Assembly (NCBI GenBank): GCA_019163335.1
Contig: JAFLKM010000053.1
Coordinates: forward strand, 62,001 to 126,000
Source of the DNA: Desulfobulbaceae bacterium
Lineage (GTDB): Bacteria > Desulfobacterota > Desulfobulbia > Desulfobulbales > Desulfocapsaceae
DNA length: 64,000 nucleotides
Direction: 5' to 3'
Part shown: piece by piece, positions 1 to 64,000 of the stretch
Numbering within the stretch: position 1 is the first letter of the stretch
How the letters are laid out: every line of letters starts with the position of its first letter
Made by a program: the position numbers and the translations under genes
The notes under the pieces: generated by a model
What the model was told of the DNA's origin: nothing
Seen by the model: the letters and a program-made list of their open reading frames with translations, nothing else
Database searches by the model: none

Positions 1-164
1 AACTGATCAATTTCATGGTCTCCGGCAAGGACGGCCTGGGCCATCTTCTCGTTTCGGTTGATCAGCGAAACGGTGGCCCGGTAGACCCGGTCTTCCACCT
101 CGGTTCCCATGTAGATGATTTTTTCCTTGAGGGCGGCGATTTCGTTTTGCAAGTGCTGTGACAT
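1..164 (-). CDS. phoU: Phosphate signalling regulator PhoU, N-terminal part only
   Basis: The first 54 residues of a PhoU-type protein are visible; the rest lies beyond the left edge. PhoU links the PstSCAB phosphate transporter to the PhoR kinase and represses the Pho response when phosphate is plentiful. The segment has the family pattern of a short helix, then MGTEVEDRV, then a helix ending AGDHEID, which corresponds to the first three-helix PhoU repeat. The start is set by the Shine-Dalgarno AGGAAAG about 7 bases upstream. No pst gene precedes it here, so phoU heads its own transcript. A loose TTGACA/TAGTGT pair (18-bp spacer) sits about 200 bases upstream. The identification rests on a fragment. 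Confidence 0.8.
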   Translation of the reverse strand, partial: MSQHLQNEIAALKEKIIYMGTEVEDRVYRATVSLINRNEKMAQAVLAGDHEIDQ

Positions 165-465
165 ATTGCGTCTTTCCTTTTGTGTTCCTATCGGTTGTCT
201 GATTTTCTCAGTGTTTCTATTCTGTTGGCAAGCCCCTGCCGGGCTGGACTGAAGCTTTTTTGTATTTGCCGGAGGCCTCTACCAGGTTTCTCGGACGTTG
301 GAGTCATTTTGACAGCCCTGATTTTCAGAGGTCTGACAAAAAAGTATTCTCCATACACTAGTCATCACTGCTGAACTCTGTCAACGCCAACCCTTTTGGC
401 GGATTCATTTTGAGCATTCTTATGTCTTTGTAACCGGGTACAGTACTCTCCGAGGTGCTGCCGGT
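165..465. other. Intergenic region between phoU and the lysin pseudogene
   Basis: No convincing gene is seen. On the minus strand there is a possible promoter for phoU, with TTGACA at 384-379 and TAGTGT at 360-355. The remainder shows no repeat or RNA structure that I can defend. Confidence 0.5.
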
Positions 466-1170
466 TTATCTGAGCGTGTTGAGCCTGAGCTTGATGACCG
501 CCTCGGTGACAGGACCGGCTATGCCGTCGGCAACAATGCCGGCAGCGGTTTGGAAGGCCTTGACGGCCTGTCGTGTGCTTGGGCCATAGCGCCCGTCCAC
601 GTCCAGCCTCGGATCAGCTCCCAGGGTATTGAGGTTCTTCTACAGCATCTTGATTTTATTATCAGTATCGGCTGTCTCCCAGGGCTCGGCCGGCTGATTA
701 TCGGTCTTCAGCAGTGGCCAGATCTTGTTGAGCCATGCCTCCCGTTCGGGAAGGCCGATCAATCCGCCATTGATGGGAAGGGTGATGGTGCGGATGTCGT
801 TCTTGTCGGCGGCACCGTTGAGTTTGTTTTGGATCCACTCCTGGAGGGCTGGTTTCAGGGCATGTTCCGGGGCGGTGACGAGTTCCGGGGTTCCCTTAAA
901 ATCAAGGCCGCAGGCCTCTCCCATGCGCCGATGATTGCCCCGGCCAGTGGTTTGCAGCACACCGTTCCCCCGGAAGCGGAATCCCTCGCCGGGTTGGTTG
1001 TTGCCCAGTTCGCGAGCCTTGCGCGGATTGCCGAGGCCATACACTCTCTCGCCAATGGCTTCCGGTTGGTGCGCCAGACGTTCGGCCTCGGAAGCAGTAA
1101 CAGCAGTGGAATGGCGATTGACCCCGAAAATGGCCATGAGTCGTGCTGCTGAGTAATTTAGCCGTGCATC
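466..1170 (-). pseudogene. GH19 chitinase-type endolysin with peptidoglycan-binding tail, broken
   Basis: This is a decayed phage-type lysin. Reading leftwards, the frame encodes the glycoside hydrolase 19 core (LNYSAARLM, then ERVYGLGNPRKA, then FRFRGNGVLQTTGR). It runs into a TAG at 642-640 and continues in the same frame as a type-1 peptidoglycan-binding repeat (LNTLGADPRLDVDGRYGPST, then AVKAFQTAAGIVADGIAGPV) to a TAA at 468-466. The stop replaces what would be Gln in the usual linker ML-Q-xNLN, so a single C-to-T change explains it. The 5' end is also missing: the His-Glu catalytic segment normally upstream of LNYSA is replaced by unrelated sequence near 1170. No holin or other phage gene is nearby. 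It is probably a prophage or tailocin leftover with no product. Confidence 0.8.
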
Positions 1171-1228
1171 AAAGAAGGGGTCGAAAAGAAATGAAAAAAA
1201 GGATTGGACGTTTCCTCTCGACCCCGAA

Positions 1229-1268
1229 GGTTCAGGCATCCGGCCTTGCAAGGCCGGATGCCTGAACC
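1229..1268. repeat. 40-bp perfect palindrome
   Basis: The sequence is its own reverse complement over 40 bases, with a TTGCAA centre and arms beginning GGTTCAGGCATCCGG. It lies between the 3' end of the superoxide dismutase gene and the truncated 5' end of the lysin pseudogene. No T-run follows on either strand, so a classical intrinsic terminator is unlikely. It could form a hairpin or cruciform, be a REP-like element, or be the scar of a rearrangement. Confidence 0.85.
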
Positions 1269-1281
1269 CCTTGCCCTAGAT

Positions 1282-1304
1282 ACTTATCCCGTTCATCGGG
1301 GTTA
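1282..1304. repeat. Recurrent intergenic motif, copy 1 of 3
   Basis: This 23-base motif has the form ACTTATCCCGTTCnnnnGGGTTA. Related copies lie at 15711-15733 (before dprA) and 22531-22554 (before birA). This copy sits just past the stop codon of the superoxide dismutase gene. The role is unknown. Confidence 0.55.
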
Positions 1305-1314
1305 CCCCTTCTTT

Positions 1315-2049
1315 CTATGCCCCCAGGTTGTCCGCCGCAAAGCCCCAGTTGATGAGCTTGTCGAGCACTGCATTGACGTAGTCCGGTCGGCGGTTCTGGT
1401 AATCCAGATAGTAGGCATGTTCCCAGACATCAATGGTCAGCAGCGGCTTGAGTCCTTTGGTCAAGGGCAACTCAGCATTGCCGGTCTTGATCACCTGCAG
1501 TTTTTTATCCCCATCCTGGACGAGCCAGGCCCAGCCGCTGCCAAACTGGGTGGTTGCCGCTTTTACCAGCTCCATCTTGCAGGCATCCACCGTTCCGAAT
1601 GCGGCCTCAATTTTCTGCTTCAGTGCGGCGGGTGGCTCGCCGCCACCATTGGCCTTCAGGCTGTTCCAGTAGAAGGTATGATTCCAGACTTGTGCCGCAT
1701 TGTTGAAAATACCCGCCTTGTCAGCCTGGCCGGCCGTGGCCATGATGATCTTCTCCAGAGTCATATCGGCAAATTCTGTTCCCGTCACGAGCTTGTTCAG
1801 GTTGTCAACGTAGCCCTTGTGATGCTTGCCGTAATGGAAACTGATGGTATTGGCGGATATGACCGGGTCAAGGGCGTTGTCCGCAAAGGGAAGCGGCGGC
1901 AGGGTATGAACGGTCGCTGCATGAACATTGCCGGGAAGATTTCCCATGGCAAAGACGAATGCCGCACCGGCGGACGCCTGGAGAAAATCACGGCGGTTCA
2001 GAGCGGAAGGAGTTGTTGTCTCGATGGCTGTTTCCTTGGTGTTTGTCAT
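1315..2049 (-). CDS. sodB: Tat-exported iron superoxide dismutase
   Basis: This enzyme converts superoxide to peroxide and oxygen. The 244-residue product starts with a twin-arginine signal (NRRDFLQ at about 18-24, hydrophobic core to about 36, likely cleavage after VHA near 44), so it should act in the periplasm. The mature part has the four metal ligands in [16 protein letters not shown] and [11 protein letters not shown]. The [11 protein letters not shown] segment carries the Gln typical of Fe-type enzymes rather than Mn-type. A longer frame opens at 2184, but the chosen ATG follows AGGAGAT and directly precedes the Tat signal. An exported SOD suits an anaerobe meeting oxygen at the cell surface. 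Fe rather than cambialistic use is inferred from that one Gln. Confidence 0.92.
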
Positions 2050-2571
2050 GGTATCTCCTGAAGGTTGAAGAAGGTTAATTGTGCTGTTAGCCCTTACAAT
2101 AAAGGCAGGTCTTTGATTTTTTGATTCATTCCCACTATTTCCGTCGTCGGGAGACGTGGGGAAAGTCGGATCGTTGGTATTCACGAGCCTCCTGGTTCCT
2201 CCTTTGGGTTGAAAGAATTGATGAATTGCCTGGGATGGAATGGAGAATTATTCCTATAATATCACATCTAATAATTATTTGAAAATTTCGAGAAAATATA
2301 AAAGGACGGCAAGAATAAGGAAACGTGCCGTGTTGTGTCCAGGAATCCCGAAAAAATTAGACAGTCAGGGTGCGATGAGTGGCCATTTCTATCATTAGTC
2401 CGTTGAGGCTAGAGTGATAGGCGCAAGTCACGTGTGAAAAGTCCGATAAAATGGACAGGTGAGAGGATTCCTGCTTGGCTGTGGGAAGATGAACAGAAGG
2501 CAAGAAGGCCTGCTTTTTTTAGAGAATAGCCAAACAAGAGGGACACAGGAGTTGTCCGTTTGCACGGCACT
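2050..2571. other. Intergenic region upstream of sodB
   Basis: The region is AT-rich around 2240-2310 and probably contains the minus-strand sodB promoter. An inverted repeat ATTAT-N4-ATAAT lies at 2247-2260, about 200 bases before the start codon, and loosely recalls a Fur/PerR-type operator. A plus-strand frame at 2459-2644 has no recognisable product and is not called. Confidence 0.4.
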
Positions 2572-2928
2572 TCAGATGCCATTCAATTTGCTGCGAAAGA
2601 CAAAGTACACGGCGCCCACAATGCAGATTGCTGCCCAGAGATAGTCGAGTTTCAATGGCTCTTTCAGATAAATGACTGAAAATGGGATGAAGATCGATAA
2701 AGTGATAACCTCCTGCAGAATCTTGAGTTGACCGACGGAGAGGATCTGATACCCGATGCGATTGGCGGGAACCTGGAGCATATATTCAAAAAAAGCAATG
2801 CCCCAGCTGATCAGGGCCGCCACTACCCAGGGTTTGTGGCTGAGCTCCTTAAGATGAGCGTACCAGGCAAAGGTCATGAAGATATTGCTTAAACAGAGCA
2901 GTAAGACGGAGAGGAGTATCGGGCGCAT
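2572..2928 (-). CDS. DUF486 family small membrane protein (DMT-like)
   Basis: The product has 118 residues with about four hydrophobic segments, starting MRPILLSVLLL-CLSNIFMTFAWYAHL. It matches the DUF486 family, half-size relatives of drug/metabolite (EamA/DMT) transporters. The NIFMTFAWY segment and the ending VGAVYFVFRSK are characteristic. No substrate is known for the family. A frame extends 27 codons further upstream to 3009, but the extra residues are not part of the family, and neither start has a clear Shine-Dalgarno, so the start is uncertain. It stands alone on the minus strand, downstream of the small HD hydrolase gene. Confidence 0.75.
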   Translation of the reverse strand: MRPILLSVLLLCLSNIFMTFAWYAHLKELSHKPWVVAALISWGIAFFEYMLQVPANRIGYQILSVGQLKILQEVITLSIFIPFSVIYLKEPLKLDYLWAAICIVGAVYFVFRSKLNGI

Positions 2929-3158
2929 AAGTATTTTGTACTGAAGTTTTTTTGGAATGTTGAGGTGGATGGTGGAGAGATCATGCCATGACAAGGGTAA
3001 GTCTTCCATATTGGAAAAAAATAATCTGAGGAAGCATCAGGCGGTCTCGGGGGACCCTTCTGTGCTAACCGTTGGACTCATCTCACTTGTCTGTGATGCA
3101 GGTTGAGCGCGAGGCTAAGAATCTGAATTGCTGGGCTTTCATAATCTGATTTTGTTCG

Positions 3159-3590
3159 TTAGGCCGCATTCGCTTCAAGCAGTAAGGCCCGGACCACTTT
3201 GTATTCCTCAAGGCGCGCGTAGTCTTTGTCTGTCGGTTGCGCTATTCGGCTCAGATCCATGTTTTCGGCGTTGTCCGCAAGTTTGACCGGGAGTGCAATG
3301 GAATTCCCGGCGGCCCGGGTTGCAGCTTGGATACGGGATTCACCTGGTAACTTGGTCAGTGCAGCAACTGCGTCAATGACCGGTGGGGGAAATCCCATAT
3401 TGACCAGACAGGAAAGCGTGATGGTGGTGTCTTCAACCACATCGTGAAGGACTGCGGCCATCCGTTCGTATTCTGTACATACCCGCAGCATGACCTTCAA
3501 TGGGTGCAGGATGTAGGGCTGACCTGCCTTGTCAACTTGCCCGGCGTGAGCTGAGGCTGCGATCTGTATCGCTTTTTCAAGTGTTGCCAT
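3159..3590 (-). CDS. Small HD-domain hydrolase of the SpoT/MESH1 type
   Basis: This 143-residue protein consists almost entirely of one HD domain. The metal-binding motifs of the RelA/SpoT hydrolase family are present: HAGQVDKAGQPYILHP near 15-30, AAVLHDVVEDT near 46-56 (the HD pair) and KLADNAENMD near 103-112. There is no synthetase, TGS or ACT domain, so it corresponds to a small alarmone hydrolase or MESH1-like enzyme that may degrade (p)ppGpp or NADPH. The KLADxxxN motif has NAEN where SpoT usually has RLHN. It is a single gene with no operon partner. The substrate is inferred from the family only. Confidence 0.8.
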   Translation of the reverse strand: MATLEKAIQIAASAHAGQVDKAGQPYILHPLKVMLRVCTEYERMAAVLHDVVEDTTITLSCLVNMGFPPPVIDAVAALTKLPGESRIQAATRAAGNSIALPVKLADNAENMDLSRIAQPTDKDYARLEEYKVVRALLLEANAA

Positions 3591-4038
3591 GGTAGAAACC
3601 TTGAGTTGAATTTATACAGCCTATCGGCAAGGTGGTCGGCCAGTGGGCATCGGCCCTGCCATGAAAACCGAGGCATTTTAGCCAGTCATCTTGGCAGGTT
3701 TACTGGGTTTTCTAGAAATAACGGTCTTTAGATCCTTCCTGGAAAACGTAGTCTACCCGCTTTTTCTCCAACCTGTATCTCTGCAATTCTCATGCAACCA
3801 ATCAAAATTAAATCAATAATCCTTGTCAGCATAAAAACAAGGTTGCCGACTATTTCCACATTGGATCAAATGAAAGTGAGCAGCTTGTGTGATGACGCAA
3901 AGCCATCTTAGCACTACTACAATGGTGCTTATATTTTATTGTATTCGCTACAAAAAACGTGGTCTTCACCCTATTGTTCCACTTGACTTTTTATTCATAT
4001 TTTAATATCAAAGAGAAATTTTTCTTGGAGATAATTGT
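3591..4038. other. Intergenic region upstream of satP
   Basis: This divergent spacer between the HD hydrolase and satP is AT-rich and contains the satP promoter described separately. A weak inverted repeat AGCAC/GTGCT lies near 3909-3931. No gene is seen. Confidence 0.5.
3983..4011 (+). promoter_or_regulatory. Probable sigma70 promoter of satP
   Basis: TTGACT and TATCAA are separated by 17 bases, 27 bases before the satP start codon. Good spacing and an AT-rich context support it. Confidence 0.5.
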
Positions 4039-4602
4039 ATGTCTGACAATTTGGCTAATCCGGCACCCCTTGGTTTGATGGGTTTTGGAATGACGACCGT
4101 TCTTTTAAACATTCATAATGCCGGCCTGTTCGAGATGAACGCCGTTATTATGGCCATGGGAATTTTTTATGGAGGAATAGCCCAGATTCTCGCAGGGTGC
4201 ATGGAATTTAAAAAAGGCAACACCTTTGGTACCACCGCCTTCACGTCTTACGGATTCTTCTGGTTGACCCTTGTCTTTCTGATCTATTTCAATGGTAAAT
4301 TTGGCATACCCGCAAACGAGAAGGGCTTTATGGCCTGTTATCTCTTTATGTGGGGCCTGTTTACTTTTTTTATGTGGATTGGCACATGGAAGGCCAATCG
4401 GGGACTTCAGGTGATCTTTTTTTCGCTTGTCGTCCTGTTCTGGATGCTTGCGGCCCGTGATGCCTTCGGCTGGACCGGGACCTGGGCGATCGTAACCGGT
4501 TACGAGGGGATCTTCTGCGGTGCCTCGGCTATTTATTGTGCCATGGCGATGGTCATCAATGAGAACTTCGATAGGGTCGTCTTGCCGTTGGGCCAGAAAT
4601 AG
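4039..4602 (+). CDS. satP: Acetate/succinate uptake protein of the AceTr (YaaH) family
   Basis: This is a GPR1/FUN34/YaaH family transporter (187 residues, six membrane helices) that moves acetate and related short acids with protons. The family signature NPAPLGLMGFGMTT is at 7-20, and GIFYGGIAQILAGCMEFKKG at 42-61 matches the pore-lining segment. The length is normal for the bacterial members. The gene forms a single transcription unit between a TTGACT/TATCAA promoter and a strong terminator. In a sulfate reducer, acetate is either the end product of incomplete oxidation or a carbon source, so the direction of transport cannot be told from sequence. Confidence 0.92.
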   Translation: MSDNLANPAPLGLMGFGMTTVLLNIHNAGLFEMNAVIMAMGIFYGGIAQILAGCMEFKKGNTFGTTAFTSYGFFWLTLVFLIYFNGKFGIPANEKGFMACYLFMWGLFTFFMWIGTWKANRGLQVIFFSLVVLFWMLAARDAFGWTGTWAIVTGYEGIFCGASAIYCAMAMVINENFDRVVLPLGQK

Positions 4603-4655
4603 TATGACAACCCATTAGTTTTGAGAGCTCCGTCGTAGATACGGAAGCAAATGGT

Positions 4656-4696
4656 AAAAAAGGTTACGGGGAATAACAATCCCGTAACCTTTTTTG
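4656..4696 (+). terminator. Intrinsic terminator after satP
   Basis: A perfect stem AAAAGGTTACGGG / CCCGTAACCTTTT encloses a 10-base loop and is followed by a T-run. It ends the satP transcript. Confidence 0.9.
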
Positions 4697-4749
4697 TTTC
4701 TGGGTTAATGAGAGATAGAACAGCGGTTGATTGCTTAAAACTTGGTCTT

Positions 4750-4779
4750 CAATCATTCAAAGGAAAAACGAATCCGTCC
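4750..4779. repeat. 30-bp direct repeat, left copy
   Basis: This is identical to 6384-6413. It begins CAATCATTCAAAGG and ends ACGAATCCGTCC. The pair brackets the TPR-methyltransferase gene and the RAYT transposase fragment. Sequences ending GAATCCGTCCCC are reminiscent of repeats associated with RAYT/IS200-like transposases. Confidence 0.85.
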
Positions 4780-4854
4780 CCTTTTGATTTTGCAATTTCG
4801 GGAGTACTGAGTATGAAATCGGGCGCATTCCCCTGATTTTATACACCGATTTAC

Positions 4855-6120
4855 TCAGGCCCGCAGCATATAAAGATAACCGACAATCCATTCCTCTTTT
4901 TCCTTACGAATGTTGGCCACAGTAACTTGCAGCACGGTAAAACCGCTCTCCTTGGCCAGATCCTTGATATAGGATTCGGCGTGACCATACCTGCCCATGG
5001 GTTTCAGGCAGAAGCCCTGGTCGGCAAGCTCTGTGGAAAAGAGGAAGATGCCGCCGTCGGCGGTCCTCTTTTTCACCAAGGTGAAAATCTCACGGAGATC
5101 ACCGACATAGATAAAAACATCGGCGGCCAGAACGAGATCAAAGAGGTCCTGGTTTTCCCTTAAAAAGGAACAGATATCCTTTTCATGAAGGCTATCGTAC
5201 AACCCTTTTTTACCTGCGACCTCAAGCATTTTAGGAGAGAGGTCAAAGCCGATCAGTTTTTCAGTCAGATCCTGAAAGGCCTCACCGGACAGCCCTGTGC
5301 CGCAGCCCATATCAAGGATAGTGGGGAAACGATGGCTAGCCTTGCCGGTAAGCATGGCCCTGAGCTGGGCCGGGACAGTATAGCCAAGCTTGTCCACCAG
5401 GCTCTCGTCAAAATGTTCCGAAAAACTGTCAAAGACCCTGCGAATATAGCCCTTAGGGGCTGTGGCCGTGGTCTGGCCGGTGAGCGCAGCCAACATATGG
5501 CTGGCCATGATGGTGTTGTAGTCAAGGGCGATGAGTTTCTGATAGGTGGCAATGGCCTTGTCGACATCTCTTTCCATATGATAGAGATACCCAAGGTTAT
5601 TGAGGGCTTGGGCGTGGTTGGGATTGATTCTGATCACTTGTTCAAAGAACCAGATGCCGTCAGCATGATGATGAAGGTCCTTGCACAAAACTCCTATGTT
5701 ATACAGGGCATCCTCGGCATCAGGGGTGATTGCCAGCACCTTTTCGTAGCAGCTGAAAGCCTTGTCGAATTGGCCCAGCTTTTTCCTGGTCAGGGCCAGG
5801 TTAAAGAAGATGTCGGCATCTTCAGGGCAGAGTTTGGCCGCCTCCTCATAGGCCAGAGCCGCCTGAAGATAGTTGCCCTGTTCAAAGAAGATAATTCCCA
5901 GATTGTAATGGGCAGGAGCCGCCTCAGGTGCCAGGGTTACAACGCGGGTAAACCAGTGGGCGGCTTCGTTCGCTCGTTTTTGTTCAAAAAAGAGCAAGGC
6001 CAGAAGGTAACTGAGCTGCGGGTTGTCCTGATCCTCAGCGAGCAAGGCTTGATAACCGGCCAAGGCCTGCTCAAAATCTCCGTCCTGATGATATTTTTGG
6101 GTCTGCGCAAAAAGGTCCAT
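4855..6120 (-). CDS. TPR-repeat protein fused to a SAM-dependent methyltransferase
   Basis: The 421-residue protein has about six tetratricopeptide repeats (residues 1-210; for example APAHYNLGIIFFEQGNYLQA and QALNNLGYLYHMERDVDKA). A class I methyltransferase domain follows (about 230-421), with the SAM-binding glycine motif ILDMGCGTGLSGEAF near 268-282 and the acidic residue ending strand 2 in LIGFDLSPKML. A TPR head joined to a class I methyltransferase is a recurring architecture of unknown substrate; the TPR part presumably recruits a protein target. The gene stands alone, flanked by direct repeats and by the stub of a RAYT transposase immediately upstream, so it may have arrived or been rearranged with that element. 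Confidence 0.85.
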   Translation of the reverse strand: MDLFAQTQKYHQDGDFEQALAGYQALLAEDQDNPQLSYLLALLFFEQKRANEAAHWFTRVVTLAPEAAPAHYNLGIIFFEQGNYLQAALAYEEAAKLCPEDADIFFNLALTRKKLGQFDKAFSCYEKVLAITPDAEDALYNIGVLCKDLHHHADGIWFFEQVIRINPNHAQALNNLGYLYHMERDVDKAIATYQKLIALDYNTIMASHMLAALTGQTTATAPKGYIRRVFDSFSEHFDESLVDKLGYTVPAQLRAMLTGKASHRFPTILDMGCGTGLSGEAFQDLTEKLIGFDLSPKMLEVAGKKGLYDSLHEKDICSFLRENQDLFDLVLAADVFIYVGDLREIFTLVKKRTADGGIFLFSTELADQGFCLKPMGRYGHAESYIKDLAKESGFTVLQVTVANIRKEKEEWIVGYLYMLRA

Positions 6121-6245
6121 AATATCTTACGTGATTGCGGCAAGAGAGTTGGTGAGCTCGCCTGCCATCTTGGGGTTGTCAAACAATTGAAAAATGGGAC
6201 AGATTCGGCCAGCCACGAATAGGGGGACACTATACCTGTTTTTTC

Positions 6246-6299
6246 CTGAGTCACGTGGTGAGGAATTCCGGGAGCGATTATACGGGCGATTCTTAGCAT
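6246..6299 (-). pseudogene. RAYT (Y1) transposase, N-terminal stub
   Basis: Eighteen codons read MLRIARIIAPGIPHHVTQ, the conserved opening of REP-associated tyrosine transposases. The His-His pair of the HUH nuclease family follows much later in an intact protein and is absent here. After Gln the frame turns into unrelated sequence, so only the 5' end remains. Confidence 0.7.
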
Positions 6300-6383
6300 A
6301 AAAAATATGCTGCTGCTATGGATGTCTTATGTAAAGGGCGGAATACGTATGGTGTCCCCCTTATTTCCTCCCCTTATTTCCTA

Positions 6384-6413
6384 CAATCATTCAAAGGAAA
6401 AACGAATCCGTCC
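6384..6413. repeat. 30-bp direct repeat, right copy
   Basis: Exact copy of 4750-4779, lying about 85 bases to the right of the RAYT stub. Confidence 0.85.
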
Positions 6414-6527
6414 ATTTTTCCTCCTGTGTGAGCCTATGCTTTTTCGTATGGTGAAGCAAGACTTGAATTTACTCTGCCACCTTTTAGTTAGAACTGTAGT
6501 CTGTCCCGTTTTACTCCTCACATTTTT

Positions 6528-7520
6528 TTAAACTAGCCTTCCAATGTGTTCGAGCAAATTCTGTTCATTTACAAACGTCAAATCGTACATGCTGCTTAAT
6601 CCCTGGGCCTGTTCCTGGCTCAAACCAACCACGCAAAGGAGGAAGTTGGACTTGTCCATGTGTACTCTTTTGCGTAATTTTAGATACTTCTCAATATCTG
6701 GCCGAAATTCTCCGGTTTTGCATTCTATACAGATTGGCAGTCTACCATCCACAAGGAAAAACACATCCAACTCGTGTAAATCCTCATTTGCAAAAGTGAC
6801 GGAGATATTGCGCGAGCAGGAAAAATTACGCTGCTTGCCCCGAAGGTATTCAGTGATTTTGATAAAGACAAACCATTCGAACCATCCCCCACTGAAAAAC
6901 TGAACAATTGCCGGAGCTGGCTGAAGTGCTAACCGGATAATTTTATCTTGTTTTTGATAGAAGTATTTGGCAACAAAAGAATATTCATACAACTTCTGGC
7001 AGAACTCGATGATTTCCTTGGATTCCTTTTGGCTTTTCTGCGCAAGAGGGATACTGAGATTCTGATAACCCTTTTTCTGGGTTCGTTTGATTTTTTCGAT
7101 GATATCTTTCAATGTGTCATAATTGTCGCCAAGTGATACGGCAACCTCATCAAAAAATCCGGTAGTATCAAGCTGTCTTGGATCAACTTTAATTTTTACC
7201 TTCTGCTTCTTGAACCAATCAACGATTGGTGCATATTGCCCATCGTCTGCAAAAGCTGTCGTGTTGAAGAGGTTAATATCAGCAAAGGAGGGTTGGGGAA
7301 TATCTACATCGTATATTTCCTCAATAACGCTGCATTGTTGCTGTAATTTTTGCAGCTCGTTTCTTTGGGTAAAATATTTCTCCAGAAGTTTTTCTACAAA
7401 CGCCATCGTGTCGTGAATCGGTGTAACCTGTGTACAGCGAGGACATTTGACAGATTTGCCGATATATTCATTGGCTACTTCCCTGAGATGCCCGCACTTG
7501 TAGCAACGAAAAATAGCCAT
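6528..7520 (-). CDS. Zinc-ribbon protein with a Card1/DUF1887-like PD-(D/E)XK nuclease domain
   Basis: The product has 330 residues. The N-terminus is a short zinc ribbon (C6-x2-C9, C26-x2-C29). The middle (about 40-205) is helical and charged with no family that I recognise. The C-terminus (about 205-300) matches the restriction-like fold of DUF1887: GGWFEWFVF around Glu216, then HELDVFF (Glu250, Asp252), a turn, and ICIECKTGEF with Glu266 and Lys268. In Card1/Can2-type proteins this nuclease is joined to a CARF domain that senses cyclic oligoadenylate. Here no CARF fold is evident and a zinc ribbon takes its place. The gene lies beside an attC-like site and an integron-integrase relic, so it may be a captured cassette or defence gene. 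The nuclease fold is likely; the role is unknown. Confidence 0.7.
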   Translation of the reverse strand: MAIFRCYKCGHLREVANEYIGKSVKCPRCTQVTPIHDTMAFVEKLLEKYFTQRNELQKLQQQCSVIEEIYDVDIPQPSFADINLFNTTAFADDGQYAPIVDWFKKQKVKIKVDPRQLDTTGFFDEVAVSLGDNYDTLKDIIEKIKRTQKKGYQNLSIPLAQKSQKESKEIIEFCQKLYEYSFVAKYFYQKQDKIIRLALQPAPAIVQFFSGGWFEWFVFIKITEYLRGKQRNFSCSRNISVTFANEDLHELDVFFLVDGRLPICIECKTGEFRPDIEKYLKLRKRVHMDKSNFLLCVVGLSQEQAQGLSSMYDLTFVNEQNLLEHIGRLV

Positions 7521-7594
7521 CGTAATTTTTCAACCTTTCGTTTTGAAATTAAGTAGTGTGATTGGGGAGATTCGCTTCAGCATACGCGAACGAC

Positions 7595-7662
7595 TGCTAA
7601 CGTGGAATTGAGCCAGAGGCAGGCGTCTTTCCCTGCCGATTGGCTCCAATTTATTGTTGGGC
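7595..7662 (-). mobile_element. attC-like integron recombination site
   Basis: On the minus strand the site opens with GCCCAAC, a perfect RYYYAAC core, and closes with GTTAGCA, a near match to GTTRRRY. Between them is an imperfect palindrome (TTGGAGCCAATCGGCAGG against CCTGCCTCTGGCTCAA) with unpaired extra bases, as in folded attC hairpins, and a short GAAAGACG loop. The total is 68 bases. It lies just upstream of the nuclease gene, between that gene and the integrase relic. Confidence 0.65.
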
Positions 7663-8019
7663 AATTCTGTACAACCTACCCTTTGAATCATGGTTTTTTT
7701 TTTAGGATGATTCAACTAGTTGCGAACATCCATAGCTCCTCTCCAATTCGTGCAAGAAAAAGGAAAAAAGGGAAAAAAGGACAGATTTTTTTTTGGAATT
7801 TTTTATAGATGCCTGTCTGTATTATTTCCATTTGTTGGTGATGCTAAGTGATGGCATAAGGGAAGTCAAACAAAAAGCAGGCCAAAATTTAGTTCAAACC
7901 TTGATTCCCGTCTGATGGAGTAGGTGCAGGACAAGGTTTGTGTTCAGGGGTTGCAAGGGCTGAAAAGACCGGACTCCTCTGTTGGCAAAGAGTGTGGAAG
8001 ATAATCTGAGGCGGTGACG

Positions 8020-8310
8020 CTCCTACATCAGAAGGATCTTGAGGAAGGGTTCGGGGAGGTGTATATTCCTGAGGTTCTGGCCAGTAAATTACCAACACTG
8101 CTCGTGAGGTTGTTTGGCAGTGGGTTTTTCCGGCCAAGGAGCGCTCCATCGACCGCGTTATCATGCCCTTGAATCCGGGCTGCAAAAGACGGTGAAGCGA
8201 GCCGTGGCGTTTGCCGGCATTGACAAAAAGGCCAGTTGTCATACCTTGCGTTAGAGCTTTGTGACCCTTATGCTGGAAAACGGGGTGAATATCCGGGTGC
8301 TTCAGGAGGT
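8020..8310 (+). pseudogene. Integron integrase (IntI) pseudogene
   Basis: Three frame-shifted pieces spell an integron-type tyrosine recombinase in order: LLHQKDLEEGFGEVYIP, then [20 protein letters not shown], then [19 protein letters not shown] followed by [12 protein letters not shown] and, after a TAG at 8252-8254, SFVTLMLENGVNIRVLQE. These match the IntI C-terminal catalytic half; the stop falls where the second His of HTLRH belongs. The N-terminal half and the segment with the catalytic Tyr are gone, although an LME fragment near 7913 may be a further remnant. Two frameshifts, one nonsense codon and truncation make it non-functional. It reads away from the attC-like site and the nuclease gene, as an integrase does relative to its cassettes. 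Confidence 0.8.
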
Positions 8311-8529
8311 TGCAAAGTGCGCTGGATATGTTGCCGGTTTGATTGGGGGCGGGGAGAAGGGGTTGAGGTATGAAGTCAGGGACAGAATGATTTTCGCAAA
8401 AAGTCGCGAAAAAATTCAGTCCCTTGGGCCCTCTCTTTCAGTCCGTCTCCTTGTCTATTTTCCGGGTTATGCAAAAAAAATCCATCCATCTTGAGTAAAA
8501 CCGTAACTGGTTAAAAGGTACATTTAATT

Positions 8530-10878
8530 TTGTCTGAAACGAAAAAAATAATCCCTGCAAAAACAGGTCGTCTGCGGAGCAGGCCGGGCGGCTGGAAGCT
8601 GTTGAAAATTGTGGTGCCGGTGGTGCTTGTGGTTGCCGTGGCCCTGGCCCTGTACGTGGGGTATCTGGACAAGATCATCCGCCACAAGTTTGACGGCAAA
8701 CGCTGGGCCTTGCCCGCTGTGGTCTATGCCCGACCCCTGGAGTTATATCCTGGTCTGTCCCTTACCGCCCCCATGCTGGCCGCAGAGTTGCAGCTTGCCG
8801 GCTATCGGCAGGACAAGGCGGCGAAGGACCCGGGTGGCTATGACCTTGCCGGCAATGTCATCCGTCTTTCCACCAGGGATTTTGCTTTTCCCGACGGTGT
8901 GGAGCAGTCAGCACGCATTACCGTCGAGTTTTCCGGGTCTGCCGTCAAGAAAATCTCGCGCACCGATAACGGTGCCGAGCTGGCCTTGGCGCGTATTGAT
9001 CCGGCCCGCATCGGTAGTTTTCATCCCCTGGAAAATGAAGACCGAGTTGTCTATAAACGGGAAGAGCTGCCCGATTTACTGGTCAAGACCTTGATAGCGG
9101 TGGAGGATCAGCATTTTCAGGCCCATTTCGGAGTTGATCCCTTGGGGATTCTGCGGGCCATGTTTGCCAATATTCGAGCCGGTAAGACCGTCCAGGGCGG
9201 CAGCACCCTGACCCAGCAACTGGTGAAGAATTTTTTCCTGAACAACGAGCGCACCCTGTACCGCAAGTTCAATGAACTGATCATGGCCCTGCTTATTGAG
9301 GCCCATTACAGTAAGGATGAGATCCTCACCGCCTATGCCAACGAGATTTTCCTTGGACAGGATCGGGGGCGGGCGGTGCATGGGTTTGGCCTGGCCAGTC
9401 AGTTTTATTTTCGGCGTGAATTGAAAGATCTCTCGGCCGCCCAGATGGCGATGCTGGTGGGGATGATCAAGGGGCCTTCCTATTATGATCCGCGTCGTGA
9501 GCCGGAACGCTGCCTGCAACGGCGCCAGGTGGTGCTCGATGTGATGCGGGCGGAAGGGGTGATTTCCGATGAGCTCTACGCCACGGCCAAGTCCGCCGGC
9601 ATGGAGAAGGGGGAAATGATCCAGAGCGGGTTTAACCGCTACCCGGCCTTTCTCGATCTGGTGCGCCGTCAGTTGGGCGAGGAGTATCGTGAAGAGGATC
9701 TCACCTCCAATGGCCTGAAGATCCTGACCACCCTTGATCCGCAAGTGCAGACGCAGGTGGAGAAGCATCTGCAGGAGACAATGGCTGCCCTGGAAAAACG
9801 AACAGGGGTTACGGGTTTGGAAGGGGCTGTGATCGTCAGCAGCCGCGAGGGTGGAGAAATCCAGGCCGTGGCTGGTGGACGTGAGGCCATGCAGTCCGGC
9901 TTTAACCGGGCCCTTGACGCCCATCGCCCCATTGGTTCACTCATAAAACCGGTGGTTTATCTGACCGCCCTGAACAACGGCTATACCCTGGCCACCCCGG
10001 TGGATGATATCGTCTTGACCGTCTCTGCCGCCGGTGCCAAGGATTGGCGGCCAGCCAACTATGACAAAAAGGAACATGGCGTGGTGCCATTCTATGAGGC
10101 GCTGGCCCATTCCTATAATCTGTCCACCGTCCGCATCGGGATGGATGTCGGCGTGGAAAAGGTAGTGGAGAATATCGGGCAGATGGGAATCAAGCGCGAC
10201 TTCCAGCCCTATCCTTCTTTTCTCCTGGGGACGGCGGAGATGTCGCCCCTGGAGGTAGCGCGGATGTATCAGGTCTTTGCCACTGGCGGGTTTTATCAGC
10301 CCCAGCGGGTTATCAGCAGCGTGTTGACGTTGGAGAATAAGGTTGTTCAGCGCTTTGGGCTTTCCGTGGAGCAGCGTTTTTCCCCGGAAACCGTCTTCCT
10401 GCTCAACACCGCCCTGCAACGGGTGGTGAGTGAGGGAACGGCGCGGGGTCTTTCCCGTTCTATCCCTGAGACGATCAAAGCCGCCGGCAAGACCGGAACC
10501 ACCGATGAGCTGCGGGATAGCTGGTTTGCTGGGTACACCGGAGATCGGCTGGCCGTTGTCTGGGTCGGCTGCGATGACAACAAGCCGACAAAGCTCACCG
10601 GCGCCAGTGGCGCCATGGTGGTCTGGGGTAAAATTATGCAGTCCCTGCATCCCCAGCCGCTGGAGCTGACGGAGCCGGAGGGGATTGAATGGGCCCGCAT
10701 CAATGCCGAGTCCTACGGCTATTCTGATGAGGCTTCCCGGGCAAATGTGGTGTTGCCTTTTATGGCAGGAACTGTTCCTGCCGGGGCTGAGCGTCCTTTG
10801 CCGTCGTCGTCCGGCGGGGAGCGGCAGGGGGGCAATGGCCCTGATCTCTGGAATACGATCCGCGATTGGTTTCAGTGA
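8530..10878 (+). CDS. mrcB: Bifunctional penicillin-binding protein 1b
   Basis: This class A PBP polymerises lipid II and cross-links the glycan strands in the periplasm. It has 782 residues: a cytoplasmic tail, one membrane helix (about 25-45), a UB2H-like region (about 60-160), and a GT51 transglycosylase with VEDQHFQAHFG (Glu192) and QGGSTLTQQLVKN. The transpeptidase carries S470-x-x-K, SYN at 528-530 and KTGT at 654-657. All catalytic motifs are intact, and the UB2H-like part favours 1b over 1a. Translation appears to start at TTG after an AAAAGG; no ATG is available near the expected N-terminus. A TPR lipoprotein gene follows and may encode a partner. Confidence 0.93.
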   Translation: MSETKKIIPAKTGRLRSRPGGWKLLKIVVPVVLVVAVALALYVGYLDKIIRHKFDGKRWALPAVVYARPLELYPGLSLTAPMLAAELQLAGYRQDKAAKDPGGYDLAGNVIRLSTRDFAFPDGVEQSARITVEFSGSAVKKISRTDNGAELALARIDPARIGSFHPLENEDRVVYKREELPDLLVKTLIAVEDQHFQAHFGVDPLGILRAMFANIRAGKTVQGGSTLTQQLVKNFFLNNERTLYRKFNELIMALLIEAHYSKDEILTAYANEIFLGQDRGRAVHGFGLASQFYFRRELKDLSAAQMAMLVGMIKGPSYYDPRREPERCLQRRQVVLDVMRAEGVISDELYATAKSAGMEKGEMIQSGFNRYPAFLDLVRRQLGEEYREEDLTSNGLKILTTLDPQVQTQVEKHLQETMAALEKRTGVTGLEGAVIVSSREGGEIQAVAGGREAMQSGFNRALDAHRPIGSLIKPVVYLTALNNGYTLATPVDDIVLTVSAAGAKDWRPANYDKKEHGVVPFYEALAHSYNLSTVRIGMDVGVEKVVENIGQMGIKRDFQPYPSFLLGTAEMSPLEVARMYQVFATGGFYQPQRVISSVLTLENKVVQRFGLSVEQRFSPETVFLLNTALQRVVSEGTARGLSRSIPETIKAAGKTGTTDELRDSWFAGYTGDRLAVVWVGCDDNKPTKLTGASGAMVVWGKIMQSLHPQPLELTEPEGIEWARINAESYGYSDEASRANVVLPFMAGTVPAGAERPLPSSSGGERQGGNGPDLWNTIRDWFQ

Positions 10879-10962
10879 TGTGAAAAACTTCTTGGTGGAT
10901 GTGGAGCCCTCTCTTTCAGGCTGAAGTTTAAAGACATGACGATGATCGAGTAAAAAACGAAG

Positions 10963-11556
10963 ATGAATCAATTAAGTGGTAAATATTTCAAGGAGTTGAC
11001 CGGCAAGATCGGGATGCTCATGGTCGTTGTCCTGTTTTTGCACGGCTGCACAATGAAGCATTCCGTTGAATATCCAGGCAGGCCCGAACCTGCTCCGCTG
11101 CCTGCTCCTCGTCCGCGCCCAGCGCCTGCTCCGACTCCGGCGCCTTCCCCTCTTCCTGCTCCTGAACCAGAAGTGGAGACTGTGCCTGATGTGCCTGAAT
11201 CCAATCCCATCAGCAGTCGAGAATCGGTACCGGTGCCTGCAGAAGGGAAAGCGGCTGGCGCCTTGCTTGCCAGTGCGCGGCAAAATGTGCGGGCAGGTGA
11301 GTTCAGCCAGGCTGAAATTATCCTGGAGCGGGCCCTCCGGGTCGAGCCCCGCAATGCCCGGTTATGGCATGAGATGGCACAGGTGAAGTACTCCCAGAAG
11401 GATTATGCACAGGCGGTGCAGTTCTGCATCAAGTCCAATAGTCTGGCCGGCAAGGATTATACCTTGATGCAGCAGAACTGGCTGCTGATGGAAAAGGCCT
11501 ATATCGAGCTTGGAGAACCGGAGAAGGCACAGCAGGTCCGGATTAAATCCGGTTGA
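10963..11556 (+). CDS. Proline-rich lipoprotein with TPR repeats
   Basis: The product has 197 residues. A type II signal ends in the lipobox LHGC (Cys29). Residues about 35-80 are a Pro/Ala/Glu-rich spacer (repeated PAP and PAPE), long enough to cross part of the periplasm. Residues about 95-195 form at least two tetratricopeptide repeats (AEIILERALRVEPRNARLWH and DYAQAVQFCIKSNS). It lies 84 bases after mrcB in the same direction and is probably co-transcribed. In enteric bacteria, outer-membrane lipoproteins LpoA (which has TPR-like repeats) and LpoB activate PBP1a and PBP1b, so a similar job is a reasonable guess, but no sequence match to either is seen. Confidence 0.75.
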   Translation: MNQLSGKYFKELTGKIGMLMVVVLFLHGCTMKHSVEYPGRPEPAPLPAPRPRPAPAPTPAPSPLPAPEPEVETVPDVPESNPISSRESVPVPAEGKAAGALLASARQNVRAGEFSQAEIILERALRVEPRNARLWHEMAQVKYSQKDYAQAVQFCIKSNSLAGKDYTLMQQNWLLMEKAYIELGEPEKAQQVRIKSG

Positions 11557-11649
11557 TGGAAGTTTCGTTCCTTGAGTGTTGAGAGAGCATCAAGTCGAGT
11601 AATTTTGTGAGGGAATAGTCCCGCAACTCTTGGGTATTGATCGGTCAGT

Positions 11650-13488
11650 ATGGGATATTCGGAATCACGTGATGCGATAACCGCGCAGGTCAAAGAACAG
11701 GCCGACATCGTCCAGATCATCGGCGAAAGTGTTGACCTGAAAAGGGCGGGTGCCCGTTTCCTTGGCTGCTGTCCCTTTCATAGTGAGAAAACGCCGTCAT
11801 TCTCCGTGCATCCGGGACAGCAGTTTTATCACTGTTTCGGATGCGGCGCATCGGGTGATGTCTTTTCCTTCATGATGAAGCATCACAACATGGATTTCCC
11901 CACCGCCCTCCAGACCCTTGCCAGGCGGTATCAGATCGAGCTGCCGGAGCGGCAGGTTTCCCAGGCCGAGCAGGAAAAAGAACGTCTGCGCCAGGCCATG
12001 TTTGCGATCAATGAAAAGGCGGCGCGGGTGTATCGGGAGTATCTGCTTCATGCCAGGGGGGCGGGGTCTGCGCGTGCCTATCTTGAGCGGCGCGCGATTC
12101 CCCTTGCAGTTCAGGAGAAGTTTCAGCTGGGATATGCGCCGGCGGTGGAGGGTGCCGGCTGGAACTTCCTTGGCGCCACATTGCAGGGTGAGGAAAGCGC
12201 GGCAGCTGAGGCCGTCGGTCTGCTGGTAAAAAAGGAGGACACGGGCAGGACCTATGATCGTTTTCGGGATCGGATCCTTTTCCCTATCTTTGATGTGAAA
12301 GGCCGGATCAGCGGGTTTGGCGGCCGGATTATCGGTGAAGGGCAGCCCAAGTACATGAACTCCCCCGAAAGCCCGGTCTTTGACAAAAGCCGGCTGCTGC
12401 TGGGGCTCTTCCAGCAGGCGGCAGACATCCGAACCCGGCAGCGGGTGGTGCTGGTGGAAGGCAACTTTGATATGGTCTCCATGGTGGTGCACGGTTGTCC
12501 CAATGTGGTAGCCCCTCTGGGAACTGCTCTGACCCGTCCGCAATTAAAGCTGCTGCGCCATTACACTGATAACGCCATTCTCCTTTTTGATGGCGACACA
12601 GCCGGAATCAAGGCGGCGGTGCGGGCCGTGCCCCTGTTTCTGGCCGAGCAGATGAGTGCGAAGGTGGCGCTGCTGCCGCCTGGGCATGACCCTGACACCT
12701 TTATCCGCGAAAAGGGTCAGGAGGCATTGGAGCGGTTGCTGGATGCGGCGATGCCGCTTGCTGAGTTTGCCCTGGCCAGGATGATCGAAGAACATGGCCT
12801 GAATCTTGATGGCAAGGGCAGAATCGTTGAAGAGCTTCGTCCGCTGGTGCAGGCGGCGGCCTCTCCCTTGCAGCGGTCGGTGGTGATCGCCCATTTCAGT
12901 GAAAAACTGGGGATGGATGCCCGGCAACTCAATGATCTGCTTGTGGAAAACAGTCCTGGGCCTGTAGAGGTGTTACCCCCCATTTCACCAAGAAAAGAAT
13001 CGAGACGGATATTACTGGAAGGGAGAAGAGATCTTCGGTTGAATGGTCAGCAAAAGCGTCTTGTGTCGTATATGGTTCGCTATCCCGGCCATTTTTCGCG
13101 ATTGGAAGAGGCTGGACTCAGGTCGCTTTTGGCAGAGGGGGTGGGGGAGGTTTTGTTTTTACAGATCAAGGCCCTGCACGCCAGGAATCCTCAGTTTGAG
13201 CCGGAGGAGTTGCTGGCCGTCCTGCCCGAGGGAGAGGAACGTACCTTGGTCGTGGAAATTCAACTGGCGACGAAAGCCGCCTCCGAGACTGGTATTTCCT
13301 CAGGTACCGAAGAGGAGTTGACCGAGTTGTTGGGCTGGTTGAAAAAGCAGGAGCTGGAGGAGATGAAAAAAAAGGTGTTTGCGGAACTGATAAACGTGTC
13401 AGGGGACGCCTCCGACGAGCGAGACCGGTTACTGCTGCTGGTAGCAAAGATTAATCAGGAACTGCATGCCCTCAATGAGGGTGTCTGA
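11650..13488 (+). CDS. dnaG: DNA primase
   Basis: DnaG makes RNA primers at the replication fork. The 612-residue protein has the CHC2 zinc finger (C41-P-F-H44, C62-x2-C65), the primase core, and a Toprim domain with LVEGNFDMVSM and LFDGDTAGIKAA. The C-terminal helicase-binding region (about 440-612) is divergent, as is usual. The Toprim EGYxD motif has Asn in place of Tyr. It belongs to the classical dnaG-rpoD pair of the macromolecular synthesis operon; rpsU, which often leads it, is missing here and is replaced by mrcB and a lipoprotein gene. Confidence 0.95.
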   Translation: MGYSESRDAITAQVKEQADIVQIIGESVDLKRAGARFLGCCPFHSEKTPSFSVHPGQQFYHCFGCGASGDVFSFMMKHHNMDFPTALQTLARRYQIELPERQVSQAEQEKERLRQAMFAINEKAARVYREYLLHARGAGSARAYLERRAIPLAVQEKFQLGYAPAVEGAGWNFLGATLQGEESAAAEAVGLLVKKEDTGRTYDRFRDRILFPIFDVKGRISGFGGRIIGEGQPKYMNSPESPVFDKSRLLLGLFQQAADIRTRQRVVLVEGNFDMVSMVVHGCPNVVAPLGTALTRPQLKLLRHYTDNAILLFDGDTAGIKAAVRAVPLFLAEQMSAKVALLPPGHDPDTFIREKGQEALERLLDAAMPLAEFALARMIEEHGLNLDGKGRIVEELRPLVQAAASPLQRSVVIAHFSEKLGMDARQLNDLLVENSPGPVEVLPPISPRKESRRILLEGRRDLRLNGQQKRLVSYMVRYPGHFSRLEEAGLRSLLAEGVGEVLFLQIKALHARNPQFEPEELLAVLPEGEERTLVVEIQLATKAASETGISSGTEEELTELLGWLKKQELEEMKKKVFAELINVSGDASDERDRLLLLVAKINQELHALNEGV

Positions 13489-13987
13489 AGAAACGAGATT
13501 CTCATTCCTGCCAGTGTTCTACAGCCGATTGGTCACTGCTTTGAGGGCTGGGCACAGCGATGTCTGGTTGGCCACCCCATCTTCTGGGGGACCATTTTTC
13601 CGGTATCGGGTGTAAAAAATGAGGGGGCATCGGTGGTTACAAATCGAAAAAATGCGGGTATGCCTTTAACTCATTATTTTTTCAAACAAATTATTGATAT
13701 TAAAAATTTAATTGATATAGTGCGTTGCATGGAGAAAACATTGGTCATTTTTCAATGAGAGGGAAAAATCTGCCAGTTCTAGCCTCATCTCTATTCCATC
13801 TCACCTGTTTTCCCCATCGTGTTTTTGATCCGAGAGACATGAATACCGCGATTCTGTAACGCTCGTCTGTTTTCGATTCCTTGAATATAACTGAAAATCC
13901 CGGCTCATCCCGGGAAGCTATATTGTGCTGGATTTCCTGATTTTTTTAGGGGATGTAATAAAACGTACAACCTCGGAGGGAGGAAGT
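13489..13987. other. Spacer between dnaG and rpoD
   Basis: About 500 bases without a gene. It holds a plausible promoter (listed separately) and a long AT-rich part from 13670 to 13760. The frame continues open upstream of the rpoD start to 13925, but with no conserved residues. Confidence 0.5.
13694..13721 (+). promoter_or_regulatory. Probable promoter of rpoD
   Basis: TTGATA and TATAGT with a 16-base spacer in an AT-rich stretch, about 270 bases before the rpoD start. It would let rpoD be expressed independently of dnaG. Confidence 0.5.
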
Positions 13988-15640
13988 ATGGCTGTAGATG
14001 AAGATTTGGATCAGCATGAGCAGGAGCATGCAGGCAGTGATCATCTGCTCGAAGATGATGCCTTTGATTTGACCGAAATTACTGGCGGCCTGATGCGTGA
14101 AAGTGAAGTGATTGTCCCTGAGTGGGCCGAAGGAGACGTCGATCATCTTTCAGTTATTTCAGGAAACAGTGATAGTGATGAAGAGCTGGCTATCGATTCT
14201 GATGACGATGACTTAGGCTGTATTGGGGAACCTGCCTGCAAGGGGTGCCATACTGTTGAGCCCATCAGTATTTATTTGCGCGAGATGGGGGCCATGCCCT
14301 TGCTCAGCCATGAGGAAGAATTTGAGCTGGCCCGGCTGATGGAAGAGGGTTTGTCTCGTATCCAGCTGGCGGTGCTTTCCACTCCTTTGGCTATTCCGGC
14401 CCTTCAGTCTCTGGTGAAGGAACTTCAGACGGGTCGGGTAAAGATCACTCAAATCCTGAAGGGTCTTTCGGATGATCAGAATGAAATCCTGACTCAAGTG
14501 CAGGATGAGTTTATTCGTCGGGTTGCACAGGTCACGGAACTTGAGCAGAAAAGAGAGGCGTTGCGGCAACTTTTTCTTAGTTGTGCGGATGGAGCCGAAG
14601 AGGACGAAGAGGTCTATCAGCAGATTCTCGCAATAGGAACGGAGATAGCAGAGACTTTTCAGGATCGACTTATTTGTTCCCGCTGTATTAATGGCATTGC
14701 TGTAAGTCTCGAGGAGCTGGCGAATCGATTTCGTATCGTTAGGGCTCAGGTAATGCAGGAGTATACCTTGGCGATGAGAGAGGAGGTGGCCGTGGAGGTT
14801 ACTCCTCTTGAGCTTGAGAAAAAAATAGGCAGGGTTTTGCGTGAGGGCTTAGGCTTCGGGTATAGAGCTTTGCAGGCCATTCTCCATGAGCTGGAGATGG
14901 CAAGAGAGGTTGTCACGGATGCCAAAGAATCACTGGTGCGGGCTAATCTGCGCCTGGTGGTTTCGGTGGCCAAAAAATTTGTGAATCGTGGCCTGCAGTT
15001 TCCCGATCTTGTGCAGGAGGGGAATATCGGTTTGATCAAGGCCGTGGAAAAATTTGATTATCATCGCGGCTACAAGTTCAGCACCTATGCCACTTGGTGG
15101 ATTCGTCAGTCGATAACCCGCGGTATTGCTGATCAGGGACGAACCATTCGTCTGCCGGTGCACATGATCGAGACCATTAATCGGCTGCTGCGCGTGACCA
15201 GAGATTTTGTCCGGCATGAGAACAGGGAGCCGACCCCGGAAGAAATGGCGGAACAGCTTGGTGTGGATGTGCTGAAGGTTCGGGCGGCGTTGAAAACAGC
15301 CAAGGATGCTATTTCGCTGGATATGCCGGTGGGAACCGACGAAGAGTCTTTTCTGTCTGATTTTATTGAAGATTACAGTGCTATTGGGCCGGATCAATCC
15401 TCCATGGTGGACAGCTTGAAAGAGTGTCTCCGTCGGGTGATGGCTACCCTTTCGGCTCGGGAGATCAAGGTGTTGCAGCTGCGATATGGCATTGATGTGA
15501 GTTGTGATCATACCCTCGAAGAGGTGGGGAAATGTTTCGCCGTGACCCGGGAACGGATCCGTCAGATAGAGGCCCAGGCGATACAGAAACTTCAGCATCC
15601 TTCCCGCATGGAAGAACTTCGTGTGTTTGTTAAAGATTAG
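13988..15640 (+). CDS. rpoD: RNA polymerase primary sigma factor RpoD
   Basis: This is the main sigma70 factor, directing RNA polymerase to -35/-10 promoters. It has 550 residues: an acidic N-terminal region (about 1-70, rich in Asp/Glu), region 1.2 ([20 protein letters not shown]), a non-conserved insert, and regions 2-4. Region 2 has [12 protein letters not shown], then [20 protein letters not shown] and YATWWIRQ; region 4 ends in the helix-turn-helix [20 protein letters not shown]. An upstream frame begins at 13925, but the chosen ATG follows the strong Shine-Dalgarno GGAGGGAGG. A terminator follows directly. Confidence 0.96.
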
Positions 15641-15672
15641 AAGGCGTCAAGGAAACACCAATATCCCCACCT

Positions 15673-15699
15673 CCTTCCTTAAAAAAGAAGGTTTTTTTT
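15673..15699 (+). terminator. Intrinsic terminator after rpoD
   Basis: A short stem CCTTC/GAAGG with an A-rich loop is followed by eight T residues, about 30 bases after the rpoD stop. Confidence 0.7.
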
Positions 15700-15710
15700 G
15701 TCTGTAAGGC

Positions 15711-15733
15711 ACTTGTCCCGTTCTTCAGGGTTA
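15711..15733. repeat. Recurrent intergenic motif, copy 2 of 3
   Basis: Reads ACTTGTCCCGTTCTTCAGGG then TTA. It lies right after the rpoD terminator and about 85 bases before dprA. It shares the core CCCGTTC and the trailing GGGTTA with the other two copies. Confidence 0.55.
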
Positions 15734-15816
15734 GAAGACAATATCGAAAGCCGTCACAAATATCTGTCAAATAGTTGAGCATTCTTTCACCGTTACACAC
15801 AGGACCAGGATGATGT

Positions 15817-16947
15817 ATGGCTGATCTCCTTGATTGGGTGAGTTTGAGTCTGGTGCCGGGTCTGGGAGTTACCGGACTCGGTCGTCTGGTGGATTTTTTT
15901 GCCGGAGCGGATGGGGTTTTACGGGCCACGGCCAAAGAACGCTCACAAGTTGGTGGAATCCGGGCGGAGGCTTTGCACGGGCTGACAGATGTAACAGCGG
16001 TTCGGGAACGGGGAGAGCTTGAGCTGGAGCGTTTGGCCGGGCTTGGGGCGCAGGCCATTTGTTTTGAGGACCAGGATTATCCCCCTCTGCTTCGCCAGAT
16101 CAGCACCTCGCCGCCAGTCTTGTATGTGACGGGTCGTAAGGAGCTGCTGGAAAGTTGCTGTGTGGCGATTGTTGGTTCACGGGCGGCAACAAGTTACGGA
16201 CACCGGATCGCCTCTGCCCTGGGCCATGACTTGGCGCTCCAGGGAGTGACCGTGGTTTCCGGTATGGCCCTGGGGATTGATGCCTTTGCCCACACCGGCG
16301 CCTTGTCCGCCTCCGGCGGCACCGTTGCTGTGCTTGGATGCGGGCTGGATGTGGTTTATCCCCTGCAGAACCGGCGCTTATATGAACAGATACAAGAGTG
16401 TGGTCTCTTGGTGAGTGAATATCCTCTGGGCATCCGTCCGGAAGGATTCCGCTTTCCAGCCCGTAATCGGATCATTGCCGGGATGAGTTATGGCGTGGTG
16501 GTGGTTGAGGCGGCAAGAAAGTCCGGCTCCCTGATTACGGCTGAGTTTGCCCTTGAAGAAGGACGGGATGTCTTCGCCGTCCCTGGTCAGGTGGATTCTT
16601 TTAAAAGCGCCGGGGCGCATTGGTTGTTGCAGCAGGGGGCTAAACTTGTGCTTTCCGCTGCAGACATCCTTGAGGAGCTCCATCTGTGCAAAGGGCTTCT
16701 TCGAGACAACCTGGGAGAACAACCGGGTGCGGCGCAAGGTCTTGACGCAGTCGACGCCGAACTTCTGGGCTTACTTGTGATGATCGAACCGTATGCCATG
16801 AAACGTGACGCCCTGATCGCTAAATCCGGACTTGCCCCCGGCCAGATGGCTGAGTTCCTGCTCCGTCTGGAGCTTGATGGGCTGGTGGAGATGTTGCCGG
16901 GTGATGAGGTGCGCAGAATAGGGCAAGAGGGTGAGAAGAGAACGTGA
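15817..16947 (+). CDS. dprA: DNA-processing protein DprA
   Basis: DprA (Smf) binds incoming single-stranded DNA during transformation and loads RecA. The 376-residue protein has an N-terminal helical SAM-like region (1-70), the Rossmann-type DprA core (VAIVGSRAATSYGHRIASAL, VSGMALGIDAFAH, FPARNRIIAGMSYGVVVVEA and SGSLITAEFALEEGRDVFAV) and a C-terminal winged helix (about 305-370). All diagnostic motifs are present and the length is typical. It starts at ATG after ACCAGGATG. It leads the group dprA-rpe-pgi (gaps 44 and 45 bases). DprA is widespread and by itself does not prove natural competence. Confidence 0.94.
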   Translation: MADLLDWVSLSLVPGLGVTGLGRLVDFFAGADGVLRATAKERSQVGGIRAEALHGLTDVTAVRERGELELERLAGLGAQAICFEDQDYPPLLRQISTSPPVLYVTGRKELLESCCVAIVGSRAATSYGHRIASALGHDLALQGVTVVSGMALGIDAFAHTGALSASGGTVAVLGCGLDVVYPLQNRRLYEQIQECGLLVSEYPLGIRPEGFRFPARNRIIAGMSYGVVVVEAARKSGSLITAEFALEEGRDVFAVPGQVDSFKSAGAHWLLQQGAKLVLSAADILEELHLCKGLLRDNLGEQPGAAQGLDAVDAELLGLLVMIEPYAMKRDALIAKSGLAPGQMAEFLLRLELDGLVEMLPGDEVRRIGQEGEKRT

Positions 16948-16991
16948 AGTGAGAGTAGTAAGAATGATTCTATAAAGTTAAAGAGGAATTT

Positions 16992-17681
16992 ATGCAGCAG
17001 ATTCAAATAGCGCCATCCATCCTGTCCGCTGATTTTTCCCGTCTAGGTGAAGAAATTCGCGCTGTTGATCAGGCCGGGGCTGAGGTGATCCACGTTGATG
17101 TCATGGATGGACATTTTGTCCCCAATATCACGATTGGGCCATTGGTGGTCAAGGCGGTCCGTCAGGTGACGGCCAAAGTGGTTGATGTGCACCTGATGAT
17201 TGAAAATGCTGACCGTTATCTGGAGTCTTTTGCCGATGCCGGTGCCGACTGGATTACCGTGCATGTGGAGGCCTGCCCGCATCTGCATCGGACGGTAACC
17301 CGTATCCGGGAGCTGGGAAAGAAGGCCGGAGTGGTTTTGAATCCGGCGACGCCTTTAGAGACCCTTGATTATATTCTGGAAGAAGTGGATCTGGTGATGC
17401 TCATGAGTGTTAATCCTGGATTTGGCGGCCAATCTTTTATCCCGTCTACGCTGCGCAAGATCAGTCGACTGAAAAAACGGATCGACGAGCTGGGCCTTAA
17501 CGTTGGCATTGAGATTGATGGTGGCATCAGTGCGGCGACCATTACCCGGGTGGCCGAGGCAGGGGCCAATATCTTCGTTGCAGGCTCAGCGATTTACGGG
17601 AAAGCGGATTATCAGGCTGTCATCAAGGAATTGCGAGATTTGGCTGAGGCTGGAAGCAGGAGCAGAAAAGGACTGGAATAG
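16992..17681 (+). CDS. rpe: Ribulose-phosphate 3-epimerase
   Basis: Interconverts ribulose 5-phosphate and xylulose 5-phosphate in the pentose phosphate pathway. The 229-residue TIM barrel shows the family motifs IAPSILSADFSRLGEE, VIHVDVMDGHFVPNITIGP, VDVHLMIENAD, MSVNPGFGGQSFIP and IDGGI, which include the metal-binding His and Asp residues. A GAGGAAT Shine-Dalgarno precedes the ATG. It sits between dprA and pgi, linking it to the neighbouring sugar-phosphate enzyme. Confidence 0.96.
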   Translation: MQQIQIAPSILSADFSRLGEEIRAVDQAGAEVIHVDVMDGHFVPNITIGPLVVKAVRQVTAKVVDVHLMIENADRYLESFADAGADWITVHVEACPHLHRTVTRIRELGKKAGVVLNPATPLETLDYILEEVDLVMLMSVNPGFGGQSFIPSTLRKISRLKKRIDELGLNVGIEIDGGISAATITRVAEAGANIFVAGSAIYGKADYQAVIKELRDLAEAGSRSRKGLE

Positions 17682-17726
17682 CGATCTGATTGCAGTTGTG
17701 GTGTTGCCCTGAAGAGGAGAAAAACG

Positions 17727-19331
17727 ATGGAGAAGTGGCTGGCATTAACGGATGTTGCTGTGTACCCGAAGCTTGTGGAGCTGGCCCGGAATCCCCTTGA
17801 TCTGAGGCCCAGGGAGGTATTGACTGCGGACAGGTTGCGCCGGTATTGCTGTTCTGCCGCCGGGTTTGATCTGCTCTATGCAACCCAGCGGGTGACTGAT
17901 GAGGTGCTGGCCTGCCTGCAGGATCTGGCTGATCAGGGGCAGCTGGTGGAACAGTTCCGGTTGATGCGGCGTGGAGCGATCATGAATCGTATCGAAGGTT
18001 TTCCCTCGGAAGAGCGGCAGGTACTGCACACCGCCAGTCGCGATTTTTTTGCGCAACATCCGGCAGAACCCGTCACAACAGAACTTGCCGGAAGAGAGCT
18101 TGCCAAGCTGAAGTCCTTTTTGGAAGATCTCGAATCCGGGCGACTGATGAACGCGCAGGGACAGCCTTTTGATACAATGATTCAAGTGGGCATCGGCGGC
18201 TCCGATCTTGGCCCGCGTTCTGTCTATGAGGCCTTGCGTGCCTATGGACAGCAGGGCAGGCAAGTCTATTTCATCTCCAATGTCGATCCCGATGATGCGG
18301 CCGCAGTGCTTCGCTTGGTGAATTTGGAGACCACTTTAGTGAATGTGGTCTCCAAAAGCGGAACCACCCTGGAAACCTTGACGAATGAGACCCTGATCAG
18401 AAAGGCTCTTGCGGCCAAGGGATTAAATCCTAACCTTCATTGTACTGCCGTGACCGGTGAGGGCAGCCCCATGGATAATCCGGAGCGGTATCTGCGCTCG
18501 TTTTATATGTTTGACTCCATTGGAGGCAGGTACAGTGCGACCTCCATGGTTGGGGCAGTTATGCTCGGGTTTGCCCTTGGCGCCATGCAGGTGCGAGAGT
18601 TTCTGGAGGGTGCCTCCTCCATGGATGCAGTGGCGGAAGAGGGTGCTCTTGCCCATAATCTTCCCCTGTTGCTGGCGATGCTTGGGGTCTGGAATCATAG
18701 CTTTCTCGGTTGTCCAACAGTGGCAGTGCTTCCGTACAGCCAGGCCTTGCATCGATTTACCGCCCATCTTCAGCAATGCGATATGGAGTCGAACGGAAAA
18801 TCCGTAACGCGCCAGGGCGAGGCGGTATCCTTGAAAACCGGGCCGATTATCTGGGGAGAGCCTGGAACGAACGGGCAGCATGCGTTTTATCAGTTATTGC
18901 ACCAGGGTACCGAGGTCGTCCCGGTGGAGTTTATTGGCTTCCGGCACAGTCAGTATGGGGAAGATCTGGAAAGTAATGGAAGCACGTCGCAGCAGAAACT
19001 GCTTGCCAATCTTCTCGCCCAGTCGCTGGCAATGGCCAGGGGGCAGGAAAACGAGAATCCGAACCGAAAATTTCCCGGCAATCGCCCGAATCTCATTCTG
19101 CTTGCTGACAGATTAACCCCGAAGGTCATGGGCGCCCTGCTATCTCTTTATGAGGCGAAGATTGTATTTCAAGGATTCTGTTGGAATATCAACTCATTTG
19201 ATCAGGAGGGGGTACAGTTGGGGAAGGTTCTTGCTGGCCGGATACTTTCCTTGATGGCTGAAAAGCAGGAGGAGGGTGGCGGCGCCATCTCTCCGGAGAA
19301 CGGCTTGTTGCAGATGGCGAAGCTGAATTAA
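17727..19331 (+). CDS. pgi: Glucose-6-phosphate isomerase
   Basis: Interconverts glucose 6-phosphate and fructose 6-phosphate. The 534-residue protein has both sugar-isomerase halves, with IQVGIGGSDLGPRSVYEAL, VVSKSGTTLETLTNE and the C-terminal GVQLGKVLAG containing the conserved Gln-Leu-Gly-Lys. The length fits the bacterial long form. It is the last gene of the dprA-rpe-pgi run. Together with glgA, gapA and rpe in the same window it supports an active glycolytic/glycogen route. Confidence 0.95.
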   Translation: MEKWLALTDVAVYPKLVELARNPLDLRPREVLTADRLRRYCCSAAGFDLLYATQRVTDEVLACLQDLADQGQLVEQFRLMRRGAIMNRIEGFPSEERQVLHTASRDFFAQHPAEPVTTELAGRELAKLKSFLEDLESGRLMNAQGQPFDTMIQVGIGGSDLGPRSVYEALRAYGQQGRQVYFISNVDPDDAAAVLRLVNLETTLVNVVSKSGTTLETLTNETLIRKALAAKGLNPNLHCTAVTGEGSPMDNPERYLRSFYMFDSIGGRYSATSMVGAVMLGFALGAMQVREFLEGASSMDAVAEEGALAHNLPLLLAMLGVWNHSFLGCPTVAVLPYSQALHRFTAHLQQCDMESNGKSVTRQGEAVSLKTGPIIWGEPGTNGQHAFYQLLHQGTEVVPVEFIGFRHSQYGEDLESNGSTSQQKLLANLLAQSLAMARGQENENPNRKFPGNRPNLILLADRLTPKVMGALLSLYEAKIVFQGFCWNINSFDQEGVQLGKVLAGRILSLMAEKQEEGGGAISPENGLLQMAKLN

Positions 19332-19391
19332 ATGGACGAAAGCAGCGATGAATCATGGTTCATTTCTGGATGCTTTTTAATTTATTTTTAG

Positions 19392-19420
19392 TTGACAAAG
19401 AAAATGTTAAAAGATATTGT
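19392..19420 (+). promoter_or_regulatory. Promoter of the dsr operon
   Basis: A perfect TTGACA -35 and TATTGT -10 with the ideal 17-base spacer lie about 190 bases before dsrA. The strong match and long leader fit a highly expressed central-metabolism operon. Confidence 0.75.
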
Positions 19421-19607
19421 TTTTTACGCTAAGTAAATGGTCTGTTCAAGTGGATTGTTGTGCTACGACTATTGCTCGAGCAGGCTTTTAAAAAGCTTAC
19501 GCTGGCATTGCGCTGTTTGAACAAAAGAAAGGAAGAGCAAAGCAAGGCTGGGAAGTAATTTTAGGTAAGGGATGTAGTTAACTAGTAATTTTAAAGGAGG
19601 AAAATTC

Positions 19608-20888
19608 ATGGCAAAGCATGAGACGCCCTTGTTGGATGAGCTTGAAAAAGGCCCTTGGCCAAGCTTCGTCACCGACATCAAGCGCCAGGCAGAGAAAAAA
19701 CCAGAGTGCTGGGATATTCTTGGCCAGTTGGAGCTGTCCTACGTAGAGAAGATTACCCATTGGAAGCATGGCGGTATCGTTGGTGTATTCGGATATGGTG
19801 GTGGTATTGTTGGTCGGTATTCTGACCTGCCAAAACGTTTTCCTGGTGTAGAGCATTTTCACACTGTCCGCTTGGCTCAGCCTGCATCGAAGTATTATTC
19901 CACTAAGCATTTGCGTGATCTCTGTGATCTGTGGGAGAAATATGGCTCAGGTATGACTAATATGCACGGTTCCACCGGTGATATGGTTATGCTGGGATGC
20001 CGTACTGAGGCTCTGGAGCCTTTCTTCTATGAAATGACCCATAATCTGAATCAGGATCTTGGTGGATCCGGTTCCAATCTGCGGACTCCTGCCAACTGTA
20101 TTGGTTCCTCTCGTTGTGAATGGTCCTGTTATGATACAGAAGAAGCCTGTCATCAGCTGACCATGCATTATCAGGATGAGATTCATCGTCCCGCGTTTCC
20201 TTACAAGTTCAAGTTTAAGTTTTCCGGATGTCCCAATGACTGTGTAGCAGCGATCGCCCGGTCAGATGTGGCGGTTATCGGCACCTGGCGGGGTAATATC
20301 CGCATTGACCAGGCTGCCGTAAAAGAATATGTAGCTGGCAATATTCCCTCCAACGGCGGTGCCCATGCCGGTCGTGACTGGGGTAAATTTGATATCCAGA
20401 AAGAAGTGATCAACCTTTGTCCCACCAACTGTATGTGGATGGAAGGCGGAGAGTTAAAGATTGATGATAGTGAGTGTACCCGCTGTATGCATTGCCTTAA
20501 TGTAATGCCACGTGCGCTTCGTCCTGGTGCCGAGCAAGGTGCTACCATCTGTGTTGGTGCTAAAGCCCCGATTCTTGATGGTGCCCAGTTTGCAACCCTG
20601 ATCGTTCCTTTCATGAAGGTCTCTGCTGACAATGAATTTGAAGAGTTGATTGAATTCATTGAAAAGATCTGGGATTGGTGGATGGAAGAAGGTAAAAATC
20701 GTGAGCGTTGCGGTGAAACTATGCAGCGTCTTGGCCTTCCCACCTTTATTAAGGTTATGGGGCTGGATCCCCTTCCGCAGCATATTAAAGAGCCTCGTTC
20801 TAATCCTTATGTTTTCTGGCAGGAAGAAGAGGTTCCAGGTGGATTTGATCGTGATGTTGAAGAGTTCCGTGCTCGCCACGCAGCTTAA
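19608..20888 (+). CDS. dsrA: Dissimilatory sulfite reductase alpha subunit
   Basis: DsrA with DsrB reduces sulfite in the cytoplasm, the key step of sulfate respiration, delivering a DsrC trisulfide. The 426-residue protein carries the siroheme/[4Fe-4S] cysteines Cys164-x5-Cys170 and Cys208-x3-Cys212 and an inserted ferredoxin domain (Cys271, Cys275, Cys290, Cys293, Cys296 region with DSECTRCMHCLNVMP). It starts after AAAGGAGG, one of the strongest ribosome sites in the window. The sequence is of the bacterial reductive type. dsrB and dsrD follow in the same transcript; dsrC is not in the window. Confidence 0.98.
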   Translation: MAKHETPLLDELEKGPWPSFVTDIKRQAEKKPECWDILGQLELSYVEKITHWKHGGIVGVFGYGGGIVGRYSDLPKRFPGVEHFHTVRLAQPASKYYSTKHLRDLCDLWEKYGSGMTNMHGSTGDMVMLGCRTEALEPFFYEMTHNLNQDLGGSGSNLRTPANCIGSSRCEWSCYDTEEACHQLTMHYQDEIHRPAFPYKFKFKFSGCPNDCVAAIARSDVAVIGTWRGNIRIDQAAVKEYVAGNIPSNGGAHAGRDWGKFDIQKEVINLCPTNCMWMEGGELKIDDSECTRCMHCLNVMPRALRPGAEQGATICVGAKAPILDGAQFATLIVPFMKVSADNEFEELIEFIEKIWDWWMEEGKNRERCGETMQRLGLPTFIKVMGLDPLPQHIKEPRSNPYVFWQEEEVPGGFDRDVEEFRARHAA

Positions 20889-20938
20889 TTAGAAGTTAAA
20901 TCGAGAACTTAACTCGTATATATAAGGAGATTAACATT

Positions 20939-22066
20939 ATGGCTTATGATCCAGCCAATCCGATGGTCGACAGGATTTCCGATATCGGCCCCAGATATTA
21001 CGCTGAGTTTCATCCACCAGTCATTGCTGCTAATAAAGGTAAATGGTTGTGGCATGAGATTACTCAACCTGGTGTTCTGGTTCACAAATCAGAAACTGGA
21101 GACGAGTGCTGGACAGTCCGTGTTGGGGCTGCCCGCCTGATTTCCATTGAGCTGATCCGCGAAATGTGTGACATCGCTGATAAGCACTGTGAAGGCTTTT
21201 TCCGCTTCACCACCCGTAACAACGTTGAATTTATGGTGGATTCTAAAGCCAAGGTTCAGCCATTACTCGACGATTTAAAAAGTCGCGGCAACAAGTTCCC
21301 GGTTGGTGGAACCGGTGCCGGTGTAACCAATATTGTTCATACCCAGGGCTGGGTTCATTGCCATACACCAGCCACTGATGCCTCTGGGGTTGTTAAAGCA
21401 GTAATGGATGAGCTTTTTGACTATTTCACCTCCATGACTCTGCCGGCTCAAGTACGTATCGCTCTGGCCTGCTGTCTGAACATGTGCGGAGCGGTTCATG
21501 CGTCCGACATCGCCATCCTTGGTGTGCATCGTAAGCCGCCTATGATCGATCACAAACGTATTACCGGTGTGTGTGAGTTACCTCTTGCCATATCTGCCTG
21601 TCCCCTTGGTGCAGTTAAGCCTGCCAAAGCCATGGTTGACGGTGTAGAGGTTAAGACCGTGCAGGTAAACGCTGAGCGTTGTATGTTCTGCGGTAACTGC
21701 TACACCATGTGTCCGGCTATGCCCCTTGCTGATCCCGATGGCGATGGTATTGCCATTCTGGTTGGTGGCAAGGTTTCCAACAGCAGATCGGCCCCTAAGT
21801 TTTCCAAGCTTGTTATCCCCTTCCTGCCCAACACTCCGCCACGTTGGCCCGAGACCGTTGCGGCCGTTAAGGGTATCCTGGAGGCTTATGCCAAAGATGC
21901 TCATAAGTATGAGCGTGTTGGTGAGTGGGCAGAACGTATCGGCTGGGAGAAATTCTTCGAGAAGTGCGATATTCCTTTTACAATCAAAAGCATTGATGAT
22001 TATCGTTTAGCTTATGATACCTGGCGGACGACCACTCAGTTCAAGTATACCTCTCATATCAAATAG
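20939..22066 (+). CDS. dsrB: Dissimilatory sulfite reductase beta subunit
   Basis: This is the beta subunit of the alpha2beta2 enzyme, which carries the catalytically active siroheme. The 375-residue protein shows Cys141, the [13 protein letters not shown] motif (Cys178, Cys179, Cys183), and a ferredoxin domain with [20 protein letters not shown] (Cys248, 251, 254, 258). It begins 50 bases after dsrA behind a TAAGGAG ribosome site. Subunit length and motifs match other Desulfobacterota proteins. Confidence 0.98.
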
Positions 22067-22159
22067 TTGATTTGATGACATGGCTCGCTTTAAATGGTTA
22101 AAACGGGTCATGTCTTTGGTTGCTTGTCTGTTTACAATCTTTTTTTAGGAGTATGTGCT

Positions 22160-22405
22160 ATGGCATTAAGTAAAGATGAGCTCAAGGCTGCGATTCTGAA
22201 GAAGGCAGAGACTGCTCCAAAACCACAGCTTTATATCAAAGATTTTTATGCCTGTGATCCAGATGCTAAGCCACGAGAAATCAAAAACGTGGCCAATGAT
22301 CTGGTTAAGGAAGGAAAATTGATGTTCTGGTCTTCCGGCTCCACTACAATGTATGCTATGAAAAGTCGTATCAAGGATGAAGAAGGAACCAGTGGTGTAA
22401 ACTAG
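22160..22405 (+). CDS. dsrD: DsrD, small winged-helix activator of sulfite reductase
   Basis: DsrD is an 81-residue winged-helix protein reported to stimulate DsrAB allosterically. The sequence opens MALSKDELKAAILKKAE and contains PQLYIKDFYACDPDAKPREI and GKLMFWSSGSTTMYAMK, all typical of the family. The frame is open 22 codons further upstream, but the ATG after TTTTTAGGAG is the conserved start. DsrD is found mainly in organisms using Dsr reductively, so it supports sulfite reduction rather than sulfur oxidation, although sulfur disproportionators also carry it. A terminator follows. Confidence 0.95.
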   Translation: MALSKDELKAAILKKAETAPKPQLYIKDFYACDPDAKPREIKNVANDLVKEGKLMFWSSGSTTMYAMKSRIKDEEGTSGVN

Positions 22406-22434
22406 GCCATTAATCCCTGATTTCGAAAAAAGTT

Positions 22435-22468
22435 AAAAGGCGCCGAGTTTCTACTCGGCGCCTTTTTT
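22435..22468 (+). terminator. Intrinsic terminator of the dsr operon
   Basis: A perfect 13-bp stem (AAAAGGCGCCGAG / CTCGGCGCCTTTT) with a six-base loop and T-run, about 30 bases after dsrD. Confidence 0.93.
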
Positions 22469-22530
22469 ATTTGAGTATTAGGGACTTACAAAAAAAACTT
22501 GTTTTTTCAAAGAAATTTTTCTGAAAAGGC

Positions 22531-22554
22531 GCTTATCCCGTTCATAGAGGGTTA
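22531..22554. repeat. Recurrent intergenic motif, copy 3 of 3
   Basis: Reads GCTTATCCCGTTCATAGAGG then GTTA, ending 6-12 bases before the possible start codons of birA. The GAGGG inside it may double as the birA ribosome site. Confidence 0.55.
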
Positions 22555-22559
22555 GTATC

Positions 22560-23348
22560 TTGATCATGAATGATATTCTATTTTTGAAGTCGGTTGATTC
22601 CACGAACCGAATAGCCCGAGAGATGGGAGACTCAGGGAAAGCCCATGGGTTCAGCGTTGTCGCAGAGAGCCAGACAGCAGGCCGAGGAAGGTTAGGTAAA
22701 GAGTGGCTTTCCCATGCCGGAATGGGTCTCTGTTGTACGATTTTGGTGCGACCTAACCTGGACATTGAGGATTATCCAAAGATAACGTTGACCGCCGGAC
22801 TTGCTGTAGGGCTAGCCCTTGAGGAGCTTTGTCACGTGGGGGTGCAACTTAAATGGCCGAATGATATCTACGTTGGCGGCCGTAAGTTGGGTGGCATTCT
22901 AGTTGAGACGTCTTCGCTGCATAAAGGCACCAGGCACTGTTATGCCCTCGTGGGAATTGGAGTCAATGTCAATACTGATTGTGCCACTTTTCCCATAGGA
23001 TTGCAAAAGACTGCCACGTCTCTCTTCTTTGAGACCAGGAAAGAATATGATGTTCTGACTGTTTTTACAAAAATCAGGAGCCAGCTCCTCGAATTGTTAA
23101 CTCAGTTGGAAACCGTTGGTTTTGAAGGTATTTTAGATCAGTGGCGACAAAGGGATATATTAGATGGACAATGGATGAGTTGGGTGACACCTGCGGGGAA
23201 TGTTGTTTATGGGGAGTCTCTGGGTGTCGATGATACTGGAATTCTGGCTATACGCGATCAAACGGGAAGAAGGCATGAAGTACTTTCCGGTGACCTGCGT
23301 TTAGCACGAAGGTCACCGGAAGCGGGAGAAGGTTGCAAAGTTTTCTAA
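22560..23348 (+). CDS. birA: Biotin--[acetyl-CoA carboxylase] ligase
   Basis: Attaches biotin to carboxyl-carrier proteins through biotinyl-AMP. The 262-residue protein has the catalytic core (SQTAGRGRLGKEW with the biotin-binding GRGR loop, KWPNDIYVGGRKLGGILVET, VGIGVNVN) and the small C-terminal SH3-like domain. The N-terminal helix-turn-helix of E. coli BirA is absent, so it is an enzyme only, not a repressor. Translation may start at TTG (GAGGG 8 bases upstream) or at the ATG two codons later. Confidence 0.92.
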   Translation: MIMNDILFLKSVDSTNRIAREMGDSGKAHGFSVVAESQTAGRGRLGKEWLSHAGMGLCCTILVRPNLDIEDYPKITLTAGLAVGLALEELCHVGVQLKWPNDIYVGGRKLGGILVETSSLHKGTRHCYALVGIGVNVNTDCATFPIGLQKTATSLFFETRKEYDVLTVFTKIRSQLLELLTQLETVGFEGILDQWRQRDILDGQWMSWVTPAGNVVYGESLGVDDTGILAIRDQTGRRHEVLSGDLRLARRSPEAGEGCKVF

Positions 23349-23381
23349 CTATTAAATCTTAAAAATTCCGGTTTCCAAAGT

Positions 23382-24680
23382 CTAATATCGATAATAATCT
23401 GGTTTGTAAGGTCCATCCAATGGCACGCCAATATAGTCAGCCTGTTCCTGGTTCAGGACAGTAAGCTTTGCCCCGATTTTTTCCAGATGAAGTCTGGCTA
23501 CCATTTCGTCCAGTTTCTTTGGGAGAAAATAGACTTTGTTTTCATATTTCTCAGGATGCTGCCAGAGTTCTATCTGAGCTAGAACCTGATTGGTGAAAGA
23601 GTTGCTCATAACAAAGCTGGGGTGGCCAGTTGCGCATCCGAGATTGACCAACCGTCCTTCGGCGAGAATAATAATTTTCTTACCGTCAGGGAAAATCACA
23701 TGATCAACCTGGGGTTTTATGTTGTCCCACGGAAGATTTCGAATCCCGGCGATATCAATTTCCGAATCAAAGTGACCAATGTTGCAGACGATGGCTTGAT
23801 CAGGCATGACCTCCATGTGGCTTCGTGTGATGACACGCAGATTGCCGGTACAGGTCACAAAGATATTACCAATAGGGGCGGCTTCTTCCATGGTGATCAC
23901 CCGGTAGCCTTCCATGGCGGCCTGCAGGGCGCAGATAGGGTCAATCTCGGTAATGTAGACAGTGGCTCCCATTCCGCGCAAGGCTTGGGCGCATCCCTTG
24001 CCTACATCGCCAAAGCCGACAACGATGGCGTTTTTACCGGCAATCATGACATCTGTGGCCCGTTTAATCCCATCGATCAGGGATTCGCGACAACCATAGA
24101 GGTTGTCGAACTTTGATTTGGTCACTGAGTCATTGACATTGAAGGCTGGACACATGAGTTTCCCGCTTTTCGCCATCTCGTTGAGACGGTGTACGCCGGT
24201 AGTGGTTTCCTCGCTAATTCCTCGAATATTTTTCATGTCATCTTTGTACTTTTCGTGCATGATCAGGGTGAGATCTCCCCCGTCATCCAGAATCATGTTT
24301 GGCCGCCAGTTATTCGGCCCAAAGATGGTTTGGTCAATACACCACCAGAATTCTTCTTCATTTTCACCTTTCCAGGCAAAGGTGGGAATCCCCGCTGCTG
24401 CCATGGCAGCGGCGGCATGATCCTGGGTTGAAAAAATGTTACAGGAGGACCAGCGAAGCTCAGCCCCAAGGTCAACAAGGGTCTCCATGAGCACCGCAGT
24501 CTGAATGGTCATGTGCAAACATCCACCAATGCGCGCACCTTTTAATGGCTGCGATTTCTTATATTGACTTCGAAGGGCCATCAACCCAGGCATTTCCGTC
24601 TCAGCTATCTCGATCTCTTTTCTACCCCATGCGGCAAGGGACATATCAGCTACCTTGGAATCAATGAGTGGTGCGGTCAT
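23382..24680 (-). CDS. ahcY: Adenosylhomocysteinase
   Basis: Hydrolyses S-adenosylhomocysteine to homocysteine and adenosine with bound NAD. The 432-residue protein has the substrate half ([20 protein letters not shown], then [14 protein letters not shown]), the NAD-binding Rossmann half ([20 protein letters not shown]) and the conserved C-terminal KPDYYRY, whose Lys and Tyr reach the NAD of the neighbouring subunit. It lies directly downstream of metK (gap about 120 bases), so one transcript would make and recycle SAM. A GC-rich hairpin lies in the gap. Confidence 0.97.
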
Positions 24681-24722
24681 AAAAATACCTCTATGGAAAA
24701 TTGAAATTGTTAGAAAAGAAGT

Positions 24723-24757
24723 GCCCGCCTGTTCGTTGAAAAATTTTGACAGCGGGC
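24723..24757 (-). promoter_or_regulatory. Hairpin between metK and ahcY
   Basis: GCCCGC-TGT pairs with ACAG-GCGGGC (one bulge) around an AT-rich loop. No T-run follows on the transcribed strand, so it is more likely an mRNA processing or stability element than a terminator. No match to SAM or SAH riboswitch consensus was found. Confidence 0.4.
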
Positions 24758-24802
24758 GATAAGTTTTGGAAGTATTCGATGTTGTTTTGTGATTAATATC
24801 CT

Positions 24803-25966
24803 TTAGATATTGGCATCTTCCCGAAGGATCTCAGCTTTGTCGGTTTTCTCCCAGGTAAAATTCTCCCGTTCACGGCCAAAATGACCGTAGGCTGCCGTGG
24901 CCTGATAGATGGGACGCAACAAATTCAGATGCTGGATGATGGCCTTGGGGCGGAGGTCAAAGTGCCGAAGGATAAGGGTTTTGATTGTCTCATCGGAGAT
25001 AGTACCCGTGCCAAAACTGTTAACATTGATGGATACCGGTTGCGAAATACCGATGGCATAGGCAACCTGAAGCTCAATCTCAGTGGCAAGGCCGGCAGCA
25101 ACAATGTTCTTGGCGATGTAGCGGCCCATATAGGAAGAAGAACGATCGACTTTTGAGGGATCCTTACCGGAAAAAGCACCGCCGCCATGTGACCCCCTTC
25201 CGCCATAGGTATCCACAATGATCTTCCGCCCTGTAACACCGCAGTCCCCAACTGGGCCACCAATGACAAAACGACCAGTGGGGTTGATATAAAATTTTGT
25301 TTTAGAATCAATCATATCAGCGGGAAGAATCGGCTTGATAATTTCTTCCATGACCCCTTCCTTCAGGTCTTCATAGTTTATGGTCTCGTCATGCTGGGTC
25401 GATAGAACGACGGCTTCAATGCGCTTTGGAACTCGTTCTTCATATTCTATGGTTACCTGACTTTTCGCGTCCGGTCGCAGCCAGGGAAGGCGCCCGGATT
25501 TGCGGACTTCGGATTGACGTTTGGTCAGTCGGTGTGCATAGGTAATGGGCATTGGCATCAGGACTCTGGTCTCGTTGCAGGCATACCCGAACATCAGCCC
25601 CTGGTCACCCGCTCCTTGATCCAGATCGATTCCTGTCCCCTCGTTCACACCCTGTGCAATGTCTGGGGATTGTTTGTCAATGGAGGTAAGGACTGCGCAG
25701 GACTGCCAGTCAAAACCCATGGCCGATGAATTATAGCCAATGGAGCGAATTGTCTGGCGCACCACATCAGGCATATCAACCCAGGCGCTGGTGGTTATCT
25801 CACCGGCAATGATCGCCATACCGGTTGTGACCATGGTCTCACAGCCTACTCGGGCATGGGGATCCTGGGTGAGGATGGCGTCTAGAATGGCGTCGGAGAT
25901 CTGGTCGGCAACCTTGTCGGGATGCCCTTCAGAGACAGATTCAGAGGTAAAAAGATGATTAACCAT
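24803..25966 (-). CDS. metK: S-adenosylmethionine synthetase
   Basis: Makes SAM from methionine and ATP. The 387-residue protein carries the family motifs [19 protein letters not shown] (Mg and ATP binding), [12 protein letters not shown], and the glycine loop [16 protein letters not shown]. The length is normal. The start follows AGGAGTACC. With ahcY downstream it forms the activated methyl cycle; methyltransferases in the window (TPR-methyltransferase, RimO) consume SAM. Confidence 0.97.
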
Positions 25967-26130
25967 GGATGGTACTCCTGTAAGTAAAGATGCCGCCCTT
26001 TAATGCAATTGGGAAAAATGAGATCTCAATGAGGGTTAGGATTTGTTAATTTAACTATTATCTATTAAGATATTAAAGGTTTGATAATGACGAAAATAGA
26101 GTGATTTTGTCAAGAGAAAAGGGGTTGGTT

Positions 26131-27120
26131 GTGGGGAAATACAGATGCTTTGAGGTTCGAGAGCGAGGATATAATGAGTTCTCCAGATCGGTTGAGTTGA
26201 AAGACACTCAGGAGCTGCCTCCAGGGGAAGTGCTGGTCAGGGTGCATTACTCCTCCCTCAATTATAAAGATGCCTTGTCCGCTTCCGGAAATCGTGGCGT
26301 GACCAGGCGCTATCCCCATACTCCCGGTATTGATGCGGCAGGTGTGGTGGAAGATTCCTCCGTCCCTGCTTTTCTGCCCGGGGATCAGGTCATTGTATCG
26401 GGATATGATCTGGGGATGAATCATGCAGGAGGTTTTGCCGAATATGTGCGGGTTCCATCGGAATGGGTGGTTCGACTTCCGGCAGGCTTGAGTCTGAAAC
26501 AGGCTATGATGCTGGGGACGGCTGGTTTTACCGCCGGGCGATGTGTGGAGATGCTCCTCATCCAGGGATGTCTTCCCAGCCAGGGTGATATCCTGGTAAC
26601 CGGCGCGACTGGTGGTGTTGGATCGATCAGTGTGGCCATTCTCGCCAGACTCGGCTTTGCGGTCACGGCTCTCACCGGAAAAAACGAGTCTGCCTTTTTG
26701 CGAAATCTGGGCGCTCAGGCGGTACTTTCCAGGATAGAATTTCTTCGCTCACGTAAAAAGGTGCTCTTGCCGGAAAGGTGGTCCGGGGTGGTCGATACTC
26801 TTGGCGGTGAATATCTGGAGACAGCCATCAAGGAAACCCGTTATGAAGGTGTGGTCACGAGTTGCGGGAATGCCGCTTCCGGGAATCTTGCCTTAAGTGT
26901 TTACCCCTTTATTATTCGTGGGGTGCGTTTGATCGGGATTGATTCAGCCCGCTGTTCTATGGAAATCCGAGAGCGTGTCTGGTGCCGTTTGGCCACTGAT
27001 TTCAAGTTCATCCAGCTGGAAGAGCTGGCAATGGTGATTTCACTGGAACAGCTGGATGCGGCAATAGAAGCGATGCTTGCTGGGAGTTTACGGGGAAGGG
27101 TCGTGATTCGGTTGATATGA
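26131..27120 (+). CDS. AcuI/YhdH-type NADPH-dependent acrylyl-CoA reductase family protein
   Basis: A zinc-free medium-chain dehydrogenase of the YhdH/AcuI branch, members of which reduce acrylyl-CoA or quinone-like enones with NADPH. About 329 residues: GroES-like half (VHYSSLNYKDALSASGNRGV, then HTPGIDAAGVVE) and Rossmann half (DILVTGATGGVGSISVAILA). The SSLNYKDAL and PGIDAAG segments are diagnostic for the branch. GTG at the chosen position is preceded by AAAAGGGG; the frame is open ten more codons to another GTG at 26101. It may protect against electrophilic acrylyl-CoA in propionate-type metabolism. The substrate is inferred from the family only. Confidence 0.85.
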   Translation: MGKYRCFEVRERGYNEFSRSVELKDTQELPPGEVLVRVHYSSLNYKDALSASGNRGVTRRYPHTPGIDAAGVVEDSSVPAFLPGDQVIVSGYDLGMNHAGGFAEYVRVPSEWVVRLPAGLSLKQAMMLGTAGFTAGRCVEMLLIQGCLPSQGDILVTGATGGVGSISVAILARLGFAVTALTGKNESAFLRNLGAQAVLSRIEFLRSRKKVLLPERWSGVVDTLGGEYLETAIKETRYEGVVTSCGNAASGNLALSVYPFIIRGVRLIGIDSARCSMEIRERVWCRLATDFKFIQLEELAMVISLEQLDAAIEAMLAGSLRGRVVIRLI

Positions 27121-27174
27121 ATATCAGCTCAGGAAATTTTATTAGCATGTTTTTTTCGAGGAAAAGGGACTGGA

Positions 27175-28164
27175 GTGGAGAAAAATAAGGCAATGTCGAT
27201 ACAGGATGCGCAAAAGGTTTTTTTGATTGAAGAACAGGGGCTGGCATCGGTCCGGGAGCGGATTGGAACGGAGTTTGAGATGGCGGTGGATCTTCTGTTT
27301 CATTGCCCAAGCCGGGTGGTGATTACCGGGATAGGCAAGTCAGGAATTATAGGGCAGAAAATTGCAGCCACCCTAAATAGTACAGGTACGCCCTCTTTCT
27401 TTCTCCATCCGGTGGAGGCAATGCATGGTGATCTGGGCATGGTCATGCCCACAGATGTGGTTATTGCAATCTCCTATTCAGGGGCCACCATTGAATTGAA
27501 TGGATTGTTGACCAGTCTGCAGAAAAGAGGGGTGAAAATTATTGCCATGACCGGTGGTCTGCATTCAATTCTTGCCGAGGCGGCAGATCTGGTGCTTGAT
27601 ATTGGGGTGCCGATGGAGGCTTGTCCCTTAGGGCTTGCTCCGACGGCCTCAACCACGGCAACCCTTGCCATGGGAGATGCCCTGGCTGTTGTTCTATTGC
27701 AGAAAAAACAGTTCCGGGCTTCGGATTTTCGCAAGAATCATCCTGGCGGAAGTCTGGGAGAACGCTTGAAGGTGAAGGTGCGGGAGGTGATGCTGACAGG
27801 CGATGCACTCCCTCTGGTGGGGGGTGATGAACCCGCCTCCCGCGCCATAGAGGTGTTAAACGAAAAAAACATTGGAGCGGTCTTGATCATGGGGACAGGG
27901 GATAAAATCCTTGGAATTGTCACTGACGGTGACGTTCGACGCAGCGTTGCTTTGGGCAGAAAGCTTTCTTCCTTGAATGCGGCAGACATTATGACGGCCA
28001 ATCCGGTGGCCATTGATGGGTCAATGTTGGCGGCCGATGCCTTGAGCATTATGCAGAGGCATGAAATTACCGTTCTGCCGATTGTAAGCGAGTCAGGAGG
28101 GGTTGCGGGACTTCTTCACCTGCATGATCTGTTGGGAAAAGGGGAATTTCGTTTTTTAGTGTAA
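27175..28164 (+). CDS. kdsD: Arabinose-5-phosphate isomerase (KpsF/GutQ family)
   Basis: Converts ribulose 5-phosphate to arabinose 5-phosphate, the first step to Kdo of lipopolysaccharide. The 329-residue protein has a SIS domain (VVITGIGKSGIIGQKIAATL, ISYSGATIELNGLL, PMEACPLGLAPTASTTATLA) followed by two CBS domains (about 205-325). The start is GTG, or ATG six codons later; both have acceptable ribosome sites. No other Kdo gene lies nearby. Its presence indicates a Kdo-containing outer membrane, consistent with BamD elsewhere in the window. Confidence 0.94.
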   Translation: MEKNKAMSIQDAQKVFLIEEQGLASVRERIGTEFEMAVDLLFHCPSRVVITGIGKSGIIGQKIAATLNSTGTPSFFLHPVEAMHGDLGMVMPTDVVIAISYSGATIELNGLLTSLQKRGVKIIAMTGGLHSILAEAADLVLDIGVPMEACPLGLAPTASTTATLAMGDALAVVLLQKKQFRASDFRKNHPGGSLGERLKVKVREVMLTGDALPLVGGDEPASRAIEVLNEKNIGAVLIMGTGDKILGIVTDGDVRRSVALGRKLSSLNAADIMTANPVAIDGSMLAADALSIMQRHEITVLPIVSESGGVAGLLHLHDLLGKGEFRFLV

Positions 28165-28295
28165 TCGTTCAGACATGGACCCTGTGTTTTTAGCATCAAT
28201 GCAACTGTCCGAGTGGTATTTTTTATAAAAAATCATTTGTTGAGTTTGGTGCAATCAAGGGGGATAAGATAAAGAGTAGCAGGGGAGAGAAAAAG

Positions 28296-28535
28296 ATGGA
28301 ACAGATGGATAAGCTAAGGATTTTGATGCCGCATTGGATAAGTCATAATCATAGTCATGTTGAAGAATACGGGAAGTGGTCTGCTTTTGCCCGTGAGGCT
28401 GGTGAAGACACTGTTGCGGATCAGATCGATAAGGCTATTGCTGCCGTGAACCAGGCGAGTGAACTTCTTGAAAAGGCCTTTGCAGCAGCCGGTGGGAAAT
28501 CCTCGGAGCAAGGCCATCACTGCCATCCTCATTGA
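28296..28535 (+). CDS. Small conserved-looking protein with His-rich tail, function unknown
   Basis: The product has 79 residues and is mostly helical: MDKLRILMPHWISHNHSHVE, then EYGKWSAFAREAG, then a long Ala/Glu helix, ending GHHCHPH. The His-Asn-His-Ser-His motif near 17-21 and the terminal His/Cys cluster suggest metal binding. GGGGAGAG precedes the ATG. I recall similar short proteins in sulfate reducers but cannot name a family. It follows kdsD with its own 130-base leader and converges on the E2-like gene. Confidence 0.6.
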   Translation: MEQMDKLRILMPHWISHNHSHVEEYGKWSAFAREAGEDTVADQIDKAIAAVNQASELLEKAFAAAGGKSSEQGHHCHPH

Positions 28536-28591
28536 TCCGGATGGATTTGAAGTGGCGGCATGGGCCAGTGGATTGGGCAACCACAACAATA

Positions 28592-31336
28592 TTATTTTGC
28601 CGGTTTCTTATCGTATGGTTCCAGATTTTTGTTAGCTGGGTTGTAAAGGAAGCTGATTTTCAAGGAGGTTGATTTGTCAGCCTCCTGGTGAAAGCACTGG
28701 AGGGTGAACAGGAGCTTTTCACCTATCTTCTTTTGAAAAGCAGCCTCAGGTTTTGAAAGGTTTTCAGGTCGCAGGTCGGGGTTGTTTTGGACAAAAAGAG
28801 TTTGGAAGTTTTCATTCAGGTACGAAATTCGTTCCGCAATCAAGCGATTCTCTTGGGCTTGATAGGCAGAAGTCAGAATTTTCTGACCCGTGACCTCAGC
28901 CTCCTGTTCGTTAAGAGAGGCGTCATTGCCGTAAAAACTCCATTTTTTTGTGGCTGGATCGTACAAATAGCTTGCCTGTAGAAGTACGGGCCGGCCATGG
29001 CCCTGTTCAAAGCACTGAATTTTATAGAGTGATTTGTTGCCGATTTTTTTGAGAAAGGATACGCGAGGATTTGATAAATTGTCAGCGTTGAGTGACGGGT
29101 TGTTTTGGGTGAGAAGTTTTTGGTAGTTTTGGGTCAAGTAAGAAATATGTTCAGAGATAAGAAGGTCTTCCTGGGCCTGATTGGCCGAGACCCTTGCCTC
29201 CTTTGTAATTGTCTGAAACTCCTGTTCGTTGGCAAAAGGGCTCTTGTTGATCGTGTCGATCACCGCCTGCAGTTTGTCGATTGCTTCATTGAATTCCTTG
29301 TTCTTGAGGTGGTTGGCCGCACTTTGCTTGTCTCTGATGACTGCGGCATGGAGCATGAGCCTGGAAATCTTCTGCTGGCTCTGGAGAGGATTGTCGCGGC
29401 GTAGAATCTCACTGTTTTCCTCCAGAAGTTGCTTGGCAGTTTCATAATAATTGATGGCTTGATCCCACTGGGCATCTGTAAAGGCCTTTCTCCCTTGCTC
29501 CAGAGACTTGAATATCTTGGTTCTGATAATATTCTCTGCAAGTGCGTTGTGGCTTGACGTATCTGAAGAGGGGAATGTTTGCTCCTTCACCTGTGCCTGT
29601 TCAAAGGCACTAAGGGCATTGCCCCAGTCCCCTTGGGCAAGATATTTTTCTCCTGCGGTGATGAGGGTGTTTAGCTCGACCTGACCAATGAGTGATTTAA
29701 TCTTAGTGAGGTTTGTCGGGGATATCTGGGAATTTTTTCTGGCGATCTCCATAGCTGTATTCAAGTGATTTTTTGCCAAGTCCCACTCAGACGCATCCAG
29801 GGCCTGTTCACCTGCCTCGAGAGCAATGCTGAATTCGGCTGTTGCCATATTGCTGTGAATTTGATCAAGGATGGCGCGATCAAAGGCCGGGATATCGGAG
29901 GCAAGCTGGAGGGTGTGAGTATATCCGGTCAAGGCCTCTTTCCATTGGCCATCGGCCAGATATTTACTGGCGAGCTTGAGAGATTCCTGCCACTTCGGCA
30001 TGGCGTTGGAGTTTTGACCTTTACTGATGGCCAAGCCTTGCTGGAATCTCTCGGAGTCCTGAAGCTGCTTGATCTCTTGGACAAGGACTGCTTTCTCCTC
30101 TTGCTTGATAAGCATAATCCTGGATGTCTGCTTCAAGGCGTCCGCACATGTGCGTTCGGCATCGCTGAACCGGCCGGTATCCACAAGTTGCTTGCACTCA
30201 TCCAACGTGGTGAGCGCTTGCTTGAATTGGGCGTTGAAATAAAAATACGTTGAGCCCAGAATGAGCAGAATACTCCCGACGCCCACACCAAGGGCTATAA
30301 CCGGCCAACGGGAAGACTGCCCTTTGGCTGGTTGCATAGGAGCAACAGGGGGTGGGTGGATGGGCTCTTTTTTCCCCGAAGATTTTAATGCCGTTCCATT
30401 TTTGTTTTTATTCGACTCCTCCAAAGCTGAGTCATCTGCTGCCCAGTCGCCAAGCATTTCCACGGAGTATTGAGCGCGAGCGATGTCTTTATCGATTTCT
30501 GGAAAATTCGGGGCCAGAGTTTTTACCGTTTGATATCTCTCGAGTGCCCTTGCAGGTTGTCCCTGATGTTCAAACGCTTCTCCTTCCTGGTGTTTTTTCC
30601 GGGCTTCATTCAGCTGTTGTTGTGCTTCCTGGTTCAGGCCGGGACTTGAAACCGGCCCTTGCGATGCAGGAGAAGAATGCTCCAGGGAGAGGAGAGGTTC
30701 TGCGGTTGTCCTTGTGGCGAGGTCGGGAACAGTTTTTTCTGGGTGGTTCCCGCCGTCAAAGGCATCTGTTGCCTGATTCTCATTGTGTGGGAAAAGGATA
30801 TCATCTACAATATCGATGGTCAGGAGCTCTGAGTCACCCGCTGTGGGTTGCTGTTCAGGATGTGACAGTCTCGTCTCGGCTGACGTCGGGTCAACAGTAT
30901 CCAAGGGCAGGTTCTTCTTATTCTCTTTATACCAGATCGCTGCTTCTTCATTGAAGGCATTGTTGGTTGAGTAGATCTCACCGCAGAGCATGCGGCCAAT
31001 GTGAATGATCAAATCGGACAGAGACTGGTTGTTTTCCCAAAAATCACTGATGCAGATGGCCGCCTGATCGAAATCAGGATGGAAAACAGGGGTTTCCGGC
31101 TTGCAGTTGGGGGGGAAGTGAGGAAATCCAAACGGGAGATTGAGGAGAATGATATGATCAGTGCAGGTCTGGACTTCAGCCCCAGTCTCTTTGCAGAGCC
31201 CCCGCAGATGATAGGTGATTCGGTACTGTTCAGGGGGGGAACCGCCAAGGGGAAGAACCTGAATCTGACGATGTTGGCCAAAATTGGTTTTGATTTCCAG
31301 GAAAATGGCTTCCAGTTGTTCAGAAAGGATGGTCAT
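28592..31336 (-). CDS. Membrane protein with ubiquitin-conjugating (E2)-like head, TPR-like repeats and duplicated C-terminal module
   Basis: The product has 914 residues. Residues 1-140 resemble an E2 fold: a PPEQYRITYHL strand, then FPHFPPNCKPETPVFHPDFD, then AAICISDFW with Cys95 in the catalytic position, then SLSDLIIHIGRMLCGE and FNEEAAIWYKE, parallel to the E2 helix that ends NPEAA-x-x-Y. The HPN motif reads HPD (86-88). A low-complexity linker, a TPR-like pair (about 240-290), one membrane helix (about 344-366) and a long run of helical repeats (370-710; motif QWxxAxxxYxxA) follow. Residues about 716-805 and 822-908 are a tandem duplication (ISYLxxNxQxLxxQNNPxL). Repeats flank the helix on both sides; topology is unclear. 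No E1, ubiquitin-like or JAB gene adjoins. Confidence 0.72.
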   Translation of the reverse strand: MTILSEQLEAIFLEIKTNFGQHRQIQVLPLGGSPPEQYRITYHLRGLCKETGAEVQTCTDHIILLNLPFGFPHFPPNCKPETPVFHPDFDQAAICISDFWENNQSLSDLIIHIGRMLCGEIYSTNNAFNEEAAIWYKENKKNLPLDTVDPTSAETRLSHPEQQPTAGDSELLTIDIVDDILFPHNENQATDAFDGGNHPEKTVPDLATRTTAEPLLSLEHSSPASQGPVSSPGLNQEAQQQLNEARKKHQEGEAFEHQGQPARALERYQTVKTLAPNFPEIDKDIARAQYSVEMLGDWAADDSALEESNKNKNGTALKSSGKKEPIHPPPVAPMQPAKGQSSRWPVIALGVGVGSILLILGSTYFYFNAQFKQALTTLDECKQLVDTGRFSDAERTCADALKQTSRIMLIKQEEKAVLVQEIKQLQDSERFQQGLAISKGQNSNAMPKWQESLKLASKYLADGQWKEALTGYTHTLQLASDIPAFDRAILDQIHSNMATAEFSIALEAGEQALDASEWDLAKNHLNTAMEIARKNSQISPTNLTKIKSLIGQVELNTLITAGEKYLAQGDWGNALSAFEQAQVKEQTFPSSDTSSHNALAENIIRTKIFKSLEQGRKAFTDAQWDQAINYYETAKQLLEENSEILRRDNPLQSQQKISRLMLHAAVIRDKQSAANHLKNKEFNEAIDKLQAVIDTINKSPFANEQEFQTITKEARVSANQAQEDLLISEHISYLTQNYQKLLTQNNPSLNADNLSNPRVSFLKKIGNKSLYKIQCFEQGHGRPVLLQASYLYDPATKKWSFYGNDASLNEQEAEVTGQKILTSAYQAQENRLIAERISYLNENFQTLFVQNNPDLRPENLSKPEAAFQKKIGEKLLFTLQCFHQEADKSTSLKISFLYNPANKNLEPYDKKPAK

Positions 31337-31744
31337 GAAGGCTCACTGATCTTTAAATTAAAGGAGAGTTTTTTGCCATTTTGCCTGAAAATGGAGTCTC
31401 GCCATGATGGGATTGACGGGATCAGTTTGATAATACCTTCAAGTAATTAGCAAAAATATTGACGTAAGTGTAGCAGATTTTGAGAAGAAGAGGAATTTTT
31501 TTATTTCTTCGGTAAATAATCGAATGTCACGGTTCTCACAGGAGCAGACCTTTGTTCTCAGGATGCCAAAAGAGTTGGTTAACGGCCCATGAACATTTAT
31601 TTCCTAGGATGGGCCAGAGGGAGAAAGAGGTATGAAATACAGCTCTTGTATATATATAATGGAAATAGAGGGGCTGGAAACAAGGCGTCTCATCTCGATG
31701 ACGCTGGACGGCACCTTGATTAAAATTCTTGATTGTAGCAGGAT
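31337..31744. other. Divergent promoter region between the E2-like gene and the cNMP-fold gene
   Basis: About 400 bases without a gene. An AT-rich TATATATAAT lies at 31651-31660, a possible -10 for the rightward gene, but no good -35 is seen. No repeat is evident. Confidence 0.4.
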
Positions 31745-32821
31745 ATGAAATCTTTTCAGATCTATTTTGAGATTATCGAAGACACCCGGTGTCCTTTTTA
31801 TAAGGTTGGCGAACAGTTGATTTTATCGGAAAAGGCCCTCTTATGCCCCGGCAATAAAGAAACTTGTCTGATCCTGGTCAGGGAGATGACCCAGTTATTG
31901 TTTAAGTTTCTTGCGGTGGACCATGAAAGTCTTATTACAGAGAAACCGATTTTTAGCTGTAGCGGTTGTTCGGGGCTGATTAAATTTACACCGATGGTAA
32001 CGCCCGACAATGCCTTGGGCGAAAAAGAAAAAAAGGCCGTGCTGGGAAACAGGGAGCAGAGGCTTCTGGAGAGGATTCATTCTTTCCCTTTGATTCAACT
32101 CATCCCTGAAGATGAGTTGAGAAGCTTTGTGGGACGGTTTCAACAGGAACTCATCCAAGAAGGAAAGGTCTTGATTCATAAAGGAGAATCGAATCTGTAT
32201 CTGTACATGATCCTTGCAGGACAAATGCTGGTGATGGATGGGCCGGTGGTGATTACGTCCCTGGGGCCGGGTGAGATCTGCGGGGAAATGAGCTATCTCG
32301 GAGACGATGTGGCGGCTGCCACAGTCAGGGCCTTGTCGGATACGGAGGTGATTGCTGTATCCAGCATTGATTTTAATTATCTCCTTGATCGGCTGCCTGC
32401 GTTGCAGAACTATATGGCCCGTCTCTTAGCCCGTCGCCTGAACAGGGTGAACAAGGCCAGGGCGGAAGACTTCGCCTCCTGTATGCAGGGCAGGTTGCAG
32501 GATATGGCCCCTGCTGAACTGTTTCAGATCTTTCATATGAATAGTAAAACCGGGGTGTTGTCCCTCGACCTACCGCGTGGCCCGGGCAAGATCTCGTTCC
32601 GCGAAGGGTGTATCATTAATGCCCATTATCGAGAACAGGATAATGAGGAGGCGATCTTTGCCATGCTTGGCGAGCACGAAGGTACCTACAGATTTACCCT
32701 CGGCTTGTCGCCGCAAGAGATGAAAGCGGCAGAAATCGGCGATTTCATGAAGCTGCTCATGGAGGGAATCAAGCGGGTGGATGACGTGCAGGAGGGGAAA
32801 CAGGACAGTCGTGTTAAGTAA
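31745..32821 (+). CDS. Cyclic-nucleotide-fold sensor with N-terminal Cys domain and C-terminal DUF4388
   Basis: The product has 358 residues. The N-terminus (1-85) has RCPFYKVGEQ, two more Cys (34, 41) and FSCSGCSGLIKF, resembling the TIGR04076 small-protein fold. Residues about 115-235 are a cNMP-binding barrel (VLIHKGESNLYLYMILAGQM, then GEICGEMSYLG). In the phosphate cassette the usual Arg-Ala-Ala reads VAAAT, so cAMP or cGMP binding is doubtful. Residues about 245-345 match DUF4388/PATAN (MQGRLQDMAPAELFQIFHMN, then GVLSLDL and ISFREGCIINAHY). There is no DNA-binding domain, so it likely works by protein contact. It is divergent from the E2-like gene, which suggests but does not prove a link. 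Confidence 0.8.
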   Translation: MKSFQIYFEIIEDTRCPFYKVGEQLILSEKALLCPGNKETCLILVREMTQLLFKFLAVDHESLITEKPIFSCSGCSGLIKFTPMVTPDNALGEKEKKAVLGNREQRLLERIHSFPLIQLIPEDELRSFVGRFQQELIQEGKVLIHKGESNLYLYMILAGQMLVMDGPVVITSLGPGEICGEMSYLGDDVAAATVRALSDTEVIAVSSIDFNYLLDRLPALQNYMARLLARRLNRVNKARAEDFASCMQGRLQDMAPAELFQIFHMNSKTGVLSLDLPRGPGKISFREGCIINAHYREQDNEEAIFAMLGEHEGTYRFTLGLSPQEMKAAEIGDFMKLLMEGIKRVDDVQEGKQDSRVK

Positions 32822-32861
32822 AGCCTTGCCGCCCTCTCTGAAGGGTTACGTTTGCGGGGAA

Positions 32862-33491
32862 TCAGGGGCGGTCTAGAAAAGGTGGGAGCTCGAGAATCTC
32901 CATGAAGGTGTTGACATGATACTCGGCTGGCAGGTCCGGATTTCTGAAGCCAATCAGCCGCATCCCGCAACTGGCTGTATGTTCCCGATCAATGATGGAG
33001 TCGCCGATGTAAATTGCCTCGTCAGTATGGCACTGGCAGTGCTCCAGGATTTCAAGCAAGGCGTCGGGCGCCGGTTTTGGGCGGCGTGCGTTTTCGGCGG
33101 TCATCACTTTAGTAAAGTAGACTTGTAGCTGAAATATCTCCAGGATGGGCAGCATGGTGTTGGTGCGGTTAGTGGAGATGGCCAGTTGGTATCGGGGTCT
33201 GGTCGTTTCTAAAAATTCCACCAGGTCCGGTTCGATCCGCATATGGCTGAGAAATGGAGTGTAGTCGAGGGCCTTGCGATAGGCATCCACTGCATTCATA
33301 TTCTGATCGGGATATGAGCGAAAGATGTGACGGGTAGAGTCCATCACATTATGGATATGGACGTGTTCGATTTCATCCGCGGTCATTTCCGGACGATTGA
33401 AATGGGCAAGGAGTTGATTGTAATATTGACGGTTGGCGAATTTTGAGTCAAACATAACCCCGTCACAGTCAAAAATGATAAGCTTGAGCAT
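32862..33491 (-). CDS. HAD-superfamily phosphatase, phosphoglycolate phosphatase-like
   Basis: A 209-residue haloacid dehalogenase-type hydrolase. Motif I is IIFDCDGVMFDS (nucleophile Asp8, acid Asp10), motif II is the Ser/Thr in LAISTNRT, motif III is Lys in RRPKPAPD, and motif IV is YIGDSIIDRE. The helical C1 cap between motifs I and II is the size found in Gph-type enzymes. It could dephosphorylate phosphoglycolate or a sugar phosphate. It is the last gene of the minus-strand group larB-secDF-ykgJ-HAD. Confidence 0.88.
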   Translation of the reverse strand: MLKLIIFDCDGVMFDSKFANRQYYNQLLAHFNRPEMTADEIEHVHIHNVMDSTRHIFRSYPDQNMNAVDAYRKALDYTPFLSHMRIEPDLVEFLETTRPRYQLAISTNRTNTMLPILEIFQLQVYFTKVMTAENARRPKPAPDALLEILEHCQCHTDEAIYIGDSIIDREHTASCGMRLIGFRNPDLPAEYHVNTFMEILELPPFLDRP

Positions 33492-33540
33492 AATAATCCC
33501 GGGGATAAACGATCAGGAAGGCAGGAGAAAACGTCGTGTA

Positions 33541-34293
33541 TCAGTCTTTAAAGAGAATTTTCTGTAACCAGTCAATGGCATGGAGCAGCAGCTCCTCGTC
33601 ATCGAGCAGGCGTTCTTTCGTTGCACTGTCTAATGGTGTTGTTCCAGAAAGGGCTCCTGCAAACAATGATATCCGGAATTGGTCAAGATTGTAGAGGGCC
33701 AGGATAAACTGTTTGATCCGATCTTCTGAAAACCGTTTTTTCTGTCGAACCTGCTCGTGCTGGAGGATGGCGGCCACCGCATCGTTAAATCGGTTGTAGG
33801 ATGTCAGGCCCTGCTCTTGACCGTAGCTGTTGACATTCTGCACCTGTTGTTCCTGAAATCCCCGGCAGTGACTTTCCCGAATAATAACAAAGAACTCTTC
33901 CACTTTCTCCGTTTTCACCATTTCACTTTCCGGCTGCATGATGGCGGCGCGACCCATGGGATAGGCCCGGCAGGCCCCAGGTCTGTCCTGATATACAGTG
34001 CAGCCACTCTTTGAGACAAAGACGCAGCTTTCCCGGCCATCATCAATCATGGTGAGATAAAATCGGGGGAAGGTCTCATACTCCTCCTGTTCCATGATTA
34101 CATAACGGTCGAGGAATTCCCCGGAGTCAAGGCCGCAGGCTTTTTTCAGCCGCAGCACATCGTACGGGGTCAGGGCCAGCTCCAGTTGCCGGCAGCATTC
34201 AGTAAAGCAGGAGATAGCGGGATGACAGGAGAAACAAAAGGCTTCCTCTTTTGCTATCTTTGTGACGTTTTGCGGGAGCAGGGGCTGGTTCAT
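33541..34293 (-). CDS. YkgJ-type cysteine-cluster protein
   Basis: The 250-residue protein has the YkgJ/CxxCx(n)CC metal-binding fold: FCFSCHPAISCFTECCRQL near 19-37 and GCTVYQDRPGACRAYPMGR further on, giving the cysteines thought to hold zinc or an iron-sulfur cluster. Function is unknown. Its ATG overlaps the stop of secDF by one base (TAATG), implying translational coupling. Common in Desulfobacterota. Confidence 0.85.
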   Translation of the reverse strand: MNQPLLPQNVTKIAKEEAFCFSCHPAISCFTECCRQLELALTPYDVLRLKKACGLDSGEFLDRYVIMEQEEYETFPRFYLTMIDDGRESCVFVSKSGCTVYQDRPGACRAYPMGRAAIMQPESEMVKTEKVEEFFVIIRESHCRGFQEQQVQNVNSYGQEQGLTSYNRFNDAVAAILQHEQVRQKKRFSEDRIKQFILALYNLDQFRISLFAGALSGTTPLDSATKERLLDDEELLLHAIDWLQKILFKD

Positions 34294-36860
34294 TACTGTT
34301 CCCGCTTTTCAGGCCAGAGTAACAATACCGGACTGGCCACGAACGCAGAAGAAAATGTCCCAATAACAACACCCCAAAACAAGACAAAGGCAAAGTCATG
34401 GATGACGGATCCGCCCAGGAAGAGGAGGGACAACAAGGTCATACAGACGGTGAGTCCGGTGGCAATTGTCCTCCCCACAACCTGGTTGATGCTGTCGTTG
34501 ATCTGGGTGACGAGGGTATGGGTTTTTTCCTTGGCCATGTTTTCCCGAATACGATCAAAGATGATAACCGTATCGTTCAGGGAATAACCGCCAAGGGTGA
34601 GCAGGGCCGTAACAATCATCAGGGTCATTTCCATGTCCAGCAACCAGCAGAGCCCGAGAATGATAAAAATATCATGCAGGGTGGCGATGGCTGCCGCCAC
34701 TCCAAAACGAATGTCAAAGCGGAAGGCCAGATAGATAATAACCCCAACCAGAGACAGCAGGATAGCCATGGCCGCCTTGTTGCGCAGGACAGAACTCACG
34801 GAAGAGCCGATTTCGGAGCGGCTTTCCAAGGTGAAATGTTTGTCAGCAAGCTCGGTGGTCAGGATGGACTGGACTTGCTCGCCGAGATGGCCAACAATTG
34901 CTTCGGATTTCTTGATTTTGACTATTAGGCTGTGTTCGTTTTCAACCTCTTGCAGATCCAGACCTTCCAGCTTGTGCTGGTCAAAGGCGTGGCGCACCTC
35001 ATTCATGGTAAATGCTTGGCTTGCCTTGAATTGCAGCAAGGTGCCACCGGAAAAATCCACCCCCATATTGGCCTTTCCCCTGGCCATCTGAACGGAGGCG
35101 ATCATGCCGATGCCGACCAGGATGGCGGAAATGGTATAGGTGATGTGTCGCAACTTCATGTAGTCCAGGTTGGGTTTTTTAATCAGTTGGAGGAAGTGGA
35201 GTTCTTTCAGCTTGTTGTGTGAAAGGAGGATATCAAAGACGAAACGGGAGCAGAAGAGGGTGGTGAACAGGTTAAAGACAATGCCCAGGGTCAGGGTGAT
35301 GGCAAAGCCCTTGATTGGGCCGGTACCAAAAAGAAAGAGGGCCAAGGAAGTAATCAGCGTGGTCATGTGTGAATCCACAACGGTAGAGAGCGCCTCACTA
35401 AAGCCTGAGCTGACGCTTGACCTGATTGATTTCCCCCGTTCATATTCCTCGCGCATCCGTTCAAAGATCAGGATGTTGGAGTCCACAGCCATACCAATAG
35501 AGAGAATGATACCGGCAATGCCTGGCAGGGTAAGGGTGGCGTTGAGAATGGCAAGTCCGGCAAAGAGAAAGAGAATATTGAGAACCATGGCACCATTGGC
35601 AATGATCCCGGCCCGCCGGTAGTAAGTCATCATAAAGACGATAACCATGAGCGAGCCGACCACGCCGGCGGTCAGTCCTTTGTTGATGGAATCCTGGCCC
35701 AGGCTGGCGCCAACCGTCAGATTCTGGATAATATCAACGGGTGCCGGCAGGGCACCAACGCGCAGGATAATGGCAAGATCCGCTGCCTCTTCATGGCTGA
35801 AACTGCCGGAAATCTGGGCGGAGCCACCCATGATTTTTTCACGGATGGAGGGCGCCGAGCGGACAACATTGTCGAGAACAATGGCCAGTTGCCGATTGAC
35901 GTTTTTCTCGGTGACAGTGGCAAAGACCTTGCCGCCGCGCGCCGTCAGGTCGATGCTGACGTAGGGTTCATTGAACTGGCCACCGATGCGCACTTGGGCA
36001 TTTTTGACCATGTCGCCGGTCATCAGGGTCTGGTTTTCAAGAAGCAGGGGACGGATGATCTCCTGGCCGGTTTGTTTGTTCTTATCCTTTTCAAAATAGA
36101 TTTCGGTATCCGGAGGCAGGCGATTCTGCAGGGCGCGGGTGAGCTTTTTGCGGTCTTCGCCCTGGGCCCATTGGCCATTACTCTTGGCCTCCTCAATCAT
36201 TTCCGCAAGCTTGATGCCGGCAGTGTCCGCCACCAGTTTAAATTCAAGCTGGGCGGTGTCACCAAGAAGCTTCATCGCCCGTTTCGGGTCCTTGACCCCG
36301 GGAAGCTGCACCACGATCTCGTCTGCGCCTTGACGGATGATGACCGGCTCGGCCACACCAAACTGGTCAATCCTGTTGCGGAGAATCTCCAGAGACTGGT
36401 CAACGGCATGGGTCCGGATAAAGTTGATCTCCGAGTCTTTCAGGCTGAGGGTAATACGGGGAAAGGAACCTTCTTTGGCCTCCACCTGCACATCAATATT
36501 TGGGAAATTGTCCTTGATCAGGGTTTTGACTGTTTCCACGGCACCGGTATTGGGCAGGGTAAAGAGAATGGTGCCGGGCTTGCTGCTGCCACGTACCGCT
36601 GTGATGGTTTTCTCCTTGAGGCCATCTTTCAGGTCAGTCGCTGCCAGTTCCAGGGAATTTTCTTCTGCTTTTTTCAGGTCAACCTTGAGCACCAGATGCA
36701 TCCCGCCTTGGAGATCAAGGCCGAGACGCAATCCCTCCGGAGCCATGTATTTTTTCCACCAATCCGGCGTTGCTGAATAAAAAGATGGCACGATGGTAAC
36801 GACGGAAAGGACGACGAGAAACAGGAGCATGCCGATCTTGAGTTTGAGAGATGTGTTCAT
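34293..36860 (-). CDS. secDF: Fused protein-export membrane protein SecDF
   Basis: SecDF pulls translocating proteins through SecYEG on the periplasmic side using the proton-motive force. This 855-residue version fuses SecD (1 to about 560; LGLDLQGGMHLVLKVD, P1 head, then six helices with GMAVDSNILIFERMREE) and SecF (about 570-855; GVDFSGGTLLQF, LTLGGYSLNDTVIIFDRIREN). Twelve membrane helices are expected. The FERxREE and FDRIREN motifs and the conserved Asp of the proton path are present. Many bacteria have separate genes. yajC, usually adjacent, is not seen. A tiny frame (36961-36860) ends on the ATG of secDF. Confidence 0.95.
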   Translation of the reverse strand: MNTSLKLKIGMLLFLVVLSVVTIVPSFYSATPDWWKKYMAPEGLRLGLDLQGGMHLVLKVDLKKAEENSLELAATDLKDGLKEKTITAVRGSSKPGTILFTLPNTGAVETVKTLIKDNFPNIDVQVEAKEGSFPRITLSLKDSEINFIRTHAVDQSLEILRNRIDQFGVAEPVIIRQGADEIVVQLPGVKDPKRAMKLLGDTAQLEFKLVADTAGIKLAEMIEEAKSNGQWAQGEDRKKLTRALQNRLPPDTEIYFEKDKNKQTGQEIIRPLLLENQTLMTGDMVKNAQVRIGGQFNEPYVSIDLTARGGKVFATVTEKNVNRQLAIVLDNVVRSAPSIREKIMGGSAQISGSFSHEEAADLAIILRVGALPAPVDIIQNLTVGASLGQDSINKGLTAGVVGSLMVIVFMMTYYRRAGIIANGAMVLNILFLFAGLAILNATLTLPGIAGIILSIGMAVDSNILIFERMREEYERGKSIRSSVSSGFSEALSTVVDSHMTTLITSLALFLFGTGPIKGFAITLTLGIVFNLFTTLFCSRFVFDILLSHNKLKELHFLQLIKKPNLDYMKLRHITYTISAILVGIGMIASVQMARGKANMGVDFSGGTLLQFKASQAFTMNEVRHAFDQHKLEGLDLQEVENEHSLIVKIKKSEAIVGHLGEQVQSILTTELADKHFTLESRSEIGSSVSSVLRNKAAMAILLSLVGVIIYLAFRFDIRFGVAAAIATLHDIFIILGLCWLLDMEMTLMIVTALLTLGGYSLNDTVIIFDRIRENMAKEKTHTLVTQINDSINQVVGRTIATGLTVCMTLLSLLFLGGSVIHDFAFVLFWGVVIGTFSSAFVASPVLLLWPEKREQ

Positions 36861-36998
36861 TACTGTCCCGTAAGTTTCTTATGGAGAAATGATAGAGAGA
36901 GAAGGATAAGCGTTATCGCTGTAAGGAGTATAGAAGTGGGCCGGATTATACAGCACTGCATGAATCTTGCAAGTGTTGCTAGATCGTTCGCTGGTGTT

Positions 36999-37754
36999 TT
37001 ATGCCCTTCTGTTGATGCTTGCAGCCAGACAGGCAGCACCAAAACCATTGTCGATGTTGACCACGCCCAGTCCTGGTACGCAACTGTTGAGCATGCCCAA
37101 TAGAGCGGCCAGCCCGCCTAGACTGGTTCCGTATCCCACCGATGTGGGAACCGCGATGACAGGACAGGCGGTCAGTCCCCCGACCACACTGGGAAGGGCT
37201 CCCTCCATCCCGGCCACAACAATGATAACGGTGGCGGTGTGGAGCAGATGCTGGTGTCCCAGAAGACGATGCAGGCCTGCGATACCAACGTCGTAGAGGG
37301 TTTGTACCGGATGGCCCAGGGTCTCGGCTGTCACCCTGGCCTCTTCTGCCACCCCGATATCTGAGGTGCCGGCGCAGATGATCAGAATAAAGCCCCTGGA
37401 TTTCTGTGGATCGGGTGGTATCTCATGGGCAGTCAACATCCTTGCCTGTGGATGATGATGAATCGCCGGAAGGGCTTCCAGCACCACAGAGGCCTTGTCG
37501 GCATCGACCCGGGTTGCCATGAGCAGGCTTGACTGTCTCAGGATGGTGGCGGCAATGATGATGATCTGCTCCGGGGATTTGGATGCGCCGTAAATTACCT
37601 CTGGAATCCCGGTGCGCAGGCAGCGATGGTGATCCAGGCAGGCATCCTTAACAGTTTCCGACGGCAGGTGCCTGAGTTGCCTGACCGCGTCCTCCACACT
37701 GCATTGCCCTGCCTGGATCTGGTGAAGCAGTTGGGTCAGCTGATCTTGATTCAT
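36999..37754 (-). CDS. larB: LarB, nickel-pincer cofactor biosynthesis carboxylase
   Basis: LarB carboxylates and hydrolyses nicotinic acid adenine dinucleotide to start synthesis of the nickel-pincer nucleotide used by lactate racemase-type enzymes. The 251-residue protein has the PurE-like core: CAGTSDIGVAEEARVTAETLG, DVGIAGLHRLL, VVAGMEGALPSVVGGL and ITVPTSVGYG-like VPTSVGYGTSLGG. The ATG was chosen because AAGAGA precedes it; six codons further upstream another ATG lacks a ribosome site. larC and larE are not in the window, so the pathway is only partly supported here. Confidence 0.92.
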   Translation of the reverse strand: MNQDQLTQLLHQIQAGQCSVEDAVRQLRHLPSETVKDACLDHHRCLRTGIPEVIYGASKSPEQIIIIAATILRQSSLLMATRVDADKASVVLEALPAIHHHPQARMLTAHEIPPDPQKSRGFILIICAGTSDIGVAEEARVTAETLGHPVQTLYDVGIAGLHRLLGHQHLLHTATVIIVVAGMEGALPSVVGGLTACPVIAVPTSVGYGTSLGGLAALLGMLNSCVPGLGVVNIDNGFGAACLAASINRRA

Positions 37755-37934
37755 GGATGGGTATCTCTTCATTAACTGAGAGGTTGAAGGGAAAAAGAGA
37801 CACTGTCTTGGGTGAATGGCTCCAATTTTACAAAAGATTGTTTATCATGATACAAAAATAAGGTAAAGGAATTGTCGTGATTAGCAAGAAGAGGAAGTTT
37901 TTTTATATACCTGTTTGCGTGAAAGGAGGAAGAA

Positions 37935-38957
37935 ATGAGTGACGAGAATCTGCCCGCTTATATTCAGTATCTGCAGCGGGGGAGCATTTATCCCCATCCG
38001 GTGGACAATGTGCAGCTTCTTCAGACCCATATTTCCTTTGTTCTTCTGGCTGGGGACTTTGTCTATAAATGGAAAAAGCCGGTCAATTTCGGTTTTCTTG
38101 ATTTTTCAACCCTGGAGAAGAGGAAATATTACTGTGAACAGGAGCTTATGCTTAATCGCCGGCTCTGTCCTGATCTGTATCTGGATGTGATAACGGTCAA
38201 CCATGGGGGCGATCAGTATGTCCTGGGTGGTACTGGCGAAGTGGTGGAATACGGGATAAAGATGGTTCGGATGCCGGAAGATCGGATGATGGGCCGGGTG
38301 ATCGCTGCCGGTCAGCTGAATTATGGCCATCTTGACTCGATTATTGAGGTGCTGGTTCCTTTTTATCAGAAGGCGGAAGGGACAAAGAACATTGTTGAAT
38401 TTGGACGAGCGGCGTCGGTTGCCGTGAATGTCCTGGAGAATTTTGAGCAAACCCAACCCTTTGTTGGTCAAGGCGCAATCAGTGGCGACCAGTTATGCCG
38501 GATTGAAGAGTATGCCCGCACCTTTTTACAGCAGGATCAGCTCTTTGAAGGGCGTCGGGAGGCGGGAAAGATTCGTGATTGCCATGGAGATCTTTATTCT
38601 GCCAATATCTGCCTGGCCGACCCGGTGCATATCTTTGACTGTATAGAGTTTAATGAGCGTTTTCGTTATTCAGACGTGGCCGCAGACGTGGCATTTTTGG
38701 CCATGGACCTCGATTTCCATGGGTTGGAGGAGTACTCGACATATTTTATTGAGCGCTTTGTCGCGACCTCTGCCGATCCCGGGCTTTTGCAGATGCTTGA
38801 CTTTTACAAATGTTATCGGGCCATGGTGCGCGGTAAGATCAATCTTTTCACAGCTGCTGATCCAGCAGTGGACGCTTCAATTGCCTTGAGCTGTAAGGAG
38901 CATGCGGCCCGATATTTTAATCTGGCCGGGAAATATGCCGCTGGAGCTGTGCAATAA
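37935..38957 (+). CDS. APH-like phosphotransferase family protein
   Basis: The 340-residue protein has an aminoglycoside-phosphotransferase (kinase-like) fold: VYKWKKPVNFGFLDFSTLEK near the N-terminus (ATP-binding Lys), and the catalytic loop RDCHGDLYSANICL with the metal-binding IFDCIEFNERFRYSDV. In many bacteria this domain is fused to a P-loop kinase in one polypeptide; here the second half is the next gene. GGAGGAAGAA precedes the ATG. The physiological substrate is unknown and true aminoglycoside resistance is unlikely. Confidence 0.85.
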   Translation: MSDENLPAYIQYLQRGSIYPHPVDNVQLLQTHISFVLLAGDFVYKWKKPVNFGFLDFSTLEKRKYYCEQELMLNRRLCPDLYLDVITVNHGGDQYVLGGTGEVVEYGIKMVRMPEDRMMGRVIAAGQLNYGHLDSIIEVLVPFYQKAEGTKNIVEFGRAASVAVNVLENFEQTQPFVGQGAISGDQLCRIEEYARTFLQQDQLFEGRREAGKIRDCHGDLYSANICLADPVHIFDCIEFNERFRYSDVAADVAFLAMDLDFHGLEEYSTYFIERFVATSADPGLLQMLDFYKCYRAMVRGKINLFTAADPAVDASIALSCKEHAARYFNLAGKYAAGAVQ

Positions 38958-39558
38958 GGTGACGGGTGAGGGAAGGGTGCTGGTTTTTTTCGGGATGATT
39001 GCCACTGGAAAGAGTTATCTGGCGGCAGCCTGGGCCAAACGTCATGCCTGTTCCTATTATAATTCCGACCGGGTTCGCAAGGAGTTGGCCGGCCTTGCTC
39101 TGAACAGCAGGCAGGCGGCGGCCGTTGATCAGGGAATTTACAGCCGGGATTTTTCCCGCAGAACCTATGATCAGTTACTGCTGCTGGCGGAGAGGGATCT
39201 GGAGAAAAAAGCCTGGAGTTGTGTGGTCCTTGATGGCTCCTATCAAGCCCGAGATGAGCGCGAGCGAGTGCTGAAGCAGCTGAGTGGAAAGGTCAGGGTT
39301 GTTTTTGTCCATTGCGTCTGTCCAGAGGACGTTATGCGGACGCGGATGGAGCAGAGGCAGCTTGATCCGCAGTCGGTGTCGGATGGACGTTGGGAGATTT
39401 ATCTGGAGCAGAAAAGACGATTCGAGGCGCCGATGGAGCTTGGGAGGGAACAGTTGATCACCCTCCATACCGATCAGCCTTTGGAGATGCTCCTGGTTGA
39501 TCTTGATGTAAGAATGGTCAAGGCAGCAAAGGGACCTTTGCCGGCGGCACATTCCTGA
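38935..39558 (+). CDS. P-loop kinase (zeta-toxin-like AAA family)
   Basis: A 207-residue P-loop protein: Walker A VFFGMIATGKSYLA near the N-terminus, YYNSDRVRKELAG (substrate-binding Asp), a Walker B-like CVVLDGSYQ, and an arginine-rich lid (RTRMEQRQLD). It matches the C-terminal kinase half of the fused APH/ATP-binding proteins. Its ATG overlaps the end of the APH-like gene by 23 bases; a GTG just after that stop is an alternative. The overlap points to coupled translation and one functional unit. Confidence 0.82.
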   Translation: MPLELCNKVTGEGRVLVFFGMIATGKSYLAAAWAKRHACSYYNSDRVRKELAGLALNSRQAAAVDQGIYSRDFSRRTYDQLLLLAERDLEKKAWSCVVLDGSYQARDERERVLKQLSGKVRVVFVHCVCPEDVMRTRMEQRQLDPQSVSDGRWEIYLEQKRRFEAPMELGREQLITLHTDQPLEMLLVDLDVRMVKAAKGPLPAAHS

Positions 39559-39723
39559 AGCCTTTTTCAAGCATGCTGGAAAGGGATAGCGAAGCTTGGC
39601 GACGACGAAGGAAACCGTGCAGGATGGATGGCGAAAATCCTTCTGGCAAACGAATGAACAGGTAACTGGCTATTATAACAGAAGATTTGCAAATGGAAAA
39701 CCAGACTAAAGAGAGGTCTTATC

Positions 39724-40167
39724 GTGTATAATCGTATTTATATCTTGCGATTTTCCAAGTGTACAAGCAATGAACCGATTATTTATCAGTTGGTCAAGCT
39801 GTATGATGTTGAGTTTAATATTTTGAAGGCGGACATCCTTCCCCAACGGGACGGGCTGATGATCCTAGGCTTGAAAGGGACTAAGGCCAATGTCGGGAAA
39901 GGGCTTTCCTATCTGGAAGAGCAGGGAGTTAAGGTTGAGCGTCTTGCTGCCAGCATTCGCCGGGATGATGAGAAATGTTTTCAGTGTGGGGTTTGTACCG
40001 GGGTTTGCCCGGTGGGCGCGTTGTCCTTGCGTCGGCCCGATATGGCGGTATTGTTTGATCCGGATAAATGCACAGGCTGCAGTTTGTGTGTGCCGATCTG
40101 TCCGGTCCGGGCCATGGAGATCTCGTTAGGGCAGGAAGATGCACTGGCAGAAGAAATAATCTCCTGA
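39724..40167 (+). CDS. NIL-domain ferredoxin
   Basis: The 147-residue protein has an N-terminal NIL domain (1-75; RFSKCTSNEPIIYQLVKLYD) and two [4Fe-4S] sites, CFQCGVCTGVCPVGAL and CTGCSLCVPICPVRAM. Proteins of this design act with COG1900 (DUF39) in methanogens and sulfate reducers to form homocysteine from aspartate semialdehyde and sulfide. The COG1900 partner is not in the window. The start is GTG after GAGAGG. A similar fold could serve another electron-transfer role, but the family match is good. Confidence 0.85.
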   Translation: MYNRIYILRFSKCTSNEPIIYQLVKLYDVEFNILKADILPQRDGLMILGLKGTKANVGKGLSYLEEQGVKVERLAASIRRDDEKCFQCGVCTGVCPVGALSLRRPDMAVLFDPDKCTGCSLCVPICPVRAMEISLGQEDALAEEIIS

Positions 40168-40178
40168 TTTGCTTCCTA

Positions 40179-40304
40179 ATTCCACTTCTAAATCAAGCGT
40201 TCACTTCGTCAAATGCACAGCGTCGCTCCTCGCCCTACTTTCCTGGACAGCCTCGTCGCGACTCGTTTTTCTCCTCGCCGTACATCTTGATTTAGGAATG
40301 GAAT
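40179..40304. repeat. 126-bp element with 19-bp terminal inverted repeats
   Basis: The ends ATTCCACTTCTAAATCAAG and CTTGATTTAGGAATGGAAT are complementary at 17 of 19 positions. The interior is GC-richer, with TCGTCGCGACTCG, and has no reading frame of interest. It could be a MITE-like element or a structured RNA. It lies in the spacer between the NIL-ferredoxin and bamD. Confidence 0.6.
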
Positions 40305-40341
40305 AAGAAGGGGCTTTGTCGGCGGGGGAGGCAGACTTTTT

Positions 40342-40370
40342 CCGGTTGCTCTGCCGAGCAGAGCAACCGG
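40342..40370. terminator. Strong hairpin between convergent genes
   Basis: A perfect 13-bp stem CCGGTTGCTCTGC / GCAGAGCAACCGG with a three-base loop. No T-run follows on the plus strand and only a weak one on the minus. Its place between the convergent NIL-ferredoxin and bamD genes suggests a transcription end point, but this is not proved. Confidence 0.5.
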
Positions 40371-40423
40371 AGTGCAGAAACGACCCTGATAGCGAGTATT
40401 CTGGTTCTTTTAAGCAGATGTTT

Positions 40424-41224
40424 TTATTTAGCTGGTGCTTGTTTGGCTGGTTTATCAGAGGAAAAGAGATGCCAATCCGGAAGTTTCACAAGGCCGGAGA
40501 ACCAGGAGGAGAGGTTGAATCCCAAATTCTCCCCAGCTTCAAGTTTTGCCAGTAATGTTTTGGCCTGGGGAGTAATAGAGGCGTCAGGATAGGTGTTAAT
40601 CAGGTATTTCAGTCTGGTCTTGGCGTCCAGGATTTTGTCTGTTCTGAGGTAGAATTCCACGACCAGATATTCATGGTTGACCAGAAACTCATTGGCTGCT
40701 TTGATCCTGGCCTTGGCTTCGTCGGTGTAGGGTGAATTGGGATAAGCCTTGAGTAGTTTGGTGAAATCGCGAATGGATTTTGTGGCCCCGGAGGTATCCC
40801 TGTCCACGGTGTCAATCTGCTGGTAACTGCACATGCCGATTTGATACATGACATAAGGCATCGCTTCGTTGGTCGGATGTTGCTCCTCAAATCGTTGATA
40901 CAGGACCAGGGCCTCCGGGTAGTTACCCATAAAATAATTACAGTCGGCGCCTTTGAGTTCGGCCATCATTGCCTGAGGGCTGAAAGGATATTTTTCCAGA
41001 AGCTCAGCAAATTGTTTGGCAGCTTCATGGTAATCCCCAACATTGTATGCCTCCGTGCCTTTTGCTGCCAGGCTTTCAACGGGAACCTGCATTTCTTCGT
41101 CGTCCCCGCCGAACCATGATTTCATGGTTGAACATCCCCCTAAAGAGAACGTAATCAGGGTGGCCAAAAGCAGGGTGCTGAACAAGGAACGAGACACTGA
41201 GGTGGTGGATTGGATGAGTGGCAT
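40424..41224 (-). CDS. bamD: Outer membrane assembly lipoprotein BamD
   Basis: BamD is the essential TPR lipoprotein of the BAM complex that inserts outer-membrane barrels. The 266-residue protein has a lipobox LGGC (Cys31), then five TPR repeats (about 50-235) with the family segments AYNVGDYHEAAKQFAELLEK, YPFSPQA, and YPNSPYTDEAKARI. The length is normal. It lies 6 bases downstream of trxB on the same strand. Confidence 0.92.
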   Translation of the reverse strand: MPLIQSTTSVSRSLFSTLLLATLITFSLGGCSTMKSWFGGDDEEMQVPVESLAAKGTEAYNVGDYHEAAKQFAELLEKYPFSPQAMMAELKGADCNYFMGNYPEALVLYQRFEEQHPTNEAMPYVMYQIGMCSYQQIDTVDRDTSGATKSIRDFTKLLKAYPNSPYTDEAKARIKAANEFLVNHEYLVVEFYLRTDKILDAKTRLKYLINTYPDASITPQAKTLLAKLEAGENLGFNLSSWFSGLVKLPDWHLFSSDKPAKQAPAK

Positions 41225-41230
41225 GATAGT

Positions 41231-42163
41231 TTATGAGTTTAAGTTATTCAGGTAGTGTTCTGCGGTAAGCACGGCAGTAGCCCCTTCGCCGGCAGCGTTG
41301 ACGATCTGTCGTACTCGTTTATTGCGGATATCACCAGCCGCGAAAACACCTGGAACAGCGGTGCAGGTCTCGTTATCGGTGGGGATAAAGCCGCCATCTT
41401 CTGCCTTAAGGAGTTGCAATGGCAGTATCTCATTGTTTGGGAGCACGCCGATAAGAATAAAAATTCCGTCGACGGCCAGCGTGCTTTCCTGTCCCGCAGT
41501 ATCTCTGAGGCGAAGCCGTTCGACTCCTTTTTCTCCTTCAATAGCAGTAACCTGACTATTCCAGATGAAATCAATTCTGTCATTGGCAAAAGCCCTCTCC
41601 TGAACAATTTTGGTGGCCCGTAGGGCATCACGGCGATGGATCAGGGTCACGCGACTGGCAAACTTGGTGAGATGAGCGGCCTCCTGAACAGCGCTATTCC
41701 CTCCGCCAACAACAGCTACATGCATGTCACGATAAAACGGGGCGTCACAGGTGGCGCAATAGGAAACACCTTTTCCCGTGAATTCGATCTCCCCGGGAAC
41801 GCCAAGTCTTCGGGCACGGGCTCCGGTGCAAAGAATCAGGGTATTACAGCTGAACTCACTCCCGTCTTCCAGGGTAAGGGTTTTGGGGGTCTGTAGAAGA
41901 TTGATACTGATTACATTCGCTGTGAGGGTATTCAGTCCGAAGCGCCGGGCCTGGGCCTCCATTTTTTCGGCCAGTTCAAAGCCGGAAAGACCGTCAGGAA
42001 ATCCTGGATAATTGTCAATCCAGTCGGTGAGCAGAATCTGTCCGCCGGCAGCTCCTTTTTCAATCAGGAGATGATCAATTCTGGCTCTTGCCGCATAAAG
42101 GCCCGCACTAAGTCCGGCGGGCCCAGCGCCCAGGATGATGAGATCGTGATGCGTGGTCTTCAT
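41231..42163 (-). CDS. trxB: Thioredoxin reductase
   Basis: A flavoprotein that passes electrons from NADPH to thioredoxin. The 310-residue protein has the FAD motif GAGPAGLSAGLYAARA, the redox pair CATC in SYCATCDAPFY, the NADPH motif VVGGGNSAVQEA and the C-terminal FAD motif GVFAAGDI. All are intact and the length is typical. trxA lies about 270 bases upstream on the same strand, forming the complete pair. Confidence 0.95.
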   Translation of the reverse strand: MKTTHHDLIILGAGPAGLSAGLYAARARIDHLLIEKGAAGGQILLTDWIDNYPGFPDGLSGFELAEKMEAQARRFGLNTLTANVISINLLQTPKTLTLEDGSEFSCNTLILCTGARARRLGVPGEIEFTGKGVSYCATCDAPFYRDMHVAVVGGGNSAVQEAAHLTKFASRVTLIHRRDALRATKIVQERAFANDRIDFIWNSQVTAIEGEKGVERLRLRDTAGQESTLAVDGIFILIGVLPNNEILPLQLLKAEDGGFIPTDNETCTAVPGVFAAGDIRNKRVRQIVNAAGEGATAVLTAEHYLNNLNS

Positions 42164-42270
42164 TAATTTATATTAATCATCATCTCTTGAAATGATTCAC
42201 GTCATTCCTGGTATCATCCACTGGAAAAACTCTGACCTACTCCGAACAGCATAAAGGCAAGAGCATATTC

Positions 42271-42312
42271 CCTGGTTTTCAGGATGGATAGAGACAGATC
42301 CTGAAAACCAGG
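42271..42312 (-). promoter_or_regulatory. Long hairpin between trxA and trxB
   Basis: A perfect 15-bp stem (CCTGGTTTTCAGGAT / ATCCTGAAAACCAGG) with a 12-base loop. No T-run follows. It may separate trxA from trxB expression or stabilise the trxA message. Confidence 0.5.
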
Positions 42313-42435
42313 AAATGTCTTTAAAAACACACCCTGCTTAGCCGAAAGGCGCCATCAAAGCATGACTGGCTTCTCGATTAAGCGAATGCGGGGGCAGGCG
42401 CCTCTGCTGCAAGAGAAAGTACGATGGACAGCTGC

Positions 42436-42762
42436 TTACAGGGCCTTGTTAATGAGGTCAACAAGTTGTTTCTTTCCCACGGCGCCGGTAATCTGGTCAA
42501 CGATTTCCCCGTTCTTGAAAAGAATCAGGGTGGGAATGGCGCGAATGCCAAATTGCCCTGGGGTTACCGGGTTGTCGTCAACATTCATCTTCAGGATGGT
42601 GACTTTTCCCTGATATTCTTCCGCCAGGTCTTCGACGACTGGACCGATTGCTTTGCAGGGGCCGCACCAAGGTGCCCAAAAATCAACCAGGCATGGGATG
42701 CTTGACGAAATAGTTGCCTTGAAAGCATCATCACTTATTGACTGAACTTTATCGCTTGCCAT
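42436..42762 (-). CDS. trxA: Thioredoxin
   Basis: A small dithiol protein that reduces disulfides. The 108-residue protein has the canonical WCGPC active site in FWAPWCGPCKAIGP, the cis-proline segment IRAIPTLILFKNG, and normal length. It works with the neighbouring thioredoxin reductase. It probably starts a separate transcript; its 5' side faces the divergent hemL gene. Confidence 0.96.
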   Translation of the reverse strand: MASDKVQSISDDAFKATISSSIPCLVDFWAPWCGPCKAIGPVVEDLAEEYQGKVTILKMNVDDNPVTPGQFGIRAIPTLILFKNGEIVDQITGAVGKKQLVDLINKAL

Positions 42763-43138
42763 TGCTTGTCTCCATTGATTTGATTTTTCTGATATGAGAA
42801 ATAAAAAAATATTTTAGGGAAAATGGTTCTAAGGAAACCGTTTCGTACTTTACCTTCTGGGATTTTGCCTGACAAGTAAAAATTTGTGCCGCCTGTGAAT
42901 GGAACATTTCTCTCATGGGAATCATTGGATGGATAGGGGCAAAATGGATTATCGCTTGGAAGTTGTTTGACAGTTTTTCCTTGAGCGTGCTATGGTTAAG
43001 GGCTTTTCTTGGAAATTAATCGTTGCTGGGGAGTGAAGTTTTTTGGTGAGATATTACTGAGCTGGCTGCCTGTCTTGAAATGGGGATTTTGAAATTCCAT
43101 GTGGGCCGGTTAAAGGAAATAGTCAAAGGAGTTGGAAA
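42763..43138. other. Divergent spacer between trxA and hemL
   Basis: About 375 bases without a gene. It contains the hemL promoter listed separately and an A/T-rich stretch near 42800, probably the trxA promoter. Confidence 0.5.
42967..42996 (+). promoter_or_regulatory. Probable promoter of hemL
   Basis: Perfect TTGACA and TATGGT separated by 18 bases, about 140 bases before the hemL start codon. Confidence 0.6.
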
Positions 43139-44431
43139 ATGATTACGAGTACATCGGCACAAATGTTTCAACAGGCACGAAAGGTTATTCCTGGTGGAGT
43201 AAACAGCCCGGTAAGGGCCTGTCGATCCGTGGGATGCGATCCTCTTTTTATTGAACGAGCCAAGGGAGCCTCAATCTATGATGTGGACGGCAATGAATAT
43301 ATCGATTTCGTCTGCTCCTGGGGGCCGATGATCCTGGGGCATGCCCATCCTGACGTGCTGGCTGCTATTGCTGAGGCTATGGCGCACGGGACCAGTTTCG
43401 GGGCGCCGACCCCCAAAGAGATTGAGCTGGCATCTATGGTGGTGGACGCCCTTCCATCGGTGGAGAAGGTTCGCTTTGTCAGTTCAGGAACCGAGGCCAC
43501 CATGAGCGCGGTCCGCCTTGCCCGGGGCTATACCGGGAAAAAGGTGATTGTTAAATTTGATGGGTGTTATCATGGACATGCCGACTCTTTCCTGGTCAAG
43601 GCGGGCTCCGGGGTGATCACCCTTGGTATTCCTGGAAGCCCTGGGGTTCCTGATGAGATTGTTAAAAACACCGTGTCCATTCCCTATAATAATGAAGAGA
43701 TCCTGGAAAAGACTTTGCGCGATGCCTCGTTGGATATTGCCTGTGTGATTGTTGAGCCGGTGGCAGGGAATATGGGTTGTGTCTCCCCTGCCCCTGGCTT
43801 TCTGCAGAAATTACGATCACTTACTTCTGAACTGGGGATCCTGCTTATTTTTGATGAGGTGATTACCGGATTTCGCCTGGCCTACGGTGGGGCTCAGGAG
43901 TACTTCGGGATTATGCCTGATCTGACCTGTCTGGGCAAAATTATTGGCGGGGGATTGCCGGTGGGCGCCTATGGCGGACGAGCCGATATCATGGATAAGG
44001 TTGCCCCGGACGGACCTGTGTACCAGGCTGGAACCCTTTCCGGCAATCCTCTGGCCATGGCGGCGGGCATTGCCACCCTGAAATTACTGAAAAAGGAAGG
44101 ATTTTACAACCAGTTGAATGACAAGGCAGCAGGTTTTGCCGAACGTCTGCGTGAGCTCAGTGAGAGAACGAAGATCCCGGTTTGCTTGAATCGGGTGGGG
44201 TCCTTGATGACCGGTTTTTTCACCACCGAAGTGGTGGTGGATTTTTCGACAGCCATGACCGCTGATACGGAACGATATGGCCAGCATTATCGGCAGATGT
44301 TGTCTCAGGGGGTTTATTTGGCGCCGTCACAGTTTGAACTGTTGTTTATTTCTGCGGCTCAATCTGAAAAGCAACTGGACAGGGCCCTTGAAATGACTGA
44401 ATGGTCATTCAAAAAAATAGCCCGAAAATAA
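43139..44431 (+). CDS. hemL: Glutamate-1-semialdehyde 2,1-aminomutase
   Basis: Forms 5-aminolevulinate for tetrapyrroles by the C5 pathway; sirohaem of sulfite reductase depends on it. The 430-residue PLP enzyme has [15 protein letters not shown] at the N-terminus, [37 protein letters not shown], and [17 protein letters not shown] with the PLP-binding Lys. A GGAG ribosome site precedes the ATG. Confidence 0.97.
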
Positions 44432-44517
44432 AAAAGCGTTGACTTTGAAAGGTGGGCGTGCTATCAGGTTTGATTGATTATGATACGGTCGTTCTGAGAA
44501 CGAAGGTGGGGACTAAG

Positions 44518-44745
44518 ATGTCGAAAATGAGTAAGGAAATGATCCACCTGCTTGGTAACTATGGTCATATCGGTTTTACCTTTGTGGCGGCAATTTTTAT
44601 CGGCATGGGTGGCGGCATCTATCTCGATCAGAAGGTGTTTGATGATCGCACAACCCCTTGGTTTACTTTTATAGGCTTGGCGTTTGGTATTGCAGCTGGC
44701 TTTAAGAGTCTTTTTGATATTCTCAAACAGCAAAATAAAGAATAA
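44518..44745 (+). CDS. atpZ: AtpZ/AtpI family F0 assembly protein
   Basis: A 75-residue protein with two membrane helices (GHIGFTFVAAIFIGMGGGIY and WFTFIGLAFGIAAGFKSLFD), matching the AtpZ/DUF4345-like gene1 family that precedes ATP synthase genes. The frame opens earlier at 44452, but the ATG after GTGGGGACTAAG fits the family length. It is the first gene of the F0 cluster. AtpZ is thought to aid c-ring assembly or Mg/Ca handling. Confidence 0.82.
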   Translation: MSKMSKEMIHLLGNYGHIGFTFVAAIFIGMGGGIYLDQKVFDDRTTPWFTFIGLAFGIAAGFKSLFDILKQQNKE

Positions 44746-44776
44746 GGCGCAGTAGGGTCTAGGCGGTTACAAAAGA

Positions 44777-45211
44777 GTGGCGGAAGAATTATTATCCCTG
44801 CGCAAGATGCAGGTGTTGAGTTGGGCTTGTCTTCTGATTCTCTGCGCCGGCTCCTGGTTTTTTATGTCCTGGGAGTTCGCCTGGGCAGTGGCAGTTGGTG
44901 GGGTTATTTCAATCCTCAGTTTTATGCTGACGCACCAGGATGTGGCTCGGTTTATGAAATCCCTTGATATTTCCGGGGAGAAGCAGGAAGAAAAGAAGTC
45001 GCAGGAAAAAACATTACAGGTTGGAAAATCACGTTATATTATTAAGTTCTGGCTTCGGCTGGCAATCATCGGGCTTGTCTTACTGATGCTCATCAAGAGC
45101 GGTAAGGTTAATATCTTTGGATTGCTGGTGGGGCTGTCAACGGTAGTGTTCACCATTACACTGACAACAGTCGGTGCGGCGGGGCATTATATTATCAGCA
45201 GCAGGAGGTAA
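44777..45211 (+). CDS. atpI: ATP synthase subunit I
   Basis: This 144-residue membrane protein with four hydrophobic stretches occupies the atpI position before atpB. AtpI assists c-ring assembly. Sequence similarity within the family is low; the identification rests mostly on position, size and topology (helices near 15-30, 35-50, 90-105, 115-135). It begins with GTG. It lies 31 bases after atpZ and 8 bases before atpB. Confidence 0.8.
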   Translation: MAEELLSLRKMQVLSWACLLILCAGSWFFMSWEFAWAVAVGGVISILSFMLTHQDVARFMKSLDISGEKQEEKKSQEKTLQVGKSRYIIKFWLRLAIIGLVLLMLIKSGKVNIFGLLVGLSTVVFTITLTTVGAAGHYIISSRR

Positions 45212-45219
45212 GAGGGATT

Positions 45220-45942
45220 ATGGAACATCCAATACTATTTATATCGATTATACTCGAAAAATTGGGACTGCCTATTCCGCATGGTCCGGTTGGTAACGGC
45301 CTCGTTGAGCAGTTGTGCGCACCCTATATGACATATACCTGGTTTACTATGATTTTCCTGGTAGTGGTTGGCAAAATGACCCTTGGAAATCTGGAGATGG
45401 TTCCCGGCAAAGGCCAGAACTTCTGGGAAATCCTCATTGGCGGCATGGAGAATTTCTTCCTGGAAAATATGGGACGTGAGTTGACCGATAAGCTCTTTCC
45501 CATGATTGCCACCTTTGCACTCTATATTGCCGTCGCCAATCTGATTGGATTAATTCCGGGATTCATGTCTCCCACTTCAAGTATTAATACCACCTTGGCT
45601 CTGACCATTATTGTTTGGTTAACCCATCATATTATTGGCTTTCGGGCCAATGGTTTTGCCTATTTAAAACATTTCCTCGGACCCATGCCGATACTGATTC
45701 CGCTGATGCTTCCCATCGAGCTTATCAGTAACTTTGCACGCTTGTTGTCACTGTCCATTCGTCTTTTCGGAAATATCATGGCAAAAGAAACCCTGCTTGG
45801 TATTTTGTTTATGTTGGCCGGTGCTTTCTTTGCCCCGCTGCCCATCATGATTCTGGGTGTTCTGGTTTCTCTGGTGCAGGCCATGGTTTTTGTCCTGTTA
45901 ACCGTTGTTTATTTTACGCAGTCCAATGAACATGCGCATTGA
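45220..45942 (+). CDS. atpB: ATP synthase F0 subunit a
   Basis: Subunit a supplies the half-channels for ion flow across F0. The 240-residue protein shows the key helix LLSLSIRLFGNIMAKETLLG with the essential Arg, and VLVSLVQAMVFVLLTVVYF at the C-terminus. An AGGAGG ribosome site lies before it, at the end of atpI. The F1 genes and subunit b are elsewhere, the split arrangement seen in many Desulfobacterota. Confidence 0.95.
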   Translation: MEHPILFISIILEKLGLPIPHGPVGNGLVEQLCAPYMTYTWFTMIFLVVVGKMTLGNLEMVPGKGQNFWEILIGGMENFFLENMGRELTDKLFPMIATFALYIAVANLIGLIPGFMSPTSSINTTLALTIIVWLTHHIIGFRANGFAYLKHFLGPMPILIPLMLPIELISNFARLLSLSIRLFGNIMAKETLLGILFMLAGAFFAPLPIMILGVLVSLVQAMVFVLLTVVYFTQSNEHAH

Positions 45943-46040
45943 TTCAGTCGGTCTTGAAGTGAGTTCAAGGCTGGGTTGAGTTGTAGATTGTAACTAGGAA
46001 GAAGGCCAAAAAAACTTTAATTTTTTACAAGGAGAACACA

Positions 46041-46292
46041 ATGGAAAGTAATTTAATGCTTGGTCTGGTTTGTATCGGTGCCGCTCTCTCTATCGGACTT
46101 GCCGGTCTTGGAGCAGGTATCGGTATTGGTAATGTTGGTAATGGTGCAACCCAAGGTCTTGCCCGTAACCCAGAAGTTCAACCAAAATTGATGACATTCA
46201 TGATTCTCGGTATGGCCCTTGCTGAGTCTGTTGCGATTTATGGTCTGGTTATTTCCTTGATTCTGTTGTATGCAAATCCACTGATCAAGTAG
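46041..46292 (+). CDS. atpE: ATP synthase F0 subunit c
   Basis: The ring subunit that carries the ion. The 83-residue hairpin has helix 1 AGLGAGIGIGNVGNGATQGL, the polar loop RNPEVQPK and helix 2 GMALAESVAIYGLVISLILL with ion-binding Glu62. Ser63 and Tyr67 resemble sodium-binding c subunits, but the Gln expected on helix 1 is replaced by Ile29, so proton use is more likely. AAGGAG precedes the ATG. A strong terminator follows. Confidence 0.96.
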   Translation: MESNLMLGLVCIGAALSIGLAGLGAGIGIGNVGNGATQGLARNPEVQPKLMTFMILGMALAESVAIYGLVISLILLYANPLIK

Positions 46293-46318
46293 TATTGGGT
46301 TTGTGATCGTCATTGATC

Positions 46319-46358
46319 ACGCAAAAAGGCCACAGAGAAATCTGTGGCCTTTTTGCGT
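46319..46358 (+). terminator. Intrinsic terminator of the atpZIBE operon
   Basis: Perfect 18-bp stem ACGCAAAAAGGCCACAGA / TCTGTGGCCTTTTTGCGT with a GAAA loop, about 27 bases after atpE. The stem itself contains the T-run. Confidence 0.92.
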
Positions 46359-46411
46359 TTGTGCCATGGGTCTTTTGTGAGAAGCAGGAATCAGAGGATA
46401 AGGTGGTTGCC

Positions 46412-47161
46412 ATGAATGACTCCAGCCATGACAGTATGGTAATGAGTCCGGTCCGAAGCAGGAAGGAAAAGGCGATTCCGGAGCTGGGATTCTTTTTTGT
46501 GAATCCTACGGAGGCTTCGGGGGCGCTGAGTAAGATCGTCAGCGAGGGGGGGGGGAAACGGTTTCTCTTTAACAGTACATTGTGCGTGAACGAGGCAGAG
46601 ACTTTTTTTGTGACCGGGCCGGCAGTAGGCGCACCCATGGCGGTCTTGTCCATGGAAAAGCTGATTGTACTGGGTGCAAAACGAATCGTCCTGGTCGGTT
46701 GGTGCGGAGCATTACGGGAGACCCTGAAGGTTGGTGATATTCTTTTGCCTCGACAGGCCCTGTGCGGGGAGGGGACCTCCCGTTATTACAGCGAGGATCA
46801 AGAACCTGAGCCTTCTGCAAATATGTTGAGAGGACTGCGAGAAGTGTTGACTCAGAATGGAATGCTATGGCAGGAAGGACGGGTCTGGTCAACAGATGCG
46901 CCGTACCGTGAATCGCGCAATCTGCTCTCATCTCTCGAGATGAAACACAATATAGCTGCCATCGATATGGAATATTCAGCCCTTTGCACAGTGGCTCATC
47001 ATCACCAGATTGAATTTGCAGCCTGTATGCTGGTCTCCGATGAGTTATGGCAAAATAACTGGAAGCCTGGATTCTCGACAGTTCCGTTTCGTCAACGGAG
47101 CCAGCAACTGTTAGAATTGTTACTGGGCCCTGCGGCCTTAGCTCACTTTTGCCGCTCATGA
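46412..47161 (+). CDS. Nucleoside phosphorylase family protein
   Basis: A 249-residue PNP/UDP phosphorylase fold: MSMEKLIVLGAKRIVLVGWCGAL-like glycine motif (split as EKLIVLGAKRIVLVGWCGAL), TDAPYRES, and IDMEYSALCTVAHHH holding the ribose-binding Met-Glu pair. It should cleave a purine or pyrimidine nucleoside with phosphate. The frame extends upstream through the terminator stem, but AAGGTGG before the internal ATG marks the start. It is close to uridine phosphorylase-like and AMP nucleosidase-like members; specificity is not clear. Confidence 0.82.
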   Translation: MNDSSHDSMVMSPVRSRKEKAIPELGFFFVNPTEASGALSKIVSEGGGKRFLFNSTLCVNEAETFFVTGPAVGAPMAVLSMEKLIVLGAKRIVLVGWCGALRETLKVGDILLPRQALCGEGTSRYYSEDQEPEPSANMLRGLREVLTQNGMLWQEGRVWSTDAPYRESRNLLSSLEMKHNIAAIDMEYSALCTVAHHHQIEFAACMLVSDELWQNNWKPGFSTVPFRQRSQQLLELLLGPAALAHFCRS

Positions 47162-47296
47162 AAGAATAAAATGTCAATGTCGATTGCTTTTTATTTCTCT
47201 CTGGAAATGCTGAGTGATGCGTTGTGATATTGGTGCAAGCCAAGTGATGTCGCGGGATATGATTAACGCTGAAGAAATGGATTACAATAAGGAAAA

Positions 47297-48634
47297 ATGA
47301 ATATGGCAAGTTTCCATCTGGTCAGTCTGGGGTGCCCAAAAAATCTTGTGGACTCAGAGCTGATGTTCGGTTTTTTGGAGCAGGCTGGCTGGGTTTCTGT
47401 AGAAGAGCCTGAACAGGCGACGATATTGCTGATCAATACCTGCGGCTTTATTCAGTCAGCAGTGGAAGAGGCCATTGATGAAATTCTTGAGTTGGCCCGA
47501 TGGAAGCAGGAAGATCCTCGCAAACTGCTGATTGTTACAGGATGTATGGTTCAGCGGTACCGGGAAGAACTGATTCATGAGTTGCCGGAGGTTGATCTTT
47601 TCATCGGGACAGATGGCTTTCATCATATAGTGGCGCAGGTGGATGCCTTGATTGCTGGGAAGCTTGCCAGCAAGGTGTATGTCCCCGGACGGTTCCTGAT
47701 GGACAGCACAATGCCCCGGCGGATTTCCACTCCTTTTTATCGGTCCTGGTTGAAGATTACGGAAGGGTGTAACAACCGGTGTTCATATTGCATGATTCCT
47801 TCGATCAGAGGAGAATTGCGGAGCAGAGGCCTGTCTGATCTGATTCAGGAGGCTGTAAATCTCGAGCAGCTCGGGGTGCGTGAACTTACGCTTGTCGCTC
47901 AGGACTTGACAGCATATGGGGATGATCTGGGGCATTCCACGGACCTTCCTGCTTTGCTCAAGGGACTACTGGCAGAAAGTGCAATCCCCTGGTTTCGGCT
48001 CATGTATCTCTATCCCTCAGGTGTCAGTGAGGCGCTTCTTGCGTTGATGGCCGAACAACCGCGTATTCTTCCCTATATGGACATCCCGTTTCAGCATGCC
48101 AGTGATCCGGTACTTCGACGCATGAACCGTCATTATACCAGCACTGATTTAACTCAGCTGATTGCTCGTATTCGCTCAGTGCTTCCCCATGTGGCCCTGC
48201 GATCGACGATGATGGTCGGATTTCCAGGTGAGACGGAGAATGATGTGCAGCAGCTTGCTCAATTTTTAAAGGAGGTCCGTCTGGATCATGTCGGTGTGTT
48301 TGCATACGCCAATGAAGCGGGCTGTCCCTCCGAAAAGTTTCCGCATCAATGCTCGGAGAAAGAAAAGAATAATCGGCTTGAATTTATCCTTGGGGTCCAA
48401 GCTGAGGTCTCACAAACAATTTTACAAAAATATGTGGGGAGTGTGGAGGCAGTGCTGGTGGAAGGGGTGAGTCAGGAAACAGAGTTGCTGCTGGAGGGAC
48501 GGACTCGCTATCAGGCGCCTGAAATTGATGGCTGTGTCTATATCAACGATGGGCAAGCCAAGCCTGGAGATATTGTCAATGTCCGAATTACCGAGGCCCA
48601 AATTTATGATCTGGTGGGTGAGATTATTGATTGA
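47297..48634 (+). CDS. rimO: Ribosomal protein S12 methylthiotransferase RimO
   Basis: A radical SAM enzyme that methylthiolates an Asp of ribosomal protein S12. The 445-residue protein has the N-terminal MTTase domain with Cys13, Cys49 and Cys83 (VSLGCPKNLVDSELM), the radical SAM triad Cys158-x3-Cys162-x2-Cys165 (TEGCNNRCSYCMIPSIRG) and a C-terminal TRAM domain. SLGCPKN and IPSIRG favour RimO over MiaB. A TAAGGA ribosome site lies before the ATG. Confidence 0.95.
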   Translation: MNMASFHLVSLGCPKNLVDSELMFGFLEQAGWVSVEEPEQATILLINTCGFIQSAVEEAIDEILELARWKQEDPRKLLIVTGCMVQRYREELIHELPEVDLFIGTDGFHHIVAQVDALIAGKLASKVYVPGRFLMDSTMPRRISTPFYRSWLKITEGCNNRCSYCMIPSIRGELRSRGLSDLIQEAVNLEQLGVRELTLVAQDLTAYGDDLGHSTDLPALLKGLLAESAIPWFRLMYLYPSGVSEALLALMAEQPRILPYMDIPFQHASDPVLRRMNRHYTSTDLTQLIARIRSVLPHVALRSTMMVGFPGETENDVQQLAQFLKEVRLDHVGVFAYANEAGCPSEKFPHQCSEKEKNNRLEFILGVQAEVSQTILQKYVGSVEAVLVEGVSQETELLLEGRTRYQAPEIDGCVYINDGQAKPGDIVNVRITEAQIYDLVGEIID

Positions 48635-48646
48635 CCATTAATGTTT

Positions 48647-48672
48647 GGCCTCTTTTGAGGCCGGATTATTTT
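48647..48672. terminator. Intrinsic terminator between rimO and the IHF gene
   Basis: GGCCTC-TTTT-GAGGCC hairpin followed by an AT-rich run ending TTTTTT, in the short spacer between the convergent genes. Confidence 0.75.
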
Positions 48673-48953
48673 TTCTCCGGAGTGTTGACCATTTCCCGTA
48701 ACTCCTTGCCTACCTTGAAAAAGGGAAGTTTTTTAGGGGCAACTTCTATCTTTTTACCGCTTTTTGGATTACGGCCTTCATAGGACCGGTAATGCTTGAT
48801 GACAAAGCTGCCAAAGCCACGAATTTCGATATTGTCCCCTTTGGCAAGGGTCTCAATCATCGTTTCAATAATGGTATTGGTGACTGCGGCTGCATCGCGG
48901 GGAGACAGAGCTGTTTCCTGAGCCAGGGCTTCAATAAGTTCTGATTTGTTCAT
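48666..48953 (-). CDS. HU/IHF family DNA-binding protein, IHF-beta-like
   Basis: A 95-residue histone-like protein that bends DNA. MNKSELIEALA opens the helical body; the arm region reads GFGSFVIKHYRSYEGRNPKS followed by GKKIEVAPKKLPFFKVGKEL. The KxPFFKxGKELR ending is more like integration host factor beta than HU, though subunit assignment is uncertain. AGGAGTAAAGGC precedes the ATG. It is a single gene with its own leader. Confidence 0.92.
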   Translation of the reverse strand: MNKSELIEALAQETALSPRDAAAVTNTIIETMIETLAKGDNIEIRGFGSFVIKHYRSYEGRNPKSGKKIEVAPKKLPFFKVGKELREMVNTPEKK

Positions 48954-49119
48954 GCCTTTACTCCTGAGAATAATAAGTTAATTGTAGGGGGGTGATAGAT
49001 TTCTTGATTGTCATGTTTTTCAGAGGCTGTCTGCAATACATTGTGCCGTGCATTAAATACGACAATGCGAGACCATGACTGATTGTTAACCAAGTTTCTA
49101 ACTCTTTAAGTTTAATCAG

Positions 49120-49863
49120 CTATTTATTCTTTTGTAAAGGAATTTTCTTGAGAAAGATTTTTTTTAAATCTTCATCGTTGAGAAGTTGAAATTTCCCCGG
49201 CAATAACCCCTCAAGAAAGAGGTTACCATAGGCAACCCGTTTCAGGTGAAAAAGAGGATGGCCTATGGCTTGAAACATTTTTTTTACCTGTCGTTTTCTC
49301 CCCTCATGAATGGTTATCCTGATACTGGTGGTGGAGGTCTTTCTCGTGAGAATTTGCAATTTAGCCGGCGAAGTTTTCTTTCCTTCAAGCAAGATCCCCT
49401 GCTCCAGTTGGAGAATTTTTCCGGGTGACGGTCGTCCCAAGACTTGGGCCTCATAGGTCTTTGTGACTTCATAGCTGGGGTGTTGAATCTTCTGGGCAAG
49501 TTCCCCATCATTGGTGAGGAGCAGCGCTCCTTCCGTGTCAAGATCAAGGCGGCCGACTGGAAACAATCGGGCCTTGATGCCATGCAGCAGGGAGGTGACG
49601 ATGGGGCGTCCCTGGGGATCGGACATAGTGGTAACATACCCTGCCGGTTTGTTCAGGAGGACGTAGAGAAAGTTTTCTTGCGGGACAACCAAGGCTCCGT
49701 TCAGTCGAATCTCCTGTTCGGAGGGATTGATCTGCACTCCCATGGTGGTGATGACCTGGCCGTCGACGGTGATTCTTCCCTGGGTGATGAGCTCTTCCGC
49801 TTTTCGTCTGGAGGCAATGCCGCATGCCGCCAGGTACTTTTGTAGACGAACAGTCTGGCTCAT
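49120..49863 (-). CDS. rluB: Pseudouridine synthase of the RluB/RsuA family
   Basis: A 247-residue protein that isomerises a uridine in rRNA. It has the N-terminal S4 RNA-binding domain (RLQKYLAACGIASRRKAEEL) and the catalytic domain with LFPVGRLDLDTEGALLLTND containing the nucleophilic Asp, plus the EGRKRQVKKMFQAIGHPL segment. The 23S-specific RluB is more likely than RsuA from the S4 sequence. Its ATG overlaps the ubiD stop by four bases (ATGA), so the two are co-translated. Confidence 0.9.
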   Translation of the reverse strand: MSQTVRLQKYLAACGIASRRKAEELITQGRITVDGQVITTMGVQINPSEQEIRLNGALVVPQENFLYVLLNKPAGYVTTMSDPQGRPIVTSLLHGIKARLFPVGRLDLDTEGALLLTNDGELAQKIQHPSYEVTKTYEAQVLGRPSPGKILQLEQGILLEGKKTSPAKLQILTRKTSTTSIRITIHEGRKRQVKKMFQAIGHPLFHLKRVAYGNLFLEGLLPGKFQLLNDEDLKKIFLKKIPLQKNK

Positions 49864-51632
49864 CGGAGGTTGGGGGGGAGCAGGGTGTGGATGCGGCTGT
49901 CAACCAGAAGGCGAGTGGCTTCATCCACCTCCAGAACATCGGTGTACCAGGGCTTTAATCGGCAGTCAAAGACAATGGGCGGGGTAAGGCCGACATGGAA
50001 TCTGCTGACAGTGCTGGATGCGCCATGGATATCCGCAGCCGGTTCAAAACGGGTAAACAGGGTCCACAAAAACTCCTGTGTGGAGGCGGTGGCCTCCTTG
50101 CTGTTATCAACCAGAATGATGACCGGCCAATTTGCCACTCCTTCCCATTGGCTGAGCATAGCTGCAAGCTCCGGGGTTTCGTTGTAGGCGCTGCCTTCCA
50201 CCACCAGGGTTCCAGGCGTGAAGGCTATCGGCCGGGTACAGTCCGGCGGAAGGGTGCCGGAAAAGTTACCGGGCAAATCCCGTATTTTTTCTTTTCCCAA
50301 CCCCATCATCATGGCCTTGGAGCCCTTGTTGACCGAGGGGCCGGTGTAATCCAGGGTGTCCTGAGAGACATTGGCAAAGATAAAGAGGTCACGATCCCAC
50401 TGGATGCGTTCTAAAACATGGACCCAGAGTTGTTTGAAATTGGTGATATCAATATCACCGTCGGTGAGAATAAGAAATTTCGTCAGTGAAAGTTGACCTT
50501 CTCCCAGCACTCGCAGGCCGCAGGCAAAGGCCTCGCGAGGATATCTGTTGTGGACCCGGGCAGCAGCAAGGCAATGAAAACCTGTTTCGCCGTAGGTCTT
50601 TAGTTCCAGGACTCCCTTCATGACCAGGGGGAAGAGGGGTGAGAGGAGATCTTGCAGATAGTCGCCAATGAAGTAATCTTCCTGTTTGGGGCGGCCCACA
50701 ATGGTTGCCGGATAGATGGCCTTGTGGCGATGGTAGAGGTGACTGACCTGAAAAACAGGATAGTCGTGCTGCAGGGAGTTGTAGCCATAATGATCGCCAA
50801 AGGGCCCTTCCGGATGTCGGATATGGGGAGGGACGATACCCTTGACGGCAAATTCGGCAAATGCCACCAGTCGATGACCACCACGGGGGTCAGCCACCAT
50901 CTCCAGTTTTTTGCCCATCAGAAGTGAGGTGAGCATCAGCTCGGGGATATCTTCCGGCAGAGGGGCAATGGCTGAAAGCATCAGGGCCGGCGGGCCGCCA
51001 ATATAGAGCGTCAGAGGCAGGGGCTGGTTCAGCTTCTCGGCCTCATGGTAATGGTAGCCTCCTCCCTTGTGGATCTGCCAGTGGATGCCGGTGGTGGTAT
51101 CATCGTGCTGCTGGATGCGGTACATGCCAAGATTGTGCCCCCTGCCGCCCGGGTGTTCGGTATACACAAGGGGCAAGGTTACAAAGGGGCCGCCGTCACT
51201 GTGCCAGGAGGTGAGCATGGGCAGGCTGCTCAGGCGGGCGGGGCTTTGACAATTTTCAAGGATGGCACCGGTACGAGCTTCTTTGAGTCCGATCTTCAGC
51301 CCCTCGGTGAACAGGTGGCGATTGTCCCAGAGATGTTTCATCTTCAGGGGCATGATGGTCTCGGTAAGATGCACCAGATCGCGGACGAATTGCTGGGGCT
51401 TACGGCCAAAAGCCAGTTCAAGACGTTTATTGGTGCCAAAGAGATTGGTCACCACCGGGAAACTACTGCCCTTGACTTTGGTAAAAAGCAGTGCGGGTCC
51501 GCCTTTTGCAATAACGCGGCGATGGATCTCGGCTATCTCCAGATACGGATCAACCTCTTCATCGATCTGGAGGAGTTCGCCTTCGCGTTGAAGCAGGCTG
51601 AGATAGCTGCGCAGGTCATAAAGGTCTTTCAT
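49860..51632 (-). CDS. UbiD-family decarboxylase, menaquinone-type
   Basis: The 590-residue protein belongs to the UbiD family that uses prenylated FMN to decarboxylate aromatic acids. Diagnostic parts are RRVIAKGGPALLFTKVKGS, GMYRIQQHDDTTTGIHWQ (metal and flavin binding), EGPFGDHYGYNS with the catalytic Glu-Asp acid pair, and LTDGDIDITNFKQLW. The length exceeds E. coli UbiD (about 490) and fits the longer form found in Helicobacter and Desulfobacterota, where it serves futalosine-route menaquinone synthesis. No other mqn gene is in the window, so the pathway is inferred. Confidence 0.88.
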   Translation of the reverse strand: MKDLYDLRSYLSLLQREGELLQIDEEVDPYLEIAEIHRRVIAKGGPALLFTKVKGSSFPVVTNLFGTNKRLELAFGRKPQQFVRDLVHLTETIMPLKMKHLWDNRHLFTEGLKIGLKEARTGAILENCQSPARLSSLPMLTSWHSDGGPFVTLPLVYTEHPGGRGHNLGMYRIQQHDDTTTGIHWQIHKGGGYHYHEAEKLNQPLPLTLYIGGPPALMLSAIAPLPEDIPELMLTSLLMGKKLEMVADPRGGHRLVAFAEFAVKGIVPPHIRHPEGPFGDHYGYNSLQHDYPVFQVSHLYHRHKAIYPATIVGRPKQEDYFIGDYLQDLLSPLFPLVMKGVLELKTYGETGFHCLAAARVHNRYPREAFACGLRVLGEGQLSLTKFLILTDGDIDITNFKQLWVHVLERIQWDRDLFIFANVSQDTLDYTGPSVNKGSKAMMMGLGKEKIRDLPGNFSGTLPPDCTRPIAFTPGTLVVEGSAYNETPELAAMLSQWEGVANWPVIILVDNSKEATASTQEFLWTLFTRFEPAADIHGASSTVSRFHVGLTPPIVFDCRLKPWYTDVLEVDEATRLLVDSRIHTLLPPNLR

Positions 51633-51635
51633 AGG

Positions 51636-51893
51636 TTAGGACGTCTCTTCTGAAGAATGATCGTGACTGTGCTCTTTTTGAAGAAACACGCTATGGTATT
51701 CATCTTGACTGAGGTTGCGCTTCAGGAGTCCAGTGAAAAAGTTGACAAAGGAATGTATTTCCTCTTCTGAAAGACGCTGACTGAGGATCTCCGCAAACTC
51801 AGGCCTTCCGGCAAGTTGCAGAAAACAGGAGATGGATTGTCTGTCGAGTTTTTCATTCAGGCCAAAGCAGATATCTTGGGAGTCTATTGTCAT
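51636..51893 (-). CDS. Small acidic protein of unknown function
   Basis: An 85-residue helical protein (MTIDSQDICFGLNEKLDRQS, then ISCFLQLAGRPEFAEILSQR, then LSEEEIHSFVNFFTGLLKRN) ending in a His-Asp-His-Ser tail. It starts with no strong ribosome site; the frame is open 30 more codons over the yjbQ end. It lies 28 bases after yjbQ and 3 bases before ubiD, so it belongs to that operon. I do not recognise a named family. Confidence 0.6.
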   Translation of the reverse strand: MTIDSQDICFGLNEKLDRQSISCFLQLAGRPEFAEILSQRLSEEEIHSFVNFFTGLLKRNLSQDEYHSVFLQKEHSHDHSSEETS

Positions 51894-51921
51894 AATGGCA
51901 GTTGAGAGTAAAAATTGAGGG

Positions 51922-52329
51922 TTAAGGGTTCGCAGGGATGATGCGCCAGTGGATATTTCTGCTGCGTGGCCCGTCAAATTCACAGAAAAATATCTTCTGC
52001 CAAGTGCCGAGCATCAGGGCTTTATTGGTGATAATAACTGTGAGAGCTGCGCCCATAAGGGATGCCATGATATGGGCAGGGGAGTTGCCTTCCAGGTGTT
52101 TGTAGGCCAGATGCAAAGGAACTATTTTCAGGAGACCGGCCACGATGTCATCCTTCACTGCCGGGTCAGCCCCTTCATTGATCGTCAGACCGGCGGTGGT
52201 ATGGGGATTAAAAAGATAGCAGACTCCCTCGCTGATCTCCTGGCTGCGAATGGCCTGTTCGATCAGCGAGGTAATGTCAACAAGTTGCATGGAGCAGGAT
52301 GTGGTGATTGAGATTGTTCCCAGTGCCAT
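51922..52329 (-). CDS. yjbQ: YjbQ/UPF0047 family protein
   Basis: The 135-residue protein matches the UPF0047 fold, whose members have weak thiamine-phosphate synthase activity. It shows YLFNPHTTAGLTINEGADP (His and Glu of the proposed metal site), HLEGNSPAHIMASLMG and LGTWQKIFFCEFDGPRSR. The physiological role is unsettled. A terminator lies just upstream, marking the first gene of the yjbQ-unknown-ubiD-rluB run. Confidence 0.9.
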   Translation of the reverse strand: MALGTISITTSCSMQLVDITSLIEQAIRSQEISEGVCYLFNPHTTAGLTINEGADPAVKDDIVAGLLKIVPLHLAYKHLEGNSPAHIMASLMGAALTVIITNKALMLGTWQKIFFCEFDGPRSRNIHWRIIPANP

Positions 52330-52348
52330 GGAGAATCCTTCGGAATAA

Positions 52349-52380
52349 AAAAAGCAGACACAATACGTGTCTGCTTTTTG
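52349..52380 (-). terminator. Intrinsic terminator of the glycine-zipper lipoprotein gene
   Basis: Stem AAAAAGCAGACAC / GTGTCTGCTTTTT with a five-base loop. On the minus strand it follows the lipoprotein stop and precedes yjbQ, giving a run of T after the stem. Confidence 0.88.
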
Positions 52381-52409
52381 CGATGTCTGTATTGCTTTAA
52401 GAAAAGGAA

Positions 52410-52856
52410 TTACTGATTCTGTAATTGCCAGTGCCCGTTTTCATCGCGGCACGCCGTACTGTACGTTCTTTCAGTCTTGCCATCAATGACGGCAATGATC
52501 TCTGCCTGTCTGCATGTGCGGCGTGACTTGGTGTCGGAATATGCAGGCTGGGGCTTTACCTCATAGGTGTTGCCGGTGTCCGGATTGCGCCAGGAGTTTG
52601 TTTGCCCGGAAACTCCTCGTTCATACGAATGATTAAGTTGCTCCCGGTCATATTTGTCCATTTCGTTGCCGACAACATAGCCAAGCAAAGTTCCCACTGC
52701 CGCCCCAATCAGGGTGGCCTCGGTGCTATGGCCAATGGCCTGTCCGGCCAAGGCGCCGCCAACGGCACCGATACCGGCACCGCTCTGGCCTTGGGTGGCA
52801 CAGGATGAGCTGAAGATGGTACTCAAAAGGAGAATGCTGAGAAACATTTTATTCAT
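52410..52856 (-). CDS. Glycine-zipper 2TM lipoprotein
   Basis: The 148-residue protein has a signal peptide with lipobox SSSC (Cys19), then a glycine-zipper pair (GAGIGAVGGALAGQAIGHST, then GAAVGTLLGYVVGNEM) of the 17-kDa surface-antigen type, and a C-terminal domain with two Cys in CRQAEIIAV and YSTACRDENGHWQ, which fits the RT0821/Lpp0805 family. It is probably anchored to the outer membrane. It is a single gene with its own terminator. Confidence 0.85.
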   Translation of the reverse strand: MNKMFLSILLLSTIFSSSCATQGQSGAGIGAVGGALAGQAIGHSTEATLIGAAVGTLLGYVVGNEMDKYDREQLNHSYERGVSGQTNSWRNPDTGNTYEVKPQPAYSDTKSRRTCRQAEIIAVIDGKTERTYSTACRDENGHWQLQNQ

Positions 52857-53150
52857 TTTACTGACCTCTTGTCTGTTCTACGTGTGGTTGAATTTTAACT
52901 GGTAGCGTTGGCATTATGCAGAATGACGGGTTGATTATTTCTCCCGATATTTGGGGTGAATTTATTTTTTTCAAGTACCAAAAAAGTAAGCATTCCTCAT
53001 GGGACTTGTCAATGCTTTTGTCTGAGGTGTTGGTTTGCATCTTCAGGCCTTCCCCAGGATGAATCCAGTGTGTTTGCGTGAATGTCTTTTTTATTAGTGA
53101 CCACGCCCCAAAGGAAGAGCGTGGAAGGGTTTGTCCCCCTTCTGTTCGTC
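52857..53150. other. Spacer between hemerythrin and lipoprotein genes
   Basis: About 290 bases without a gene. A short hairpin CCACGC/GCGTGG lies at 53101-53124, just past the hemerythrin stop, without a T-run. The rest is AT-rich. Confidence 0.4.
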
Positions 53151-53564
53151 TTATTCTATTTTCTTTGTGTGCGCCGTTGCGTAGTATGCTCCAAAGGCCT
53201 GGTCCAGCGCCAGAACATGGTTTTTTAACCAAAGTCCCAGTTCATTCTGGATGGCGTGAACAATGCTTGGGCTTAGGCCGTTTTGTTTGAAATCTTCGGA
53301 GATCTCGGTAAAACGTTTGGTGAAATATTGATGTTCCTGACGTTGTTCAGGAAGATCCGGATAGGAAGATTCCGTCATGTAATGCTCCTCCATCTGGAAA
53401 TGTCTGACAGCGTAGAACCCCAGTTGGGTGAGGAGGTTATCGATGATCGCCGGTGTCAGGCCTTTGCTGACAGCTTCACTGAGTTCATTGGTGGCGATGA
53501 AAAGGTGTTTATGTTGGGCATCGATCACTGAAATACCAATCTTGTAGTCATCTTTCCACTGCAT
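53151..53564 (-). CDS. Bacteriohemerythrin
   Basis: A 137-residue oxygen-binding di-iron protein. The four-helix bundle carries the ligands His18 (DAQHKHLF), His55 and Glu59 (HFQMEEHYM), His78 (EHQYF), and His116 with Asp121 (NHVLALDQAF). The length is normal for the single-domain form. In anaerobes such proteins sense or deliver oxygen; a detoxifying role alongside the exported SOD is plausible. Confidence 0.93.
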   Translation of the reverse strand: MQWKDDYKIGISVIDAQHKHLFIATNELSEAVSKGLTPAIIDNLLTQLGFYAVRHFQMEEHYMTESSYPDLPEQRQEHQYFTKRFTEISEDFKQNGLSPSIVHAIQNELGLWLKNHVLALDQAFGAYYATAHTKKIE

Positions 53565-53697
53565 GGGTCATCCTTTTGGACCTATGTTGCGCATTCTGAT
53601 GCGGTATCCGGCATCTCTGCGAAAAGAATATATTGAAGTGCTAAGCCGCTGTAAAAATAAAATAAAAGGATCAATTGATTGGCCTATTGCGGCATAA

Positions 53698-53749
53698 GGA
53701 GTCGCAACGAAATGAATGTAATTGGCCAAATTATTTCGTTACGACTCTT
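53698..53749. promoter_or_regulatory. Inverted repeat downstream of cbpM
   Basis: GGAGTCGCAACGAAAT and ATTTCGTTACGACTCTT form an imperfect stem with an 18-19 base loop, overlapping the last codon of cbpM. No T-run follows, so it may be an attenuating or stabilising hairpin rather than a terminator. Confidence 0.5.
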
Positions 53750-54050
53750 AAGTATTTTCATTGCGGCTCTGAAGTTCCATCAGTTTATCTAAAAGATCCA
53801 GGGCCAGGGCTGCGCCGGGGAGATTGACCCGAAGATCCTGCTGCAGGCGCAGGGTGATTTGAATCCGCTTGATTTCGCTGGCCCCAAAGCACCAATTTTG
53901 GGGGTTGTCACCGGCAGCAGGCGAGATAATCCCTTCATCGATCATCTCATGGATCATCTGGGCATTTATCCGGCACAGGGAGCAGCATTGGCGGAGGGAG
54001 CAAGAAATAGTTTCGTCAATGACCATGCAGGGCTGGGTGGTATCGGGCAT
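53748..54050 (-). CDS. cbpM: Chaperone modulator CbpM
   Basis: The 100-residue protein resembles CbpM, which binds the J-domain of CbpA and blocks it. It has a MerR-like helix-turn-helix start (LCRINAQMIHEMIDEGIISP) and the segment GASEIKRIQITLRLQQDLRVNLPGAALALDLLD, cut in two in the family as ASEIKRIQ and LPGAALALDLLDKL. AGGAGA precedes the ATG. cbpA lies immediately upstream, the usual pairing. Confidence 0.87.
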   Translation of the reverse strand: MPDTTQPCMVIDETISCSLRQCCSLCRINAQMIHEMIDEGIISPAAGDNPQNWCFGASEIKRIQITLRLQQDLRVNLPGAALALDLLDKLMELQSRNENT

Positions 54051-54157
54051 GATTTTTCTCCTGAGCCGTTATAAGAAAAGCCTGTCGCCGTTGAAAAACC
54101 TGGGGCGGGTTAAGAAATCATTGTGAAAGCTTGAAAATACTGTGACCTGCAAAGCGA

Positions 54158-55129
54158 TTATGACGAACTGGATTCCATTCCACGTCGCGGGTTCATTGGC
54201 ATGAGACTCGCCATCTGTTCATAGAGCTTTTTCTGGGCATCCGTTTTTGGTTCCGGGGTGACGATGGTCAGGGTGATATATTGATGCCCACTGTTGGTTG
54301 TGGAAGAGAGTCCCCGTCCTTTCAGGCGCAACTTCTTGCCGGCCTGCGAGCCGGGTGGAATTTTCAGATCCACGGATCCACCCAGAGTCGGAACCGTGAT
54401 CGTTGCCCCCAGTGCAGCCTCCCAGGGAGTGACGGGCAGGGAGAGGTGGATGTCACGCTTGTCGATGGTGAACAACCGGTGCGGGGCAAAGGCGATTTCC
54501 AGAAAAAGATCTCCATTTTTTCCCTGACCCATGCCTTGACTCCCCTGGCCTTCAAGTCTGATCTGCTGCCCTTCCATGATTCCCTTGGGGATGGTGAGGG
54601 AAATGCTGTGCGGGATTGTACTCACGCGGCCGTTTTGATCGACAACCGGCCTGCTGAGGGTGACGGTCTTCTGGGTGCCATGATAACTGTCTTCGAGGGT
54701 GATGACGATCTTGGCGTGGACATCCTGACCCCTGGCCTGAAATCCCTCATAGGGATGAAAACCACCTCTGGCATGAGAGGCACCGCTGCTTTTCCCAAAG
54801 AGTGACTCAAAAAAATCGCTGAACTGAGAGGCGTCCGTCTGGGTAAAGCCGCCGCCACTGAATTCAAAACCGGCATCCCAGTTGGGCGGCGGCTCAAAAT
54901 CCTGTCCGGCCTGCCAGTTGTTCCCAAATTTGTCATAGGCAGCCCGTTTTTCGGGGTCCTGGAGGACTTCATAGGCCTCGCCCAGTTCTTTGAATTTCTC
55001 TTCGGCATCATGGCTTTTATTGACATCGGGATGGAGCTTTCTGGCCAGCTTGCGGTATGCCCGTTTGATGTCGTCCTGGGAGGCGTCTTTTTTCAGATCC
55101 AGGGTCTGGTAATAATCCTTGAATTTCAT
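54158..55129 (-). CDS. cbpA: DnaJ-class co-chaperone CbpA
   Basis: A 323-residue J-domain protein that stimulates DnaK. The J domain (1-70) has LARKLHPDVNK with the HPD triad; a Gly/Phe linker (about 75-125) follows, then the two beta C-terminal domains (about 130-320). The zinc finger of true DnaJ is absent, so it is the CbpA type. It is co-transcribed with cbpM. Confidence 0.94.
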   Translation of the reverse strand: MKFKDYYQTLDLKKDASQDDIKRAYRKLARKLHPDVNKSHDAEEKFKELGEAYEVLQDPEKRAAYDKFGNNWQAGQDFEPPPNWDAGFEFSGGGFTQTDASQFSDFFESLFGKSSGASHARGGFHPYEGFQARGQDVHAKIVITLEDSYHGTQKTVTLSRPVVDQNGRVSTIPHSISLTIPKGIMEGQQIRLEGQGSQGMGQGKNGDLFLEIAFAPHRLFTIDKRDIHLSLPVTPWEAALGATITVPTLGGSVDLKIPPGSQAGKKLRLKGRGLSSTTNSGHQYITLTIVTPEPKTDAQKKLYEQMASLMPMNPRRGMESSSS

Positions 55130-55309
55130 TATGCTGTCCCTGTCTGGTTTTCAGGAAAAAAGAGGTGGCGCCCCTTTTTATTCAGCCGTTGAGGATACCA
55201 TAAATCCTTGAATGATCAGGACGGCTGTCTTGTTCTTAACTTGACACTTCTTTATGTTCCCGAATATTATAAACCTTGACCAGCTTAAAATTAAAGGAAA
55301 AAAAACAGG

Positions 55310-55834
55310 ATGAAAGAGATAGTTTTTCTCATTGGTTTTCGGGCCGTCGGGAAGACCACGATCGGGAAAAAGCTGGCAGATCGGCTTGGTTTTTCCTTTC
55401 TCGATACCGATGCCCTTATCTGTGAAAAAAAAGGAGCCACGGTCCATGCCATAGTCCAGTCAGAGGGCTGGGATGGCTTTCGCCGATGTGAGCAGGAAAT
55501 TCTGCAGGGGCTTGAGAGCTGCCGACGATGTGTGATTGCCACTGGCGGCGGGGCGATTCTCCACCAGCATCTCTGGACGGCGTTAAAGGAGCATGGCTAT
55601 GTGGTCTGGTTGACTGCAGATCCGGATATCATCTGTCAGCGTATTTACACTGATGCCAGTGTCAGTGAAGACCAGCGGCCCTCTTTGACCGGAAAAAGTG
55701 TGTGTGCTGAAATTCGTGAGGTTTTAGAGGTACGGGAACCCTTATATCGATCGGCTGCTGATCTTGTGGTCGATACCGGGTTGCTGGGAGTATCCGAGGT
55801 ACTGGATGATATCGAGAGGGCTGTCATGGCTTGA
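55310..55834 (+). CDS. aroK: Shikimate kinase
   Basis: Phosphorylates shikimate in the aromatic amino-acid route. The 174-residue P-loop protein has Walker A FRAVGKTTIGKKLA, the shikimate-binding FLDTDALI and GFRRCEQEIL, ATGGGAI, and a lid with RPSLTG. The Walker A lacks the first Gly seen in many members (GFRAVGKTT). It starts the aro/glg/gap plus-strand run, ahead of chorismate synthase. Confidence 0.93.
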   Translation: MKEIVFLIGFRAVGKTTIGKKLADRLGFSFLDTDALICEKKGATVHAIVQSEGWDGFRRCEQEILQGLESCRRCVIATGGGAILHQHLWTALKEHGYVVWLTADPDIICQRIYTDASVSEDQRPSLTGKSVCAEIREVLEVREPLYRSAADLVVDTGLLGVSEVLDDIERAVMA

Positions 55835-55970
55835 AGAGAGGCAACCTGGGAGCCCAGGCAGAACTTATGGATGGACCGCAGGTGATTGGTTCTATAAGGC
55901 TTATCATCTTGATTTTTCTTTAAAAAATCATAAACGAATACAAAAAAAGTTTCTTTCAAAGGAAAAAAGA

Positions 55971-57050
55971 ATGGCAGGAAATACATACGGCAAATTATTT
56001 AGGGTAACGACTTGGGGGGAATCCCACGGGACGGCTGTGGGCGCTGTCATCGATGGCTGTCCACCAGGAGTTATTCTTGATCTTGATGAATTACAGAAAG
56101 AGATGGATCGCAGGCGGCCTGGCCAGGGAGGGGCTGCCAGTCCGCGCAAGGAGCCGGACCTGCTCGAGATTCTGTCTGGAGTTTTTACCCCGACCGATGC
56201 TGATCTGCCGCGCACCACCGGTACACCAATATCGCTTATTATCTATAACAAGGATGCCCATTCCAAATCCTATGACAACCTGCGCGATATTTTCCGACCA
56301 GGCCATGGTGATCTGACCTATCTTTCCAAGTATGGCATCCGTGACCATCGTGGTGGCGGGCGCGCTTCGGCCCGTGAGACGGCAGCCCGGGTGGCAGCCG
56401 GGGCGGTGGCGGCACAGCTCTTGCGGCAGCACAATATCACGGTGCGTGCCTATACCGTTGCCCTTGGCGGCGTTCATGTGCAGCAGCGAGATCTCTCCCA
56501 GATTGAATGCAACAGCTACTACTGTCCGGACGCCGAGGCGGCCGTTAAGATGGAGGCGCGGGTGCAGGAGGTGCGTGCCCAGGGTGATACCTTGGGCGGC
56601 ATCGTGGAGATCGTTGCCACCTGTCCGGCAGGCCTTGGTGAGCCGGTGTTTGATAAGTTGGAGGCAGAGCTGGCGCACGGGCTGATGTCCATTGGGGCGG
56701 TGAAGGGCGTGGAGATTGGCGCTGGCTTTGCGGCTGCTGAAATGCTTGGTTCGGAGAATAATGATCCCATTAGTTCCTTTGGTTTTCTTTCCAATAATGC
56801 CGGCGGCATTCTGGCTGGTATTTCCAATGGGGCACCGTTGGTGATCCGGGTGGCGGTCAAGCCCATCCCCTCTATTTCAAAGGAACAGCAGACCGTTAAT
56901 CTGGCCAATGAGGCGGTGACCATCAGGGTTGGCGGACGGCATGACATTGCCGCCATTCCCCGGATCATTCCGGTTTGTGAGGCCATGGTTCGATTGACGC
57001 TGGCTGACCATCTGCTCCGGCAGATGGCGGTGGATTGTCACGGGGAGTGA
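55971..57050 (+). CDS. aroC: Chorismate synthase
   Basis: Makes chorismate, the last shared step to aromatic amino acids and (in futalosine organisms) menaquinone. The 359-residue protein opens MAGNTYGKLFRVTTWGESHG and carries GGGRASARETAARVAAGAV and RVGGRHDIAAIPRIIPVCEA. The frame is open much further upstream over aroK, but the ATG after AAAGGAAAA is at the conserved N-terminus. glgA follows 6 bases later. Confidence 0.96.
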   Translation: MAGNTYGKLFRVTTWGESHGTAVGAVIDGCPPGVILDLDELQKEMDRRRPGQGGAASPRKEPDLLEILSGVFTPTDADLPRTTGTPISLIIYNKDAHSKSYDNLRDIFRPGHGDLTYLSKYGIRDHRGGGRASARETAARVAAGAVAAQLLRQHNITVRAYTVALGGVHVQQRDLSQIECNSYYCPDAEAAVKMEARVQEVRAQGDTLGGIVEIVATCPAGLGEPVFDKLEAELAHGLMSIGAVKGVEIGAGFAAAEMLGSENNDPISSFGFLSNNAGGILAGISNGAPLVIRVAVKPIPSISKEQQTVNLANEAVTIRVGGRHDIAAIPRIIPVCEAMVRLTLADHLLRQMAVDCHGE

Positions 57051-57056
57051 GTTGTC

Positions 57057-58913
57057 ATGAACAAGAAGAAAAAAATCGTCCCCATTTCTTCTCAGGGGGG
57101 TGAATTGCCAGCCAATGCAGGGGCTGCGTCCAGCCGGCCTTCCCTTCGCACCATTTGGATGTTGACCCGCGAGTATGGCAATCTGGCCGGAGCCGGCGGT
57201 GTGAAAGATGTCGCCATGCAACTGGCCAAGGCCCTGGCGAACGCGCAGGCCACGGACGGCCCAGTGTCGCACGGTCCAGGGATGGACAAAGAGCGACCGC
57301 AGGCCACGGACGGCCCAGTGTCGCACGGTCCAGGGATGGACAAAGGGCGACCGCAGGCCACGGACGGTTTAGTGTCAAACGCATCAGGGTTGGAGCGGTA
57401 CTCTGTAAGCGTTGTCATGCCGCGTTATGGGTTTATGGAGCCCGCCGCCCTGGGATTCAGTCTGTTGGTTGATCCTGAGGATCCAAGCCGGACCCTGGAA
57501 TATGAAGTGGATTTGAATTATGTGCACATGGAGCGCCGGGAAAAGGTGCGGGTATGGACGGCAACGATTGAGAAGGTGCAGCTGTTTCTCCTCGAGGCGG
57601 ACCGTTTTGCCGAAAAGACTGCTGTCTATGCCTACACCGCACCGGATGAGGCCACAAATCCGGCCCATAGGACAAGCTCGGGGCATGTTGATTACTTTGC
57701 CATGAATATCCTGCTTCAGAAAGGGGCGCTGGACCTGATGCTGCTCCTTGGTGTCCGGCCGGATATTATCCACTGCCATGATGGCCATACCGCCGTGCTG
57801 CCGGCGATGCTCAGGGAGAATAGCGGGGTGCGGCATTTCTTTCGGGGGACGGGGACGGTGGTGACCATCCACAATGCGGGCCGGGGATACCATCAGGAGG
57901 TGGCGGATCTTTCCTTTGCCCACGCCAGTACCGGGTTGCCCTGGAAGGTTATTATGCACAACCGTCTGGTGGACTGCTTTGATCCTTTTCTGGCGGCGGC
58001 TCCCTATGCGGTAATGAATACGGTCAGTGAACAGTATGGTCGTGAGCTGCAGGAGACGGACGATGACACGTTGACCGGCTGGCTTGGTCACACCCTGCTG
58101 GAGCGGGGAGTGATACTGCATGGCGTGACTAACGGCATTGATCCCACCGAGTTTGATCCGCAGGACAGTGGCAGGAGCGGCATTGATGCCCCGTTCAGTC
58201 CCCTTGCGAATGGTGATTTAGCCGGAAAACGTGCCTGTAAGGAGATTCTTTTGCGGGAACTTGCCGGAGACCAGCATGTCTCTGGTATTATCCCCATCGG
58301 TTCCCTTGATTTTCGGCCTGATCTGCCTCTTTTTACCTTTATCGGCAGGCTGAATGAGCAGAAGGGGGTGGGCGTTCTGCTTGCTGCCTTGCGCGGGCTT
58401 CTGCAGGAAAGTGCCAAAGAGAAGTGGGAGTTCCAGTTTTTGCTGCTGGGCAGTGGCGGTCATGATGAAGAGCGGGATTTGGCCGCGCTGGCCAGAAAAA
58501 AAGAGCATCGGGGGCGGATCTGTTTCTTGAAGAGTTTCAACCCGCAACTGGCCAACCGGATCTATGCCGCCGGAGATTTCTTTCTTATCCCATCCCGCTA
58601 TGAACCTTGTGGCTTGACTGATTTTATTGCCCAGCTTTTTGGCAATCTGCCCATTGTGCACCATGTTGGCGGGTTGGTGAAGGTGGTGGACGGGGAGACT
58701 GGGTTTTCGTATCGGCAGCATTCACCGGCGGCCTTGAGTGCGGCGATCCAACGGGCCATGGCCCTGTATCATGATGATCCGCCCAGAATCAGGGTGATGC
58801 AGCGTCAGGCGGTTGCCTGCATCCATGAAAGGCATACCTGGCAGAAGGTGATGAATCAGTATCTGCAACTGTATATGAAAGCAAGACAAGGGATACATAC
58901 GGGCAAAGAATAA
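57057..58913 (+). CDS. glgA: Glycogen synthase with an in-frame repeat insertion
   Basis: A GT5-family enzyme that adds glucose from ADP-glucose (or UDP-glucose) to glycogen. The 618-residue protein has the N-terminal Rossmann half starting TREYGNLAGAGGVKDVAMQL and the C-terminal half with FTFIGRLNEQKGVGVLLAAL and PSRYEPCGLTDFIAQ (conserved Glu). Between helix 1 and the next strand, residues 64-108 are a tandem repeat of an 18-residue unit (QATDGPVSHGPGMDK...), foreign to the family and encoded by a 54-bp DNA repeat. It should form a surface loop. The gene sits between aroC and gapA. Confidence 0.9.
   Translation: MNKKKKIVPISSQGGELPANAGAASSRPSLRTIWMLTREYGNLAGAGGVKDVAMQLAKALANAQATDGPVSHGPGMDKERPQATDGPVSHGPGMDKGRPQATDGLVSNASGLERYSVSVVMPRYGFMEPAALGFSLLVDPEDPSRTLEYEVDLNYVHMERREKVRVWTATIEKVQLFLLEADRFAEKTAVYAYTAPDEATNPAHRTSSGHVDYFAMNILLQKGALDLMLLLGVRPDIIHCHDGHTAVLPAMLRENSGVRHFFRGTGTVVTIHNAGRGYHQEVADLSFAHASTGLPWKVIMHNRLVDCFDPFLAAAPYAVMNTVSEQYGRELQETDDDTLTGWLGHTLLERGVILHGVTNGIDPTEFDPQDSGRSGIDAPFSPLANGDLAGKRACKEILLRELAGDQHVSGIIPIGSLDFRPDLPLFTFIGRLNEQKGVGVLLAALRGLLQESAKEKWEFQFLLLGSGGHDEERDLAALARKKEHRGRICFLKSFNPQLANRIYAAGDFFLIPSRYEPCGLTDFIAQLFGNLPIVHHVGGLVKVVDGETGFSYRQHSPAALSAAIQRAMALYHDDPPRIRVMQRQAVACIHERHTWQKVMNQYLQLYMKARQGIHTGKE
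57246..57378. repeat. 54-bp tandem repeat (minisatellite) inside glgA
   Basis: Two full units (57246-57299 and 57300-57353) differ at one base (GAG versus GGG), and a third unit is partial (to about 57378). The unit is GC-rich, a multiple of three, and free of stop codons in several frames on both strands. It contains GGTCCAGGGATGG and CGACCG. Confidence 0.92.
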
Positions 58914-58950
58914 TTTGCTGATCGATAACTGCTATTTAAGGAGACTGGAC

Positions 58951-59955
58951 ATGACGGTAAAAATTGGGATTAATGGTTTTGGGCGTATCGGCAGGAATAT
59001 CTTTCGGGCGATCAGCAAAGACCCCGCCTTTGCTGATGTCGAGGTTGTGGCCATCAATGATCTGACCGACAATGCCACCCTTGCTCACCTGCTGCAGTAT
59101 GATTCGATCATGGGGACGTATGAAAAGAAGGTGGAAAGTGATGACAAGGGCCTCTATATCGATGGTCATCATATTGTGGTGACCAGTCACCGGAGTCCGG
59201 CGGATATTCCCTGGGGAAAGATGGGGGTCGAGTATGTGGCCGAATGTACAGGCATCTTTCGCGACAGCGATTCCCTCAAGGTTCATATCGATGCCGGTGC
59301 CAGCAAGGTGATCCTGTCGGCGCCGGCCAAGGGCAATGTCAAAACCTTTGTCATGGGGGTGAATGAGGAGGAGTACGACCCAACCCTGCATCATGTGGTG
59401 TCCAATGCCTCCTGTACCACCAACTGCCTGGCCCCGGTGGCGCGGGTCATCCTGGACAATTTCGGAATTCAGCGGGGTCTGATGACCACGATCCATGCCT
59501 ATACCGGCGATCAGCGTCTTCTTGATTTTCCCCATTCAGATCTGCGCCGGGCGCGGGCCGCAGGGCTTTCCATGATTCCCACCAAGACCGGGGCGGCGGC
59601 GGCGGTGGCCCTTGTCATTCCAGCCCTGAAGGGCAAGTTTGACGGCCTGGCGGTGCGGGTGCCCACTCCCAATGTCTCCCTTGTGGATGTGGTTATGGAG
59701 GTGGAGAGGGCGACCACGGTGAGTGAGGTGAATCAGGCCCTGCAACAGGCCGCGAACCGTTATCTTGGGTATACTGATCTGCCCCTGGTCTCCATTGACT
59801 TTAAGGGAGATTCCCATTCATCCATTGTTGACGCACAGTCCACCAAGGTCATCGGCACCACGGTCAAGGTGATGAGCTGGTATGATAATGAGTGGGGCTA
59901 TTCCAACCGGATGCTGGATTTGATCCTCCATATGGAGGCCAATAAGGCATTATGA
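58951..59955 (+). CDS. gapA: Glyceraldehyde-3-phosphate dehydrogenase, type I
   Basis: The glycolytic/gluconeogenic NAD-linked GAPDH. The 334-residue protein has the N-terminal KIGINGFGRIGRNIFRA NAD motif, the active-site SNASCTTNCLAPVARVI (Cys nucleophile), and the C-terminal SWYDNEWGYSNRMLDL. The chosen ATG follows AAGGAGA; the upstream extension is not conserved. It ends with TGA overlapping the ATG of the next gene (ATGA). Confidence 0.96.
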   Translation: MTVKIGINGFGRIGRNIFRAISKDPAFADVEVVAINDLTDNATLAHLLQYDSIMGTYEKKVESDDKGLYIDGHHIVVTSHRSPADIPWGKMGVEYVAECTGIFRDSDSLKVHIDAGASKVILSAPAKGNVKTFVMGVNEEEYDPTLHHVVSNASCTTNCLAPVARVILDNFGIQRGLMTTIHAYTGDQRLLDFPHSDLRRARAAGLSMIPTKTGAAAAVALVIPALKGKFDGLAVRVPTPNVSLVDVVMEVERATTVSEVNQALQQAANRYLGYTDLPLVSIDFKGDSHSSIVDAQSTKVIGTTVKVMSWYDNEWGYSNRMLDLILHMEANKAL

Positions 59956-62900
59956 CAGAGGACGAGCACCAGAAGCAAGGGCAGCAACTCCAAGTTTCCG
60001 GCGAGAAGAGCTTGTTAACCACAACAGAGATTGAATCCGACGCCCTGAAGGCCAATCTGGCGGAGACGGCCGGAACGGTTGTCATTGATCCTGAACTGCA
60101 GGTTCTTCTCGATATTGTTGCAGGCTTTAAGGGTATTCATTCAACCCTGGAGCATCTCCTCTATGAGATCTGTCATCCCTATCGCAACTGGGGCTTGTTG
60201 ATCCCCCAACTGCGCAGCTTTTGCCTGAAAAACAGCAGTTACTATCAGCGCCATGAACAGGGGCCGCAGGCCTTTACCCTGCTTACGGGGCTGTTCTTGC
60301 AGGCCCTGAGCGATTCGGTGAAAAAGGAGACCCTGCTCATCCAGATTATCGAGGCACAGCTGGCCTGGGTGGAGAAATTGCTGTCACTCTTGAATACATC
60401 TGATCTGGAGCGGTTTGGCCCGGCCATCAATGAGTATTTTGACCGGCTGGCATCCTTTGATGCAAACGATCCGACGATCATGATGTTTATTACCCAGGGT
60501 CAGCATCCGATGAAAAAGCTGGGCCAGCGGCTTCTTGCCTTTTATCCGGAGCGTGCCCGGGAGTCACCGGCGCCGATCGCCTTCGATTATCGACCGGCAT
60601 GTAAGCTCATGCGCATTATCCTTGATCGCAATTACGATTACTGGCTTCAGGAGGATGATCCTCTGCCCTGGTTTCTTGGCCGTTGCGGGGTGATGTGTGA
60701 GGACTTTCGTTCCGGCCAGCTTTTTGCGGCCATCTCCCATGATGTCATGCGCCGTCATAAAGAGCAGTTGGCGACCATTGATATTGAGTCTGATCCCTAC
60801 AAAGGGCTGGAGGAGATTCTCAGTCTGCCGGCCCATGTGGATATTGTCCGGCTCTATAAGGAGATTCCCACCCGTCTGGCCTGCGCTGATGCGGGCGAGG
60901 CAGCGGAGGGAAAGGCGGCGGCCGAGGGAAGAGAGTCGGAAAATCGTTTTGTCGAAAATCAGAAGCTGCTCTTTCTCTTCCGGATCATGGACACCAAGGG
61001 GCTCTATCTGATCCATGAAGAGACCCTGCGCGAGATCAACCGCAGTCTGGTGCAGCTCATCCGGCAGCAGAGCTTTGAAGAGATCGAGCAGTTTCTTCTC
61101 ACCACCTTTCAGCTTCTGCGGGCAAATGTCCGTAAATTTCCCCACACCTCCCTGCAGTGTATTCAGGTGCTGGGCGGGGAGGTCTTTGACCGGGGCAAGA
61201 GCCGCATGGTGGAAGCCTTTCTCTGGGAAGTGGTTCGTTTCGGTTTCCAGTACGCCAATGTCATGGGGGTGGATGAAGACTGGCAGCCCCTGACCAATCC
61301 TGCCCATCTCGCCAATATCCGGGTCTGGCTCAACCTGATCATGCAGGAGCCGAAGTGGTGTTCCACCCTTTTTTCAGCCCTGATCATCAACCTGAAGCTG
61401 ACCGGCACCTGTGTCAAGGATACCGATCTCTTCCAACGGGATATCACTCAGCTGCTCAATCATCCCATTGAGCCCATTTATAATCTGGCCAAGCAGTTTA
61501 CCAAGCTGATGCCGGTCTTCTTTAACGAGATCGGCGCAGAGGGTGAATTGCGCGACGTGTCCACTGAGCTTGATGAGATCCACAAGCGCCGCGATGTGCT
61601 GATTCATTTCCTGCGCAAGCAGAGCCATGTCGAGAGTTCCAATCTCATCGTCGGTTTTATCCAGGCCATCTTGTTGTTCTGGAAGACAAAAAAGAAGGAG
61701 CTGCTTCTGCCGTTTCTGCCCGAGGAGGTCTATGCGGAGGTTTCTCTCAGCGGACCTTTCATCGATGACCAGCATATCCTCGCCCTGCGGATCTTTGAGC
61801 AGCTTCAACTGCACAGCATGAATGATCTGCTGTCCTGGAACCGGGAGGAGCGGCAGCGCTACCTGGAGGCCCAGACTGACCTGCCAGTGGCGGAAAGACG
61901 GCGTTTTGACCTGCTGGTGCAGATGTTCAAGCTCCTCCATCAGAAATATAACCTCGGCTTCCAGGAGCTTCGCTCAGAGTTGCTGCAGGCCGCCCAGGAA
62001 GGCTTCCCGGAGATGGAGGCCCTGCTCGTCAAGCTTGAATATTGTGATACGGAAGGGTGCTTGACCGCGTTGCTCAACACCCTTGAGGGCTTAAAGGAGA
62101 TCATCCTTTCCCCTGAGCATTTTCCGGCCCGCGAAGATATTTATTATAAACGGCACATTGCCGTCGATATCCCTTCAGTCTATGGCAAGTACGCAGAACG
62201 GAAGTTTGACAGCCTGGGCCTGACCTTCCGCCTTGAGAATCTGGCCAATCTCTATCTCGAAAAACTTCCCGAAACTGTCAACCTCTCCTTTATCACCGAG
62301 GTCACCTTTACCCGGATTGTCAAGTGTCTGGAGCTGTTTATGCAGGCTCTGCGGGTGGATGGAATCTCTTCCCGACGCCTTGATACCTATATGCTGCTGC
62401 TGCGTAGTTCACTCAGGATCAAACGTTTCTCTTATACCCAGTACCTTGACATCTTTCGTGGACTTTCCGAAGGGGTCAAGGACATCATTTATTCTTTTTA
62501 CACCAATATCCATCAAAATAATCTGTCCATCATCATTCCCCAGATCGGCGAGAATAATCTGCTCACCAAGTATCGTTCGCAGTGGGATGACAAGGAGATG
62601 GTGAATACTGTTCACCGCCTGTCCGAATCCTTTCTCCGTGATTTGATCGCCTCGACCTTTGGCCTGCAGCACCTGGATAATTTCATCACCCGGATTATCG
62701 GCACCCTGGAGAACCAGAAGGATATCCTTGATCAGCGGCGCCTGGATCTACTCATGACCTACAATCCGGAAAAGGCAATCTCGCTTGTTCATCGGGTGAC
62801 CCCGGAGACCCATGACTTGATTCATCTGGGCAATAAGGGGTATAATTTAGTTACGCTCTATGATGACCATATCCCCATCCCCCCGGCCTTTATCATCACC

Positions 62901-64000
62901 ACCGAAGTCTTTCGATGCCGGGAGGTGATTTATGGCCTGGCCAAGGCCCGGGATGAGTTCATGCGGCGGATCCGGGCCGCTCTCGATGAGATTGAACAAC
63001 AGACCGGGCAGATATTTGGTTCCTCGGATCGACCGCTGCTCTTGTCGGTCCGCAGCGGGGCTGCCGTTTCCATGCCGGGAATGATGGCCACGATCCATAA
63101 TGTGGGTCTGAACGAGGAGATCATCGAGGAGTATGTGCGGGCCCACGACCAGGGCTATCTGGCCTGGGATAACTATCGCCGCTTTCTCCAGTCCTGGGCC
63201 ATGACCTCCGGGATGCAGCGGGAGGATTTTCAGGAGTTGATGAACCGGGCCAAGGCCAGATACGGGGTGAACCTGAAACGTGAGTTTACCCCTGAACAGA
63301 TGCGGGAGTTGGCACTCGAGTACCAACGACGGGTGCGCCGGCAGGGGCTGGGGATTCCCGATGACCCTTGGCTGCAATTGGTGAACGCGGTGGCCATGGT
63401 GCTTGACTCCTGGCAGACGGTCAAGGCGGTGGATTACCGGCGAATCATGGACGTCTCGGATGCCTGGGGAACGGCAGTTATCGTGCAGGCCATGGTCTTT
63501 GGCAATCGTGATATTAACGCGGGCTCCGGGGTGTTGTTCACCTCCCATCCCTACCGCAAGGTTCAGCGGGTGGCCTTGTGGGGCGATTACGCCTATGGTG
63601 ACCAGGGCGAGGATATCGTCTCTGGTCTGGTTGTCAGTTTACCGATTTCGGAGGAACAGGCGGAGTTGGACGGCCGTTCGGTGGAAGAGAGCCTCGAACA
63701 CCGCTTTCCCCTGATCTATGAGCGCCTGCTCGCGATTTCCCGGGATCTGGTCTACGTGAAGCGCTGGGATCCGCAGGAGATTGAGTTTACCTTTGAAGGG
63801 CCCAATCCCGAGCAGCTCTATTTGCTCCAGACCCGTGACATGATTACGATCAAAAAGAAAGAGCATTTTAATGTCTTTGCTGAGACGCCCGAACTTGAAA
63901 ATGCGTTCCTCGGCAAGGGGATAGGGGTTTCGGGGTCGGCCTTGTCCGGCCGTGCGGTTTTTACCGAGGAGCATATCCTCGAGCTGCGGGCCAGTGATCC
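59952..64000 (+). CDS. Very long PPDK-like (PEP/pyruvate-binding) protein, cut at window edge
   Basis: The first 1349 codons are seen and the 3' end lies beyond the window. Residues about 1-940 are almost entirely helical and match no family that I recognise (for example LLYEICHPYRNWGLLIPQLR). From about 950 the protein turns into the ATP-binding domain of pyruvate phosphate dikinase/PEP synthase: LGNKGYNLVTLYDDHIPIPP, then LLSVRSGAAVSMPGMMATIH, and later YLLQTRDMITI and a swivelling-domain start at SGSALSGRAV. The head is unusually large; the catalytic His lies beyond the edge. The ATGA overlap with gapA implies coupled expression. Confidence 0.8.
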   Translation, partial: MTEDEHQKQGQQLQVSGEKSLLTTTEIESDALKANLAETAGTVVIDPELQVLLDIVAGFKGIHSTLEHLLYEICHPYRNWGLLIPQLRSFCLKNSSYYQRHEQGPQAFTLLTGLFLQALSDSVKKETLLIQIIEAQLAWVEKLLSLLNTSDLERFGPAINEYFDRLASFDANDPTIMMFITQGQHPMKKLGQRLLAFYPERARESPAPIAFDYRPACKLMRIILDRNYDYWLQEDDPLPWFLGRCGVMCEDFRSGQLFAAISHDVMRRHKEQLATIDIESDPYKGLEEILSLPAHVDIVRLYKEIPTRLACADAGEAAEGKAAAEGRESENRFVENQKLLFLFRIMDTKGLYLIHEETLREINRSLVQLIRQQSFEEIEQFLLTTFQLLRANVRKFPHTSLQCIQVLGGEVFDRGKSRMVEAFLWEVVRFGFQYANVMGVDEDWQPLTNPAHLANIRVWLNLIMQEPKWCSTLFSALIINLKLTGTCVKDTDLFQRDITQLLNHPIEPIYNLAKQFTKLMPVFFNEIGAEGELRDVSTELDEIHKRRDVLIHFLRKQSHVESSNLIVGFIQAILLFWKTKKKELLLPFLPEEVYAEVSLSGPFIDDQHILALRIFEQLQLHSMNDLLSWNREERQRYLEAQTDLPVAERRRFDLLVQMFKLLHQKYNLGFQELRSELLQAAQEGFPEMEALLVKLEYCDTEGCLTALLNTLEGLKEIILSPEHFPAREDIYYKRHIAVDIPSVYGKYAERKFDSLGLTFRLENLANLYLEKLPETVNLSFITEVTFTRIVKCLELFMQALRVDGISSRRLDTYMLLLRSSLRIKRFSYTQYLDIFRGLSEGVKDIIYSFYTNIHQNNLSIIIPQIGENNLLTKYRSQWDDKEMVNTVHRLSESFLRDLIASTFGLQHLDNFITRIIGTLENQKDILDQRRLDLLMTYNPEKAISLVHRVTPETHDLIHLGNKGYNLVTLYDDHIPIPPAFIITTEVFRCREVIYGLAKARDEFMRRIRAALDEIEQQTGQIFGSSDRPLLLSVRSGAAVSMPGMMATIHNVGLNEEIIEEYVRAHDQGYLAWDNYRRFLQSWAMTSGMQREDFQELMNRAKARYGVNLKREFTPEQMRELALEYQRRVRRQGLGIPDDPWLQLVNAVAMVLDSWQTVKAVDYRRIMDVSDAWGTAVIVQAMVFGNRDINAGSGVLFTSHPYRKVQRVALWGDYAYGDQGEDIVSGLVVSLPISEEQAELDGRSVEESLEHRFPLIYERLLAISRDLVYVKRWDPQEIEFTFEGPNPEQLYLLQTRDMITIKKKEHFNVFAETPELENAFLGKGIGVSGSALSGRAVFTEEHILELRASD

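Follow-up and report, generated by a model that had tools for sequence, protein, structure and literature searches.

The locus and its integron slot

The window, by which we mean the whole 64,000-nucleotide stretch of DNA that was analysed, comes from a Desulfobulbaceae genome (G000; 3.2 Mb, 99.4% complete) carrying a single copy of the gene studied here, whose product we refer to as P0001. The gene, the segments of its protein and the surrounding features are as follows:

6528-7520, minus strand: P0001, an intact ORF of 330 residues, CARF-less zinc-ribbon Can2/Card1-type nuclease
7419-7520, minus strand: C4 zinc ribbon, residues 1-34 (C6, C9, C26, C29), with weak Pfam/NCBIfam zinc-ribbon matches
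7323-7409, minus strand: long helix, residues 38-66, predicted coiled coil or dimer element
6915-7232, minus strand: middle domain, residues 97-202, structural equivalent of the CARF-to-core element in Can2/Cdn1
6531-6914, minus strand: PD-(D/E)XK nuclease core, residues 203-330, with catalytic candidates E215, E250, D252, E266 and K268
7595-7662, minus strand: attC-like site (GCCCAAC ... GTTAGCA), in the same orientation as the ORF, whose start codon follows 74 bases downstream
7946-8311, plus strand: intI relic, matching residues 154-286 of an intact 316-residue IntI
6184-7772, no strand: cassette-array slot, the stretch without homology to the sister genome G469
4855-6120, minus strand: conserved left flank, presumably a TPR-methyltransferase-like gene, 96% identical in G469
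8530-10878, plus strand: conserved right flank, which we take to be a penicillin-binding protein gene; an intact intI adjoins it in three congeners

The preliminary description of this locus had recognised a real, open reading frame but left its strand unstated; the frame is open on the minus strand, and stops abound on the plus strand over these coordinates. The GC content of the gene is 0.41, against 0.51-0.58 in the flanking genes. Elsewhere in the window (3159-3590, minus strand) lies a gene for a 143-residue HD-domain protein, which we take to resemble small (p)ppGpp hydrolases.

The attC and intI debris reported beside the gene are both real. The attC-like site (read from 7662 to 7595) is slightly irregular, with an R' box off consensus, and was missed by a strict scan; a loosened scan, whose parameters were set after the site had been seen, scored it at 24, against a null of 1.2 shuffled matches of at least 17 per 64 kb. 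The site precedes the ORF. No attC was found after the ORF by either the strict or the loosened scan, and the ORF is therefore at most a putative cassette. The intI relic represents the C-terminal half of the gene and contains an internal TAG and frame breaks.

Both flanking proteins are 96-97% identical in G469, where the slot measures 3.6 kb and holds several other attC sites, compared with 1.6 kb, the ORF and one attC here. One attC of the sister array (L122, 5853-5917) is near-perfectly palindromic and lies among other attC sites in both orientations. At the penicillin-binding protein gene of eight congener regions, an intact intI lies directly before the gene in three (L123, L124, L125), a broken one is present in two (L122, L126) and none is found in the remaining three. 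A sedentary chromosomal integron is seen beside this gene (window 7946-8530; L122-L126); its intI shows decay in G469 and G470 as well as in the window genome. Integrons are common in the taxonomic family, with 55/93 genomes matching TIGR02249 at E ≤ 1e-40. The gene for P0001 is absent from all 16 other genomes of the window's genus. Given this absence and the different slot content of G469, the gene was apparently gained recently by this species, and it appears to be a new arrival in the array slot of a chromosomal integron that has decayed.

This setting is the main argument for regarding P0001 as a mobile anti-phage effector in an integron cassette, which integron recombination moves and which kills or blocks phage without a cyclic oligoadenylate (cOA) signal: the gene sits in an array slot, just after an attC and in cassette orientation, with an intI relic adjoining; the slot differs in the sister genome, the congeners lack the gene and its GC content deviates. 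Moreover, Can2 and Card1, the characterised proteins to which it is most closely related, serve as nucleases in defence according to the available part of PMC7969007. The evidence from other loci, given below, makes this account of P0001 possible but doubtful.

Nuclease core and middle domain

The Pfam family Card1_endonuc (PF09002) matches P0001 at residues 206-278 (E 8e-6) with 25.9 bits, 0.5 bit below its curated cut-off of 26.4 bits. Searched with phmmer against the PDB, the protein matches Can2, Cdn1 and Card1 chains at approximately residues 204-278 (best E 1.2e-4), whilst the CARF_PDDEXK models of PADLOC match down to E 1.8e-13, the best of them spanning residues 124-277. A profile of the nuclease domain of the family, compared with one of 21 CARF-type proteins, gave E 3e-13. 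The motifs present are GGWFEW, ELD (250-252) and, 13 residues on, ECK (266-268), so that the ELD-x(13)-ECK signature was noted correctly in both spacing and numbering. W213, E215, E250, D252, E266 and K268 are invariant in all 19 full-length rows of the family alignment.

Chance resemblance or a pseudogene has nothing in its favour apart from the sub-threshold Pfam score. This reading has already been refuted by conservation: the ORF is intact, its family is conserved with invariant catalytic residues and dN/dS is ~0.1 (0.095 at dS 1.0 by NG86 for the window gene against L002). Purifying selection acts on this conserved branch, and we consider the chance of mere resemblance or decay negligible.

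An AlphaFold2 model, built from an input alignment of 12 rows (8 full length and 4 pieces), reached a pLDDT of 84.4. Its order is zinc-ribbon strands, a helix at 38-64, disorder at ~65-69, the helices and strands of a middle domain, and the nuclease core. The core consists of a helix (203-228), three strands (233-242, 248-257 and 261-268), a further helix (273-286) and a strand (293-297); these are the elements of the PD-(D/E)XK fold. Every one of the 20 PDB matches that Foldseek returned at E ≤ 0.001 was VC1899, Can2, Card1 or Cdn1, and a viral structure library gave no match at that threshold. Taken together, Pfam, phmmer, PADLOC, Foldseek, VIA superposition and the invariant catalytic residues uphold the proposal of a Card1/Can2-type nuclease, and by sequence and model P0001 is a Can2-type PD-(D/E)XK nuclease with GGWxE, E-x-D and ExK motifs.

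The likeness extends beyond the core. With VIA-align, residues 97-330 of the model superpose on residues 149-399 of Cdn1 (9u49; Z 17.5, rmsd 3.5, 226 aligned), with similar results for Can2, VC1899 and Card1 (Z 11.9-17.5 over 184-227 residues across the set). In the available part of PMC12825302 the linker from CARF to nuclease domain of Cdn1 is placed at 151-157, and since the alignment begins at 149, the part held in common with P0001 starts just after CARF. Can2, as far as the accessible text of PMC7969007 describes it, has two antiparallel strands surrounded by four helices as an addition to its nuclease core, and this motif fits the middle domain of P0001. The Can2 likeness had been confined to the C-terminal third; the nuclease is indeed there, but structurally the resemblance spans 97-330, and the 'charged helical middle' (~97-202) corresponds by superposition to the middle element of Can2/Cdn1. 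For the middle domain this correspondence is structural only, as no sequence likeness to CARF-type relatives was detectable by profile tests. A CARF domain hidden in the middle region, which the preliminary description had named as a refutation of its proposal, was also considered; the model shows none there, and the superposition and profile tests likewise rule it out.

Can2, Card1 and Cdn1 (DUF1887, PF09002; PDB 7bdv, 6wxw, 9u49, 8q3y) have the same post-CARF middle domain and core as P0001, with GGW[FL]E, ELD and ECK, but carry a CARF domain where P0001 has a zinc ribbon and helix. The best Foldseek match is VC1899 of Vibrio cholerae (PDB 1xmx), an orphan, CRISPR-independent DUF1887 protein with the same nuclease which, unlike P0001, retains CARF; the available part of PMC7969007 likewise calls it an orphan and credits it with a weak RNase activity that cA4 does not regulate. 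PADLOC files a model of the same nuclease kind, PD_DExK (PDLC01131; 205 positions), apart from the CARF fusions, while its description places it in one family with the CARF-fused nuclease (1XMX). This model matches P0001 at residues 205-270 (E 2.7e-5); it is short, and neither a zinc ribbon nor a coiled coil is named there.

Part of the middle domain also resembles ribosomal protein S8. Residues 132-209 superpose on S8 (1sei) with a VIA Z of 9.0 (rmsd 2.4, 69 residues, 22% identity), and the alpha-beta-alpha-beta-beta unit of the S8 N-domain is found in both; the S8 C-domain is missing from P0001, and sequence support for the likeness is weak. A profile of residues 130-205 (19 rows), aligned by hhalign to nine S8 sequences (those of 15 S8 loci that were caught by a start pattern), gave E 1.1e-4 and a probability of 56% in the same register as VIA, a score equalled by none of 300 column shuffles. 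The reversed profile and other regions of P0001 gave no signal against the S8 profile, nor did the CARF-type relatives by the same comparison. Adding E. coli S8 to the profile changed little (E 1e-4); used alone, this sequence came second among 27 E. coli control proteins. Ribosomal_S8 was the best Pfam match of the segment, yet with E 0.063 and in one of eight members; a PDB sequence search with the middle-domain segment did not find S8, and Foldseek against the PDB gave a ribosomal chain of the S8 kind at E 0.15 at best. The S8 likeness is no more than suggestive. The zinc ribbon and S8-like domain, the latter borrowed from a ribosomal protein or converging on one, could conceivably dock the nuclease on rRNA or another structured RNA and make it a ribosome- or RNA-sensing suicide or defence nuclease that employs the CRISPR effector module without a second messenger, a scenario we consider quite improbable.

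The N-terminal segment and the missing CARF

The four-cysteine ribbon in place of CARF is borne out by the data. The ribbon strands of the model lie at 2-5, 12-15, 23-25 and 32-37, and the four cysteine columns are invariant in 19/19 rows, 6 of which had been picked with a pattern containing C6 and from which frame-broken members were left out. Residues 1-96 form a zinc ribbon, a helix and a disordered linker in the full model, and modelled alone they again give ribbon and helix (pLDDT 73.5). A fold search with these 96 residues gave a best VIA Z of 3.2 and no Foldseek match at E ≤ 0.001; with scores this weak, the zinc-ribbon fold class rests on the cysteine pattern and the model. A Pfam family search found no CARF match to the N-terminus of P0001. 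Two small phage zinc-ribbon proteins were matched, phrog_9414 at residues 1-50 (E 7.6e-4) and phrog_6417, a translational regulator, at residues 4-31 (E 0.009). The likeness to both lies in the zinc ribbon and both, unlike P0001, lack a nuclease (profiles of 71 and 68 positions).

The long helix carries a heptad pattern (V42-L45-Y49-Q52-L56-L59-C63-I66), and the heptad contrast of residues 42-69 was reached by 8 of 500 shuffles. Order fades after approximately residue 66, where many members have a low-complexity linker. From the heptad pattern we infer that helix 42-69 may be a dimerising coiled coil.

In Can2 and Cdn1 it is the CARF dimers that join the nuclease domains upon cOA binding, according to the available parts of PMC7969007 and PMC12825302. 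Because CARF is absent from P0001, with zinc ribbon and helix in its place, the protein is not expected to respond to cyclic oligoadenylate. The preliminary description had suggested activation without this messenger, and the lack of CARF together with the Cas10 search supports that as an expectation. Cas10 was not found in the host genome: the palm search returned two borderline PF22335 matches, both GGDEF cyclases by their GGEEF motif, and as a control search also gave matches in E. coli, borderline matches were not taken as Cas10. A type III CRISPR link was rejected on this result from the one genome. Can2 and Card1 are tied to type III CRISPR and none was found in the P0001 genome, but VC1899 is also without it and the difference is not decisive.

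The effectors with the nuclease module most like that of P0001 are type III ancillary ones, which would suit a CRISPR ancillary nuclease that has lost its CARF and is switched by a cOA-sensing partner protein. Against this, Cas10 was not found in the host genome, the one genome searched, and the loci show no recurrent partner gene; we judge it very improbable.

Distribution, genomic context and proposed role

Relatives were found at 10 loci in a genome-contig search. A search of the phylum gave matches in 8/395 genomes, but only those in G000, G339, G252 and G320 belong to the CARF-less zinc-ribbon family, the remainder being CARF-type proteins or bare zinc ribbons. Within the taxonomic family, 11 of 93 genomes matched (8 intact, 1 frame-broken, 1 in two parts on two contigs and 1 fragment), and within one betaproteobacterial order 9 of 399, of which one is the query genome, one is frame-broken and one is CARF-type. 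The 19 full-length members that were compared come from Desulfobulbaceae and betaproteobacteria. In the tree the Desulfobulbaceae members form one clade (98/96); the betaproteobacterial members have no supported single group, and L047 is a very long branch. L047 (1297-2256) encodes a 319-residue relative with the middle domain and nuclease (EAK, not ECK), a different N-terminus and no zinc ribbon.

Ordinary PF09002 proteins number 24 in the 395 phylum genomes, a fragment and an odd protein (L097 and L098) among them, and 17 have a TGGTK-like CARF motif. None of the 24 has a C4 ribbon in its first 80 residues by pattern search, which rules out the zinc-ribbon architecture as common to such proteins. 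Three PF09002-matching proteins (L092, L094 and L095) start LLLVGSNPLPNY, have no E-x-D...ExK motif by pattern and may be CARF proteins whose nuclease domain is inactive. The literature searched, with many subscription papers outside its scope, yielded no account of a DUF1887 protein that has a zinc ribbon and lacks CARF; in the available part of PMC4012209 a Zn ribbon comes up solely as part of a large kinase-AAA-CARF protein.

The surroundings of the gene elsewhere differ from those in the window. Of the 21 other homologous loci that were scanned, none had a convincing attC beside the gene, the scores of 17-18.5 at L042, L045 and L046 being near the shuffled level and one of them inside the gene; the integron cassette is thereby ruled out as a general vehicle. 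Seven Desulfobulbaceae loci were compared with the window as DNA, and their likeness to it breaks off close to the boundaries of the gene. Its neighbours are mainly housekeeping genes, with none recurrent among 133 ORFs in 19 loci, and include core genes such as pmbA, darP (yjgA), mog, cysE, metG and parE, as well as chaperone genes, some of which we named from our own reading of the sequence. Six of the 8 betaproteobacterial loci L004-L011 (L004, L005, L006, L007, L010 and L011) have the gene flanked by mog and cysE, a placement often seen in Comamonadaceae; in this group the gene is thus solitary and resident, with occasional loss. Frame-broken copies occur at L009 (8001-8974), L010 (8001-9006), L011 (8001-9064) and L045 (335-1311), and those of L010 and L011 are at the conserved mog-cysE place in Rhodoferax.

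A PADLOC scan of 133 of the 134 listed ORFs in the 19 loci gave 33 models at E ≤ 1e-15, each in at most two members, and revealed no defence island or system partners around the gene. Single-protein searches of plasmids, phage genomes and viral contigs, which in the viral-contig scans reach close relatives only, turned up no relative; carriage by mobile elements was rejected for the collections searched. These results, together with the fixed mog-cysE place and the missing second attC, count against the integron-cassette effector set out above. The label 'mobile defence effector' is thus possible for this copy, which occupies an integron array slot and was apparently gained recently, but it is not supported for the family in general.

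The same surroundings would suit a housekeeping or quality-control nuclease, related to RNA turnover, the ribosome or DNA repair, recruited out of the Can2 lineage and without a part in defence. Its solitary position beside core genes, strong purifying selection, the S8-like middle domain and one copy per genome in intact cases all fit such a role. However, the very patchy distribution within both the family and the betaproteobacterial order, and several frame-broken copies, would be unusual for a housekeeping gene, and we think this explanation unlikely.

We consider it probable that P0001 represents a CARF-less branch of Can2/Card1 (DUF1887) proteins, predicted to be a stand-alone, cOA-independent, dimeric metal nuclease with an accessory role in stress or defence. 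The protein retains the post-CARF Can2 module with every catalytic residue, and a C4 zinc ribbon and long helix stand in place of CARF. The helix may form a parallel coiled coil that takes over from the CARF pair in dimerisation and holds the two nuclease domains together, whilst the zinc ribbon and S8-like middle domain would select the nucleic acid, with RNA or a structured or single-stranded nucleic acid the more likely substrate. If pairing through the coiled coil is permanent, control must lie in substrate choice or expression; substrate recognition and expression would then regulate the enzyme rather than cyclic oligoadenylate. It would act alone as an accessory stress or defence nuclease, and its gene may often be lost and now and then relocated, in the present case to the slot of a decaying chromosomal integron.

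The integron slot supplies one clear example of the recent gain of such a gene. Can2 and Card1 are understood as cOA-switched CRISPR effectors, and a conserved branch lacking the sensor would show that their nuclease module works outside cOA signalling. Such a branch would also offer a small stand-alone enzyme with which to ask how such a nuclease is restrained.

What the first reader, a model, noticed from the sequence alone, without database searches (positions are those of the whole stretch)
28592..31336. Bacterial E2 (ubiquitin-conjugating)-like domain on a membrane-anchored repeat protein
Residues 1-140 follow the E2 order: beta-strand region, PP-x-x-K/P-x-TPVFHPD, catalytic-position Cys95 in AAICISDFW, then a helix and a final helix EEAAIWY. 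The HPN Asn is Asp. The domain is fused to one membrane helix, TPR-like repeats and a duplicated tail. Bacterial E2-like proteins are usually in small operons with E1, JAB or ubiquitin-like genes; none is here, so this could be a stand-alone or inactive scaffold, or an undescribed conjugation or targeting system.
Basis: partly seen in the sequence, partly recalled or inferred. Interest (0 to 1): 0.82.

Follow-up and report, generated by a model that had tools for sequence, protein, structure and literature searches.

The report
Membrane-anchored bacterial E2-fold scaffold protein
Sulfur-cycling Desulfobulbales bacteria carry a membrane protein whose inner end has the fold of eukaryotic ubiquitin-conjugating (E2) enzymes, but related copies have repeatedly lost the catalytic cysteine and no ubiquitin-type partner genes go with it, so it probably works as a docking platform and not as a conjugating enzyme.

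Summary
ORF 28592-31336(-), 914 aa, has an N-terminal E2-fold domain (Pfam UQ_con 4.7e-6; 44 of 46 relatives match it; AlphaFold pLDDT 92; best structural match UBE2S, Z 14.0). It continues with a TPR, one membrane helix, a TPR-like solenoid and a duplicated tail. Cys95 aligns with the E2 catalytic cysteine.

The 'conjugation system' reading is not supported. Among 102 distinct family domains H86, P87, P72 and P76 are invariant and W100 (the E2 E3-contact Trp position) is kept in 101, but Cys is kept in only 81 (Arg, Pro, Ser, Ala and others elsewhere; at least 6 state changes on the tree). HPN is HPD in 95. No E1, JAB or ubiquitin-like gene was found linked, and E1/JAB content of the genomes does not follow the Cys.

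New: a divergently transcribed cNMP-binding/DUF4388 gene (31745-32821) sits beside it in 46 of 61 relatives with the domain, also where all other gene order differs. Its closest homologues occur only in genomes with the E2-like domain.

Best reading: a vertically inherited Desulfobulbales family of inner-membrane, mostly non-catalytic E2-fold (UEV-like) scaffolds: cytosolic docking platform, periplasmic TPR arm, cyclic-nucleotide-responsive partner. Partner and ligand are inferred. New variant of a known kind.

The parts
28592..31336 (-). 914-aa membrane-anchored E2-fold/TPR protein (whole gene)
   Evidence: homologues in 66 of 97 relatives, 61 of them with the E2 domain
30902..31336 (-). E2 (UBC)-fold domain, residues 1-145, predicted cytosolic
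31076..31081 (-). H86-P87 of the HPN-like motif (here HPD), invariant in 102 of 102 domains
31052..31054 (-). Cys95, position of the E2 catalytic cysteine; kept in 81 of 102 domains
31037..31039 (-). Trp100, aligned with the E2 Trp of the E3-contact loop; kept in 101 of 102
   Evidence: alignment; conservation
30467..30592 (-). TPR motif between E2 domain and membrane helix (about residues 249-290)
   Evidence: Pfam TPR_2/TPR_14/TPR_19
30245..30301 (-). single membrane helix, residues 346-364, basic residues on its N-terminal side (N-in)
   Evidence: same arrangement in homologues
29237..30241 (-). TPR-like helical-hairpin solenoid, predicted periplasmic, with conserved Cys381 and Cys397
28931..29230 (-). 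alpha+beta tail domain, copy 1 (residues 703-802)
28613..28912 (-). alpha+beta tail domain, copy 2 (residues 809-908), seen in most members of this genus; matches in other genera end near residue 805
31337..31744 (.). intergenic region between the divergently transcribed E2-like gene and its conserved neighbour
   Evidence: arrangement conserved
31745..32821 (+). conserved neighbour and presumed partner gene: N-terminal 'CPxYxxG' region, cNMP-binding domain, DUF4388

Best explanation
This is a Desulfobulbales family of inner-membrane scaffold proteins built on an E2 (ubiquitin-conjugating) fold that most likely does not conjugate anything. Shown here by computation: the E2 fold, one membrane helix, the TPR-like arm, loss of the catalytic Cys in several lineages, retention of the rest of the E2 surface, and a conserved divergent cNMP/DUF4388 neighbour. 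Inferred: the E2-like domain lies in the cytosol and uses the classical E2 docking face (HP loop and Trp100 region) to hold a protein partner, much as UEV proteins such as Mms2 or Tsg101 do. The TPR solenoid and tail lie in the periplasm and bind envelope proteins. The cNMP/DUF4388 protein is the regulatory partner that ties the complex to a cyclic-nucleotide-type signal.
For: Fold. Cys kept in 81 of 102 domains, replaced by R (10), P (3), S, A, Y, K, H or D elsewhere, against 102 of 102 for H86, P87, P72 and P76 and 101 of 102 for Trp100. The tree needs 7 Cys state changes, 6 forced by well-supported branches. Cys95 ranks only 48th of 149 columns in conservation (11 changes, versus 0 for H86/P87 and 1 for W100). 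The HPN Asn is Asp in 95 of 102. In the same genus G014 carries Tyr in an otherwise intact domain. The gene stands alone: a convergent kdsD at its 3' side and the divergent cNMP/DUF4388 gene at its 5' side. No E1 or JAB match lies in the window, and ThiF and JAB counts do not follow the Cys. Partner: 46 of 61 relatives with the domain have the cNMP/DUF4388 gene adjacent. Its hits of 55 bits or more occur only in genomes with the domain. The pairing persists where kdsD, HAD, SecDF and dsr genes are all absent from the neighbourhood (L044-L046, L111, L137, L142, L143). Topology: basic residues precede the helix across homologues.
Against: The window's own protein has the Cys, and the main Desulfocapsaceae clade keeps it in 75 of 80 rows, more than a wholly useless residue would show. 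15 of 61 relatives with the E2 domain lack the adjacent partner gene. Topology rests on charge and hydrophobicity only. No interaction, ligand or phenotype was tested.
Confidence: 0.6

Rival explanations
1. It is a catalytically competent E2-like enzyme in the Cys-bearing lineages: Cys95 accepts a ubiquitin-like or sulfur-carrier protein from a house-keeping E1 (ThiF/MoeB/TcdA type) and modifies membrane proteins. The Cys-less paralogues are regulators, as UEVs are for Ubc13.
For: Cys95 sits at the catalytic position. It is kept in 75 of 80 rows of the main clade and is present in early-branching Desulfurivibrio-like members. A distant relative (G427, L160) has Cys with a true HPN and lies next to a Prok-RING_1 gene. 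ThiF-family proteins exist in the own genome.
Against: Asn of HPN is Asp in 95 of 102. Cys is lost repeatedly, in genomes where no Cys-bearing copy was found to pair with (for example G014, G019). No linked E1 or JAB gene. JAB peptidases over the cut-off are absent from 14 of 18 Cys-bearing genomes tested, the own genome included, and ThiF counts are alike in Cys-bearing and Cys-less genomes. The own genome's E1 and JAB hits look like ordinary TcdA/ThiF-type and RadC-like genes (by eye).
Confidence: 0.17
2. It is an adaptor that delivers or protects substrates of membrane AAA+ proteases: the E2-like domain and TPR arm present proteins to FtsH/Clp-type machines.
For: Cys-less paralogues in one genus follow clpS-clpA (L048, L056; clpA domains). 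Two related Desulfurivibrio-like loci have an AAA+/M41 protease gene about 1.8-2 kb upstream (L044 by Pfam; L143 by sequence likeness), and L045 has clpB. E2-less homologues of the TPR arm sit in an apparent operon with an FtsH-type gene (L054).
Against: The main locus (window type) has no such gene nearby. Genomes hold 1-5 M41 genes, so an occasional chance neighbour is expected. The pattern was noticed after the fact and rests on about four events.
Confidence: 0.12
3. The E2 fold is kept for another cysteine chemistry in the Cys-bearing clade (redox sensing or a persulfide carrier in these sulfur-cycling cells), unrelated to protein conjugation.
For: The hosts are Desulfocapsa-like sulfur-cycling bacteria (record titles; dsrAB-type genes in the window). 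Cys95 is retained in 75 of 80 rows of that clade.
Against: Members with Arg, Pro or Tyr at this place persist in similar organisms.
Confidence: 0.07

Closest known systems
Eukaryotic ubiquitin-conjugating enzymes (UBE2S, UBE2C, UBE2D; Pfam PF00179 UQ_con)
   Same: Complete E2 fold (Z 14), HP motif, Cys at the catalytic position, Trp of the E3-contact loop
   Different: HPD instead of HPN, Cys not conserved across the family, fused to a membrane helix and TPR arm, no linked E1 or JAB genes
Ubiquitin E2 variants (UEV: Mms2/UBE2V2, Tsg101)
   Same: E2 fold used without the catalytic Cys in 21 of 102 members
   Different: The window's own copy retains the Cys; no ubiquitin is known in these bacteria; no Pfam UEV match
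Prokaryotic E2-like proteins of Ub-related operons (Iyer et al. 2006 types 6a-6e, PMC1779556; CBASS E2-E1 protein, PMC10097602)
   Same: Bacterial E2-fold domains; type 6e already includes an inactive E2/RWD-like domain
   Different: Those lie in sporadic operons with E1, JAB or Ub-like genes; this one is a single-gene unit in a conserved chromosomal block, inherited within an order, and membrane-anchored
PATAN/DUF4388 signalling proteins (PixE, LsiR, PixG in type IV pilus control, PMC7690835); the equation of PATAN with DUF4388 is from memory
   Same: The conserved neighbour carries a DUF4388 domain
   Different: Here it is joined to a cNMP-binding domain instead of a response-regulator receiver, and paired with an E2-fold membrane protein

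Membership tests
UBC/E2 superfamily (fold) | alpha-beta(4)-alpha fold with HP loop | tested here: met
   AF2 pLDDT 92.3; all Foldseek rows shown are E2s or E2 complexes; VIA Z 14.0; UQ_con in 44 of 46 members
Active ubiquitin-conjugating enzymes (E2) | catalytic Cys conserved in the family | tested here: not met
   81 of 102 domains; at least 6 forced state changes on the tree. The window's own copy does have it
Active ubiquitin-conjugating enzymes (E2) | HPN motif with Asn | tested here: not met
   Asp in the window and in 95 of 102; Asn in 2 of 102
Active ubiquitin-conjugating enzymes (E2) | thioester with a ubiquitin-like protein | not testable with these tools
   needs biochemistry
Ubiquitin E2 variants (UEV) | E2 fold lacking the catalytic Cys | tested here: not met
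   Window copy has Cys95; 21 of 102 relatives lack it
Ubiquitin E2 variants (UEV) | match to the Pfam UEV model | tested here: inconclusive
   No UEV match at E 0.01, but scans at this divergence can miss
Bacterial Ub-like conjugation operons (Iyer 2006 types 6a-6e, CBASS E2-E1, Bil) | operonic E1-like, JAB and/or Ub-like gene | tested here: not met
   Flanked by convergent kdsD and divergent cNMP/DUF4388; no E1 or JAB match in the window; no PADLOC match for the E2-like protein. Ub-like genes were not searched by profile
Bacterial Ub-like conjugation operons (Iyer 2006 types 6a-6e, CBASS E2-E1, Bil) | match to Pfam prokaryotic E2 families (Prok-E2_A to E) | tested here: inconclusive
   Only UQ_con was hit; absence of an HMM hit is weak evidence
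Membrane-anchored TPR proteins | single membrane helix plus TPR solenoid | tested here: met

The most novel reading that the evidence does not exclude
A bacterial order uses an E2-fold platform, anchored in the inner membrane and wired to a periplasmic TPR arm and a cyclic-nucleotide-binding partner, as a core signalling or quality-control receptor wholly outside ubiquitin-like conjugation: an independent 'UEV-like' use of the E2 fold in bacteria. In its strongest form the Cys-bearing clade still performs a conjugation that needs no dedicated E1, JAB or ubiquitin-like gene.
Probability: 0.2. Interest if true: 0.8.

Novelty: new variant of a known kind. Interest (0 to 1): 0.55.

Why it matters
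As recalled, known bacterial E2-like proteins mostly belong to sporadic, often defence-related conjugation operons. A vertically inherited, single-gene, membrane-anchored E2-fold family in which the cysteine comes and goes while the docking surface stays suggests that the E2 fold can serve as a plain interaction module in bacteria, as UEVs do in eukaryotes. It offers a natural series of Cys-bearing and Cys-less orthologues for testing what else the fold is good for. The conserved cNMP/DUF4388 partner gives a concrete starting point.

Tried and rejected
Chance resemblance was rejected: profile, structure and family conservation all agree. Ordinary conjugation operon was rejected: no linked E1 or JAB; own-genome ThiF and JAB hits look ordinary by eye; JAB and ThiF counts do not follow the Cys. 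Defence system: no PADLOC match for the E2-like protein; the neighbour's PADLOC hits are cNMP-domain matches to Pycsar-type proteins and not diagnostic. Co-loss of Cys and the cNMP/DUF4388 neighbour goes the same way in most independent pairs but is not significant (6 pairs, median p 0.125). Link to AAA+ proteases is suggestive only. G427's E2-RING neighbourhood was found in 1 of 46 genomes of its order, so no conserved system could be shown. Paper searches found nothing on this family. The genome-contig scan used a narrow peptide pattern and returned only the best 80 of 145 loci, so distribution outside Desulfobulbales is under-sampled.

Full report
What is there. The window carries a 914-aa ORF at 28592-31336 on the minus strand. 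Residues 1-145 match Pfam UQ_con at 4.6e-6 when scanned alone and, by single-sequence phmmer, ubiquitin-conjugating enzymes in the PDB (best 2.4e-4). A profile of 46 family members raises this to 2.3e-8 (UBE2C), with the family's HPD aligned on HPN, Cys95 on the catalytic Cys and Trp100 on the Trp of the E2 E3-contact loop. 44 of 46 members match UQ_con individually, best 2.9e-9, and nothing else in Pfam. The AlphaFold2 model of residues 1-150 is confident (pLDDT 92.3, pTM 0.88). Its Foldseek rows are E2s and E2 complexes, and VIA-align gives Z 14.0 over 128 residues at 2.5 A to UBE2S. The E2 fold is therefore established as far as computation can do it.

The rest of the protein. Pfam finds a TPR at about 249-290. 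A single hydrophobic helix lies at 346-364, preceded by basic residues here and in homologues, which puts the E2-like end in the cytosol and the rest in the periplasm (inferred). Residues 366-914 model as a helical-hairpin solenoid with TPR matches, followed by two alpha+beta tail domains (pLDDT 89). The tails are 48% identical over 100 residues. Matches in other genera end near residue 805, so the second tail looks like a recent duplication. Two cysteines after the helix (residues 381 and 397) are nearly invariant, compatible with a periplasmic disulfide (inferred).

Who has it. Of 97 relatives, 66 have a homologue and 61 of these include the E2 domain. Named loci are mostly Desulfocapsa, Desulfofustis, Desulfopila, Desulforhopalus, Desulfobulbus and unnamed Desulfobulbaceae MAGs. 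In 395 genomes drawn across the phylum only 12 match, 10 of them within the order. In the main lineage the gene lies in a conserved block with dsrAB-type genes, SAH hydrolase, kdsD, a HAD gene and secDF. It is thus core-genome content, unlike the sporadic E2 operons described by Iyer et al. 2006. Some species have a second, roughly 540-aa paralogue; all those aligned lack the Cys.

Is it an enzyme? Over 102 distinct domains, H86, P87, P72 and P76 never change, Tyr38 and Trp100 change once, but Cys95 is present in only 81, replaced by Arg (10), Pro (3), Ser, Ala, Tyr, Lys, His or Asp. On a tree of 101 domains the Cys state changes 7 times, 6 of them forced by well-supported branches. By parsimony Cys95 changes 11 times and ranks 48th of 149 columns, where H86 and P87 have 0 and W100 has 1. 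HPN is HPD in 95 of 102. In the same genus G014 has Tyr. At the same time the main Desulfocapsaceae clade keeps Cys in 75 of 80 rows, so the residue may be under some constraint there, and the enzyme reading is kept as a rival. E1-like and JAB genes do not accompany the family. None is in the window. The own genome's hits look like a TcdA-type gene by tatD, another ThiF-type gene and a RadC-like JAB (by eye). JAB peptidases over the cut-off are missing from 14 of 18 Cys-bearing genomes, while 4 of 11 Cys-less ones have them, and ThiF numbers are alike.

A partner gene. Immediately upstream, divergently transcribed, lies a gene with a cNMP-binding domain and DUF4388 (31745-32821). It is kept beside the E2-like gene even where kdsD, HAD, secDF and dsr genes are all absent (L044-L046, L111, L137, L142, L143). 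A search with its N-terminal region gives 46 genomes with the gene adjacent to the E2-like gene. Homologues of 55 bits or more are found only in genomes that have the E2-like domain, while a more distant paralogue elsewhere in the genome is widespread. 15 of 61 genomes with the domain lack the adjacent copy. In 6 independent pairs differing in Cys, the neighbour tends to go the same way as the Cys, without significance. DUF4388 corresponds, from memory, to the PATAN domain, which in cyanobacteria occurs in response regulators thought to act on type IV pili (PMC7690835).

Other leads. E2-less homologues of the TPR arm sit in an apparent operon with an FtsH-type M41 protease gene (L054). L044 has an AAA+/M41 gene about 1.8 kb upstream and L143 has a like gene; L045 has clpB; one genus carries a paralogue after clpS-clpA. 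With 1-5 M41 genes per genome and post hoc choice this is a lead, not evidence. In a distant genome (G427, L160) a 367-aa relative with Cys, true HPN and a supra-threshold UQ_con score lies next to a Prok-RING_1 membrane gene, a DnaJ-domain gene, an AAA gene and a subtilase, but 45 other genomes of its order lack it.

Mechanism. The best-supported picture is a trans-envelope scaffold. The cytosolic E2-like domain offers the E2 docking face to a protein partner, the solenoid and tail bind something in the periplasm, and the cNMP/DUF4388 protein is the regulatory partner. The fold, architecture, Cys turnover and gene pairing are shown here by computation. Partner binding, ligand, topology and physiological role are inferred.

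Verdict. Observation confirmed. 'Conjugation system' not supported, 'inactive scaffold' favoured. As a bacterial UEV-like E2-fold family this is a new variant of a known kind and deserves a medium-high interest score.

Noticed in passing
window 31745-32821: cNMP-binding/DUF4388 gene, conserved divergent neighbour of the E2-like gene; its N-terminal region ('CPxYxxG') has no Pfam family.
   Followed up: yes
L160:8936-11093: In a distant genome of the phylum an E2-like protein with Cys and true HPN lies next to a Prok-RING_1 membrane protein, near DnaJ-domain, AAA and subtilase genes; not found in 45 other genomes of that order.
   Followed up: partly
L054:8889-14610: Homologues of the TPR arm without the E2 domain sit in an apparent operon with an FtsH-type M41 protease and a NapC-type cytochrome.
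   Followed up: partly
L048:5894-10423, L056:6071-10618: Cys-less 530-550 aa E2-like paralogues directly follow clpS-clpA in one genus.
   Followed up: partly
L044:4245-6713, L143:5595-8063: Unusual 822-aa protein with two AAA regions and a Peptidase_M41 domain (Pfam on L044; L143 by likeness), upstream of the E2-like/cNMP-DUF4388 pair.
   Followed up: no
L161:6757-9939 (complement): A 1061-aa relative in another lineage of the phylum: E2 domain with HPN but no Cys, with many more TPR-like repeats ahead of its membrane helix.
   Followed up: no
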